DNA from: Verrucomicrobiia bacterium
Lineage (GTDB): Bacteria > Verrucomicrobiota > Verrucomicrobiia > Limisphaerales > UBA8199
Direction: 5' to 3'
DNA: 42,389 bases
NCBI GenBank assembly: GCA_035946615.1
Contig: DASYZB010000113.1
Location: forward strand, 1-42,389
Part shown: positions 1 through 42,389 of the stretch, one piece after another
Position numbering within the stretch: the stretch's first letter is position 1
Layout: each line of letters opens with the position of its first letter
Notes under the pieces: model-generated
The model's input: only the letters and a program-made list of their open reading frames with translations
What the model was told of the DNA's origin: nothing
Database searches by the model: none
Position numbers and translations under genes: made by a program

Positions 1-97
1 GCAATGATGGCATTTTCCAAGAAAGGTCCGTTCAATTACCAAAGATTAGCGGTTGGCTTCTCACCGTCCCTTTCCCCCATGAACGCGGATGTCCTCG

Positions 98-493
98 TCA
101 CTTCCAGAGCCCCATATCCTGCCTTAGCTTTTCCAGCAAACGGCCATCGGCTGCAGGAAATCTGTAGTCGGCGAATTCGGCTGCACGAATCCACTTCATC
201 GCCTGGCAGCCAAGGGGCTGCGGCTCCTGCCCCCGCAACGCACAGCAATAAAAGCGCAGGCGCACCGTCTTTTCAGCATACGCATGCATAATGTCCTCGA
301 CCAATCTGCCCACTGCCACCTCGATGCCCAGCTCCTCACGCAGCTCGCGCACCAAACAATCCTCGAAACTTTCTCCCGGCTCTCGCTTGCCGCCCGGAAA
401 CTCCCACAGGTCCCCCAGGTGAGCCCCGGAAAAACGCTGGGTAATCAAAAGGCGGCTTTCGTGAAAGATTAAACCGGCTGCAACGTCAATCAT
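98..493 (-). CDS. mutT: MutT-type Nudix hydrolase
   Basis: A 131-residue Nudix protein, most likely an 8-oxo-dGTP diphosphatase that removes oxidised nucleotides from the precursor pool. The Nudix box lies at about residues 35-58 (GKREPGE, then REL-REELGI) and fits the G-x5-E-x7-REUxEExGU pattern exactly. The N-terminal strand VAAGLIF and the LWEFPGG lead-in are typical of MutT. The frame stays open up to 616, but those extra residues would be encoded by a palindromic repeat (519-617), so the ATG at 493 is chosen; it gives the usual MutT length. It lies downstream of ugd on the same strand, separated by that repeat. Other Nudix substrates cannot be excluded from sequence alone. Confidence 0.85.
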   Translation of the reverse strand: MIDVAAGLIFHESRLLITQRFSGAHLGDLWEFPGGKREPGESFEDCLVRELREELGIEVAVGRLVEDIMHAYAEKTVRLRFYCCALRGQEPQPLGCQAMKWIRAAEFADYRFPAADGRLLEKLRQDMGLWK

Positions 494-518
494 GCAAATC
501 ACAGCGGATGCCGGCTCT

Positions 519-617
519 TTTGGAGTGCGCCGGCAAAGGGCAGCATCGACGGTGCTTTTGCCGGCACGCGGCCAGTTCCAAAGCGGCGTCGCGCTTCGCT
601 TGCCGCCGCACTCCAAA
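519..617. repeat. Palindromic intergenic repeat between ugd and mutT
   Basis: The two ends (519-536 and 600-617) are inverted copies matching at 17 of 18 bases, beginning TTTGGAGTGCG. Inside, a second perfect 9-bp inverted repeat, GCCGGCAAA at 529-537 and TTTGCCGGC at 557-565, can form an alternative hairpin. The element begins 3 bp after the ugd stop and ends 25 bp before the mutT ATG. It has no coding potential of its own and extends the mutT frame artificially. It resembles a MITE- or REP-like unit; copy number elsewhere is not visible here. Confidence 0.7.
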
Positions 618-619
618 GT

Positions 620-1909
620 TCAGCGTCCGATGCTCTTATAGATAAACCCAAGGCGCTCCATTTCCGCAGGGTCGAACAGATTGCGACCATCGAACATAAT
701 GGGATGTGTGAGGGCCTTGCGGGCATGGTCCAGGTCCAGCTTTTTGAATTCCTCCCATTCGGTGGCCACCACCAGGGCATCACAGCCATCGGCCACCTCG
801 TTCATGTCTTGGACAAAGGCCACGTCCTTAAGGAGCAGCCTGGCTTTGTCCATAGCCTTGGGATCATGGACGCGCAGGAGGGCGCCTTCCTTTTGGAGCC
901 GTTGGCATAACTCAATGGCGGGCGACATCCGCACGTCGTCGGTGTTTTGCTTAAAAGCCAGGCCGAGCACGCCAATCCGCTTATCTTTCAGCACCCAAAG
1001 TGTATCGCTGATCTTTTTAATGAACCGGTTCATCTGCTCGGCGTTAATCGTCTGGACCTCTTTGAGCAGCCCGAAATTGTAGCCGACCTGCTCGGCGATT
1101 TTAACAAAGGCGCTCAGGTCCTTGGGAAAACAGCTCCCGCCGAACCCAAGGGACGCATTCAAGAACCGCCGCCCGATGCGGTCGTCCATGCCCATGCCAT
1201 TGGCGACCTCCTGAACGTTGGCCCCCGTGGCTTCACAGAGGACTGAAATGGCGTTGATGTACGAAATCTTCAGGGCCAGGAACGAATTGGAGGCATGCTT
1301 GATGAGTTCGGCGGAGTTGATGTCCGTCACAATCACTGGCGCTTTAAAGGGCGCGTAAATCTCCCTCATTGCTGGGACAGGCCGCTGGGAGCGAACCCCA
1401 ACGACGATCCGGTCCGGCTTCATCAGGTCCTCGACGGCAAAACCTTCCCGCAGAAACTCGGGGTTGCTGACCACATCGAAATCGACCTTGGCCTTGCAAT
1501 AGCGCTTGATGGTTTCAGCCACCTTGTCGCCGGTTTGAACCGGCACCGTGCTTTTATCCACGACGATCTTATAGCCGGTCATCGAAGCGGCTATTTCGCG
1601 CGCCACTTTCTCAATGAAACTCAAATCGACAGACCCGTCCGCCTGGGGCGGTGTTGGGACTGCGATGAAGATGACGTCCGAGCTATCAACGCCATCGGAC
1701 GTGCTGTTGGTAAAGGTCAAACGCCCGCAACCGGCATTGCGAGCCACTAATTCCTTAAGACCCGGCTCGTAGATGGGAATGCCCCCGGCCTGAAGGACCT
1801 GAACTTTGGCCGCATCGTTATCGACACAGATGACCCGATGACCCACCTCTGCAAAGCAGGCGCCGGTCACCAGACCGACGTAGCCAGTCCCGATGATGGT
1901 CAACTTCAT
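620..1909 (-). CDS. ugd: UDP-glucose 6-dehydrogenase
   Basis: A 429-residue NAD-dependent enzyme that oxidises UDP-glucose to UDP-glucuronate, a precursor of exopolysaccharide and capsule. The N-terminal Rossmann motif is GTGYVGLVTGACFAEVGH (residues 7-24). The substrate-binding signature DKSTVP lies at about 118-123. The catalytic cysteine is C260 in GFGGSCFPKD, and the C-terminal UDP-binding domain starts near residue 310 (GVLGLAFKQNTDD). Length matches the family. The ATG at 1909 is preferred to a TTG one codon upstream. It lies only 3 bp after the TPR gene stop, so the two are probably co-transcribed and translationally coupled. Confidence 0.95.
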   Translation of the reverse strand: MKLTIIGTGYVGLVTGACFAEVGHRVICVDNDAAKVQVLQAGGIPIYEPGLKELVARNAGCGRLTFTNSTSDGVDSSDVIFIAVPTPPQADGSVDLSFIEKVAREIAASMTGYKIVVDKSTVPVQTGDKVAETIKRYCKAKVDFDVVSNPEFLREGFAVEDLMKPDRIVVGVRSQRPVPAMREIYAPFKAPVIVTDINSAELIKHASNSFLALKISYINAISVLCEATGANVQEVANGMGMDDRIGRRFLNASLGFGGSCFPKDLSAFVKIAEQVGYNFGLLKEVQTINAEQMNRFIKKISDTLWVLKDKRIGVLGLAFKQNTDDVRMSPAIELCQRLQKEGALLRVHDPKAMDKARLLLKDVAFVQDMNEVADGCDALVVATEWEEFKKLDLDHARKALTHPIMFDGRNLFDPAEMERLGFIYKSIGR

Positions 1910-1912
1910 CAA

Positions 1913-2659
1913 TTATTTGGTCTCCGAGCGCGCGGGAACGTTTGAACCCGATATGGGCGGAATGCCAACCGCAGGCGACACGGGGGCAGTCAAGCTGGCC
2001 GCAGGTGAAGCGGCTTTGGGGAATTTCGCATTGATCTCCTCGATTCGCATGCCGGCTTCGGGGCCGTAAAAGGGGTCTGTCCGCTCGACTTCTTCCAGGA
2101 GGTCGCGGGCCTGGTCGGGTTTATTCTGCGCCATGTACAGGCGTGCCAGGGAGAACTTAGCCTGCGGAATAAAGGCCTCCCCCGTGTGCCGCGCGATAAG
2201 GTCCTTGTAGGCCGCGATGGCCGGGTCGGTTTTGCCTTCAGCGTCAAGGCAAGTCGCCACCCCTAATTGCGCCTCACCCAACAAAGGGTTGTCGTGATAA
2301 TCCCGGATAAAACGCTCGAACTCTGCCTGCGCTTCAGAATAGTTGCCCGCGACGAAGAAGCTCCCGGCGGCCAACAGCGAGGCGCGCGCAGCAGCGGAAG
2401 AATTGGGATAAGTGGCCTCGACTTTCAAGTAGGCCTGGGCCATATCGGAACGCTGCGCCTGGCCAAGCTGCCCGGAGGCCACCCGCGATAGGGCCTCACT
2501 GGCGGCTAATTCCTTTTGTTCATGTTGCCAGTTAAAAAAACCAATCACCAGCCCAGCCAAAATGATCGCTGCCCCACCCCAAAGGGCTGCTTTCTTATTC
2601 GTTTCGAACCACCCCAATAACCTGTCCGAGAGTGGCAATTGTGCTGCTTTTGCTTGCAT
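1913..2659 (-). CDS. Membrane-anchored tetratricopeptide-repeat protein
   Basis: A 248-residue protein with a short cytoplasmic start, one membrane segment at about residues 26-44 (ALWGGAAIILAGLVIGFF), then TPR helices (about 50-205) in which the pattern A-x3-Y is repeated. The C-terminus is a Pro/Ala/Ser-rich tail. This single-TM-plus-TPR layout resembles YfgM/Tol-Pal-associated scaffolds that help envelope protein assembly; the exact partner is not known. The ATG at 2659 is chosen because the 14 residues upstream are unlike a leader and begin before a good membrane anchor. It is directly followed by ugd, suggesting a link to envelope polysaccharide, but this is inference from position only. 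Confidence 0.7.
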   Translation of the reverse strand: MQAKAAQLPLSDRLLGWFETNKKAALWGGAAIILAGLVIGFFNWQHEQKELAASEALSRVASGQLGQAQRSDMAQAYLKVEATYPNSSAAARASLLAAGSFFVAGNYSEAQAEFERFIRDYHDNPLLGEAQLGVATCLDAEGKTDPAIAAYKDLIARHTGEAFIPQAKFSLARLYMAQNKPDQARDLLEEVERTDPFYGPEAGMRIEEINAKFPKAASPAASLTAPVSPAVGIPPISGSNVPARSETK

Positions 2660-2804
2660 AAATAGGACGTGCAATGTCCGGGGCGTTGCGGCAAAAGGCA
2701 AGCCTGAAATGAGAGCAAATGGGCTCGGGGGGCTTGTGAAATGTGGTTGCCTAAACGAGCTTTTCCGAAGGTTGGTGGTTCATTTGTTGTGAAGGGTAAC
2801 AGGT

Positions 2805-3476
2805 ATGAATGAAAAAGTGAAAATTGGAATCATTGGAGCGGGGAACATTGGCAGGGCTCTCATCCGTCATTTCACCCGTTTGGGACACGATGTGGTAATG
2901 GCCAACTCGCGAGGCCCTGCAACCCTTGCCGATTTTGCAAAGGAGACCGGCGCTAAAGCTGTGACGGTCGATGAGGCGCCACGCGGGCGCGACTTGGTGG
3001 TCGTCACCATTCCGGAAGGCAGAATTCCGGACCTCCCGCGGGGACTGTTCAAAGACGCGCCTGCCAACCTGATTGTTATTGATACCGGCAATTACTACCC
3101 GCGACAACGGGATAGGAAAATCGAGGGCATTGAGAATGGATTAGTTGAAAGCCGCTGGGTGGAACAACAACTGGGCCGCCCGGTCATTAAGGTGTTCAAT
3201 AATATTTACGCCGAACACCTGGCGAATCGAGGCAAACCTCCAGGAACTCCGGGTCGAATTGCCCTGCCTGTCGCTGGCGACGATGCCAAAGCCAAAGAAA
3301 CAGTGATGAAGCTGGTCAACGACATCGGCTTTGACCCCGTGGACGCAGGTGGACTGGACGAATCCTGGCGTCAGCAACCGGGAACGCCCGTTTACGCGGC
3401 AGATTTTGATGCTGAGGGTGTCCGCCGGGCCTTGGCCCAGGCAAAGCCAGAACGCAAGCCCGAGTGGCGCGCCTAA
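2805..3476 (+). CDS. NADPH-dependent F420 reductase-like dinucleotide-binding protein
   Basis: A 223-residue protein with an N-terminal Rossmann fold: KIGIIGAGNIGRALIRHF (residues 6-23) carries GxGxxG, and NSRGP at about 34-38 is where related enzymes hold the NADP 2'-phosphate. Later segments (VVVTIPEG, VIDTGNYYP, KVFNNIYAEHL) match the F420H2:NADP+ oxidoreductase / YqcI-like family (NADP oxidoreductase, coenzyme F420-dependent). Many bacterial members do not use F420, so the cofactor partner is uncertain. A weak AGG precedes the ATG by a few bases. The gene is divergent from the TPR-ugd pair and has about 100 bp of shared upstream space. Confidence 0.75.
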   Translation: MNEKVKIGIIGAGNIGRALIRHFTRLGHDVVMANSRGPATLADFAKETGAKAVTVDEAPRGRDLVVVTIPEGRIPDLPRGLFKDAPANLIVIDTGNYYPRQRDRKIEGIENGLVESRWVEQQLGRPVIKVFNNIYAEHLANRGKPPGTPGRIALPVAGDDAKAKETVMKLVNDIGFDPVDAGGLDESWRQQPGTPVYAADFDAEGVRRALAQAKPERKPEWRA

Positions 3477-3521
3477 AACCTCAGCTAAAGAACCCTTGAA
3501 CCGGGGAATGCAGGCAGGGAC

Positions 3522-3541
3522 CCCGTCCTACGGGCTTTTCC
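3522..3541 (+). terminator. Weak possible intrinsic terminator
   Basis: A short stem CCCGT/ACGGG with a 3-base loop is followed by CTTTTCC, 46 bp after the stop of the F420-type reductase gene. The stem is only 5 bp, so the call is weak. Confidence 0.35.
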
Positions 3542-3637
3542 TCTTGCCAGGGGCCAGGGTTCATGGTTAGCCTTTATGCGTCTGTAACGGTTATCCGTTT
3601 AGCATACCTTCAATAAACGAAGACAAACCCCACCTTT

Positions 3638-4336
3638 ATGAAAACATGCATACTTATCAGCTCATTGGCCTTGGTCGCCAGCTCTCTCATGGCCGCTGAA
3701 CCCAAGGACGACGTCACCAACGCAGCTAAAAAGCTCGCAGACCAGGACAACTATAGCTGGAAACAAACGATGGAGAATGCCAATGGCGGCGGCTTCGGCC
3801 CTGCCTCAGCGGAGGGCAAAATTGAGAAGGGCGGCGCCGTCTGGATGTCCATGACGATGCGGGACAATACCATCGAGGCGGTTAAAACGGGGAACAAAGG
3901 CGCCATTAAAACCGAGGACGGCTGGGTGTCGATGGCCGACGCAGCGGGCGGAGACCGCGGCCCGGCAATGTTCATGGCGCGGCGTTTGCAAAATTTCAAA
4001 GGACCGGCCACCCAAGTCCAGGACCTGCTGGCCAACACCACCGACCTGAAACAGGACGGCGACGTTTATTCGGGAGACCTGAACGAAGAGGGCGCTAAAT
4101 CACAATTGCGCTTCGGCGGACGCGGCGGAAATGGGCCCGAGATTAGCGGCGCCAAAGGGACAGCGAAATTCTGGGTCAAGGATGGTTTGCTCTCGAAGTA
4201 CGCCGTGCATGTGAAGGGAACGGTCAGTTTCAATGGCAATGACCGCGACGTGGACCGCACGACTACAGTTGAAATTAAAAATGTCGGTTCCACAAAAGTC
4301 GAGGTGCCCGAGGAAGCAAAGAAGAAGATGGGATGA
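3638..4336 (+). CDS. Secreted protein of unknown function
   Basis: A 232-residue protein with a clear Sec signal peptide: MKTC, a hydrophobic run to about residue 18, and a probable cleavage after SLMAA. The mature part is hydrophilic, begins with a helix rich in Lys/Asp (about 22-45), and then has alternating beta-like segments (VWMSMTMRD, KFWVKDGLLSKYAVHVKG, TTTVEIKN). This pattern recalls LolA/LppX-type lipoprotein-binding folds, but no diagnostic motif is present and the resemblance is an inference. It stands alone on the plus strand with a terminator 117 bp downstream. No operon partner is evident. Gly/Gly-rich stretches (NGGGFG, FGGRGGNG) are unusual for a compact domain. Confidence 0.6.
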   Translation: MKTCILISSLALVASSLMAAEPKDDVTNAAKKLADQDNYSWKQTMENANGGGFGPASAEGKIEKGGAVWMSMTMRDNTIEAVKTGNKGAIKTEDGWVSMADAAGGDRGPAMFMARRLQNFKGPATQVQDLLANTTDLKQDGDVYSGDLNEEGAKSQLRFGGRGGNGPEISGAKGTAKFWVKDGLLSKYAVHVKGTVSFNGNDRDVDRTTTVEIKNVGSTKVEVPEEAKKKMG

Positions 4337-4452
4337 GGTTCGAAAGATGATTCCCCGGTGAAACCCCGGCCTGATTTCCAGGTCTGCACTGGATTGCACC
4401 AGCCACGGCAGCGTGTAAAGCTAACACCGTAGTTTAGAGCCTTTCTGTTTTA

Positions 4453-4485
4453 GGCGCAGTCTCCGCTGACTGCGCCTTGCTTTTT
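4453..4485 (+). terminator. Rho-independent terminator
   Basis: A perfect 9-bp stem, GGCGCAGTC at 4453-4461 and GACTGCGCC at 4468-4476, with a 6-base loop is followed by TTGCTTTTT. It lies between the convergent secreted-protein gene and argJ. The T-run is on the plus-strand side, so it mainly serves the plus-strand gene; the hairpin may also help end the argJ transcript. Confidence 0.85.
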
Positions 4486-4492
4486 GTCCCCA

Positions 4493-5836
4493 TCACCCGC
4501 CCAACGAGGCCGGGTCATTGACGTCGCCTTTATTGAATTCGACGTATTCCTCGGTCAGGTCGGCGGCGTACATGAGGGCGCCAGCCGGCCCGATATTGAG
4601 GTTTATGTGCAGGTCAAATTCCTTCCCAGCCACAGCGGCGCAAAGGGCTTCAAAGCTCGTCCGGGTGGGCTGGCCTTGTTTGAGGCTCCAAACAATCCGG
4701 GGCGCTCCCGGGGCGCTGTAGCCGATATCGACTTTCTCCTCGATGACTTTGGCGCGGCTATAGCCGAGGGCGTCGATGATGCGCCCCCAGTTCGGGTCGC
4801 CTCCATGCCAGCTTGTCTTTACCAGGGCGCTATTGGCCACCGCTCGCGCCGCCGCGTCCGCCTCGGCTGCGCTCCGGGCGCCACGGACGCGCACGGTGAC
4901 GAACCGCGAAACGCCTTCGCCATCGCGCACGATCATCTTGGCCAATTCGAGACAAACCTGGTTGAGCGCAGCCTGAAACAGGGACCGCGCGGGCCCCGGC
5001 GCTTTGGCTCGCCCTTTTGCGTTGATTCTGACGGGCGGATTTCCTGCCAGGCCATTTGCAAGCACGAGCACCGTGTCATTGGTGCTCATGTCTCCATCGA
5101 CTGTAATGCGATTGAAGCTCAATGCCACCGCCTCGCGCAATGTGGCTCGCAACGCGGCGGATTGGATGGCCGCATCGGTTGTTAAGAAGCAAAGCATGGT
5201 GGCATGCAGCGGGCGGGCCGCAGGCCGCGCCGCGTTGGCGCTCATCCCCGGCTGGATCATACCGGCCCCTTTGCAAATGCCCCCAAGGCGGACGGTCCGG
5301 CCCGACAATTTGAACTCGACTGCGATTTGTTTGGCCCGCGTATCGCTGGTCATGATGGCTTCGGCAGCCTGCGCCGCGTGAGCCGCAGAGGAGCCCAGTT
5401 CAACGGCGGCTTCGATAATCCCAGCCCGCACATTGTCCATCGGCAATGGCACACCAATTCGGCCCGTGGAACCGACCAATGCCGAACCGCGCGGCAAGTC
5501 CAGGGCTTGTTCAGCAAAGGCGGCCATATCGAGGGCGTCTTGCATTCCCTGCTTGCCGGTGCAGGCATTGGCATTGCCGGAGTTGACGACGATGGCGCGG
5601 GCGCGGCCTTGGCCGATGCGCGCCAGGCACAGCTTGACCGGGGCGGCGCAGACCTGGTTGGTGGTGAACATGCCGGCGAGGGCGGCGGGCGCCTCCGAAA
5701 CAATGAGGGCGAGGTCCCGCTTGTGTCCTTTGTCTGAGCCTTTCCCGGTGCCCAGGCGCTTGATATCGCAAAATACGCCGGAGGCCATGAACCCTTTCGG
5801 AGTCGTTACCGAACCGGGAACGATTTTAATTTTCAT
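4493..5836 (-). CDS. argJ: Bifunctional ornithine acetyltransferase / N-acetylglutamate synthase
   Basis: A 447-residue ArgJ, which transfers acetyl from N-acetylornithine to glutamate and can also make N-acetylglutamate, in arginine synthesis. Family motifs are VVNSGNANACTG (83-94), VGSTGRIGVPLPM (121-133), DGDMSTNDTV (about 248-257) and the C-terminal SWHGGDPNWGRI. ArgJ is made as a proenzyme that cuts itself between Ala and Thr of an ATML motif; here this is A212/T213. Unusually, 13 residues rich in Ala/Arg/Pro (199-211) sit between KGAGMIQPGM and ATML, where the family normally has almost no gap. The frame and all other motifs are intact. It is the last gene of a gmhA-kinase-argJ run, 19 bp after the kinase. 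Confidence 0.93.
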   Translation of the reverse strand: MKIKIVPGSVTTPKGFMASGVFCDIKRLGTGKGSDKGHKRDLALIVSEAPAALAGMFTTNQVCAAPVKLCLARIGQGRARAIVVNSGNANACTGKQGMQDALDMAAFAEQALDLPRGSALVGSTGRIGVPLPMDNVRAGIIEAAVELGSSAAHAAQAAEAIMTSDTRAKQIAVEFKLSGRTVRLGGICKGAGMIQPGMSANAARPAARPLHATMLCFLTTDAAIQSAALRATLREAVALSFNRITVDGDMSTNDTVLVLANGLAGNPPVRINAKGRAKAPGPARSLFQAALNQVCLELAKMIVRDGEGVSRFVTVRVRGARSAAEADAAARAVANSALVKTSWHGGDPNWGRIIDALGYSRAKVIEEKVDIGYSAPGAPRIVWSLKQGQPTRTSFEALCAAVAGKEFDLHINLNIGPAGALMYAADLTEEYVEFNKGDVNDPASLGG

Positions 5837-5855
5837 TCAGGTGCCCCAATCGCGC

Positions 5856-6962
5856 TTAAAGCCGGTCCGCGTAATTTTGCATTGCCTCTTCGTGCCGTTC
5901 GATCGACTCAACCAGTTTGAATTGCGTCCGGCAGCGGTCGAGATTGTGGGCTGGCCGATGGATGCGGAAATAAGTGTCCCCGCTGAGGAAATCCGTCAGG
6001 AACCGCAAACCAATCTCGAAGGTGATCAGCTTGCCGGAAAACGCGATGTGCGATTTCTCGGCCTTGGTGAGGAATTGGCCGGCGGTTGAGAGATAGCCCT
6101 CAGCCAGCTTCTTGAACATCGGCATTTGCATTTTGACCTTCGACAGGTCCAGTTCGTCTTCGAGAGTTGGGCTGGTGGTCGTGCGGACCATGTCGCCAAA
6201 ATCATACAAAGCGCATCCAGGCATGACGGTATCCAGGTCCACGATGCACATGGCCTCGCCGGTCAACACGTCGAGCATCACATTGTTGAACTTGGTGTCA
6301 TTATGCGTAATCCGCTCCGGGATGCGCCCCTTGGCCATGGCGTTTAAAATCACATCGACCACCGGTTCGTGGTTCAGCGCAAACCGGATTTCTGCCTGGG
6401 CGTCTTTGGCGCGGTTGTAGTGGTCGTTTTGGATGGCTTGCTGGAGCGCGCCGAAGCGCTTGCGGGTATGGTGGAAATTGGGGATCGTCTCAAACAGCCG
6501 TTCCCCGGGCAAATCGACCAGCGAATGCTGAAACTCGCCGAAGGCCCGGCCCGCCTGGTAAGCCTGCTGAGGCGACTGCACCGCTTCGTATGTCTCAACC
6601 CCTTCCACAAAAACAAACGTCCGCCACACCTCGCTCCCGCCGTTCTGGAAAAAGGACTTCCCATCCCGGGTGGGGATAACCACCAACGAGCGCCGGGTGA
6701 GATCGCGCGCGTTGCGGCTTTCCAGCTTCTTGCGCAGATGCGTGGTGACCCGCATCACATTCTTCATCACCGATGCCGGGTTTTTGAACACACTCTTGTT
6801 AATCTTCTGATGAATGTAACGCACCCGCGTGCCGCCCTGATCGTATGTGGCGGTGTACGTCTCGTTAATGTGCCCAATCTTCAACGTTTCGGCGTGGAGG
6901 ATTTCGCCGTAGATTTGGAACTTTTTCGAAATCTCCTGCAGTTGTTTTTCCTGGTAAGCCAT
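5856..6962 (-). CDS. Aminoglycoside phosphotransferase-fold sugar kinase (NahK-like)
   Basis: A 368-residue kinase of the APH/choline kinase fold. The catalytic loop is THNDTKFNNVMLD (219-231), with Asp222 as probable base; the metal-binding segment is IVDLDTVMPG (240-249), followed by YDFGDMVRT. These exact motifs are shared with N-acetylhexosamine 1-kinases (NahK), which phosphorylate the anomeric carbon of GlcNAc/GalNAc using ATP. The closest function is therefore an anomeric sugar kinase, but the true substrate cannot be read from sequence. It sits 9 bp after gmhA and 19 bp before argJ. With a sedoheptulose-type isomerase upstream, a role in sugar-phosphate supply for surface glycans is plausible. 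Confidence 0.78.
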   Translation of the reverse strand: MAYQEKQLQEISKKFQIYGEILHAETLKIGHINETYTATYDQGGTRVRYIHQKINKSVFKNPASVMKNVMRVTTHLRKKLESRNARDLTRRSLVVIPTRDGKSFFQNGGSEVWRTFVFVEGVETYEAVQSPQQAYQAGRAFGEFQHSLVDLPGERLFETIPNFHHTRKRFGALQQAIQNDHYNRAKDAQAEIRFALNHEPVVDVILNAMAKGRIPERITHNDTKFNNVMLDVLTGEAMCIVDLDTVMPGCALYDFGDMVRTTTSPTLEDELDLSKVKMQMPMFKKLAEGYLSTAGQFLTKAEKSHIAFSGKLITFEIGLRFLTDFLSGDTYFRIHRPAHNLDRCRTQFKLVESIERHEEAMQNYADRL

Positions 6963-6971
6963 AATGAAAGG

Positions 6972-7535
6972 TCACGAAGGCAGACTCTGCTCGACCCTCT
7001 CGCAGAGCACGTGGAAAAGGAGCTTGTGCGCTTCCTGAATCCGGGCGGTGGAAGCGCCGGGGGCCACGAGGTCGAGAGTGGCCATCCCTTTGGTGAACCC
7101 GCCGTCGCGCCCGAGAAAACAGATGCTTTCCAGCCCCATGCGCCGGGCCTCCTCAATCGCGCGCGCCACATTCCGTGATTTGCCGCTGGTTGAAAAGGCA
7201 ACGAGCAGGTCGCCTTTCTGGCCCAGGCCCCAGACCTGCCGGGCGAAGATTTCGCTGGCATCATAATCATTGCACACGGCTGTCATGTACTCGCCATTGG
7301 CCGTCAGCGACACGGCGGGATAGGGGCGGCGGTCCTCGCGATAACGGCACAGGAACTCCGTGGCCAGATGTGTGGCGTCTGAAGCGCTCCCCCCGTTGCC
7401 GCAGACCAGCAGCTTGTGCCCCGTCGTCAGGCAGCGCGCCACCATGTCCGCCGCCCGCCCTAACGGTTCTTCCAGGACAGTCAGCGCTTTGAGAGTGCCC
7501 ACCGCTTCATCAATCGCCTGCTCCAGTAAAGTCAT
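6972..7535 (-). CDS. gmhA: SIS-domain phosphoheptose isomerase
   Basis: A 187-residue SIS-domain protein, probably D-sedoheptulose 7-phosphate isomerase, the first step to ADP/GDP-heptose for surface glycans. Motifs are LLVCGNGGSASDATHLATEF (about 42-61, the phosphate-binding loop), SLTANGEYMTAVCNDY (near 76-91) and FSTSGKSRNV (about 114-123). Length and the NGGSASD signature fit GmhA. The DiaA-like SIS branch is a possible alternative. It is the first gene of the run, with a divergent 139-bp spacer to uvrC, so a promoter for gmhA-kinase-argJ should be there. Confidence 0.85.
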   Translation of the reverse strand: MTLLEQAIDEAVGTLKALTVLEEPLGRAADMVARCLTTGHKLLVCGNGGSASDATHLATEFLCRYREDRRPYPAVSLTANGEYMTAVCNDYDASEIFARQVWGLGQKGDLLVAFSTSGKSRNVARAIEEARRMGLESICFLGRDGGFTKGMATLDLVAPGASTARIQEAHKLLFHVLCERVEQSLPS

Positions 7536-7635
7536 GGGCGCAAAGGTACAGATATTTCACAAAATGAAAACCTGATTTCCTGGTTCCTGTTCGGTTCATT
7601 CCTTCATCCCTCATCCTTCCTCCTTCCCCGCCCCC

Positions 7636-7665
7636 TTGCCACCCACGCAGGTTGGCCTGTAGAAT
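7636..7665 (+). promoter_or_regulatory. Probable sigma-70-type promoter of uvrC
   Basis: TTGCCA (7636-7641) and TAGAAT (7660-7665) are separated by 18 bp and match the -35 and -10 consensus at 5 of 6 bases each. A start about 7 bases downstream would fall at about 7672, only about 3 bases before the uvrC ATG, and no Shine-Dalgarno is visible. This would make the uvrC mRNA nearly leaderless. Confidence 0.5.
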
Positions 7666-7674
7666 ATAAATGGC

Positions 7675-9264
7675 ATGTCAGTGGCCGACAACATCCGCAG
7701 CAAGGTGGGCACCCTCCCCCACAAACCGGGCATCTATCTCATGCGCGACCGGTTCGGCACCGTCATTTATGTCGGCAAGGCCAGGGACCTGCGCAAGCGC
7801 GTCAGCCAGTACTTTCATCCCTCGCGGCGGATGGGGTGGGACCTGAAATTCCAGGCGCTGGTGGAGGCCATTCAGGATTTTGATTTTCACGTGGTCCGCA
7901 GCGAACCCGAGGCGCTCCTGCTGGAAGGCAAGCTCATCAAGGAATTTCATCCACGCTACAACGTCAGTTTCCGCGATGATAAACGCTTTCTCCTGCTCAA
8001 AGTGAACCTCAACGACCCCATCCCTCGCTTCACCCTCACCCGGCTCAAGCAGGATGACGGCGCCCGCTACTTCGGTCCGTTCCCCAACTCCGGCGCGCTC
8101 CGCAGCACCCTCGCGCTGGTCCGCCGCCAATTCCATTTGCGCGGCTGCCGTCCCCTGACCCCCAACGAGCGGGACTACCGGCATTGCCTCTACGCGCATT
8201 TGAAGTACTGCACCGCTCCCTGCATTGGCAACGTCTCCCGCGATCAGTATCTCGAACAGGTGCGCGCGGCGTCCGATTTCCTCGAAGGCCAATGCCAGGA
8301 GATGCAACAACAACTCGAAGAGCAAATGAAAAAGGCCGCTGCGGCGCAGGATTACGAACGCGCCGCCGACCTGCGCGATCTCCTGCGCGATTTGCGCCGC
8401 ACCACCGGCAAAGTCAACCGCTTCGCGCGCATCCCCTACAGCCTGCCCCTGGCCCTCGACGCGGATCGCGACCTGGCCCAACTCGCCCAGGCTCTCGGTT
8501 TGCCCTCGCCCCCGGTGCGCATCGAAGGCTTCGATATCTCCAATATCAGTGGTACCTTTAAAGTCGCCTCCTTGGTCAGCTTCCGGCTCGGCCGGCCAGA
8601 CCGCGTCAATTACCGGCGGTTCCGGATCAAAACCGTCGAAGGCCAGGACGATTTCGCCTCCATCGCCGAGGTGGTCCGGCGCAGATACACCCGCATTTTA
8701 AAGGAGACATCCCCAAAACCAGAAGGCGCCCCCGACCAAACCGCATCGCAAGTCCTTGAGCCCTCGAAGCCGCCGGACACCTCAAAAACTGAAACCTCAA
8801 ATGCCGCAACCAAACCGAAGCCCGCTTTGCCCGACCTCATCCTGATTGACGGCGGCAAAGGCCAGCTCAGCGCCGCGCTGGCCGAACTCGAAAGACTCGG
8901 TTTGACTCATATCCCCGTCATCGGGCTTGCCAAGGAATTCGAAGAAATCTATCGCCCAGGCCAGAAAGAGGCGCTTCGGCTTTCCCATGACAGCGGGGCG
9001 TTGAAACTGTTGCAGCGCGTGCGCGACGAATCCCATCGCTTCGCCAATACATACAACGCCGCGTTGCGCCTGAAAAAAATCTCCGAAAGTATCCTCGACG
9101 AGTTCCCCAATATCGGTCAACAACGCAAAGCCGCCCTCCTCAAGAAATTCGGTTCAGTTCAGCGCATTCGTTTGGCGACAGTCGAGCAGATTAGCCGAAT
9201 CCCAGGTTTTGGCGGCAAAGCCGCAGCGGAACTCAAGGCCTTTTTGGATGCCCGGGCAGCGTAA
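7675..9264 (+). CDS. uvrC: UvrABC excinuclease subunit C
   Basis: A 529-residue UvrC, which cuts the damaged DNA strand on both sides of a lesion in nucleotide excision repair. The GIY-YIG nuclease domain covers about residues 15-95 (GIYLMRD, VIYVGKARDLRKRV). A UVR motif follows at about 213-245 (QDYERAADLRDLLRDL). The RNase H-like endonuclease domain starts near 285 (IEGFDISNISG) and continues after an insert with DLILIDGGKGQLSAA (387-401). A C-terminal helix-hairpin-helix ends the protein (RIPGFGGKAAAELKAFL). Residues 346-384 are a Pro/Lys/Ser/Thr-rich insert that splits the endonuclease domain. Otherwise the protein is shorter than E. coli UvrC, as in many phyla. Confidence 0.95.
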   Translation: MSVADNIRSKVGTLPHKPGIYLMRDRFGTVIYVGKARDLRKRVSQYFHPSRRMGWDLKFQALVEAIQDFDFHVVRSEPEALLLEGKLIKEFHPRYNVSFRDDKRFLLLKVNLNDPIPRFTLTRLKQDDGARYFGPFPNSGALRSTLALVRRQFHLRGCRPLTPNERDYRHCLYAHLKYCTAPCIGNVSRDQYLEQVRAASDFLEGQCQEMQQQLEEQMKKAAAAQDYERAADLRDLLRDLRRTTGKVNRFARIPYSLPLALDADRDLAQLAQALGLPSPPVRIEGFDISNISGTFKVASLVSFRLGRPDRVNYRRFRIKTVEGQDDFASIAEVVRRRYTRILKETSPKPEGAPDQTASQVLEPSKPPDTSKTETSNAATKPKPALPDLILIDGGKGQLSAALAELERLGLTHIPVIGLAKEFEEIYRPGQKEALRLSHDSGALKLLQRVRDESHRFANTYNAALRLKKISESILDEFPNIGQQRKAALLKKFGSVQRIRLATVEQISRIPGFGGKAAAELKAFLDARAA

Positions 9265-9311
9265 ATGTTGAACCTCAGGGCGCGTTGAAAATGATCGGTT
9301 CCCTCTTCTTC

Positions 9312-9361
9312 TCGTCCTCCCCTCGATTTTTCAGGACTTTCGAGGATGAGAACGAGGACGA
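9312..9361. repeat. Inverted repeat downstream of uvrC
   Basis: TCGTCCTC (9312-9319) pairs with GAGGACGA (9354-9361), and an inner CCTCGA (9321-9326) pairs with TCGAGG (9340-9345). It lies in the convergent gap between uvrC and the NTF2-like gene. No T-run follows on either side, so a terminator role is only possible. Nothing else is visible in 9265-9440. Confidence 0.4.
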
Positions 9362-9440
9362 TGGGATGGCCGGCAATTCGATTTTGCTGACGAACCCCAA
9401 ACATGAACTACTCCTTTAATCTGCCGCTTCCTGCGCGTTG

Positions 9441-9941
9441 TCAACGCAGTGTCCGCATGGTCTCGGCGCGGGTTACCAGCCAGTCACGGCCATTTTTCTT
9501 GAGTGCGATCTTGAGTTCCTGGATTTCGGGGGTGGTCTGTCCGGGGATGACGGCTTTGGCAGTAAGCTGCGCAATGGCCGATTGCTTATCGGGGGCGACC
9601 TCGACATTCACATCGAGAAATTCAACCGAAAGACTGGAGAGGGTGTTGCCCGCCGCCAAAGCCGCTGTGCGGACGTCGTCCAGACCGTCAAAAGTGCGCG
9701 GCGAGCTTCCGGGGATATCCACCTTGATTTGCACGTCTGGAGAAAAGAACCCGATCAGTTTCATGGCGTTGGCCGCCCGCGCGAAACGTGATTCATTGGG
9801 CGCGATGGAGGCCGTTTTTGCCAGCGCTGTCAACTGCCGGCGGATGGCATCTTGCGGCGTCGGGAAGAAGAAGTGGTAGCCCCAGACTCCCAGGAGAATC
9901 AGGAGGGCGAGCAGGCCGGCGCGCAGGAGCCAGCGCGTCAT
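9441..9941 (-). CDS. Membrane-anchored NTF2-like protein
   Basis: A 166-residue protein with an N-terminal membrane anchor (about residues 5-25, WLLRAGLLALLILLGVWGYH) and a soluble part of about 135 residues. The soluble part starts with a helix (PTPQDAIRRQLTALAKTA), followed by long beta strands (SLSVEFLDVNVEVAP, SAIAQLTAKAVI, LKIALKKNGRDWLVTRAE). This helix-then-sheet layout with a final W-L-V-x-R strand is typical of NTF2/SnoaL-like domains of unknown ligand. It overlaps the lepB stop by 4 bases (ATGA), so it is translated after lepB from the same message. No catalytic residues are recognised. Confidence 0.6.
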   Translation of the reverse strand: MTRWLLRAGLLALLILLGVWGYHFFFPTPQDAIRRQLTALAKTASIAPNESRFARAANAMKLIGFFSPDVQIKVDIPGSSPRTFDGLDDVRTAALAAGNTLSSLSVEFLDVNVEVAPDKQSAIAQLTAKAVIPGQTTPEIQELKIALKKNGRDWLVTRAETMRTLR

Positions 9942-10459
9942 GGAACCACCTTGCCCACGATCTTGTGCCGGTCGGCCCGGCCCTGATCGTGTTGGAAGAA
10001 GTCCATGCTTCGATTATCGCCTACGACATAGTATTCGTCCGGCCCAATCAATTCGGACGGCTGTTCCCAGTTGCAGGGAAATTTCACATAGGGTTCGGAG
10101 AGCGGTTCCCCGTTGATCAGCACGCGGCCCTCGTGGAATGCGATGGTTTCGCCCGGCAAACCGATGATGCGCTTGCACAACATCACATGGCGCCCGGTAG
10201 TCTCAATGGCCACGATGTCGCCACGCTGCGGGGGATGGAACAGGTAAGCGCAACAGTTGATGAATTTAATCCCTTTGCTGGGGAAAGTCGGCAGCATGCT
10301 GATTCCCTGGACCCGAATGGGCACCAGAACGAATTTGGCGATAATGACCAGAACTACCACCCAGACAACCGCCCGGACCAGCGTATTTCGCGGGTTGCGT
10401 CCGACCAGCACCCGTTTTGCCAAGCTTGGCGGTGGCGGCTCTGAGGTTCCTGTTTCCAT
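9938..10459 (-). CDS. lepB: Signal peptidase I
   Basis: A 173-residue type I signal peptidase, which removes signal peptides on the outer face of the inner membrane. A membrane segment covers about residues 29-48. The catalytic serine is S54 in GISMLPT, and the general base is K96 in CKRIIGLPGE, the classic Ser-Lys dyad. Box E is present as GDNRSMDF. The ATG at 10459 is chosen; the frame extends 14 residues upstream without a start that improves the anchor. It is shorter than E. coli LepB, having one membrane segment and a compact catalytic domain. It is first in a two-gene operon with the NTF2-like gene. Confidence 0.92.
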   Translation of the reverse strand: METGTSEPPPPSLAKRVLVGRNPRNTLVRAVVWVVVLVIIAKFVLVPIRVQGISMLPTFPSKGIKFINCCAYLFHPPQRGDIVAIETTGRHVMLCKRIIGLPGETIAFHEGRVLINGEPLSEPYVKFPCNWEQPSELIGPDEYYVVGDNRSMDFFQHDQGRADRHKIVGKVVP

Positions 10460-10653
10460 GCCTTTCTTACAAATAAACCTGCCGCAAGAGGTTAGTTTCA
10501 ACTGGCCGGAAAAGCCAGTGAAACAGTTTTTTCAACAGGGTATGTGAATGTATTATATCCCCTTGATCGCTCCGCTCATTTTCGTGACTTCCTCCCATTT
10601 ACCGACCTGATGGGTTTAATGGATTGGAGACGAGTCGCGTTAGACACTTTTGA

Positions 10654-10683
10654 TTGACGGCTGGGGCGGGTTGGCGCTATTCT
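10654..10683 (+). promoter_or_regulatory. Possible promoter of the GYF/pseudopilin gene
   Basis: TTGACG at 10654-10659 and TATTCT at 10678-10683, 18 bp apart, precede the gene at 10711. The -35 is good and the -10 is mediocre. A Shine-Dalgarno-like GAGAGGAG follows 6 bases before the ATG. The rest of the divergent gap 10460-10710 shows nothing else clear. Confidence 0.4.
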
Positions 10684-10710
10684 AATCCTCAAAAGCGGGA
10701 GAGGAGAACC

Positions 10711-11613
10711 ATGTATAAAGTCATTGGAGCGGACGGGAAAGAATACGGGCCGATAGGGTTGGACCAATTGAAGGCCTGGGTGTCGCAAGGCCGGGTCAAC
10801 GCCCAGAGCCGAGTCAGGGAAGAAGGCGGTGGAGAATGGATAACGGCCTGGGGGATTCCGGAACTTCAGACCATTTTTACTGCGAGTTCGGCGTCCGCGA
10901 CGGTGGCTGGCGGGGCGCAAGCCCCTGCGGTTGGGCAAGCCTCGGGGCTTGCGATTACGAGCCTGATCCTTGGTATTCTTTCGCTGGTTTGTTTTGGTTT
11001 CGTCACAGGGATACCGGCCATTATCTGCGGCCATATCGCCTATTCTCGCGCGCGGCGTTCGCCCCAAACCTACGGGGGCTCCGGTTTGGCGGTCGCGGGA
11101 TTCGTATTGGGCTACGTTGGGTTTTTTATGACGTTTATTCTGGTAGCTTTATTTCTGCCCGCCCTTTCACGAGCCAAAGAACGGGCGCAATCCATCCAGT
11201 GCGCCAACCAGATGAAACAAATCGGGCTGGCGTTCAAAACGTGGGCTTTGGACCATAACGGCCAGTATCCTTTCAATGTCAGTACGAATAGCGGGGGCAC
11301 CTTGGAACTGTGCTCGCCTGGGCCGGATGGTTTCGACCGGAATGCCGCAGTGCATTTCTCGGTTCTTTCGAATGAATTAAGCAGCCCCTTTATATTGGTT
11401 TGCCCCGGGGATAGAACGAAGCAGCGGGCGTTTACCTGGCATAATTTGCAGTCGATCAACGTGAGTTACCAACTCAGGACTGGAAGCAATGTGAATGAAA
11501 GCCATCCGGACCAAGTCCTGGCTGTGTGCCCCATTCACGGCGGCGTCATTCATTGCGACGGCAGCGTGGAACAGAGGCCGCGCGCGCGCCGATCAGAGCC
11601 CGAGAACAGGTAG
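10711..11613 (+). CDS. GYF-domain / DUF4190-like / pseudopilin-tail hybrid membrane protein
   Basis: A 300-residue protein with three parts. Residues 1-50 form a GYF_2 domain (YKVIGADGKEYGPIGLDQL, then WITAWGIPEL). Residues about 78-145 have two or more hydrophobic segments (LAITSLILGILSLVCFGFVTG, GLAVAGFVLGYVGFFMTF), as in DUF4190 proteins. Then comes FLPALSRAKERAQSIQCANQMKQIGLAF, which is what follows the N-terminal helix in type II pseudopilins of Verrucomicrobiota and Planctomycetes, with a final HGGVIHCDGSV similar to their H-x9-DG motif. A strong GAGAGGAG ribosome site supports the ATG at 10711 rather than the upstream in-frame start. Function is unknown; the N-terminal prepilin cleavage site is absent, so it is not a normal pilin. 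Confidence 0.75.
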   Translation: MYKVIGADGKEYGPIGLDQLKAWVSQGRVNAQSRVREEGGGEWITAWGIPELQTIFTASSASATVAGGAQAPAVGQASGLAITSLILGILSLVCFGFVTGIPAIICGHIAYSRARRSPQTYGGSGLAVAGFVLGYVGFFMTFILVALFLPALSRAKERAQSIQCANQMKQIGLAFKTWALDHNGQYPFNVSTNSGGTLELCSPGPDGFDRNAAVHFSVLSNELSSPFILVCPGDRTKQRAFTWHNLQSINVSYQLRTGSNVNESHPDQVLAVCPIHGGVIHCDGSVEQRPRARRSEPENR

Positions 11614-11619
11614 CGAGGA

Positions 11620-12546
11620 TCAGGGCCTTGCGGAACTCGTCCCTCCGATAACGAGATGGGCCGGGTCGGCGGGGCTTACCGCCATCGACTCGCGCACTTC
11701 TTCCGTAGAGACCGCATCGGCGAAGCCGGCCTCGCAAAGCTTCCAATCGTTCTGCGGCTTGTAAAACATCAGTTTAAGGGGCAAACAACCCCACACATGC
11801 CTTTCCACATAAACGATATTCAGGAGGCTACGGCCAATGCGTTTGACGGACAGCCGCTCGAAGCTGCCCGGCAGTTGATTGCCAAGGTTCAACTCGGCCA
11901 GGGCGCGTTTACTGCGATAGGTTGAGGCAATTCGTTCAGCCGTTGAAGCTGCGTCCTGGGGTTTGGCCCAGTAGGTGAGCACGAGCGCGCTCCAGGCATT
12001 GCTTTCGTTGCCGCTGGTGAGTTCTTTCATAAAACTGTCTGCAATTTTCAGCGGCTGTTCGGCGTTCGTGGAGGCGTCCACGGCCATGGATAGGACGTCA
12101 TCCTTGGCCAAGTCGCCTTCCTGAATGGCTGCGATCTTCCAGTCCTGACGCGCTTTGTAAAACGCGAAGGTCCACGGGATGATGTTGCGTTTGTATTTTT
12201 CGAGATAAACCAATTTGGCGGTGCTCAACCCGAGTCTTTTGGAACCCAGAAATTCGTAAGGAACAGCCAGGTGGTCGCCGTCGGTACGGTCCTGGGCCGT
12301 GGTGAGCTTCTGACGCTCGCTCTCGGTCTGGGTCGCGATGTCGTCGGCTTCCTCCGGTTTGTACCAACTGCCTTTGATTAATTGGGAAAGCAATCCGTTG
12401 GTGTAAGGACTGCACCAAAGGGAAATAAAGGTATCGGAAGCCTTTTTGGCCGTATCGAGGCCGTCCTCTTGGGCTTGAGCGGCGGCGGTGAACAGGCTGG
12501 CCAGGTGCAAGCCCAAGGCGATAGTCAGAATCGAAACAATTCTCAT
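11620..12546 (-). CDS. Secreted protein with a tandem duplicated domain
   Basis: A 308-residue protein with a signal peptide (MRIVSILTIALGLHLASLF, cleavage probably after AAAQA). The mature part is two copies of one domain of about 105 residues, at about 35-141 and 168-273. The copies end in matching blocks: LGLSTAKLVYLEKY with FAFYKARQDWKI, and IGRSLLNIVYVERH with LMFYKPQNDWKL. The second copy keeps the strand pattern but few identical residues, so the duplication is old. The fold may be NTF2-like; no function is recognised. It is convergent with the GYF gene (6 bp between stops) and lies 91 bp after the alcohol dehydrogenase stop, possibly in the same transcript. Confidence 0.65.
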   Translation of the reverse strand: MRIVSILTIALGLHLASLFTAAAQAQEDGLDTAKKASDTFISLWCSPYTNGLLSQLIKGSWYKPEEADDIATQTESERQKLTTAQDRTDGDHLAVPYEFLGSKRLGLSTAKLVYLEKYKRNIIPWTFAFYKARQDWKIAAIQEGDLAKDDVLSMAVDASTNAEQPLKIADSFMKELTSGNESNAWSALVLTYWAKPQDAASTAERIASTYRSKRALAELNLGNQLPGSFERLSVKRIGRSLLNIVYVERHVWGCLPLKLMFYKPQNDWKLCEAGFADAVSTEEVRESMAVSPADPAHLVIGGTSSARP

Positions 12547-12637
12547 AAACTCAACGATCTCACCCGGTTTGGGGTCATGGATCAAGCCAATCCGATGGAA
12601 ACTGCCGCGTCATCTCCCTACCTACAAAGAGGGGGAT

Positions 12638-13792
12638 TCACAGTGCGTGTTCGAGCGCCTCGCTGAGTTCTTCCGGGGTGAGCACAAGGGGGTTGGCTTT
12701 CATGCTGCTGGCTTTGGCGGCTTTGGAGACCACCTCACTTGTGTGCGCCGGCGAGAGGCCATAGGCGCTCAGACCAGGTATTCGCAGGTCATTTACCAGT
12801 TCGCGCAGCCAATCGGAGCCTTGTTCGGCTTTGGCTGCGGGTTTTCCCGTCAAGAGCCGGGCGACGGTTTCGAATCGGTTGACTGCCTCGCAAGCGGGCT
12901 GTCGTTGACGCAATGCGCGGAGGTTCATTTCAAATACGTGAGGCAACAGCGCAGCGCAAACCGCCCCATGGGGCGCCGGGAACATGCCGCCGATTGGGCC
13001 CGCCAATCCATGAACAGCCCCCAGGCCGGCATTGGCGAGAGCTAAGCCGCCAAACAGGCTCGCAACCGCCATGTCATGGCGAGCGGCGGGATTGTGCCCG
13101 TCATTGAACGCGGGACGCAACGAACGCGCTACGCGGCCCATCCCCTCGACGCAGATGGGGTCCGTCAGCGGGTTGGCGCGACTTGAGACGTATGGCTCGA
13201 TAAGTTGCGTGAGGGCATCCAGGCCGGTGCTGGCAGTCATTGCGGGTGGCAGACCGTGAGTGAGTTCGGGGTCCACTAACGCGAGACCGGGCAGCATCCA
13301 TTGGCTGCGCATACTCACCTTGAGGCGATGTTCCGGCGCGCTGAGCACCGCGTTGCGGGTAACCTCCGAACCGGTCCCGGCTGTCGTTGGAATGGCCATG
13401 AACGGGGCCGAGGGGCGAGTCTGAGTTTGGCCTCGGCCAATCACTTCGAGATAATCGAGCAACTCGCCCTCATTGGTGAGCATCGCGGCCACGGCTTTGC
13501 CGGCATCAATCGCGCTGCCGCCGCCCATGCTGATGACCAGCTCGCATTCCGCCTCTTTGGCCTTGGATACTCCCATCTGGACCGTCGAGACTTTTGGTTC
13601 TCCCTCGATTGCAAATGGAACCGAGCTGACGCCGCTGTCTGCCAGCAGTGCCATCAAACGCTTGGCGCGAAGGGGATTTTGGCCGGTGACGATCAGCGCC
13701 CGGTGCCCCCAAGCTTTGGCAAACGAGCCGGCCTCCTCCAAGCGCCTTGCTCCGAAAACAATTCGCGCAGCGGTTGCGAATTCGAAGGACAT
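12638..13792 (-). CDS. Iron-type (group III) alcohol dehydrogenase
   Basis: A 384-residue NAD(P)-dependent alcohol/aldehyde oxidoreductase. The nucleotide site is MGGGSAIDAGKAVA (89-102) and PTTAGTGSEVTRNAV (135-149). The family's four metal ligands (Asp, His, His, His) align to D192, Q196, H261 (in HGLAGPIGG) and H275 (in PAPHGAVCA). Position 196, normally His, is Gln (LDALTQLIEPYVS). This variant may use a different metal or none. The ATG at 13792 is preferred to a TTG three codons upstream. It follows the ABM gene by 31 bp, suggesting that the two act on the same small carbonyl or quinone compound, which is inference. Confidence 0.88.
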   Translation of the reverse strand: MSFEFATAARIVFGARRLEEAGSFAKAWGHRALIVTGQNPLRAKRLMALLADSGVSSVPFAIEGEPKVSTVQMGVSKAKEAECELVISMGGGSAIDAGKAVAAMLTNEGELLDYLEVIGRGQTQTRPSAPFMAIPTTAGTGSEVTRNAVLSAPEHRLKVSMRSQWMLPGLALVDPELTHGLPPAMTASTGLDALTQLIEPYVSSRANPLTDPICVEGMGRVARSLRPAFNDGHNPAARHDMAVASLFGGLALANAGLGAVHGLAGPIGGMFPAPHGAVCAALLPHVFEMNLRALRQRQPACEAVNRFETVARLLTGKPAAKAEQGSDWLRELVNDLRIPGLSAYGLSPAHTSEVVSKAAKASSMKANPLVLTPEELSEALEHAL

Positions 13793-13823
13793 ATATGGCA
13801 AGCGGACCGTGCGAACCGGTCCG

Positions 13824-14129
13824 TCACCAGTCCGGGTCGGCCGGAAAAGTGTTTTGGTATTTCACGCTCGACCGCGGCTCGGCCATCATAGGGGCGACCG
13901 CATCGCGCCAGGCCTTGTAATGGGGAGTTTCTTTGTGGGCGGCAGGCGCGCCGGCATCGCGGTATGCCTCGATCAGAACAAACCGGGTCGGGTCCTCCTG
14001 TTGCTGCACGACATCAAAGCGAGCGATGCCCGGCTCCTTTACACTCTCGCGGGCATTGAGCATTGAAGCGTGCTTAAAGGCCTCGACCGTGTCCGGCTTG
14101 ACACGGACTTGGACATGCACCACGAGCAT
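13824..14129 (-). CDS. ABM-family small monooxygenase (YgiN/LsrG-like)
   Basis: A 101-residue dimeric alpha+beta barrel protein of the antibiotic biosynthesis monooxygenase family. It starts [17 protein letters not shown], has the central E-PGI-RFDVVQQ strand, and FVLIEAYRD, then [10 protein letters not shown] (H and W in the usual ligand pocket positions). Members include quinol monooxygenase YgiN and the autoinducer-2 phosphate isomerase LsrG; the sequence does not decide between them. It lies 6 bp after msrB and 31 bp before the alcohol dehydrogenase, so it is part of the msrB-ABM-ADH run. Confidence 0.85.
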
Positions 14130-14135
14130 GACTGG

Positions 14136-14765
14136 TTATTGTTTGGCTGTCTCGCTTGCCGGCTTTGCGGCCAGCTTGTAAAGCCCGGCTTTGATGAATG
14201 GCTCGAGAAAATCGCCGTAGCCCAGCTTTTCCATCTGGTCGAGTGGAATGAATCTCAGCGAGGCGGAGTTAATGCAGTAGCGCAGATGAGTCGGCCCTGG
14301 GCCATCTTCGAACACATGGCCCAGGTGTGAATCGGCGGTTTTGGAACGGACTTCAGTGCGCTGCACGCCGAGGGAGCTATCGTGGTGCTCGACGATTTCG
14401 TTCTGAGCCACCGGCTGGGTAAAGCTGGGCCAGCCGCACCCGGAATCAAATTTGTCCAGCGAGCTGAACAACGGTTTGCCCGACACAATATCCACATAGA
14501 TGCCCGGTTTTTTATTGTCCCAGTATTCATTGCCAAACGGGGGTTCGGTGTGGGACTGCTGCGTGACCGCGTATTGCATCGGGGTGAGTTCCTTTTGCAG
14601 CTCCGTTTGAGACGGTTTTTGGAAATTAGTCATAACGGCATGGCTTGGCGGAATTGAAGCAATGGGCGCTGTGCTCGATGTAATAGGGCCTGCGCGCGAG
14701 CAACCGCTTAGCGCCAGAGAGGTGAGCAGCGCGCCTGCCAATCCCTTCATGTTGACATTGCTCAT
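14136..14765 (-). CDS. msrB: Lipoprotein peptide-methionine (R)-S-oxide reductase
   Basis: A 209-residue protein whose N-terminus is a lipoprotein signal (LTSLALSGC, with the lipid-bearing Cys near residue 23). It is therefore probably anchored on the periplasmic side, repairing oxidised methionine in envelope proteins. The MsrB domain spans about 60-190, with [39 protein letters not shown], and the catalytic cysteine in [11 protein letters not shown]. The paired CxxC zinc site of one MsrB class is absent; Cys in DSGCGWPSF is the likely resolving Cys, as in zinc-less members. The start at 14765 gives a normal signal; 14750 (MKGLAG) is an alternative. Confidence 0.92.
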
Positions 14766-14815
14766 GCCAAAAGAATAGCACAGCTTGCCGGTATGTCTAA
14801 GCGTCTTAAAATTGC

Positions 14816-14887
14816 AGGAGTCCACGTGAGGAGGCTTAAATTTCAAATGGCTTCTCCATGAATCAGAGCCTCCTCACGTCGGCTCCT
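14816..14887. repeat. Long inverted repeat between acpS and msrB
   Basis: The arms 14816-14836 and 14867-14887 pair at 19 of 21 bases, with a perfect 13-bp inner part ACGTGAGGAGGCT/AGCCTCCTCACGT and a 30-base loop. It lies in the acpS-msrB gap, just after the acpS stop. It looks like a dispersed palindromic repeat rather than a simple terminator, because the T-run is missing. Its presence elsewhere could not be tested here. Confidence 0.65.
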
Positions 14888-14898
14888 ACAACAAAGCG

Positions 14899-15294
14899 CT
14901 AAAGGCCTTCCAGGATAGCTACGGCGGTGGCGTGGACCTGCGTGTGGCTGATGCTGATGAGCACTGCCTGGGCCCCGCGCGCCTGCAAGAGGGCCTGGCC
15001 GCCTTCGTGCAAGATGACAAATGGCTCGCCTGTCTGCTTGCGGGCTACTTCCATGTCCCGCCAGGCAAGCTGCGCCCCAATGCCGGTGCCGAAGGCCTTC
15101 GAGATGGCCTCCTTGGCGGCAAATCGTCCGGCGAGAAACGGCCCCGGCGCGCGGTGCGACAGGCAGTAACTGATTTCCTGAGGATGGAGGATTCGGTTGA
15201 GGAACCGCTCGCCGAATTTTTTGTAAGAGGCCTCGATACGGCTCACCTCAATGATGTCGATGCCTACGCCGAGGATCATGGGGTTTTTGGCCAT
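14899..15294 (-). CDS. acpS: Holo-acyl carrier protein synthase
   Basis: A 131-residue AcpS, which transfers the 4'-phosphopantetheine arm from CoA to acyl carrier protein. The diagnostic motifs are GVGIDIIEVSRIE (9-21), with the metal-binding Asp, and GRFAAKEAISKAFGTGIG (56-73), then SISHT near the end. The start at 15294 (MAKNP) gives 5 extra residues; an ATG at 15279 would begin MILGVGID as in many AcpS. It follows pdxJ by 15 bp, the same pair order seen in many Gram-negative genomes. Confidence 0.93.
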   Translation of the reverse strand: MAKNPMILGVGIDIIEVSRIEASYKKFGERFLNRILHPQEISYCLSHRAPGPFLAGRFAAKEAISKAFGTGIGAQLAWRDMEVARKQTGEPFVILHEGGQALLQARGAQAVLISISHTQVHATAVAILEGL

Positions 15295-15309
15295 TCTTGG
15301 CGTTGCGCC

Positions 15310-16050
15310 TCAAGCGGAGTATCCCTCCATGAGCCGCAACATTTCTCTCACAGCGGTTTCCAGCCCAACGAGGATAGAGCGGCTCACGATGCTATGGCCG
15401 ATGTTCAGTTCGACCAAATGGGGGACGCGATGGAGCAAGGGAAGGTTTTGGTAATTCAGGCCATGGCCGGCATTCACCTTCAAGCCCAGAGCGCGGGCCT
15501 GTTGGGCGCCTTGGATGAGGCGCTGCAATTCCCGCTCGCGCTCAGGCTCCGTCTCGAAGGCCTCGGCAAAAGCCCCGGTATGCAGTTCGATGAACTGGCT
15601 GCCGGTCCGGGCGGCGGCTTCGATCTGGGGCGGGTCGGGCGCGATGAACAAGCTGACCTCAATGGCTCGGTCGTTCAATTTTTTGCGCGCCTCGCTCACG
15701 GCCGTCAGATTGCCGGCCACCTCCAGGCCGCCTTCGGTAGTGACTTCCTGGCGCCGCTCCGGCACCAGGCAAACGATATCCGGTTTGAGCCTCAAAGCGA
15801 TTCCGAGGATTTCCTCTGAGATTGCCATTTCGAGGTTCAGCCGGGTTTTGATTATCTCACGGAGTTTCCAAATATCCCGGTCCTGGATGTGGCGCCGGTC
15901 CTCGCGCAAATGTGCGGTAATCCCGTGGGCACCCGCCGCTTCGCACGCCAGGGCCGCAGCCACTGGGTCGGGTTCCCCCCGGTCACTCCCGCGATAGCGG
16001 GCCTCGCGCACGGTGGCGACGTGATCGATATTGACTCCCAATCTCAGCAT
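15310..16050 (-). CDS. pdxJ: Pyridoxine 5'-phosphate synthase
   Basis: A 246-residue PdxJ that joins 1-deoxyxylulose 5-phosphate with 3-amino-2-oxopropyl phosphate to give pyridoxine 5'-phosphate (vitamin B6). The motifs [15 protein letters not shown] (4-18), [14 protein letters not shown] (44-57), [30 protein letters not shown] and NAGHGLNY are those of the TIM-barrel family. Length is normal. It is first in the pdxJ-acpS pair. The 271-bp gap upstream (16051-16321) likely holds its promoter. Confidence 0.96.
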
Positions 16051-16321
16051 CCGGAAGCATTATGAATCAGAGGCCCCTTGCGCAACCCAGAAGCTTGAAG
16101 GCGGCGGGCGCATGAGAAAGCAGCGCCGGGGTTCTGACCGCGCGCGGAAGGCGTGCCGCCGCGCACTTAACCGGACGAAGGTATCTGTTTAGCCATGCAG
16201 ATTGGGCCTGTTCGGTTCGGTCACAGGGAGATTTATCGCCCTCCAGCTCCGCGCGCCCGAAACCCCGGAGGTGTGTCCGATGCCCCTGGGTCGCTAACCA
16301 CATACCGGGCGAGACGCCCGG
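16051..16321. other. Intergenic gap with a hairpin at the parA end
   Basis: This 271-bp stretch separates the parA stop from the pdxJ start. The perfect stem ACCGGGCG (16304-16311) / CGCCCGGT (16315-16322) with loop AGA abuts the parA stop, but lacks a T-run. No gene is seen; a minus-strand open frame here has no family features. Confidence 0.5.
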
Positions 16322-17182
16322 TTACGAGGACTCCTGGGGTACGGGATTTGTCAATGACCCTGCTTGGGGCGCGCTGAAAAGACGGGCAAGGAATTCCTGG
16401 GCGAGCAACTCGTAAGCGGCTGAGCCGGCGCTGTACTTATCATAATGGATGATGGGTTTGCCGAAACTTGGCGCTTCGGCCAGGCGCGTGCTGCGGGGAA
16501 TGAGCGTCTCGAAAACCCGCTCGCCGAAATGCTCGCGAACCTCGCTGACGACCTGTTGGGAAAGTTTGGTGCGCCCATCGTACATGGTCATGACGACGCC
16601 GGTGAGTTCGAGTCTTTGGTTCACCCCATTTTGGTGCAGTTGACTCATGATACGGTTGAGCATCGAGATGCCTTCCAAGGCGTAATACTCGCATTGCAAG
16701 GGGACCAGCACCCCGTCGGCGGCGGCAAAGGCGTTGAGCGTCAGGACACCCAGTGAAGGCGGGCAGTCCACCAGAACCACGTCGTGCTGACCGCTCTGGA
16801 GGACGGGCTGAATGGCCTGGGCCAGGCGCTGCAGATGGTTCTCGGCGCGAGCCAGTTCGAAATCCGCTCCGCATAGATCGACTTCGCTCGGGATTAACTC
16901 GAGTCCTTCGAAGGCGGTTTTGCGGATTTTCTCCTGAAGCGTCCCTTCGCCGAGCAGGACGCGATACGCGCTGCCGCCTTCAATTTTTTCGAAGCCGACG
17001 CCGCTGGTTGCGTTGGCTTGCGGATCGAGGTCAAAGAGCAACACCCGGCGTCCCAGGGCCGCGAGACACGCCGCCAGATTGACCGCTGTGGTGGTCTTGC
17101 CTACGCCGCCCTTTTGGTTGGCCACGGCGATAAGTTTAGTTGGCACGACCGCAGATGTAATGAAAAGAGAGCGGCGATTCAA
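16322..17182 (-). CDS. parA: ParA/Soj-type partition ATPase
   Basis: A 286-residue ATPase of the MinD/ParA superfamily, which moves DNA cargo by ATP-dependent binding to the nucleoid. It carries the deviant Walker A motif KGGVGKTTTAVNLAA (about 24-38), DLDPQANAT (about 51-59) and VDCPPSLGVLTLNA (near 138-151). The start is likely the TTG at 17182: AGGA lies 4 bases upstream. A GTG at 17146 would give the more typical PTKLIAVANQKGG start but has no clear ribosome site. No parB follows or precedes it in this window, which is unusual for a chromosomal Soj. It is divergent from hpf. Confidence 0.9.
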   Translation of the reverse strand: MNRRSLFITSAVVPTKLIAVANQKGGVGKTTTAVNLAACLAALGRRVLLFDLDPQANATSGVGFEKIEGGSAYRVLLGEGTLQEKIRKTAFEGLELIPSEVDLCGADFELARAENHLQRLAQAIQPVLQSGQHDVVLVDCPPSLGVLTLNAFAAADGVLVPLQCEYYALEGISMLNRIMSQLHQNGVNQRLELTGVVMTMYDGRTKLSQQVVSEVREHFGERVFETLIPRSTRLAEAPSFGKPIIHYDKYSAGSAAYELLAQEFLARLFSAPQAGSLTNPVPQESS

Positions 17183-17236
17183 GTTTTCCTAACAGTTTCA
17201 CTGGATTTTACTCCGGTCCGGTTGCATCATAGGATC

Positions 17237-17590
17237 ATGAACTTGATCCTCTCGACGCATAACGTGACTCTGACCAAAGCCATCGAAGATCACATTATCA
17301 ATCGCATTACAAAACTGGAGCACCTGGACCGTTTTGCCATCAATGCGCGCGTCACCCTCCAGCACGATCAGACCAAAGCCCCGGAACGACAGTTTGCCTG
17401 CTCGATGCGCCTGGCGGTTCCCGGGCCGGACCTGTTTGCCGAGGATGTTGAGGGCGATTTGTATGCGGCCATCGACGTGGTGGCCAAAAAGATCGAGCAG
17501 CAAATCCGCAAACGGCAGAGCAAGTACAAGGCACGGAAACACAAGGTCGCCTCGCGCACCAAGCGGACGCGGCAGGAAAAGGGTTTTTGA
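17237..17590 (+). CDS. hpf: Ribosome hibernation promoting factor
   Basis: A 117-residue short-form HPF/RaiA (S30AE) protein, which binds the ribosomal A/P sites and stalls translation in slow growth. It starts MNLILSTHNVTLTKAIEDHI, with the family's beta-alpha-beta start, and continues NARVTLQHDQ and DLYAAIDVVAKKIEQQIRKRQSKYK, the basic helix that touches 16S rRNA. An AGGA lies just before the ATG at 17237. The C-terminal dimerisation domain of long HPF is absent. A Lys/Arg-rich tail (about 95-117) ends the protein. It is a single gene, 79 bp before the amidohydrolase. Confidence 0.9.
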   Translation: MNLILSTHNVTLTKAIEDHIINRITKLEHLDRFAINARVTLQHDQTKAPERQFACSMRLAVPGPDLFAEDVEGDLYAAIDVVAKKIEQQIRKRQSKYKARKHKVASRTKRTRQEKGF

Positions 17591-17669
17591 CCGTTGCGGC
17601 CTCTCCCAATTTGTTCAGCCGAATTCCCAACCAAGCTTTCCACATTTCGGCTGAGTTCATGATTCGACA

Positions 17670-18977
17670 ATGATCCTGCGGGCTCGCACAGTCCTTCCCA
17701 TCTCCGGGCCGGCCATACCGGACGGGGCCATTGCTGTCCGCTGGGGGCGGATTGCGTCTGTGGGGCGCTGGGCGGAGGTGCGTTCGAGCGGCAATGGCCG
17801 CTGCGTGGACCTGGGCGATGTTATCCTGTTGCCTGGCCTCATCAACGCGCACTGTCACTTGGATTATACGCAGATGGCCGGCCAGTTTCCGCCGCCGCGC
17901 TCCTTTACCGACTGGTTGAAGCTGATCATGACGACCAAGGCGGGCTGGAGCGTTTCTGAATTTACTGAGTCGTGGCTCGATGGGGCGCAAATGCTGGTGC
18001 GGACTGGCACGACCACCGTGGGGGATATCGAGGCATTCCCGGAACTGCTGCCTGAGGTGTGGACAGGCACGCCGCTGCGGGTCATCTCGTTCCTCGAGAT
18101 GCTTGGCATCACAAACCGCCGGCAACCCGGCTCGATTTTGCAGGACACCCTGGATAAAATGAAGTCGCTCCCCCGAGGCCGATGTGAAGCGGCACTCTCG
18201 CCTCACGCCCCTTATTCCACCCTGCCGGAGTTGTTGCGTTTGACGGCCAAAGCGGCGCGGCGCCAGCGACGGCTGGTCTGCAGTCACGTGGCCGAATCGG
18301 CGCTGGAATTCTCGATGTTCGCTCACGGCGCGGGGGACATGTTTGAGTGGCTGCGTCGCAGTGGCCGAGACATGTCGGATTGCGGGCTGGGCTCGCCGGT
18401 GCAGCATCTGGAGCGCTGCGGCCTCTTGGGAAGCAATCTGCTGGCGGCGCACGTCAATTATCTCGCGCCGAAGGATGTTGCGCTGCTGCAACGGCGCGGA
18501 GTCAGCGTCGTGCATTGTCCTCGAAGCCATTTTTACTTTCGGCACGGCCTGTTCCCGCTCAAACGCCTGCTGCGGGCGGGTGTGAACATCTGCCTGGGGA
18601 CCGACAGCCTGGCCAGTGTCTGCAAAAGGCGCAATCAAGCAGTCGAGCTGAATCTTTTTGACGAAATGCGGGTATTGTCCAATAGCGCGCCTTTCCTGCC
18701 GCCGCGAAAGATTCTGGAGATGGCGACGCGGAATGGGGCGCGCGCGCTGGGAAAGCCAGGCAAACTTGGTGAGCTAAGGCAGGGGGCTTTTGCGGATTGG
18801 ATAGCCCTGCCGGTTTCGCGCGGGTCTTCAGACGTTTATGAAACGGTGCTGCAACACACGGGACCACTCATTGCGGCGATGATTGGGGGCCGGTGGACCA
18901 TTGCACCCGCTGGAGTGAGCAAAGGGTTGGGCGGCCAGGCCGGCCAATCTGCCAATCGGCTTGCGAGCTTGCGATGA
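17670..18977 (+). CDS. Amidohydrolase (SAH/aminofutalosine deaminase-like)
   Basis: A 435-residue metal-dependent deaminase of the COG0402 amidohydrolase family. Metal and catalytic residues are seen in INAHCHLD (about 59-66), ALSPHAPYST (about 174-183), CSHVAES (near 205-211), LAAHVNYL (about 253-260) and CLGTDSLAS (near 307-315). Related enzymes deaminate S-adenosylhomocysteine, 5'-methylthioadenosine, or aminodeoxyfutalosine in the alternative menaquinone pathway. The substrate cannot be fixed by reading; aminodeoxyfutalosine is a possibility, but no other menaquinone gene is nearby. Its stop overlaps the bioF start by 4 bases (ATGA), so it is coupled to the biotin genes. Confidence 0.8.
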   Translation: MILRARTVLPISGPAIPDGAIAVRWGRIASVGRWAEVRSSGNGRCVDLGDVILLPGLINAHCHLDYTQMAGQFPPPRSFTDWLKLIMTTKAGWSVSEFTESWLDGAQMLVRTGTTTVGDIEAFPELLPEVWTGTPLRVISFLEMLGITNRRQPGSILQDTLDKMKSLPRGRCEAALSPHAPYSTLPELLRLTAKAARRQRRLVCSHVAESALEFSMFAHGAGDMFEWLRRSGRDMSDCGLGSPVQHLERCGLLGSNLLAAHVNYLAPKDVALLQRRGVSVVHCPRSHFYFRHGLFPLKRLLRAGVNICLGTDSLASVCKRRNQAVELNLFDEMRVLSNSAPFLPPRKILEMATRNGARALGKPGKLGELRQGAFADWIALPVSRGSSDVYETVLQHTGPLIAAMIGGRWTIAPAGVSKGLGGQAGQSANRLASLR

Positions 18978-20230
18978 GCGCTCTTGACCAGGAACTCGGA
19001 CGGCGACTGGCTGCGCTTCGAGGCAAGGGGCTGCACCGGGAATTGCGACGGATTACTTCGCCACAGTCAGCACGGGTCGAGAGCGAAGGAAAGACTCTGC
19101 TGAATTTTTCCTCGAATGATTACCTGGGGCTGGCCAATGAGCCGTCCATTGCGGATGCAGCGATTGAGGCGGTTCGTCGTTTTGGAGCCGGTGCAGGGGC
19201 TTCGCGGCTAATCTGCGGCTCGCTCACGCCGCATCATGAGCTGGAAGAGGCCCTGGCCCAATTCAAAGGCACCCAGGCTGCCCTGAGCTTCTCGACCGGC
19301 TATGCGGCGGCCATTGGAACAATTTGCGCCTTGCTCGGCAAAGAGGATGTCCTGGTCTTGGATAAGCTGGTCCACGCGTCGATTGTCGATGCCGCCAGGC
19401 TCTGTGGGGCCAAGCTCCGGATTTTTTCCCACAACGATTTGGGTTGTTTGGAGGATATCCTCAAGTGGGCGCGGAACCGTGGTGTGAACGCGACGGGCTC
19501 TGAAAAGGAGCCGGCGCGAATCCTTGTGGCAACTGAGAGTGTATTCAGCATGGAAGGCGATCATGCGCCTCTGGCTCAAATCATTGAGTTGAAAGACAAA
19601 TACGGCGCATGGTTGATGGTGGACGAGGCCCATGCGACGGGCCTTTATGGGCCCAAGCGGCGCGGATTAGCTGAAGAATACGATGTGGCGGAGCGCATCG
19701 AGATTCAAATGGGGACATTGGGCAAAGCGATGGGCGCGGCGGGCGGCTATATCTGCGGGTCGCGAGTTTTGATTGATTATCTGATCAATCGGGCGCGGTC
19801 TTTCATTTTTTCCACGGCGCCGGCGCCGGCTGCGGCTGCAGCCGCCACCGCCGGAGTTCGTTTCGTTCAATCCGAGGCCGGCGAGCATCGGCGTCAGATT
19901 TTATGGAGGCGGGTGGCCGAGTTGGCAGCGGCGCGAGCCGTGGGAAAGCCGAATGTTGAAAGTTGCACAGACCGCAGCGCAATCGTGCCCATTATCATTG
20001 GCAGCGAATCAAGAGCGGTGGAAGTGGCCGCTTTGTCGCTTGATGCCGGGATTTTGATTCCGGCGATTCGCTATCCCACCGTGCCGCGAGGTTCAGCGCG
20101 TCTGCGCCTGACATTGACTGCCGCCCATACCAACGCAGACATCCACGTGCTGGCCGAGGTCCTTCGGGAGCTGCAATTGATTCCGAATTCCTTCCTGCTC
20201 GCACAACCTGTCGATGCATCCCCTGGCTAA
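18974..20230 (+). CDS. bioF: 8-amino-7-oxononanoate synthase
   Basis: A 418-residue PLP enzyme that condenses pimeloyl-ACP/CoA with alanine in biotin synthesis. Family motifs: NFSSNDYLGLANEP (about 48-61), GAGASRLICGSLTPHHELE, FSTGYAAAIGTI, DEAHATGLYG (about 217-226), and the PLP lysine in QMGTLGKAMGAAGGY (K near 250). Length is a little above the usual 385-400, the extra being at the C-terminus. The ATG at 18974 overlaps the previous stop, and the bioF stop overlaps bioA by 17 bases. The wider alpha-oxoamine synthase family (KBL, HemA-like) is the alternative, but context with bioA supports BioF. Confidence 0.9.
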   Translation: MSALDQELGRRLAALRGKGLHRELRRITSPQSARVESEGKTLLNFSSNDYLGLANEPSIADAAIEAVRRFGAGAGASRLICGSLTPHHELEEALAQFKGTQAALSFSTGYAAAIGTICALLGKEDVLVLDKLVHASIVDAARLCGAKLRIFSHNDLGCLEDILKWARNRGVNATGSEKEPARILVATESVFSMEGDHAPLAQIIELKDKYGAWLMVDEAHATGLYGPKRRGLAEEYDVAERIEIQMGTLGKAMGAAGGYICGSRVLIDYLINRARSFIFSTAPAPAAAAAATAGVRFVQSEAGEHRRQILWRRVAELAAARAVGKPNVESCTDRSAIVPIIIGSESRAVEVAALSLDAGILIPAIRYPTVPRGSARLRLTLTAAHTNADIHVLAEVLRELQLIPNSFLLAQPVDASPG

Positions 20231-21746
20231 GCTCGATCATCGTTTTATCTGGCATCCTTTTACCCAGATGCGGGACTGGCTCAAACGCGAGCCCATCCTC
20301 ATCACAAAAGGCCGCGGGGCACTGCTCCAAGATGCGCATGGCCGCCAGTACCTGGATGCGAATAGTTCGATTTGGACAAACCTTCATGGGCACAATCATC
20401 CGAAAATCAATAAAGCCCTGGCGCAGCAGCTAAGGAACATCGCCCACAGCTCCGCCTTGGGCCTTGCCAACCAGCCGGCCTCGCTTTTAGCAGGGCGCTT
20501 GGTCCGGGCGGCCAACGCGAAGCAAGGGCCGTCGGGAAAGGGGAGACGGTACGCGGCGCCCGCGCCTCGAAGGCTAGCCAAGGTTTTCTTTTCCGATGAT
20601 GGCTCGACGGCAATCGAGGTTGCCCTCAAGCTGGCTTATGAGATTGCCCGGCGCACCCACGGCAACAAGAACCCTCGATTCCTCTCCCTGGGAGGCGGGT
20701 ACCACGGCGATACTATCGGAGCGGTTTCTTTGGGCCATATCGATCGGTTTCACAAGGCCTACTCGCGGCTTCTCTTTAAAACCGATTATACGATGGCGCC
20801 TTACTGCTATCGCTGCCCTTTTAATCGCGCCAAACCGGAGCGGGCCGACGCCCGGCTCTACCGCCAGTGCCATTGGGAATGTCTGGACCAACTCGAACGC
20901 AAGGTTGCCATCCGCAAAAAGAAAGGCGCACCCTACGCCGGTTTTGTGTTCGAGCCGCTCATGCAGGGGGCCGCCGGAATGATCCCCCAGCCGGAAGGCT
21001 GGTTGGGCCGCGCGGCGCAAATCGCCCGGAGCCATGGCGCATTGCTGATAGCCGACGAGGTGATGACCGGTTTTGGGCGCACCGGTTTTGGCGCCCAAAC
21101 GCCGGCGACAGGAGGCAATCGGTCGGACCTGCAGCCGCATGGCATCAGGCCTGAATTGCGCCACCTTGCAAGCCGGCCAGAGCCTATTCTGTTTGCAACC
21201 TGCAAAGAGGGCGTGCGTCCAGATTTTCTCGCGATGGCCAAGGGCCTAACGGGAGGTTACCTGCCGATGGCCGCAACTCTAGCGACGCAGGGAGTGTTTG
21301 ATGCGTTTCTGGGCGAGTATGAAGAATTTAAAACGTTCTTCCACGGGCACAGCTTTACCGGAAACCAACTCGGGGCGGCGGCGGCGCTGGCGAATCTCGA
21401 CCTGCTTGAGAGCCCGGGTTGCGCCAGTTCGGCCATGCGGTTGGAACGTGCATTGGCCGAAGAACTCAAAGACCTCTGGGCGCTGCCCAATGTGGGTGAC
21501 ATTCGCCAGACAGGTCTGATTGCCGGTGTCGAGTTGGTTAAAGATTGGCGAACGCGGCAGCCGTTCCAGCCGGGTGAACGGGCGGCAATTCGCGTGTGCG
21601 AGACCATGGCGAAGCGAGGCGTCCTCACCCGGCCAGTGGGCGATGTGGTGGTCCTGATGCCCCCTTACTGTATGACGCGCGCACAACTGCAAAAAACGGT
21701 AGCTGCGCTCGCGGATGCGATCTCGATTTCTAAGCGCGCGTTGTAA
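20214..21746 (+). CDS. bioA: Adenosylmethionine-8-amino-7-oxononanoate aminotransferase
   Basis: A 510-residue class III PLP aminotransferase that makes 7,8-diaminopelargonate in biotin synthesis. It starts with the BioA signature HRFIWHPFTQM (9-19), then DANSSIWTNLHGHNHP, KVFFSDDGSTAIEVALK, GGGYHGDTIGAVSLG, IADEVMTGFGRTG (the PLP-contacting Asp) and AKGLTGGYLPMAATL, which holds the PLP lysine. It is longer than usual BioA (about 430-455). The main extra is a 32-residue insert (294-325) between GRTGFG and LFATCKEGV, with a smaller one near 100-122. Its last 17 bases overlap the convergent HAD gene. No bioB or bioD is present here. Confidence 0.9.
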   Translation: MHPLAKLDHRFIWHPFTQMRDWLKREPILITKGRGALLQDAHGRQYLDANSSIWTNLHGHNHPKINKALAQQLRNIAHSSALGLANQPASLLAGRLVRAANAKQGPSGKGRRYAAPAPRRLAKVFFSDDGSTAIEVALKLAYEIARRTHGNKNPRFLSLGGGYHGDTIGAVSLGHIDRFHKAYSRLLFKTDYTMAPYCYRCPFNRAKPERADARLYRQCHWECLDQLERKVAIRKKKGAPYAGFVFEPLMQGAAGMIPQPEGWLGRAAQIARSHGALLIADEVMTGFGRTGFGAQTPATGGNRSDLQPHGIRPELRHLASRPEPILFATCKEGVRPDFLAMAKGLTGGYLPMAATLATQGVFDAFLGEYEEFKTFFHGHSFTGNQLGAAAALANLDLLESPGCASSAMRLERALAEELKDLWALPNVGDIRQTGLIAGVELVKDWRTRQPFQPGERAAIRVCETMAKRGVLTRPVGDVVVLMPPYCMTRAQLQKTVAALADAISISKRAL

Positions 21747-22404
21747 TCGCTTGTCGGGCCGGAACCAGCAAAAGCCGCTCAATCTCGGCATACGTCTTGA
21801 CGACACAAGTGGCCTGGGCCAATTCAGCGGCTGGATGCGTATTGGTGATGGCAATGACCCGCATGCCGGCAGCTAAACCGGCACAGACGCCCGGTTTAGA
21901 ATCCTCGATCACCCAGCAGTCACGGGGCGCGACAGCCAGCAACTCGGCGGCGCGCAGGAAAATATCGGGCGCAGGTTTGCCACGCTCAACCTCAGCGGAC
22001 GTGATGATAGCGCCAAAGCAACGGCGCAGGTTTTTCAGGGCAAGGACCTCATCGACTACTGCACGGTCCGACCCGGAAGCGACGGCCAGACGGTATTTCC
22101 GCGAGAGCTGCTCGACCAGGGCCGGCAACCCCTCGAAGAGCGGTTGTTCCCGGCGGATGATCTCGACCACCAGCCGCCGTTTTCTGAGCAGCAGCTCTTC
22201 GAGACTGTGAGCGGGTTTATTCTTAGCGACAAAATCAATCCAAAGCTCCTGGTCCGACCTGCCCACATAATCGGTGAATCGTAAGCCGTGGTTGTCCCCG
22301 TAGCCGAGTTCCCGCACGACCTGCAGAAAAGCCTTCTCGTGGTGTGGTTCGCTGTTCACGATCACCCCGTCCATATCGAAGATGACCGCCTCGGGAGGTG
22401 TCAT
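21730..22404 (-). CDS. HAD-family phosphatase (beta-phosphoglucomutase-like)
   Basis: A 224-residue HAD hydrolase. Motif I is FDMDGVIVNSEPHH (about 9-22, with the DxD nucleophile and acid), motif II VASGSD (near 113), motif III GKPAPDIFL (about 145-153), motif IV VIEDSKPGV (about 167-175). The cap domain is the helical type of the beta-phosphoglucomutase/phosphoglycolate phosphatase subfamily. Substrate unknown. It lies 11 bp after the EVE gene and overlaps the 3' end of bioA by 17 bases, tail to tail. Confidence 0.88.
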   Translation of the reverse strand: MTPPEAVIFDMDGVIVNSEPHHEKAFLQVVRELGYGDNHGLRFTDYVGRSDQELWIDFVAKNKPAHSLEELLLRKRRLVVEIIRREQPLFEGLPALVEQLSRKYRLAVASGSDRAVVDEVLALKNLRRCFGAIITSAEVERGKPAPDIFLRAAELLAVAPRDCWVIEDSKPGVCAGLAAGMRVIAITNTHPAAELAQATCVVKTYAEIERLLLVPARQAITTRA

Positions 22405-22415
22405 TTGACAGGCGC

Positions 22416-22817
22416 TTAGCCCAGCTCAACGATCCGCTCGAATTCAGCACGGGACAGCGGCATGACCGAGAGCCGCCCCTGGCGGACCAAAGGAATATCC
22501 CTGAGCCGCTTGTCGTTCTTTATCGTTGCAAGGGGAACGGGCTGGGACAGGCTCCTGACAGGCGCCAAATCCACACACGACCAATCCCCTTCCTTTGCGG
22601 TGGGATCGGGGTATGCCTCGGTTTCGACGCGGGCGATTCCCATAACCTGCTTATCGGTCACGCTGTGATAGAAAAGAACCTGATCGCCCTTTTTCATCGC
22701 GCGCAGGTGATTACGCGCCTGAAAATTGCGCACACCAGTCCAGGCCGCTCGCCTTTCTTTGACGAACATCGCCCAGGAGTAAGCCTCCGGCTCCTGTTTC
22801 ACCATCCAATAATTCAT
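22416..22817 (-). CDS. EVE-domain protein
   Basis: A 133-residue protein that is a single EVE domain, related to PUA-fold readers of modified bases (the human THYN1 family). It shows YWMVKQEPEAYSW at the start, WTGVRNFQARNHLRAMKKGDQVLFYHS (about 26-52) and GIARVETEAYPDPTA. The conserved aromatic and Arg/Asn residues form the putative base pocket. Bacterial EVE proteins often occur with modification-dependent restriction genes; here a restriction-modification pair starts about 1.3 kb away, but the yggS gene and a different strand separate them. It precedes the HAD gene by 11 bp. Confidence 0.9.
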   Translation of the reverse strand: MNYWMVKQEPEAYSWAMFVKERRAAWTGVRNFQARNHLRAMKKGDQVLFYHSVTDKQVMGIARVETEAYPDPTAKEGDWSCVDLAPVRSLSQPVPLATIKNDKRLRDIPLVRQGRLSVMPLSRAEFERIVELG

Positions 22818-22881
22818 GGCAGTAAAGCGTGAATGGGATATGCGATATTGTCTATCCAGGAATTCTCTTTATGGTGCCAGC

Positions 22882-23562
22882 ATGGATTTGGCTGCAAACC
22901 TCAACGTTGTCAAGGAACGGATAGCCGCCGCCTGCGCCCGGGTGGGACGTTCTGCGGATTCAGTCTCCTTATTGGCCGTGACCAAGGGCCACTCACCCGA
23001 CGCGGTTAACGAGGCGGCCCGGCTCGGCCTGTCTCTGTTTGGTGAGAATAAGGTCCAGGAAGCCAGGGCAAAGATTCCCCTGTGCCCCAGCCGATTGCGC
23101 TGGCACATGATTGGCCATTTGCAGACCAATAAGTGCCGAGACGCGGTGGGGCTGTTTGAGATGGTCCAGAGCGTGGACAGTTTGCATCTGGCGGAGGAAC
23201 TCAATAAACGGGCGGAGCAGGCGGCGAAACGGTTGCCGATTTTGCTCGAAGTCAACATCGTCGGCGAGGCGAGCAAATTCGGCTACAAGCCCGCTCAGTT
23301 GCTCGAGGACTTCGACAAGCTCAACACCCTGCCACGCCTGGAACTTCATGGGTTGATGACCGTCCCTCCATGGGCAGCCAACCCGGACCGAGTGCGCCCG
23401 GTGTTTGGCAAGTTGCGCGGGTTAAAGGAGCAATGCGAGCAAATCCTGGGTGCTCCTTTGCCCCACTTGAGCATGGGGATGACGGGCGATTTTGAAGTGG
23501 CGATAGAAGAAGGGGCGACGATTATCCGGATAGGAACCGCATTGTTTGGTGAGAGGATTTAA
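22882..23562 (+). CDS. yggS: YggS/PROSC-type PLP homeostasis protein
   Basis: A 226-residue PLP-binding protein with no known reaction; it keeps free PLP balanced. Motifs are SLLAVTKGHSPDAV (about 29-42, with the PLP lysine), FGENKVQEARAKI, WHMIGHLQTNKCR (about 75-87), EVNIVGEASKFG, ELHGLMTVPP and LSMGMTGDFEVAIEEGATIIRIGTALFG, which gives the phosphate loop. The ATG at 22882 fits the family start; the frame runs open further up to 22816 but those residues are not YggS-like and overlap the EVE start. It is divergent from the EVE gene. Confidence 0.93.
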   Translation: MDLAANLNVVKERIAAACARVGRSADSVSLLAVTKGHSPDAVNEAARLGLSLFGENKVQEARAKIPLCPSRLRWHMIGHLQTNKCRDAVGLFEMVQSVDSLHLAEELNKRAEQAAKRLPILLEVNIVGEASKFGYKPAQLLEDFDKLNTLPRLELHGLMTVPPWAANPDRVRPVFGKLRGLKEQCEQILGAPLPHLSMGMTGDFEVAIEEGATIIRIGTALFGERI

Positions 23563-23566
23563 AGCG

Positions 23567-23734
23567 CTAGGAACGCGCAGTGCCGCATCCATAAGGATGG
23601 CCACGCTCCTCCAGCCAAGCACGGGCTTTCGCCTGGAGCACAGAGATTAAATCCACTGCGTTGATATAGCTTTCGTATTCAGCGCGTCCAGCAGGGGACA
23701 GAGAACCCTCGTGAACGTTTTGGAAAAGTGATTT
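23567..23734 (-). pseudogene. C-terminal remnant of a small protein gene
   Basis: Reading the minus strand from 23734 to the TAG at 23567-23569 gives about 55 residues with no start codon; an in-frame TGA lies just upstream. The core, SLSPAGRAEYESYINAVDLI followed by SVLQAKARAWL, resembles the C-terminal part of small proteins common in Planctomycetes, Verrucomicrobiota and cyanobacteria, which often precede toxin or HNH genes. The front half is missing and the fragment ends 7 bp from the restriction gene stop. It is most simply a gene cut by arrival of the restriction-modification pair. The family match is from memory of the pattern, not a search. Confidence 0.5.
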
Positions 23735-23741
23735 TCACCGT

Positions 23742-24461
23742 TCATTTCAGCGACTTCGCGAGAATCTCTTTGACGAACCGGGGAATTTCCAAACCGGATT
23801 CCGTGGCATCGTTTTTCAGCTTGTCATATTGCACAACTTCCTGGCCCTGCCACACAAGGTCAACTCGCCGGATTTGCCGCATGGCCACATGGGTGTATTC
23901 TTCAGGGTACGCCCAATAGCATGACAGACAAATGGTCCTGTCCTTGATTTGTTTCCAATTCTCGCAATGTTCGCACGACCATGATTTCGCACGATTGGCA
24001 GAGCCACAGAGCAACATGAAGTCTGCGGTCTTGAGTTCTTCATCTTCTCTGGCCACTTCGTACGGCACACGATGGTCAATTTGCAAGTCGGCTTCCGGCA
24101 TGTGTTCGAGATAAATAAAACACTGACAGCCGTATTCCTTGATCAATTGCTCCTTAATCTTTTTCGAAAGACCAGTGCGGCCACAGAACCTCCTGAACGG
24201 TTTCTTCGTCGGGTCGGAAAAACGGTAGGCCGCGATCTTGCGTCCATTGGCGGCGACGACCCGAAAAGTTTCCAGTTGGATGCCTAATTCACGCACGTCG
24301 CGCGCCGCGCGCGGAGGATGATCGTAGCCATATTTGGTTTTCAACTGCTCCGTGGTGATGTGACCATATTTCAGAATGTGGTCGATCACTGTCTTCGGCC
24401 GTTTGCCAGTAACGGACGCGCAAAGTTCAAGAAACTCTTTTGGATATTTTGGCTTTGCCAT
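23742..24461 (-). CDS. Winged-helix/HNH restriction endonuclease
   Basis: A 239-residue protein, probably the nuclease of a type II restriction-modification pair. Residues about 20-75 look like a winged helix (TTEQLKTKYGYDHPPRAARDV). Residues about 105-185 hold an HNH-type nuclease: LQIDHRVPYE (H130), FMLLCGSANRAKS (N156) and cysteines CEHC (163-166) and CLSC (178-181) that can bind zinc. Its start overlaps the methyltransferase end by 35 bases, the usual way such pairs are coupled. GC is lower than in neighbours: 45% in 24061-24180 by my count, against 60% in 16441-16500 of parA. The recognition site cannot be read from the sequence. Confidence 0.82.
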   Translation of the reverse strand: MAKPKYPKEFLELCASVTGKRPKTVIDHILKYGHITTEQLKTKYGYDHPPRAARDVRELGIQLETFRVVAANGRKIAAYRFSDPTKKPFRRFCGRTGLSKKIKEQLIKEYGCQCFIYLEHMPEADLQIDHRVPYEVAREDEELKTADFMLLCGSANRAKSWSCEHCENWKQIKDRTICLSCYWAYPEEYTHVAMRQIRRVDLVWQGQEVVQYDKLKNDATESGLEIPRFVKEILAKSLK

Positions 24462-25377
24462 AATGAGCGGCTGTTTCCATCAATTGCATTTGCTCGCCGT
24501 GACGGCGGCGGTGTATCGCGGGCTGAACTCCCAGGTCTACAGCCAGGTTGGATGAAAGATACAAAGATTCTATGGTCACTTCATCCCGCCCAAGCAACGT
24601 TGCCTGCGAAGATCGTCCAGCCTCAATTTCCACCAACGTCAAGTCCAATTTATCGGGCAACGGCTTGCCATAAGTGCGATTTCCCAACCGCCCGTCGTAG
24701 CTCACCAAATATCGAATGCTTTTCAGATTCAGCGCCGCCAGTTGCGCCACAAAAGCATCAAACGAAATCCCGGAGAAATATCGTGAATCACGCTCCCCGC
24801 AAACTCCTTGATACGGCGGGTCCATATAGACGACATCGTCGTCGCGCAAATTTGCCAGCACATTTTCGTAGCTCACTGACGTGACGATTGTTTTTCCGCG
24901 CAACAAGGTCGAAATAGCATTGAGGCTTGCCTTCATTGTTTCCGGCTGCGTTCCCAGCCGACGCTTATCGGGGCTTTGATTGAACAGTCCGTCAGAGTTG
25001 TAGCGCACCGCTCCCTTCACGCACCGCGCCAGCAGATACAAAAGCAACCGCGCATCCTGGGTCCTGTTAAAGGACTCGCGCACCTGATAATAATGTTCCA
25101 GCGCATCCGTGTGATCGGCGCGCCAGAGTTCAGTATAAAACTTCCCAAGCTCTCTTGGGCTGTTGACGATCAGAGACAGCAACCCCGCCAGCGGCGCGTT
25201 AAAATCGTTCAACCAGAACTCCTTCGCCCGTCCGCGCGCCGCCGTGGCAATGGAGAGCGCCGCAGACCCGCAGAACGGCTCAACCAGCCGCGTTGTTTCT
25301 TGGGGAAGATACTGGAGGATTAGCGCAGCCAACGCCCGCTTGCTACCCTGGTACTGGAATGGCTGCGGAACAATCAT
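24427..25377 (-). CDS. D12-class adenine-specific DNA methyltransferase
   Basis: A 316-residue N6-adenine methyltransferase of the Dam/DpnM (D12, alpha) class. It shows FQYQGSKRALA (7-17, the N-terminal SAM-side motif), LVEPFCGSAALSI (31-43, motif I with FxG) and VVYMDPPYQGV (182-192, catalytic DPPY). The target domain between them is typical of the class. It protects host DNA from the HNH nuclease encoded by the overlapping downstream gene. The ATG at 25377 starts MIVPQPFQYQG, matching the class; the frame is open further upstream without family residues. Specificity is unknown; D12 enzymes include GATC and GATATC methylases. Confidence 0.9.
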   Translation of the reverse strand: MIVPQPFQYQGSKRALAALILQYLPQETTRLVEPFCGSAALSIATAARGRAKEFWLNDFNAPLAGLLSLIVNSPRELGKFYTELWRADHTDALEHYYQVRESFNRTQDARLLLYLLARCVKGAVRYNSDGLFNQSPDKRRLGTQPETMKASLNAISTLLRGKTIVTSVSYENVLANLRDDDVVYMDPPYQGVCGERDSRYFSGISFDAFVAQLAALNLKSIRYLVSYDGRLGNRTYGKPLPDKLDLTLVEIEAGRSSQATLLGRDEVTIESLYLSSNLAVDLGVQPAIHRRRHGEQMQLMETAAHYGKAKISKRVS

Positions 25378-26097
25378 GGCTGCATTGATGACTTGAATTT
25401 CACGCCGGCATTCTGCGAACACGCCCACGCTCAGTCGAATCAAATATTGTAACCATTCAGCTCCGCTAGGGCAGCGCCGCAGCACCGCCCTACCACGTCA
25501 CCTGAACAATTACCAAGTATTTCATTGGCCGTGTTGGGTAAAATTATGGTTTGCGGTGTTCGGACAGGACAATCGGCGCCAGGGAACTGCCTCGGTTGCT
25601 CTGAGCGCTCTGGCGTGGATTTGTTGATAATCATGCCGCGCACCCGCGAGCGTGGCGAGAGGATGTCGGTGCGCATACGACACCTCATTCCCCGTGACTT
25701 TCTCCAATTGCTTAATGCTTGCGTGGCAGTCGAACCTCTCTGGTCGGCTTACTCTAAATATGTGGATGACCTGACCGATTACGCTGTGGACTTTCGCTAT
25801 CCGGGAGATAGCCCCGCCTTGCTTGAGGTGAAAGCGGCTTTGAGGCACTGCAGGACGCTACGGGCAGAGGCCCCGCTACGCATTGGGGCTCAAAACCTAG
25901 TTATGGTTTGCCGTAGAGAAGGTTTTTCGGCCGGCTCTGAGAAGCGCAGGCATCTTAAATCCTTTGGCTGCTCGGCCCTTACATGAAATCCTGCTTCAGC
26001 TCCATGTGCAGCGGACGCAGGAGCGTCTTCAACTTCTTTAACCGGGCAGCATGGAATCCGAGCGCCACCTATCAATGAAAAAACAATGGGCGTTCGT
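25378..26097. other. Gap with only gene remnants
   Basis: A 720-bp stretch between the methyltransferase and rpoN. It contains a HEPN-type remnant at 25681-25885 (separate entry). The rest has no recognisable gene. On the minus strand near 25985-26070 a 29-residue basic tail (LKKLKTLLRP) ends at a TAA, with no identifiable start; it may be another fragment. Confidence 0.5.
25681..25885 (+). pseudogene. Remnant of a HEPN-domain gene
   Basis: The plus strand encodes about 68 residues that resemble the C-terminal half of short HEPN proteins: LQLLNACVAVEPLWSAYSK, then VDDLTDYAVDFRYPGDSPA, then ALRHCRTLRAEAP. In those proteins the segment before is usually PxTHDLxxLL; here it reads IPRDFLQLL, as if Thr-His were lost. 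The N-terminal half with the FHxQQxxEKYLKA helix is not found upstream in any frame. The sequence is in a longer open frame (25525-25986) but the flanking residues do not look like protein. HEPN proteins are often RNase toxins paired with a nucleotidyltransferase antitoxin; none is visible. Confidence 0.55.
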
Positions 26098-27591
26098 TTA
26101 ATACACCTTCCGCAGGTTGGAAGGCAGGATGTTCAGCTCGGTGCGGTATTTGGCGACGGTGCGCCGGGCGATGACGATGCCTTTGTCCTTGAGCATGCGC
26201 ACGACCTCTTGATCGGAAAGGGGTTTGCCGGTGTTTTCGCTCTTGAAGATGTCGGCAATCATATCCTTGACGCTGGTGTTGGACAAACCGTCACCATTGG
26301 CGGTCTGGATGCCGGCAGTGAAGAAGTACTTCATCTCAAAGATGCCCTGGGGTGTCTGCATGTACTTGCCTGAGACCGCGCGGCTGACGGTGGTTTCATG
26401 CACGCCAACGACCTGGGCAATTTGAATCATCGTCAACGGTTTCAAAAACGCCACTCCCTTTTCCATGAACTCGTGCTGGCGATGAACGATTTCCTTGGCG
26501 ATGTTGAGGATGGTCTGCTGCCGCTGGTGCAGGCTCTTTATCAGGAATTTCCCGGCGCGAATTTTTTCGCGGATATAATTGCGAACCTCGGGCGAGTTTT
26601 GGCCCTGGGCCATTAAATCCTTGTAGGTATTGCTGATTCGCAGGTGGGGGATGTGTTCATTATTGGTGGTGACGGTGAAATCGTGTCCGGAGCGCTGAAC
26701 AAAGACCTCGGGCAGAATGTATTGGTCATTGTCCGGCAGATAGGCCCGTCCTGGACGCGGTTCGAGTCGGGCGATGTTCTCCATGGCGTCCTGGACCTCA
26801 TCGACTTCGGTGCCGGTGCCCCGGGCGATTTCGGGGATACGGCGTTTCCCCAGCGCCTCCATGAAATCGCTGATAATCCGGTACTCGAGAGTGGATTGCT
26901 GGCCTGAACGTTCCAACTGGAGCAGCAAACATTCGCGCAGGTCGCGCGCCCCAACCCCGGCAGGCTCGAAGCTCTGAATGACCTTCAACACATTTAGAAT
27001 CGTCTCGGCAGGCATCCCCGTTGAATGGGCGAGTTCTTCGACTGTGGCCTTCAAGTAGCCGTATTCATCGATGTTGCCGATGAGCAACTCGGCCACCGGC
27101 CATTGGTCCTCGGGCAGGGAGGATTCGCGGACCTGTTCGAGCAGGATTTCCTGGAGCGAGGTGGCGGCCACCAGCGAATCAAACATGAACTGGCGCTTCT
27201 CCTCATCTTCAGCCGATGCGCGAAGAGGGATATTGGTCTGGGAAAAGTGATCACGCCATTCCTGGTCGAGTTGGACCAGGCGCTCGAATTCAGCCTGGAA
27301 ATCGTCCACCGGTTCAGGGGTGTTTTTTTCTGAGGCCGGATCGAAAGACAGGTCGGCAGGGGGCTCCGTTGGGTCAGCCGCCTCGGCCTGTTCGGCGTCG
27401 CGGGTTTCTTTGTCTTGCGGCTCGGATTCTGCCGCGGCTTCCTCCAGGACCGGGTTTTGCTGCAGCTCCTGCTCGACGAGGGCCTTGAGTTCAAGGGTGG
27501 GGGCTTGCAGCAGCGCCAGCGATTGCTGCAGTTGCGGTGCCAGGACCAGCGACTGCGTTAAACGCTGCGACAACTGTAAGCCTTGTGCCAT
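26098..27591 (-). CDS. rpoN: RNA polymerase sigma-54 factor
   Basis: A 497-residue sigma-54, which directs RNA polymerase to -24/-12 promoters that need an AAA+ activator. Region I (1-50) is Gln/Leu-rich: SQRLTQSLVLAPQLQQSLALLQ. An acidic Glu/Asp/Pro stretch (about 55-120) follows, then the core-binding domain, the HTH region with HETTVSRAVSGKYMQTP, and the C-terminal RpoN box ARRTVAKYR near residue 480. The ATG at 27591 is chosen by match to region I; the open frame upstream is not sigma-like. It lies 123 bp after the hybrid kinase stop on the same strand, an unusual neighbour. Confidence 0.96.
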   Translation of the reverse strand: MAQGLQLSQRLTQSLVLAPQLQQSLALLQAPTLELKALVEQELQQNPVLEEAAAESEPQDKETRDAEQAEAADPTEPPADLSFDPASEKNTPEPVDDFQAEFERLVQLDQEWRDHFSQTNIPLRASAEDEEKRQFMFDSLVAATSLQEILLEQVRESSLPEDQWPVAELLIGNIDEYGYLKATVEELAHSTGMPAETILNVLKVIQSFEPAGVGARDLRECLLLQLERSGQQSTLEYRIISDFMEALGKRRIPEIARGTGTEVDEVQDAMENIARLEPRPGRAYLPDNDQYILPEVFVQRSGHDFTVTTNNEHIPHLRISNTYKDLMAQGQNSPEVRNYIREKIRAGKFLIKSLHQRQQTILNIAKEIVHRQHEFMEKGVAFLKPLTMIQIAQVVGVHETTVSRAVSGKYMQTPQGIFEMKYFFTAGIQTANGDGLSNTSVKDMIADIFKSENTGKPLSDQEVVRMLKDKGIVIARRTVAKYRTELNILPSNLRKVY

Positions 27592-27714
27592 GGGATTATT
27601 GTAAACGTCTTTCCGCCTATGACAAGAGGGATTTGGCACGGAAACGGCTTCCGTACTGGTCCCCAAAGAGGCCTGTCTTCGAATGAGACAGCTTTTGCCC
27701 TGAACCAGGGGCAA

Positions 27715-29643
27715 TCAATTCACCCCGTCCAGGCAATCCCGGATTGCATGGGCGAGTTGGTGGGGTTCATATGGCTTTTGAAGATAATTGAGGCCGCGGC
27801 GCAGGACAAAATCCTTCCCCACAACCTCGGCGCTATAGCCGCTGGTAAAGATAACCTTCAGCCCAGGCCGCTCGGTCCAGAGCTTCTCGGCTAGCTCGCG
27901 TCCGTTCATCCGGTCGGGCATGACCAGGTCGGTCAGAAGCAAATCCACCTTCTGTTGGCAATGAGCCCAGGCCTCGAGGGCTTTGACGCCGGAGTTTGCC
28001 TGGACAATTTTATAGCCGTAGCCGGCCAGGAGATTGCAAACCAGCTCACGCACCGGGCCCTCATCTTCCACGATCAGGATGGTTTCGTTGCCGCCGCGCA
28101 CGGGCTTTTCAGCGACCGGTTTATGGTTCGCCTCGGGCGCTTGGGCGCTTGCCGGCAAAAAGACTGTAAAGGTGGTGCCGGCGCCCACCTGGCTTTCCAC
28201 TTCAATCCGGCCTTGATGCTGCTTGACGATGCCATACACCGTCGCCAACCCAAGCCCGGTGCCTTTGCCCATTTCCTTGGTTGTGAAGAAGGGTTCGAAA
28301 ATGCGGCGCTGAAACTCGGGCGCAATACCGCAGCCGGTGTCGCTGACCGTCAGGCGCACCCACTTGAGAGGGTCGCCCGTGCCATTTTTGGCAGCGCTGC
28401 CGTTGGAAGCGCCCGGGGCGATTTTAATGGCCAGCACTCCGCCTTGGGGCATCGCATCGCGGGAGTTGACCGCCAGATTCATCAAGACCTGCTCGAGCAT
28501 GCCCGAATCGGCATGGACCACGGCCGGCCGGGTGGCGTACTCCAAATCCAACTGAATGTCTTCGCCCAGGATGCGCGCGAGCATTTTGCTCATGTTCCGC
28601 ACAGTCTCGTTGAGGTCTAACGGACGGGGCTGCATCACTTGGCGGCGGCTGAAGGCCAGCAGTTGCCGCGTTAAGGCGGAGGCCCGTTCAGCGGCTTGCT
28701 TGATTTGCTGGGCTGAACGGGCGGCGGGGCCACTCAGCCGTCCGCCCATCTCAAGAAGAGCGGCATGCCCTTGAATGACAGTCAAGATATTATTGAAATC
28801 GTGGGCCACACCCCCGGCGAGCTGGCCGATGGCTTCCATCTTCTGGGCCTGGCGCAACTGCTCTTCGAGGGTCTTTCTATCGCTGATGTCACGAGAGTTT
28901 ATAACGATTCCCCCTATCTCGGGATCGCTCAGCCGGTTTTGCCCGACCACTTCGAGAAAACGCCACGAGCCGTCCTGGTGACGAAAACGGAATTCGCGCC
29001 GCAGGGTGCGGTCGGGGTAGGAAAGGGCTTCTTGAAAGATGTCCTGGACACCGGCCAGGTCATCCGGATGGACGAGTGAAAAGGCGCTGCGCCCGGCCAG
29101 TTCCTTGGGTTCATAGCCCAGCACTCGTTTCAACGATGGGCTGTTATAAATGTAAATGCCTTCGCGGTTGAGAATCGTCAGAATATCCAGACAGTTCTCC
29201 GTCAGCGCGCGGAAGTATTTCTCCCGCCGGAACAATTCGGTTTGAGCTTGTTTGCGTTCGCGCCGCTCGCAGGTTTCCCGCACTGCGCGGCGCACCGCCG
29301 GTATCAACCGTTCAGGCCACAGCTTCAAAACGTAATCAGTGGCGCCGGTTTTCAGGCTCTCGATTGCGGCCTGCTCGCCGATGGTGCCGGAGACGAGCAG
29401 AAAGGGGGTTTCGGGACAAAGCTTTTTGGCGGTCCGCAAGGCATCGAGGCCGTTGTATTCGGGCAGGAGGTAATCAGCCAGGATAATATCATAACCATCC
29501 CGCATCAAAGCGGCTTCGAACTGGACGCGATTGACCGCCAGCACCAGCTCCACTTCGTACCCCTCTTTTTGGAGCATAGTCCCGACTAAATCGGAATAAT
29601 CCGGATCATCTTCCAGATGCAAGACGCGCAGTAAGCTGCCCAT
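27715..29643 (-). CDS. Hybrid sensor histidine kinase (REC-PAS-HisKA-HATPase-REC)
   Basis: A 642-residue cytosolic kinase with no membrane segment. Domains in order: receiver (about 5-120; phospho-acceptor D57 in ILADYLLPE), PAS (about 135-255), HisKA with His near 280 in AGGVAHDFNNILTVI, HATPase with NLAVNSRDAMPQGG, DTGCGI and GTGLGLATVYGIV (about 395-475), and a C-terminal receiver (about 517-642; Asp near 573 in LLTDLVMPD, Lys in YLQKPY). The AHDFNNILT subtype usually takes signals through its PAS and passes phosphate to its own receiver. The two receivers suggest control by another kinase. It precedes rpoN, but no AAA+ activator is encoded here, so a link to sigma-54 is only positional. 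Confidence 0.93.
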   Translation of the reverse strand: MGSLLRVLHLEDDPDYSDLVGTMLQKEGYEVELVLAVNRVQFEAALMRDGYDIILADYLLPEYNGLDALRTAKKLCPETPFLLVSGTIGEQAAIESLKTGATDYVLKLWPERLIPAVRRAVRETCERRERKQAQTELFRREKYFRALTENCLDILTILNREGIYIYNSPSLKRVLGYEPKELAGRSAFSLVHPDDLAGVQDIFQEALSYPDRTLRREFRFRHQDGSWRFLEVVGQNRLSDPEIGGIVINSRDISDRKTLEEQLRQAQKMEAIGQLAGGVAHDFNNILTVIQGHAALLEMGGRLSGPAARSAQQIKQAAERASALTRQLLAFSRRQVMQPRPLDLNETVRNMSKMLARILGEDIQLDLEYATRPAVVHADSGMLEQVLMNLAVNSRDAMPQGGVLAIKIAPGASNGSAAKNGTGDPLKWVRLTVSDTGCGIAPEFQRRIFEPFFTTKEMGKGTGLGLATVYGIVKQHQGRIEVESQVGAGTTFTVFLPASAQAPEANHKPVAEKPVRGGNETILIVEDEGPVRELVCNLLAGYGYKIVQANSGVKALEAWAHCQQKVDLLLTDLVMPDRMNGRELAEKLWTERPGLKVIFTSGYSAEVVGKDFVLRRGLNYLQKPYEPHQLAHAIRDCLDGVN

Positions 29644-29682
29644 AAACAGATTCTGTCTGATTTTCCTGCAATAATAACAAGT

Positions 29683-29758
29683 AATCGATTAGTGACGGCG
29701 GGCGCTGCCGCCTAAAGGCGGCGTTCCGCGCGTCCGGAACGCTGGCTTCAGCCGGCAG
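29683..29758. repeat. Repeat units R2 and R3, first copies
   Basis: R2 copy 1 (29683-29714) reads as TTAGTGACGGCGGGCGCTG then CCGCCTA and recurs at 29934-29966. R3 copy 1 (29714-29758), beginning AAAGGCGGCGTTCC, recurs at 30097-30141 at 42 of 45 bases. R3 has inner stems GCCGCC/GGCGGC and GTTCC/GGAAC, so it can form two or more hairpins. Confidence 0.65.
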
Positions 29759-29933
29759 CCCCGTCGTCTTCTGAGAGGCCTTACAGTAGCAAGCCGGGTG
29801 CCACTTTTCAGGACAGGACGCGCCCCGCGACGTAGCGCAGGCGTCCTCGCCGGCGAGTTGAGGCGGTCTCTCGCCGCCATTCCTGAGGCCTGGGACCAAC
29901 TTCATCGTGTGCCTTGCCGCTTGGCCTGGGTTC

Positions 29934-29966
29934 AATCGGTTAGTGACGGCAGGCGCTTGCCGCCTA
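29934..29966. repeat. Repeat unit R2, second copy
   Basis: Nearly the same as 29683-29714 (GTGACGGC-GGCGCT-GCCGCCTA), differing by a few bases and one extra T. Self-complementary core GGC-GCC parts allow a small hairpin. Confidence 0.6.
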
Positions 29967-30021
29967 ACTGCTGGGAGGACGGTGGGATGGACTACACACA
30001 GAGGGACCCCTCTCCCCGACT

Positions 30022-30045
30022 CTCTCCCCTTCGGAAGGGGGAGAG
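30022..30045. repeat. Near-perfect hairpin of CT/AG-rich type
   Basis: CTCTCCCCTT at 30022-30031 pairs with AAGGGGGAGAG at 30035-30045, with one extra G and a CGG loop. It lies inside the repeat cluster and resembles the common dispersed CTCTCCCC-GGGGAGAG elements. Confidence 0.55.
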
Positions 30046-30096
30046 GGAGAAGCATTGGCAGATTAAAGATGTAGTTCATGCTAAGGACTCCTCAGT

Positions 30097-30141
30097 AAAG
30101 GCGGCGTTCCGCGCGTCCGAAACGCCGGCTTCAGCCGTCAG
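30097..30141. repeat. Repeat unit R3, second copy
   Basis: Matches 29714-29758 at 42 of 45 bases in direct orientation. Two of the three changes lie in bases that pair or face each other in its hairpins. Confidence 0.6.
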
Positions 30142-30243
30142 GCCCATCGTCACCGAGGCATTACTCGCCGGGCCAAAAAGTCGCATTGACAGAAGCGGCG
30201 GGGTGGTCGAGGTTATGCTTAGGAGCGCAGCGAAAGGATAAGA

Positions 30244-30588
30244 ATGAAGACATGGTTCATCCTGATTGCCCTCATCGCGGGATGTGCGGCCCACGCCCAA
30301 GACACCAATGCTAGGCCGGCCAAAGTGCAGGCCCAGATGCAAAAGCCGGCGCCAATCATCCAGAAACCAACCGCCACCTTGATCCTCCAACAACCCAAGG
30401 CAAATCAAATCATCAAAGGCAAGATCACCTATAGCGGCGCGGTGGTCGAGGCCATCAAAACCCGCCGGCCACTCGAGTTGTTCAATCCATTCGCGCCGCC
30501 CGAGTATGGGTCACCCGAAGACAACGTGGAGCGCGACTCCATCAACAGGCGCGTTTCTGGTCTCAAGCTCTTTGCGATTCACTTCTAA
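30244..30588 (+). CDS. Small secreted protein of unknown function
   Basis: A 114-residue protein with a Sec signal peptide (MKTWFILIALIAGCAAHA, cleavage after AHA) and a short mature part. After a Pro/Gln/Ala-rich linker (about 20-50) comes a compact beta-like segment (TATLILQQPKANQIIKGK) and a C-terminal NPFAPPEYGSPEDNVERD with a final LKLFAIHF. The last part resembles the end of other small verrucomicrobial secreted proteins, whose role is unknown. An AAAGGATAAGA site 3 bases before the ATG supports translation. It is convergent with rpsT, 209 bp apart, with nothing else recognised in 30589-30797. Confidence 0.65.
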   Translation: MKTWFILIALIAGCAAHAQDTNARPAKVQAQMQKPAPIIQKPTATLILQQPKANQIIKGKITYSGAVVEAIKTRRPLELFNPFAPPEYGSPEDNVERDSINRRVSGLKLFAIHF

Positions 30589-30797
30589 CGAGGCGCAGGC
30601 TCAGACTTTTCTGGCGTTGTTGCTCTACGGAAGTTTTGCGTGCCGATGGGCGTCTGGGGTTGAAGGCGCCTCGTTAGATATGCGCTTCGCGCGATTTGGA
30701 GGGAACGGCGTAAACTCAGATGAGTCCGGTTGGGCTGCGCGGCACCCGAGGGCGCCGGTCTGTCGCGTTTGCGGTTACATCCGACCAACTCGAAAAG

Positions 30798-31061
30798 CTA
30801 TTTTGCATGGGCCAGCCGCAGGGCCAGGCGGGATTTTTTGCGGTTAGCGGTCGCCCGATGAACCACGCCTCCCTTGGCCGCTTTGTCGAAGGCCGACGTG
30901 ATCGCCTGCAGCGATTTGGCCGCGTCTTCCCTTTTCCCGGCGCCCAGGAGTTCCAAGAAATTCTTTTCGAGGGTGTGCAAACGGGACTTCACGCTGTGAT
31001 TGCGCGCTTGTTTGCGAGCGTTATTGCGCATGCGCCGCTCGGCTGACTTGGTATTCGGCAT
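30798..31061 (-). CDS. rpsT: Small ribosomal subunit protein bS20
   Basis: An 87-residue ribosomal protein S20. It starts MPNTKSAERRMRNNARKQAR, the typical basic N-terminus, and contains KSRLHTLEKNFLEL and HRATANRKKSRLALRL, matching the three-helix bundle that binds 16S rRNA. The ATG at 31061 is chosen over the upstream frame (MIGFLF), which is not S20-like. It is a monocistronic gene with a good promoter about 30 bp upstream. Confidence 0.95.
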   Translation of the reverse strand: MPNTKSAERRMRNNARKQARNHSVKSRLHTLEKNFLELLGAGKREDAAKSLQAITSAFDKAAKGGVVHRATANRKKSRLALRLAHAK

Positions 31062-31091
31062 AAATAGAAACCCGATCAATAAAGGCCGGCC

Positions 31092-31119
31092 ACAATAGCT
31101 GATCAGCCGCCGTTGTCAA
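31092..31119 (-). promoter_or_regulatory. Promoter of rpsT
   Basis: On the minus strand, TTGACA (31114-31119, perfect -35) and TATTGT (31092-31097) are 16 bp apart and lie 31 bp before the rpsT start. The expected RNA start is near 31085, giving a leader of about 24 bases. The remaining 31120-31279 shows no gene. Confidence 0.6.
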
Positions 31120-31279
31120 CCGATTCGTTTGGGTTGGGGCCCAGAGGAGCCAGCTGCGTGGGGAGTCGCAGAGCGCCGCAAAGGAATAAAGACAGTCAGC
31201 CGCAAAAGAACGCAGAGAAAAGCTGAATAGGAACCGTTTCCACATCTTCACCCCTTCATAATTCATCCTTCATCCTTGC

Positions 31280-31310
31280 AAAGAAAGGCCGGGTGCCTAG
31301 ACACCCGGCC
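31280..31310 (-). terminator. Rho-independent terminator of the giant protein gene
   Basis: A perfect 9-bp stem GGCCGGGTG/CACCCGGCC with a 6-base loop is followed on the minus strand by TTTCTTT. It lies 37 bases after the stop of the 2013-residue gene. Confidence 0.85.
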
Positions 31311-31346
31311 CTTTGAAAACGGCTTAGCCGTGAAGGGCTGCAGCCC

Positions 31347-34300
31347 TTACTGAACCGACCGGAAGAACAGGTTGCCGGTTGTCGAGCTGATTGGGATGAC
31401 GACCGGGCTCGGGCTTGAATCCGGGGTCCAAACGACCGGTTTGGTGCTCAGGTCGGTGGTGGTCTGGAGAGTGCCGGTGTAGGTGATGGTCAGGTTCACC
31501 CCGTCGCTCCTGATGCTGAGCTGAGGCGTGGTCGAGACCAGGCTGTAGTAGGCCGCCAAACCCAGGCCGGAGCTTGGGTTGCTCAGGTCGTTGACGAGCT
31601 TGCGAGTACCGTTGGTGCCGGTCAGTGAATAAAACTCGACGTTCACGCCGCCGCCACCGTTCCAGTACACCAGGCGCAATGGATATGCCTGAGGCGCGTT
31701 GGTGACGGTGACCTGGAAGTTGCAATCACTGTTGCCTTTACCGGCCGATGTCTGGCCCAGAACGCGGTCATCGGTCGGGTTGAGCATATCGTAGGAAGGC
31801 GTGATAGTGACGTTGACCGTATTGGTCTGCATGGCGGCGACCAGAGCATTGCCATCGGTCTCTTCGATCATCACCATGGGGATCGGCTGCATCGGGCTGA
31901 CGCCCAGTTCCTCAGCCAAAAGACCATCGGTTGTCGGCCGATGCTTCTGGATGAGGACGACCGCTTGGGCGCCGGCCAAAGCGGCATTCTGGACCTGCTG
32001 CAGGGCGCCGCAGTTAGCGCTGCGATACATCAGGGCTATCTTGCCAACTAATTGCGACGGATTGAACAGGACGCAACCTTCGCCATTGGAGACGCTCCCG
32101 AACCCGATACCATCCGGCATCACCAGATCGCCGGTGATGAAGTTGGTGACAGGCTGCGACGAGACCGGCTGCTCGCAGGAGTTCATCGCGGCGGCTTTAA
32201 AGCCGGCGACACCCGAAGGGCTGTTGACGAGCAAGGCCCCGTTATTGGTCGGCGTATCCCAGCCCTGCAATAGGCGGAACCCATCATCGCTGCTGACCCC
32301 CAGTGTATAAGTGCCGTTGGTCGGGAAATCGACGTAAGCGAGGATTTCCAGGGCCACGCTATTGCTCCTGTCGTTATTCTGCGTTGTGGGGCCAAGGCCG
32401 GGCAAGCCGGGCATGGGTTGGTCGGGGAAACCGCCCGAGGCCTGGAAGTCGCCGGCATTGGCTGGGTATTGGGCGTTGAGGTTGACTACTCCATTGCTCG
32501 GGCCACCACCGGTCAGGTCGAAGTAACCGTTATCAATCGCGCCGGCGTTCGTGACAGGGCCCGGGTAGGTGGCCGGGCCGAGGTTGGCCTGGTTGGGCCC
32601 CCAGATGCCGGCCAGGAGTTGCTCGGAGATCGGCACCCGATTCGGTATCGTCAGACCGCCAGTTGTGACCGCGCCCTCATTGACCCCACGATCGTCAATA
32701 GCCGGATCAACCTGATAGGTGCGCACTTTGAACCCAGGTTTGGTTGTATCGAGCTTGGATTCAGCCACCCCGCCCACATGGAGCGTAGCGCCGCCAAATG
32801 GCGTTTCCATATAGGCAACGAAGTTGGTGTGCCAGGCGCTGGTATTGTCCTGGTAATAGACCATCAGCGGGCCGTAACTGCCGGAAGGCCAGTAGCCGTT
32901 GGTGGCCGAACGGAGGAGGGCTGTGATGCCGTTGCCGTTCGTCACGGTGATCGGTTGCGTGGCGCCATTGAAGGACAAGATCGCGCTCGTCGGATTGATG
33001 GTGGTCGTATTGCCATCCTGGAGGAACACCCAAACATCCTGACTGTTGGGTACGGTTTGCGTGGTGCCGGTGCCACCCAAAGTCAGACCGGGCTGACCGG
33101 ACTGAGCGTTATTGAGCCCATTGGTCGGGGGATTTCCGCTGCCGATGGATGCCGTAACAGCCAACACTTCTGGCGGTACGGTCTGCAGGGTTTGATATAC
33201 CTTGACCGCATCCGGCACATTGGGATCGCCAACGATGACGCGCTCGACTGAACCGTCAGACATGGGTTGGATCAGGGTCCATTCTACACTGAGCCCGCCG
33301 GTGCCGTTGTACCACAGCAGGCGAATCGGGTAGGCCCCAGCCTGCGGGATGTTGAAGACAAAGGGAGTGACCGAGCCACGGAACGGATTGGCCGCACCGC
33401 CGGTAGTATTGCCGCGGCCGCCGTCAGCGAAGCCGAGGATGATTCCTGCCTCGCTGAAGGGATTGCCGCCAAGCGGGGTTGTCACTTTAAAGCCATCATC
33501 GCTGTTGACGGTCATGCCGTAGAGGCCGGCCTTCGGGAAATTCATCCAACCGGCGAAGATCATGGTGTTGTAATTAACCGCGTTGCCACCGCCTTGGAGT
33601 TGGAAGCCGAAGTTGGTGTTCATGCCCCAATTGTAACGGTACTCACCGTTTGAGCCATTGGCGCCGACATTCTCGACGAAATCCATTTGGTAGGGCCAGA
33701 CGAAGAAGCCGGGTCCATTGGTGAAGCTCTGGTCGGCGATATTCGGCCCCCACATGCCGAGGAACTGGGCTTCGGCAAAGGCGATGTTCGGTCCTGAATT
33801 GGTCGCCGTCGTCTGGTAGGATTTCACGCGGAACCCAGGCTGCGTTTGATCGACCAGGGAGGGGTCGACGCGCTGGCTGGCGGGCACCTGGACGATGCTC
33901 AAGCCAGGGCCAACCGCCGTGAACGGCCAGATATTCGTGTACGAGTTGCCAAGCGTATCCTTGTAGGTCAGCACGTTGGTATGCGCGCCATTGGACCAGA
34001 AGAAGCCTTCAGTCAACTGCTGGGCAACCCGGGTAACGCCAGCCGAGGGGTGGGAGGTGGTGATGGTCTGGGCCAAGCCGTCGCTGGTCAACTGGATGCT
34101 GGTCGCATCGACTGTCTTCCCAGTTGCGCCATCGGCCAGATCGACCACAGTCGGTTCCCAGAAGTTGACATCCGGCTCGTTATACACCGGGTCAAGGCGC
34201 TGCACATAGGGAGCGGTTGGCTCACCGGTTGTGAGGGCCTGGTAGGCCTTGACGCCATCGGCTTTATTCGGGTCATTGACGGCCATCTTCAGCACCGAAC

Positions 34301-37300
34301 CATCGGCTCGCCGCTGATAAACGGACCACTCGATGCCGCCGTCGCCGCCGCCATTGTAGTAAAGGAGCCGGAATGGGTAGGCGCCGGCCGTTGGGATATT
34401 GAACTGGAAGTAGGACCCGCCGGTTTGCGCAAAGGAGTTGGGCCCAGCCATGCCGCGGCCAACGTCGGCTGCGAAGATATAGGTGCCGAGTTTCCCGCCG
34501 GGGGTGCCTTGTGGGACCATGACGCGGAAGCCGTCGTCGGTGTTCACGAACATGATGTAGTTGCCCGGTTGATTGAAGACCAGCCACGACGCATACTCAA
34601 TGGCACTTTCCTCAGTCAAGGTATCGCTCGGGGTGTTGTTGAAGCGGTAGGCGGGCGCAATAGCACCGACGCCGAACCCGGTGAAATCGCCGAGGTCGTA
34701 AGTCCACTCACCCTGGGCACCGTTCCCGCTGGAATAGCGGAAATCGACGAGGTTGTTCCAGGTGAAGTAGCCGGTGCCGCCGGTGCCTGTTTGGTCAGCG
34801 ACGTTGAAGCCGTGTTCGCCGAGCAGTTCGGCTTCGGTGAAGCCGCTATGACCCTGGCCGGCTTCCATCGGGGTTTGATAGGAGCGGACGCGGAATCCAG
34901 GTTTGGAGGAATCCACCGCGCTGGCGCTGACGCCGGCGGAGGCTGGGATGCTGATGATGGCGGTGCTGTTGGTCGAATCGGCCGAGGCCACCCCTAAGAC
35001 TCCACCCAGGACGTTGAACGTCCATGTGTAGGTATAATTGGTGCCAAGATTATCCGCGAAGGTCAGCAGGTTGGTATGGCTGCCGCTGGACCAAAAACCG
35101 GTCAGGGTCTGGGCGACATGGAACCCGTTGCCTGTGGCCGTAGTGGTCACCGTCTGGGGCGCGCCATCGACGCTCAAGGCAATGGTGCTTTGGTTGACGG
35201 TCTTGCTCCCCGTGCCGTTGGCCAGATCGACCGTGACGGGCTGATAATAGACAACGTCAAAATCGCCCCGAACCGGGTCGGCCTTGGTGATGTAAGGTCC
35301 GACATCCACGGTGCCATTCAAGGCGCGGAAGGTCTTAAGGACGATGCCGCCGGATTGGTTTACGGTATTGTTATCATTGACAAGGAACGTATCGATTCCA
35401 GGCGACCCGACAGGAGGGGTGATGGTGTACCATTCCAAGGCGGCTCCGCCACCACCGTTTTCATAGACGAGGCGGATAGGATAGACACCGGCTTGATCGA
35501 TGATGACCTGGTGGATATCGGCGCCAACAAGAGGGGGCGACGAAGCAGTAGGCACACGCGCCCCGCTACTGGTCCAGAGCACTTGGCCCATGCGGTCCTG
35601 AGGGTTTTGCGAGACGCTGAGTTGGAAGTTGTCATCGGTGCCGACGACCATGTTATAGACGCCGCTGGTCGGGAAATAGATGTAGCCGAAGAATTCCAGG
35701 GCCGAGTTGTCATAAATATCATAGCGGGCCGCGCCATACTGGGTATCCTGGGGGTAATTTGCGCCAATACCAAAGCTGGTTAAATCGGCGTCATTGGCGA
35801 AGAAGGTGGCGCTGACGGCGCGTCCGGAGGGATTATAGAAGCCCAACGGACCACTCCAGACATCAAAGCCATTTTCCTGGCTGACAGTGCCGGCGCCCAC
35901 GGCATTCGTGCCGTGATAACCCATTACCTGTTCATCCGCCCACCAAATCGCGTTCGGATCAGCCTCACGGCTCTGGTACGGGCTGACATAAAAGCCGGGT
36001 TTGGTCTGGTCCACGGCGCTCAGCGGGAGGACGTAATTGGTCGGGAAAGCGGCATAATTGGGAACCGCGAAGAGGCCTTCGGCGGTCTGAGTGACGCTAA
36101 AGCTATCGACAAAGGTGACGGAAACCGTGTGAACCGAGCCGGGTGCAAATCGGGCGGCCTGGGAATAGGCGCCGGTGGTGATGGGGGCGCTGTAGGTGGT
36201 GGGGGTCTGGGCGGTGACATCAGTGCCATCCAGTAGAACGCTTGATACGCTGGTGACCGTGGAGGCGCCGTTATCCGAGAGATGGAATGTGAAGCTGGTC
36301 AGGCCGCCTTGGACATCGACCAGGTAAGCGTTGGTGCTGACGGTGGTATCGACAACGAGGTTATCGATATGGACGTTTTGGTTGTTGCCGCCGCAACGGC
36401 CAGCCAGGACCAGGCGCCCGACGGTGGGCGAAAAGACTGCGAGGTTTGTGTTCACAACGGTAACACCCTTCCAGCTCACGGTGAGGTTGTTGGTCACGAT
36501 GGTGGCCACGGAGCTGATATTGGTGAGGCGCACCATCAGGTGCTGCCAAAAGAGATTGGTAAACGAGCCGGAGGACTCGCTATTGCCGTAGGTTGCAGTG
36601 CACGTGAGGAAATTGGCGGTGACCAATGCATTGGTGCCGGTCTGTTCGCTCAGCCCCTTGGCGTCATTGCTCAGTCCAGTTTGAGGGGAGGGGATGCAGT
36701 CCTTCTCATTACGGTTATTCTGCAGGTTGAGTTGGACGAGGGTGTGGTCATCGACGCGCACCGCAATGCCTTCGCGGTCGTTGCTGCCGCCGGTGTTATT
36801 GATGGGCTGTGTGTCGGGCAACCAATTGCCTTGCCAGGCATCGAATACCACCGCCACGCCCGTCTTGGTGCCGTTCTCAACGTCGGTGCTGCCGAGGGGA
36901 TTCTGCGCGTTCGCGATGCTGCCGTCGCCGCCCGCGAACCCGCCCACAATGCCGTTGGTGGCGTTTTGCAGGGCAATGTCACCGTTTCTGGCGAAGCTGA
37001 TGCTGAAGCCGTCGGCGGGCCGGCCATTGGCGGCATTGGGATTGCCCACGCGCATGTCCATGTCGATTTGAAACGCCTTGACCGGCAACCCGCTGTCCAC
37101 GTCTGGAAAGACAAAGACCAGGTTGTTATTGCCGTTGGTGGCGTCGCAGAGCGACAGGTAACCGCCGGTCTTGGGGTTGCCGTTGATGCCGACACCCGCG
37201 CCGCTGGACCAGATTTGTTCTCCGGTGGCGCTATAGTAATTGTGGGTGCCGAGAATGAGGGCCTGGCTGAGGGCCGGGTCCGACCCGGGGTCGTTGTCGA

Positions 37301-37388
37301 AGTTAAAAACCTGGTGACCGGCGAAGACCGTGCCCGAGCAGGCGGCGCCCAGAAGGGCGGCGCCGATGAGTTTGACTGTTCTTTTCAT
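31347..37388 (-). CDS. Giant secreted protein with lectin-like, four PA14-like and one inserted PA domain
   Basis: A 2013-residue exported protein. Signal peptide 1-23 (cleavage after VFA). Residues about 24-350 look like an L-type lectin/ConA-like domain (ADGFSISFARNGDIAL). Then four modules of about 355-370 residues start near 458, 828, 1183 and 1549 with KPGF-V--YQ (for example KPGFRVRSYQT). Each has a PA14-like sandwich marked by TDDNF/TDDGF/SDDGF (about 579, 951, 1296, 1701) and YP-RL-Y-NGGGG. Ig-like segments join the modules. In the fourth, a protease-associated (PA) domain (about 1739-1863; GKIALMYRSANCGALQQVQ) is inserted between these strands. The C-terminus (about 1955-2013) is a TDLS-type beta domain with no PEP-CTERM signal. 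Probably a glycan-binding surface or matrix protein; ligand unknown. Confidence 0.85.
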   Translation of the reverse strand: MKRTVKLIGAALLGAACSGTVFAGHQVFNFDNDPGSDPALSQALILGTHNYYSATGEQIWSSGAGVGINGNPKTGGYLSLCDATNGNNNLVFVFPDVDSGLPVKAFQIDMDMRVGNPNAANGRPADGFSISFARNGDIALQNATNGIVGGFAGGDGSIANAQNPLGSTDVENGTKTGVAVVFDAWQGNWLPDTQPINNTGGSNDREGIAVRVDDHTLVQLNLQNNRNEKDCIPSPQTGLSNDAKGLSEQTGTNALVTANFLTCTATYGNSESSGSFTNLFWQHLMVRLTNISSVATIVTNNLTVSWKGVTVVNTNLAVFSPTVGRLVLAGRCGGNNQNVHIDNLVVDTTVSTNAYLVDVQGGLTSFTFHLSDNGASTVTSVSSVLLDGTDVTAQTPTTYSAPITTGAYSQAARFAPGSVHTVSVTFVDSFSVTQTAEGLFAVPNYAAFPTNYVLPLSAVDQTKPGFYVSPYQSREADPNAIWWADEQVMGYHGTNAVGAGTVSQENGFDVWSGPLGFYNPSGRAVSATFFANDADLTSFGIGANYPQDTQYGAARYDIYDNSALEFFGYIYFPTSGVYNMVVGTDDNFQLSVSQNPQDRMGQVLWTSSGARVPTASSPPLVGADIHQVIIDQAGVYPIRLVYENGGGGAALEWYTITPPVGSPGIDTFLVNDNNTVNQSGGIVLKTFRALNGTVDVGPYITKADPVRGDFDVVYYQPVTVDLANGTGSKTVNQSTIALSVDGAPQTVTTTATGNGFHVAQTLTGFWSSGSHTNLLTFADNLGTNYTYTWTFNVLGGVLGVASADSTNSTAIISIPASAGVSASAVDSSKPGFRVRSYQTPMEAGQGHSGFTEAELLGEHGFNVADQTGTGGTGYFTWNNLVDFRYSSGNGAQGEWTYDLGDFTGFGVGAIAPAYRFNNTPSDTLTEESAIEYASWLVFNQPGNYIMFVNTDDGFRVMVPQGTPGGKLGTYIFAADVGRGMAGPNSFAQTGGSYFQFNIPTAGAYPFRLLYYNGGGDGGIEWSVYQRRADGSVLKMAVNDPNKADGVKAYQALTTGEPTAPYVQRLDPVYNEPDVNFWEPTVVDLADGATGKTVDATSIQLTSDGLAQTITTSHPSAGVTRVAQQLTEGFFWSNGAHTNVLTYKDTLGNSYTNIWPFTAVGPGLSIVQVPASQRVDPSLVDQTQPGFRVKSYQTTATNSGPNIAFAEAQFLGMWGPNIADQSFTNGPGFFVWPYQMDFVENVGANGSNGEYRYNWGMNTNFGFQLQGGGNAVNYNTMIFAGWMNFPKAGLYGMTVNSDDGFKVTTPLGGNPFSEAGIILGFADGGRGNTTGGAANPFRGSVTPFVFNIPQAGAYPIRLLWYNGTGGLSVEWTLIQPMSDGSVERVIVGDPNVPDAVKVYQTLQTVPPEVLAVTASIGSGNPPTNGLNNAQSGQPGLTLGGTGTTQTVPNSQDVWVFLQDGNTTTINPTSAILSFNGATQPITVTNGNGITALLRSATNGYWPSGSYGPLMVYYQDNTSAWHTNFVAYMETPFGGATLHVGGVAESKLDTTKPGFKVRTYQVDPAIDDRGVNEGAVTTGGLTIPNRVPISEQLLAGIWGPNQANLGPATYPGPVTNAGAIDNGYFDLTGGGPSNGVVNLNAQYPANAGDFQASGGFPDQPMPGLPGLGPTTQNNDRSNSVALEILAYVDFPTNGTYTLGVSSDDGFRLLQGWDTPTNNGALLVNSPSGVAGFKAAAMNSCEQPVSSQPVTNFITGDLVMPDGIGFGSVSNGEGCVLFNPSQLVGKIALMYRSANCGALQQVQNAALAGAQAVVLIQKHRPTTDGLLAEELGVSPMQPIPMVMIEETDGNALVAAMQTNTVNVTITPSYDMLNPTDDRVLGQTSAGKGNSDCNFQVTVTNAPQAYPLRLVYWNGGGGVNVEFYSLTGTNGTRKLVNDLSNPSSGLGLAAYYSLVSTTPQLSIRSDGVNLTITYTGTLQTTTDLSTKPVVWTPDSSPSPVVIPISSTTGNLFFRSVQ

Positions 37389-37458
37389 GGGGGAGTTGAG
37401 TTCTGTGTTTCTAGTTTAAAAGTTAAAGAGGAGTAATAAAAGATTTGACCCAAGTATG

Positions 37459-37481
37459 TAAAAAATCAGCCCGCATTCGGG
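37459..37481 (-). terminator. Probable terminator of the PEP-CTERM gene
   Basis: On the minus strand the stem CCCG/CGGG with a 4-base loop is followed by CTGATTTTTTA, 13 bp after the PEP-CTERM gene stop. The stem is short but the T-run is strong. Confidence 0.5.
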
Positions 37482-37493
37482 AACGTTCGTGAT

Positions 37494-38582
37494 TCAGGAT
37501 TTGCGCCGGCGCGACGTGATGGCCAGGGTCAAGCCGAAGCCGCCGACGATGCAAAAGGCCAAAGTGGAGGGTTCAGGAACGGGGGTAATAAAGCCGGTGG
37601 CGGGGTCTATCGACGCCTGGGTGTCACCTGTAATATTAAAATAGATTTGTGAAAGCTGGCCAGCGGTCAGAGCCGAACCGCTGCTGCCGAACCGCAAGGT
37701 ATCGCCGCTGGTCCAGCCGTCGATGGTTAGGACAGCGCCGCTAGCCCAATTGATCGAGTGGCTGTCGGAAAAGGTGAGAGAATTGGTGCCGGTTGGTGAC
37801 AGGTCCAACGTCGCGTTGCCTTGAAGATTTAAGGTGCCGAAAGACTGATTATAGTCGCCGGTGTTGACGGTGCCGCCGTTCAAGAGGAGCTGGCCCGTGC
37901 CGAAGGCATTGACTTTGCCGGCTTGGATTGTCCCGGCGTTGACAGTAGTGGTGCCGGTATACGCATTGGCGTGCGTGCCGCCCAGGGTCAATGTGCCGAT
38001 GCCGTTCTTGATTAAGCTCCCATTGGCGATATCGCCACGGCCAGTCCCTGTCCCAATAGTTGTATTAAAGCCGCCATCAATCGTTAGAGTACCGCCCTGG
38101 AGGTTGACGGTGGCCAAACCGGCATTATACGAACCACTGAACACCAGCGCGCCCGAGGCAGCATTCCAGGTTTGCGATGCACTGGAACCGGTGCCACCGC
38201 TTGAGCTGTACAATAATATAGGGGCGTTGATGGTTTGGGTGGCGGTTTCGTCGTTCTGGATTCCGTTAGGGGTGCCGCCCGCGCGCAGGTTGAGTTGCTG
38301 GCTTCCACTGCTAAAGATGGTGAAGCCGGTGCCGCCGGTGTAAGCCCCAAAAGTGAGGCCTTGGGCCTGCCCAGGAAATGAGCCACCAAGATCGACACTG
38401 GTGATAATGGTTGAGCTGTCCTGGAAAGCCACCGGCGTGGTTGCCGCAGGAACAACACCTGTGCTCCAGTTTCCCGAGGTCTGCCAAGCCGAAGTTATAG
38501 TGCTAATCCAAGTATCTGCGCCAAGGGCTGGTAAACTGAGAGCTGCAAGTAATGCGGGGGTTAGTAGGAGGGTTTTTCTCAT
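37494..38582 (-). CDS. PEP-CTERM autotransporter-associated beta-strand protein
   Basis: A 362-residue exported protein. Signal peptide 1-22 (MRKTLLLTPALLAALSLPALG). The middle is Gly/Thr/Asn-rich with repeated strands, such as LTLGGTHANAYTGTTTVNAGTIQAG-type, which is the autotransporter-associated beta-strand repeat. The C-terminus is a PEP-CTERM sorting tag: PVPEPSTLAF, a hydrophobic segment (FCIVGGFGLTLAI), then SRRRKS. This tag is recognised by exosortase, implying an EPS-linked export system elsewhere in the genome. It lies 105 bp before the giant gene, on the same strand, with its own promoter and terminator. Confidence 0.9.
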   Translation of the reverse strand: MRKTLLLTPALLAALSLPALGADTWISTITSAWQTSGNWSTGVVPAATTPVAFQDSSTIITSVDLGGSFPGQAQGLTFGAYTGGTGFTIFSSGSQQLNLRAGGTPNGIQNDETATQTINAPILLYSSSGGTGSSASQTWNAASGALVFSGSYNAGLATVNLQGGTLTIDGGFNTTIGTGTGRGDIANGSLIKNGIGTLTLGGTHANAYTGTTTVNAGTIQAGKVNAFGTGQLLLNGGTVNTGDYNQSFGTLNLQGNATLDLSPTGTNSLTFSDSHSINWASGAVLTIDGWTSGDTLRFGSSGSALTAGQLSQIYFNITGDTQASIDPATGFITPVPEPSTLAFCIVGGFGLTLAITSRRRKS

Positions 38583-38617
38583 AGGTGCAAATCATTGTGG
38601 TTTTTTGCTAGGGTGCT

Positions 38618-38646
38618 TTTTAATCAATATCGCAGTCCATTGTCAA
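38618..38646 (-). promoter_or_regulatory. Promoter of the PEP-CTERM gene
   Basis: On the minus strand, TTGACA (38641-38646) is a perfect -35; TTAAAA (38618-38623) lies 17 bp downstream as a moderate -10. The surrounding 38600-38720 is AT-rich, unlike the rest of the gap. The RNA start near 38611 would give a leader of about 29 bases. Confidence 0.6.
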
Positions 38647-38761
38647 CACAAATAAGAAACTTTTTTAATATTTTTTTTCGCGGAATTCTTTGGGTCGTTT
38701 TTCTATTTTTGACCGCGAATAGGCGCGGGAGGGAGCGGGTTTCAGATTTCGGATTTCATGG

Positions 38762-38809
38762 CCTAAAGCGGCAGAGGACTGCCGCAGTCCAAAACGCTGA
38801 CGCGCCGAC
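38762..38809 (+). repeat. REP-like palindrome, copy A
   Basis: A 48-bp unit starting CCTAAAGCGGCAGAGG. It carries two overlapping hairpins: GCGGCAG-AGGA-CTGCCGC and GGACTGC-C-GCAGTCC. It matches copy C (38953-39000) at 47 of 48 bases. Confidence 0.8.
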
Positions 38810-38844
38810 GCAAAGCCGGGGACCTCAGTCCGCGCGAAGCGTCG

Positions 38845-38872
38845 TGGACTGCGCCAGTCCTCTGGCGCTTTT
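38845..38872 (-). repeat. REP-like palindrome, copy B, inverted
   Basis: The reverse complement of this stretch reads AAGCGCCAGAGGACTGG then CGCAGTCCA, the same unit in opposite orientation. The first hairpin keeps pairing through changes on both arms: GCGCCAG-AGGA-CTGGCGC, where copies A and C have GCGGCAG and CTGCCGC. This is compensatory. Confidence 0.75.
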
Positions 38873-38952
38873 GGGACTAACCTTGGGCGAGAGGTTCCCC
38901 GCGCGGTTCAACTGGTATTTGAGCGGCGGGGATAGTGGGATGAGGAGGACAT

Positions 38953-39000
38953 CCTAAAGCGGCAGAGGACTGCCGCAGTCCAAAACGCTGGCGCGCCGAC
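38953..39000 (+). repeat. REP-like palindrome, copy C
   Basis: The 48-bp unit again, 23 bp beyond the transposase stop. It differs from copy A at one base outside the hairpins. The stretch 38874-38952 between copies has no gene. Confidence 0.8.
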
Positions 39001-39023
39001 CTAGCCGGGGGGTGGTTGCGGCC

Positions 39024-39593
39024 TTACCAGTCAGGGGCTACATCAAAATCGTCATCGACATGGACCTGGTTAATCTTGAAGCGATAGATGGATTTCACGA
39101 TGGCGGACGAGGCAGACCGTTCGAACCAGGCTGCAGAACACCAGGGATATTGATTAGCCACCGGCACCAAGCCGTGTCTGACTGGATTTTGGTGAACATA
39201 ATTGAGCCGAGCCAGATAGCTTCTTTGATAAGTCAACCGGGTCTCGCGGAAATTAAACCAGACCTGCCGTCCAGATGTCCGATCTAGCTTATTCAGCCAG
39301 CCGGAGGTTTTTGTGCGCAACATGCTGAGCATGTCCCGCAGGTTTGAGGCGTCAGGCGCTTTGGGAGGCGAGTGGCCAACAAAGTGATAATGGTTGGAGA
39401 ACACGGCCCAGGCCTCGAGTTCCCAACCAAAGTCCCGCATAACTTTCAGAAGCCCGCGATGAAGGACGCGAAGACGGTCACGCCCTTTGAAATGATGCTC
39501 CTTCAGATAGGTGCTGGCCGTGACAAAGTAGGTGCCGCGCGTGCTGAGTTGGCGCAGAGGCGAATGAGGCCAAGGTGGCCGGCTCTCAAACAT
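39024..39593 (-). CDS. REP-associated tyrosine transposase (RAYT)
   Basis: A 189-residue Y1 transposase of the IS200/RAYT type. It keeps the metal-binding pair in AWAVFSNHYHFVGH (H68, H70) and the likely catalytic tyrosine Y132 in RLNYVHQNPVRHGLV, with the following YPWCSA as in the family. RAYTs are single-copy relatives of IS200 that do not move themselves widely but are thought to spread REP palindromes. Copies of the palindromes flank the gene on both sides (A-C on one side, D on the other), which is the hallmark of this system. The gene looks intact. Neighbours are unrelated to it. Confidence 0.88.
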   Translation of the reverse strand: MFESRPPWPHSPLRQLSTRGTYFVTASTYLKEHHFKGRDRLRVLHRGLLKVMRDFGWELEAWAVFSNHYHFVGHSPPKAPDASNLRDMLSMLRTKTSGWLNKLDRTSGRQVWFNFRETRLTYQRSYLARLNYVHQNPVRHGLVPVANQYPWCSAAWFERSASSAIVKSIYRFKINQVHVDDDFDVAPDW

Positions 39594-39729
39594 GAGCGCA
39601 CAATGTCAGGATTGAGTGTCCTTGGCCAGAAAGAAATGTCATTTCTCTTTGGATGACCTTTCATTCTGAGCATGCCGAGGCGGTTTTATGCTTCTGGACG
39701 TGGAGGGGAAGCCCAACGCAAGACACCGC

Positions 39730-39775
39730 CCTAAAGCGCCAGAGACTGCTGCAGTCCATGACGCTGCGCGCGGAC
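39730..39775 (+). repeat. REP-like palindrome, copy D (diverged)
   Basis: Starts CCTAAAGCGCCAGAG and keeps the second hairpin as GACTGC-TGCAGTC-like pairing, but the first hairpin is broken (GCGCCAG versus CTGCTGC). It lies directly before the YfhO-type gene stop (39778) and about 140 bp beyond the transposase start. Confidence 0.65.
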
Positions 39776-39777
39776 GG

Positions 39778-42222
39778 TTACGAGAAGGCGCGCCGCGCAA
39801 AGAGCGCAAACAGCGCAAGCAGGGCCGCCCCGAACAATGCCAGCCCCCATCTGAAACTCGCTGGCTCATAGCAGAACTCAAGCTTGCTCTCACCTGCCGG
39901 CGCTATTACGCCGCGCAACGCATGGTCCACGCGCAGCACTCGAACCGGTTTTCCATCCAGATAAGCGCGCCAGCCCTTGTCCCAGTTGTCCCCCAAAACA
40001 GCCAGGCCCGCAGTGTTCATCCGCAACCGGATGTCAATGCGCGTTGGGGTCTCGCTGGTGATCTCGCCCGTGCCTCTGCACTGCTCCGGCACAGCCGCCG
40101 GGGTCTCGACGCAGCCAACGGCACGCGGATCGAATCCGGGCAAATTCAGCCTCTCGAGGCGCGTGCTGGAATCGGTCACCACTTCGACCCGCTGCGGCAC
40201 AAAGACCCGGGGCATAACAGCCGGGTTGATCGCCACCCAATAGTCCGGGCTCTGGTAAACCGCGCGCGTGCCTGGAGGGGGGTTGCCCCGGAACACGACG
40301 TAACGGACACCGAGCAAATCGAGCACCGGCGGGAGCTGGGCCAGGCCGTTGGTCGCGACGTTCACGCGCGGTGACAGCCATTGGGTCATCGCATAGGGAT
40401 AGCCGCCAAACCAACCATCCGAGGCCAGCCGTTCGAGTTCGACCATGCGTTTGGGGTCCACCCCGTCATATCCGCGGATGTCGTTCAGCCCGGTTGCAGA
40501 GGCCAGCGATGCCGGCAGACAACGGTAACCGATGACACGCCCGGGCGCCGAGTCCGCTATGGCCGACAACGCCGGAATGCGCGGGTAATAAAGCGACGGC
40601 TCGCACTGCACCACACGGTCGTGTCCGAACCAAGCCAGGTCGGCGAGCATCCCCGCCGCCAGGCAAGCCAGCACCACGCCGCTCGACCTTGGACGCCATC
40701 GCAGCATCACCCACAGCGCCAGACCGGCGCCGGACAAACCCGCTGCAACCGCATGGTGAGTGACAAACCAATCCTGCGCCCGGCGGGCGCCGTCGAGGTC
40801 ATGAACCACACCGACAGCGAGGCTTTGCCGCACCGATTGCTCGAGCCCGCTTGATACCGCCGCCGGAAGATGCAGGGCGCGATAGGCGCACCAGGCATAC
40901 AGCCCCGCTGCAAACTCCTGTGTAAGGTTCTCAAGGCCCAGCGCCGCCAGCGACAGCACACCGAAAGCCGTGGCGAAGACCAGCCGGTTATGCGACATCA
41001 TCCGCAACCCAGGCAGGCGCAGCACGCTGACCACTCCCGGTATATCCATCGACCACGCCAAGCCCAAGAGCGACAGCAGCACCCAAAAGCCGTTGCCGCG
41101 CCTGCCCCGGCCAGCCAACCCCAGCGGCGCTGCCACCAGCAACGCCAGGACGCCGCTGTACCCGGCCACCGGGGTCTCGGACTCGGCCAGTTCGCCTACC
41201 CGGATGCTCGGGCTGGTCGAGGCCCCGTATATCTGCGGCAACGCCAACTCCGGCAACGACCTTAGACCCAGGGGCGGGCGGTCTTCTTCCCCCGCGTTGC
41301 GCCGTTCCATCCGCATCCCGCTCCGCGCATACTCGACGGCCGGCAAAATATACGGCCCGGCAAGCAGCAGGCCCACACCGAACCCCGCGCCCAAAACTCC
41401 GGCTCGGCGCCAAGCCGCGCGCGTCAGCCCGCCGCGGCTCTGCCACAAAACCCAGAGACCGTAAAGGCCGCCCACCAGCAACACCTGCCCGGCTACATCC
41501 AAATGCCCGCTCACCAGGGTCAGGCAGGTCACCACGCTCAGCCATACCACATCCATCGGCGCCTTTCCCTGCATCGCTCTGTCAATCGCCACAAACAGCC
41601 ACGGCAGCCACACGACCGATAAAGCCGTGGGATAGCCTTGCCACAATACGAAAAATGCCGTCAGCGGATAACACCACGCCGCCACCGTCCCTGGCCAAAA
41701 GCTCACTCCCAGGACCTTGCGGCAAAAAACATACATCCCCAGGCCCGCCACCAGCGCTTCGAGTAATTGCCCCCAGGCCAAAATCAGCGGCGACCCCGTG
41801 GAGCATTCAAATAACAAAAACGGCGAGAACTTCGGCCAGATGAACGGGGCCCCGCCAAACTGGTATGGGGCCCATTGCGGAATCCGCCCTGAGCGCATCT
41901 CAGAGACCGCAAAACGGCGCGCCGGCTCGAAGAGCTCGACCAAATCTCCCAGCGTCAGGTTCTTGGGCTCGATTGGCCCCGCTTTTGCATCGAGCGGCAA
42001 ATAGCGCCGCGGTTGCCCCAGCAAATCCAGCGGCAGCAATATCCGGCGCCCGGCCAGCGAGGGTCCATACAACATGACCTGCCCAAGAAGCAAGCCGGCT
42101 AACAGCACGATGATGCGGAACGGGGCCGGCGGTTCCGCTCTGCGAACCTGAGGGCTGGGGAGTCCCGGGCGCGCGGCGCGGCGCGCGCCTGTTCCTGAAC
42201 CAGTCTCTTTGCCCAGCCGCAT
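39778..42222 (-). CDS. YfhO-type multi-pass membrane protein
   Basis: An 814-residue membrane protein with about 10-12 hydrophobic segments between residues 35 and 540, and a soluble part from about 560 to 780 before a final membrane segment (near 795-810, GLALFGAALLALFALFA). Family-like blocks are PLDLLGQPRRYLPLD after the first segment, FGGAPFIWPKFSPFLLFE, RLPGLRMMSHNRLVFATAFG, and VLGDNWDKGWRAYLDGKPV near the end, which are typical of YfhO (glycosyltransferase-like, GT-C fold) proteins linked to lipoteichoic or other surface glycans. The sugar and lipid partners are unknown. The N-terminal 30 residues are basic and Gly/Arg-rich. It is divergent from the partial gene at 42309. Confidence 0.8.
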   Translation of the reverse strand: MRLGKETGSGTGARRAARPGLPSPQVRRAEPPAPFRIIVLLAGLLLGQVMLYGPSLAGRRILLPLDLLGQPRRYLPLDAKAGPIEPKNLTLGDLVELFEPARRFAVSEMRSGRIPQWAPYQFGGAPFIWPKFSPFLLFECSTGSPLILAWGQLLEALVAGLGMYVFCRKVLGVSFWPGTVAAWCYPLTAFFVLWQGYPTALSVVWLPWLFVAIDRAMQGKAPMDVVWLSVVTCLTLVSGHLDVAGQVLLVGGLYGLWVLWQSRGGLTRAAWRRAGVLGAGFGVGLLLAGPYILPAVEYARSGMRMERRNAGEEDRPPLGLRSLPELALPQIYGASTSPSIRVGELAESETPVAGYSGVLALLVAAPLGLAGRGRRGNGFWVLLSLLGLAWSMDIPGVVSVLRLPGLRMMSHNRLVFATAFGVLSLAALGLENLTQEFAAGLYAWCAYRALHLPAAVSSGLEQSVRQSLAVGVVHDLDGARRAQDWFVTHHAVAAGLSGAGLALWVMLRWRPRSSGVVLACLAAGMLADLAWFGHDRVVQCEPSLYYPRIPALSAIADSAPGRVIGYRCLPASLASATGLNDIRGYDGVDPKRMVELERLASDGWFGGYPYAMTQWLSPRVNVATNGLAQLPPVLDLLGVRYVVFRGNPPPGTRAVYQSPDYWVAINPAVMPRVFVPQRVEVVTDSSTRLERLNLPGFDPRAVGCVETPAAVPEQCRGTGEITSETPTRIDIRLRMNTAGLAVLGDNWDKGWRAYLDGKPVRVLRVDHALRGVIAPAGESKLEFCYEPASFRWGLALFGAALLALFALFARRAFS

Positions 42223-42308
42223 TGGGACCCATTATATCTGCGCAAAGCGTAGGGACGAGGCAGAAAAAACGTGCGTTTGTTTCTGCCTCATTTTAACTTC
42301 TCTCCACG

Positions 42309-42389
42309 ATGTATCCACCCGTCGTCACTAAAGACCCTGCTGCTGTCGAGGTGGAGGTCCGGGCCGCTTTTTTATCCATGTTCCCCAAG
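42309..42389 (+). CDS. Partial open frame at the right edge
   Basis: An ATG at 42309 opens a frame of exactly 27 codons up to the window end (MYPPVVTKDPAAVEVEVR...). There is no clear ribosome site, and the protein family cannot be named. Preceding 42223-42308 is the divergent upstream region shared with the YfhO-type gene. Confidence 0.4.
   Translation, partial: MYPPVVTKDPAAVEVEVRAAFLSMFPK

Follow-up and report, generated by a model that had tools for sequence, protein, structure and literature searches.

The window analysed here, the whole 42,389-nt stretch of contig DASYZB010000113.1 from a Verrucomicrobiia bacterium, very probably carries a REP-associated tyrosine transposase (RAYT, also TnpAREP; a class 2 Y1 HUH enzyme) together with part of its cognate population of REPs and REPINs in a verrucomicrobial genome. 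The features of the locus are the following:

39024–39593, minus strand: RAYT gene, 189 aa, stop codon included; HUH motif H68-Y69-H70, catalytic Y132
38762–38809, minus strand: REP copy A, G-type; hairpin core 38767–38790, foot GGACT, hairpin GCGGCAG-TCCT-CTGCCGC (canonical reading, minus strand)
38846–38869 (palindrome 38838–38874), plus strand: REP copy B, C-type, inverted; foot GGACT at 38846–38850, hairpin GCGCCAG-TCCT-CTGGCGC
38953–39000, minus strand: REP copy C, G-type; hairpin core 38958–38981, foot GGACT on the minus strand
38828–38998, no strand assigned: REPIN of about 170 bp made up of copies B and C, feet outward, with a linker of about 84 nt between them
39730–39775, minus strand: decayed C-type REP upstream of the RAYT gene; one base is missing from a hairpin arm and the stem is broken
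39513–39515, minus strand: the Ser codon for residue 27 of the RAYT, where strand β1 ends; placed by counting from the ORF start
580–614, minus strand: one copy of the second REP family of the genome; long hairpin, foot GGAGT; this family flanks the RAYT paralogue of contig C65

The first-pass annotation of this DNA had described three related palindromes, the middle one inverted, and a diverged one at 39730, and all four are found where it placed them; the C-type upstream linker is still identifiable in the decayed copy. A search of the window with AGAGGACTGCNGCAGTCC at up to three mismatches returns six matches (three places on both strands) versus 0.14 expected, and none of 100 shuffles reached six. 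The 48-bp unit proposed from copies A and C is indeed repeated but is not the natural frame, as the stretch common to different loci is only some 43 nt long, while palindromes B and C together form the single REPIN.

The transposase had been called intact on the basis of H68/H70 and Y132, and this is borne out: the frame is open from 39593 to 39024, and H68, Y69, H70, Y132, and N136 do not vary among 21 aligned relatives, whereas P137 is replaced by alanine in some of them. Absence of the HUH and Tyr residues from a family alignment had been named as evidence that would count against the assignment, and the alignment holds every one of them. The NCBIfam model NF047646 (REP-associated tyrosine transposase) matches the protein with 76.6 bits (E = 1.7e-21), missing a cut-off of 80 bits that is a naming threshold, and Pfam Y1_Tnp scores 18.3 bits, below its cut-off of 23. 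In a sequence-profile search of the PDB the sole convincing match (E = 4.6e-8) is 4er8, the E. coli RAYT with a bound REP hairpin. The predicted fold agrees: an AlphaFold2 model built with the window sequence and those of 47 relatives (mean pLDDT 88.5) finds 4er8 as its best match in the PDB (E = 2e-8; TM 0.65 by target), followed by the IS608 and ISDra2 TnpA transposases. With Y-V-H-Q-N-P as its Tyr motif, the protein shows the class 2 form Y---NP as opposed to the class 1 form Y---Q (Table 1 of PMC6006769, a source used here in excerpt), and 62 residues separate the HUH motif from the tyrosine.

The description of the transposase as single-copy holds within the window. In the genome, a second RAYT of the same clade, 67% identical, lies on contig C65, and eight places match NF047646 at E ≤ 0.001. 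Other RAYT-like genes, taken from this genome and four distant relatives, were adjoined by stems of at least 7 bp in one of nine cases. The RAYT tree contains no well-supported group around the window's RAYT and favours neither vertical nor horizontal descent, and a plasmid search for RAYTs gave three matches with 24% identity. The gene is maintained by purifying selection, since among three close relatives dN is 0.06–0.08 against a dS of 0.64–1.11 (0.078/1.11 and 0.064/0.64), with the row for L113 left out because of a misread frame; between the window RAYT and a relative dS is saturated. Apparent TGA or TAG codons inside the RAYTs of several relatives proved, in the rows read, to be the genes' own stops near residue 183, save for true internal stops in some. 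At one related locus (L131, genome G050) a clade RAYT is split into two frames with REPs still adjoining.

We searched the assembly of the organism itself (5.6 Mb, 161 contigs) for further REPs. The oriented 24-mer AGCGNNAGAGGACTNNCGCAGTCC occurs at 90 places with up to three mismatches, 41 of them exact, versus none for the reversed control, and the palindromic core occurs at 73 places versus 2 in the control; the unit is therefore not confined to this locus, an outcome that the first-pass annotation had named as the other point against its reading. Within 290 kb fetched around REP sites, 94 copies were found at up to four mismatches, most of them of two stem types, CC/GG (38) on the one hand and GC/GC or GT/AC (20 and 15) on the other. 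REPs occur in both orientations, and several are decayed. Neighbouring REPs form 18 pairs within 400 nt of each other in the fetched DNA. Twelve of these share a single head-to-head orientation and a spacing of 110–119 nt, each combining a C-type with a G-type copy; a further two have the same orientation at 80 and 39 nt, and the remaining four have the opposite orientation at 69–79 nt. The window pair 38846/38958 is one of the C-type/G-type REPINs, with feet outward. Near-full-length copies of the unit 38828–38998 were found 12 further times in 80 fetched segments (151–177 aligned nt, 73–82% identical). Reportedly, an earlier REPIN study described an inverted REP doublet dispersed as a unit in genomes that contain a RAYT; relative to those REPINs, the REP sequence and foot differ here and the copies are fewer. 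On contig C93, four REPs stand in a row with spacings of 69, 111, and 69 nt, an arrangement that resembles a bacterial interspersed mosaic element.

An ordinary IS200/IS605 insertion sequence with subterminal hairpins would have the HUH Y1 fold in common with the window protein. We regard this explanation as extremely unlikely, because the Tyr motif is of class 2 and not the Y---Q of class 1 (PMC6006769, in part), because the genome holds just two clade copies at 67% identity and not several near-identical ones, and because roughly 90 REPs stand against two genes.

The near identity of copies A and C (47/48, as first reported) had been taken to imply recent spread. This is not supported: on other contigs no sequence matches copy A better than 44/48 or copy C better than 45/48, and near-full-length REPINs are 73–82% identical, so that the likeness of A and C is apparently due to local duplication. 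No empty site or other direct trace of movement was found. A fully domesticated DNA-binding protein or nuclease with a housekeeping role, with the REPs as fixed, immobile binding sites and old debris, is possible but rather doubtful. It would account for REPIN copies that are 82% identical at most, for the strong purifying selection on the RAYT, for two low-identity RAYT copies per genome where many near-identical ones might be sought, and for the decayed REPs; it fits poorly with the retained catalytic residues and with 41 exact cores genome-wide and different hairpins beside nearly every RAYT, which argue for turnover at some time.

Several REPs of this genome depart from the standard arrangement. 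The loop segment AGAGGACT is doubled, 0–2 nt apart, in four copies (C41:11026–11059, C84:24297–24330, C105:16938–16972, and C79 at about 4181–4216); the C41 copy unites a G-type half and a C-type half, which would fit either cutting and rejoining of two REPs or slippage during replication. Three co-oriented C-type REPs with long similar flanks (C17:2235, 3741, and 4011) belong to a larger local repeat. Beside the RAYT of a related genome (L122:2039–2790), REPs recur every ~210 nt with alternating orientation in a tandem mosaic array. We also considered the REPIN as an internal deletion of a RAYT element and rejected this, as the linker lacks a convincing counterpart at RAYT loci (best match 32 nt at 84%, L212) and the ~43-nt ends alone match.

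Hairpins, foot scans, and stem-free counts beside the RAYTs of this clade lead us to read the REP as 5′-(AGCGTYTT)GGA[C/G]T-GCG...CGC-TTT, with the foot at the position of the E. coli GTAG and one T between foot and stem. Of 25 clade RAYTs from this genome and its relatives, counting that of the window, 10 are adjoined by the 24-mer AGCGNNAGAGGACTNNCGCAGTCC at up to five mismatches, often near fixed distances. At 80 named loci, the best of 235 relatives found, an exact hairpin finder placed 126 hairpins (4.0 per kb) close to the genes and 17 (0.06 per kb) far from them, versus 0.35 in shuffles; although the search imposed GG alone, 118 of the 126 near hairpins have a GGAGT or GGACT foot. A second scan, which allowed longer hairpins and tried all possible 4-base feet at the same loci, ranked GGAG first (122 sites, 52 loci) and GGAC next (81 sites, 34 loci). 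A REP with a GGA[C/G] foot lies within 250 nt of the RAYT at 73 of the 80 loci, on both sides at 54, and at none in shuffles; seven loci had no such REP within 250 nt (L162, L170, L175, L193, L199, L212, and L219). A hold-out of 61 RAYT loci from a phylum-wide search of 387 genomes (64 loci less 3 duplicates) gave such a REP within 250 nt at 50 loci and none at 11. In a stem-free word count over 141 RAYT loci, comparing near sites with sites over 600 nt away, GGA[CG]TGCG occurs 440 times near RAYTs (39.6-fold enriched), whereas beside the same loci GTAG (1.04-fold), GTAGG (0.64-fold), and GTGG (0.82-fold) show no enrichment. REPs with GGA[C/G] feet are thus associated with this RAYT clade, in place of the canonical GT[AG]G foot. 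Applied to E. coli rayT as a control, the stem-free count recovered GTAG, which the perfect-stem scan had missed owing to the bulges in the E. coli stems. A subclade that seemed to be without short-hairpin REPs was dismissed as such when flank alignment revealed its own longer GGACT REPs.

The hairpin followed by TTT is terminator-like, and the palindromes might be transcription terminators or another RNA element, with the RAYT a bystander. This is highly unlikely, given that the copies occur in both orientations and as head-to-head pairs at fixed spacing, that the foot and its 5′ flank are conserved, and that different RAYTs have different hairpins but a constant foot.

Pairing within the hairpin was assessed on 85 distinct REPs collected with the frame GGAS[TC]-GCG-N12-CGC-TT as sole criterion, which itself sets the three outer of the seven pairs. 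All four inner pairs form in 77 REPs and three form in the other 8. Paired cells make up 98.7% of the alignment versus 81.9% in shuffles, cells with compensatory changes on both sides number 94 versus 32, and the covariation score is 0.415 versus 0.127; by the number of pairs with changes on both sides (272/500) and of further pair types (115/500), the shuffles were not beaten. Pairing of foot with loop (GGACT/AGTCC), as a pseudoknot or an alternative hairpin, seemed promising in the copies of this genome and was unsupported across relatives.

The co-occurrence of REPs with the transposase was examined in 96 relatives of the same order, with genomes treated as independent and clade RAYTs defined by E < 1e-40. 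At least 10 general-pattern REPs are present in 19 of 23 genomes with a clade RAYT versus 18 of 73 without one (Fisher 1e-6, kinship ignored), the median number per genome is 37 with and 2 without, and the total is 2780 REPs versus 97 for the reversed pattern. Four genomes with a clade RAYT have fewer than 10 REPs. The REP-rich genomes without a close RAYT may be incomplete assemblies or may hold more distant RAYTs. The one with the highest count, G079, has 94 general-pattern REPs and no clade RAYT better than E = 1.6e-6, which would indicate either an orphan REP population or a more distant RAYT partner. More than 350 general-pattern REPs were counted in each of G091, G026, and G009; in G091 many of the copies listed are paired ~160 nt apart with the stem GGTGAC, another REPIN type.

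Two systems coexist in the genome under study. A looser search found 99 REPs versus 3 in the control, and a rough sequence rule divided them into short-hairpin REPs (65 GGAC, 1 GGAG) and long-hairpin REPs (26 GGAG, 3 GGAC; Fisher 6e-19), leaving 4 unclassed, all GGAC; when the three exceptions were inspected, a short-type REP was recognized in one, and another is apparently unrelated and was caught by the rule. The short-hairpin REPs adjoin the window RAYT and the long-hairpin REPs adjoin the C65 RAYT, and a separate REP family for each RAYT is the published pattern (PMC6006769, in excerpt). In the E. coli RAYT, W94, Q95, E100, H101, and R104 touch or adjoin GTAG (same excerpt), and the contacts include the β1 region (passages of PMC8266576). 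The equivalent residues of the window RAYT are W112, F113, E117, T118, and T121, so that W94 and E100 are kept while Q95, H101, and R104 are replaced; a changed foot would suggest differences of this kind at three of the five sites.

Among 63 loci with a single kind of foot, residue 27 separates the feet best (GGAC: 20 Ser, 2 Gly; GGAG: 23 Gly, 15 Ala, 3 Ser). The C65 paralogue has Gly27. The hold-out did not confirm the association with Ser: it contained one Ser, with GGAG, and its GGAC loci had Gly in 4 cases and Arg in 3 (Fisher p = 1.0). Of 18 non-overlapping pairs on a joint tree that differ in foot, 9 showed a change in the expected direction, 9 were unchanged, and 0 were opposite, Arg having been pooled with Ser after the hold-out had been seen; residue 27 ranks first of 189 columns in this comparison, with another column at +8 and one at −7, so that chance alone brings other columns near it. 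Residue 27 is a lead, a candidate position that may track the foot. A tentative extension, less likely than not, is that the whole clade reads GGA[G/C] and has gone back and forth several times from one foot to the other, with residue 27 following (Gly or Ala with GGAG; Ser or Arg with GGAC). In the guide model, as given in sections of PMC8266576, foot bases 3 and 4 choose the cut dinucleotide, and with GTAC as a test foot cutting took place at GA or GT. If the extension is true, a foot switch would by this model replace CT by GT as the place of cutting, a natural retargeting that would be visible within one genome, where GGAC and GGAG systems stand side by side. A change of cut site following foot base 4 was looked for and discarded, the −3/−2 positions being alike in 78 GGAGT and 47 GGACT REPs.

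That foot base 4, contrary to prediction, shows no relation at −3/−2 to cutting at CT or GT would be expected if GGA[C/G]T were a conserved stem or flank alone and the enzyme recognized something elsewhere, as would the capacity of the GGACT foot to pair with the TCCT loop (GGACT/AGTCC) in that subset. We consider such a role for the foot unlikely: the GGACT/AGTCC pairing reaches 76.5% of cells versus 75.0% in shuffles and is broken in most GGAG copies, the foot stays the same where the hairpins are unrelated to one another, and it stands at the E. coli GTAG position, with E. coli rayT itself having six GTAGG and no GGA[CG]TGCG within 250 nt.

By analogy with the E. coli, S. maltophilia, and Marinomonas RAYTs, the window enzyme would bind the REP hairpin on single-stranded DNA and read the 5′ foot GGA[C/G]T. 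It would then cut beside the REP through Y132 and, by strand transfer, move or copy two-REP units (REPINs) with their feet outward. The RAYT gene itself is located amid the same REP ends.

The arrangement was originally likened to RAYT/REP systems known in gammaproteobacteria. The genome-wide copies, the family residues, the match to 4er8, and the REPs beside clade RAYTs support the comparison, and its taxonomic scope is understated, as GTAG REPs and RAYTs were described in 2013 in several phyla, Verrucomicrobia among them, with GTAG REPs in Opitutus terrae (portions of PMC3733652). E. coli RayT/TnpAREP, which has GTAG REPs and BIMEs (RAYT group 2, subclass 2.2; PDB 4er8), resembles the present system in the HUH fold and tyrosine, in a gene amid inverted REP pairs, in two REP types that alternate in orientation, and in REPs spread over the genome. 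It differs in its GTAG foot, for GGAC/GGAG plus one T before the stem here, and in bulged REP stems, the family 1 hairpin here having no bulge. By motif, and compared by description alone, subclass 2.8 is nearest to the window RAYT: on the excerpted account in PMC6006769 the two have in common NHYH, a W followed by an aromatic residue or His, Y-x-H-x-N-P, an N-terminal proline (PWPHAP), about 190–200 aa, and low copy number. Its W[YH] is W112-F113 in the window, residue 113 being H, F, or Y over 82 loci, and its GT[AG]G feet are replaced by GGA[CG]. Subclass 2.8 was described there from 8 cyanobacterial sequences with long REPs, whereas the hosts found here are Verrucomicrobiota, Acidobacteriota, Planctomycetota, and Hydrogenedentes. 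According to the same excerpts, most REP-bearing subclasses have GT[AG]G feet, 2.6 being atypical and class 3 having CnGA. Subclass 2.6 and class 3 Y1 enzymes share flanking hairpins without GT[AG]G, and class 3 also occurs in Planctomycetes and Acidobacteria; subclass 2.6 differs in a median HUH-to-Tyr distance of 82 aa, versus 62 here, and in atypical weak structures, and class 3 in its foot and a Tyr motif ending in Q. The GTAG- and CGTC-tagged REP superfamilies (PMC3733652, partial text) are likewise small dispersed palindromes, often dimeric, with a tetranucleotide tag at one end, which is GGAG/GGAC here.

The GGAG/GGAC tag differs from the described canonical GT[A/G]G feet; at the window locus it is GGAC in place of GTAG, a point on which the first-pass annotation had not remarked. 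The word GGAG is absent from the main texts of PMC3733652, PMC6006769, PMC8266576, and PMC2817692, and none of the papers searched combines GGAG and RAYT; a prior description in print is possible. In the E. coli RAYT no substitution of GTAG is tolerated (PMC8266576, in the sections cited), and a clade with a different and dimorphic foot, together with two systems in one genome, offers a natural series for guide reading and cut-site choice. In Verrucomicrobiota and the phyla near it, REP systems can escape scans that demand GT[AG]G.

Two further reading frames lie beside the RAYT locus in the window. The ORF at 37494–38582 (minus strand) ends in a C-terminal tail, PVPEPSTL...RRRKS, which we take to be a PEP-CTERM-type sorting tail of the secreted-protein type. 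The ORF at 31347–37388 (minus strand) encodes 2013 aa with internally repeated segments and, from its sequence, is probably a large surface protein.
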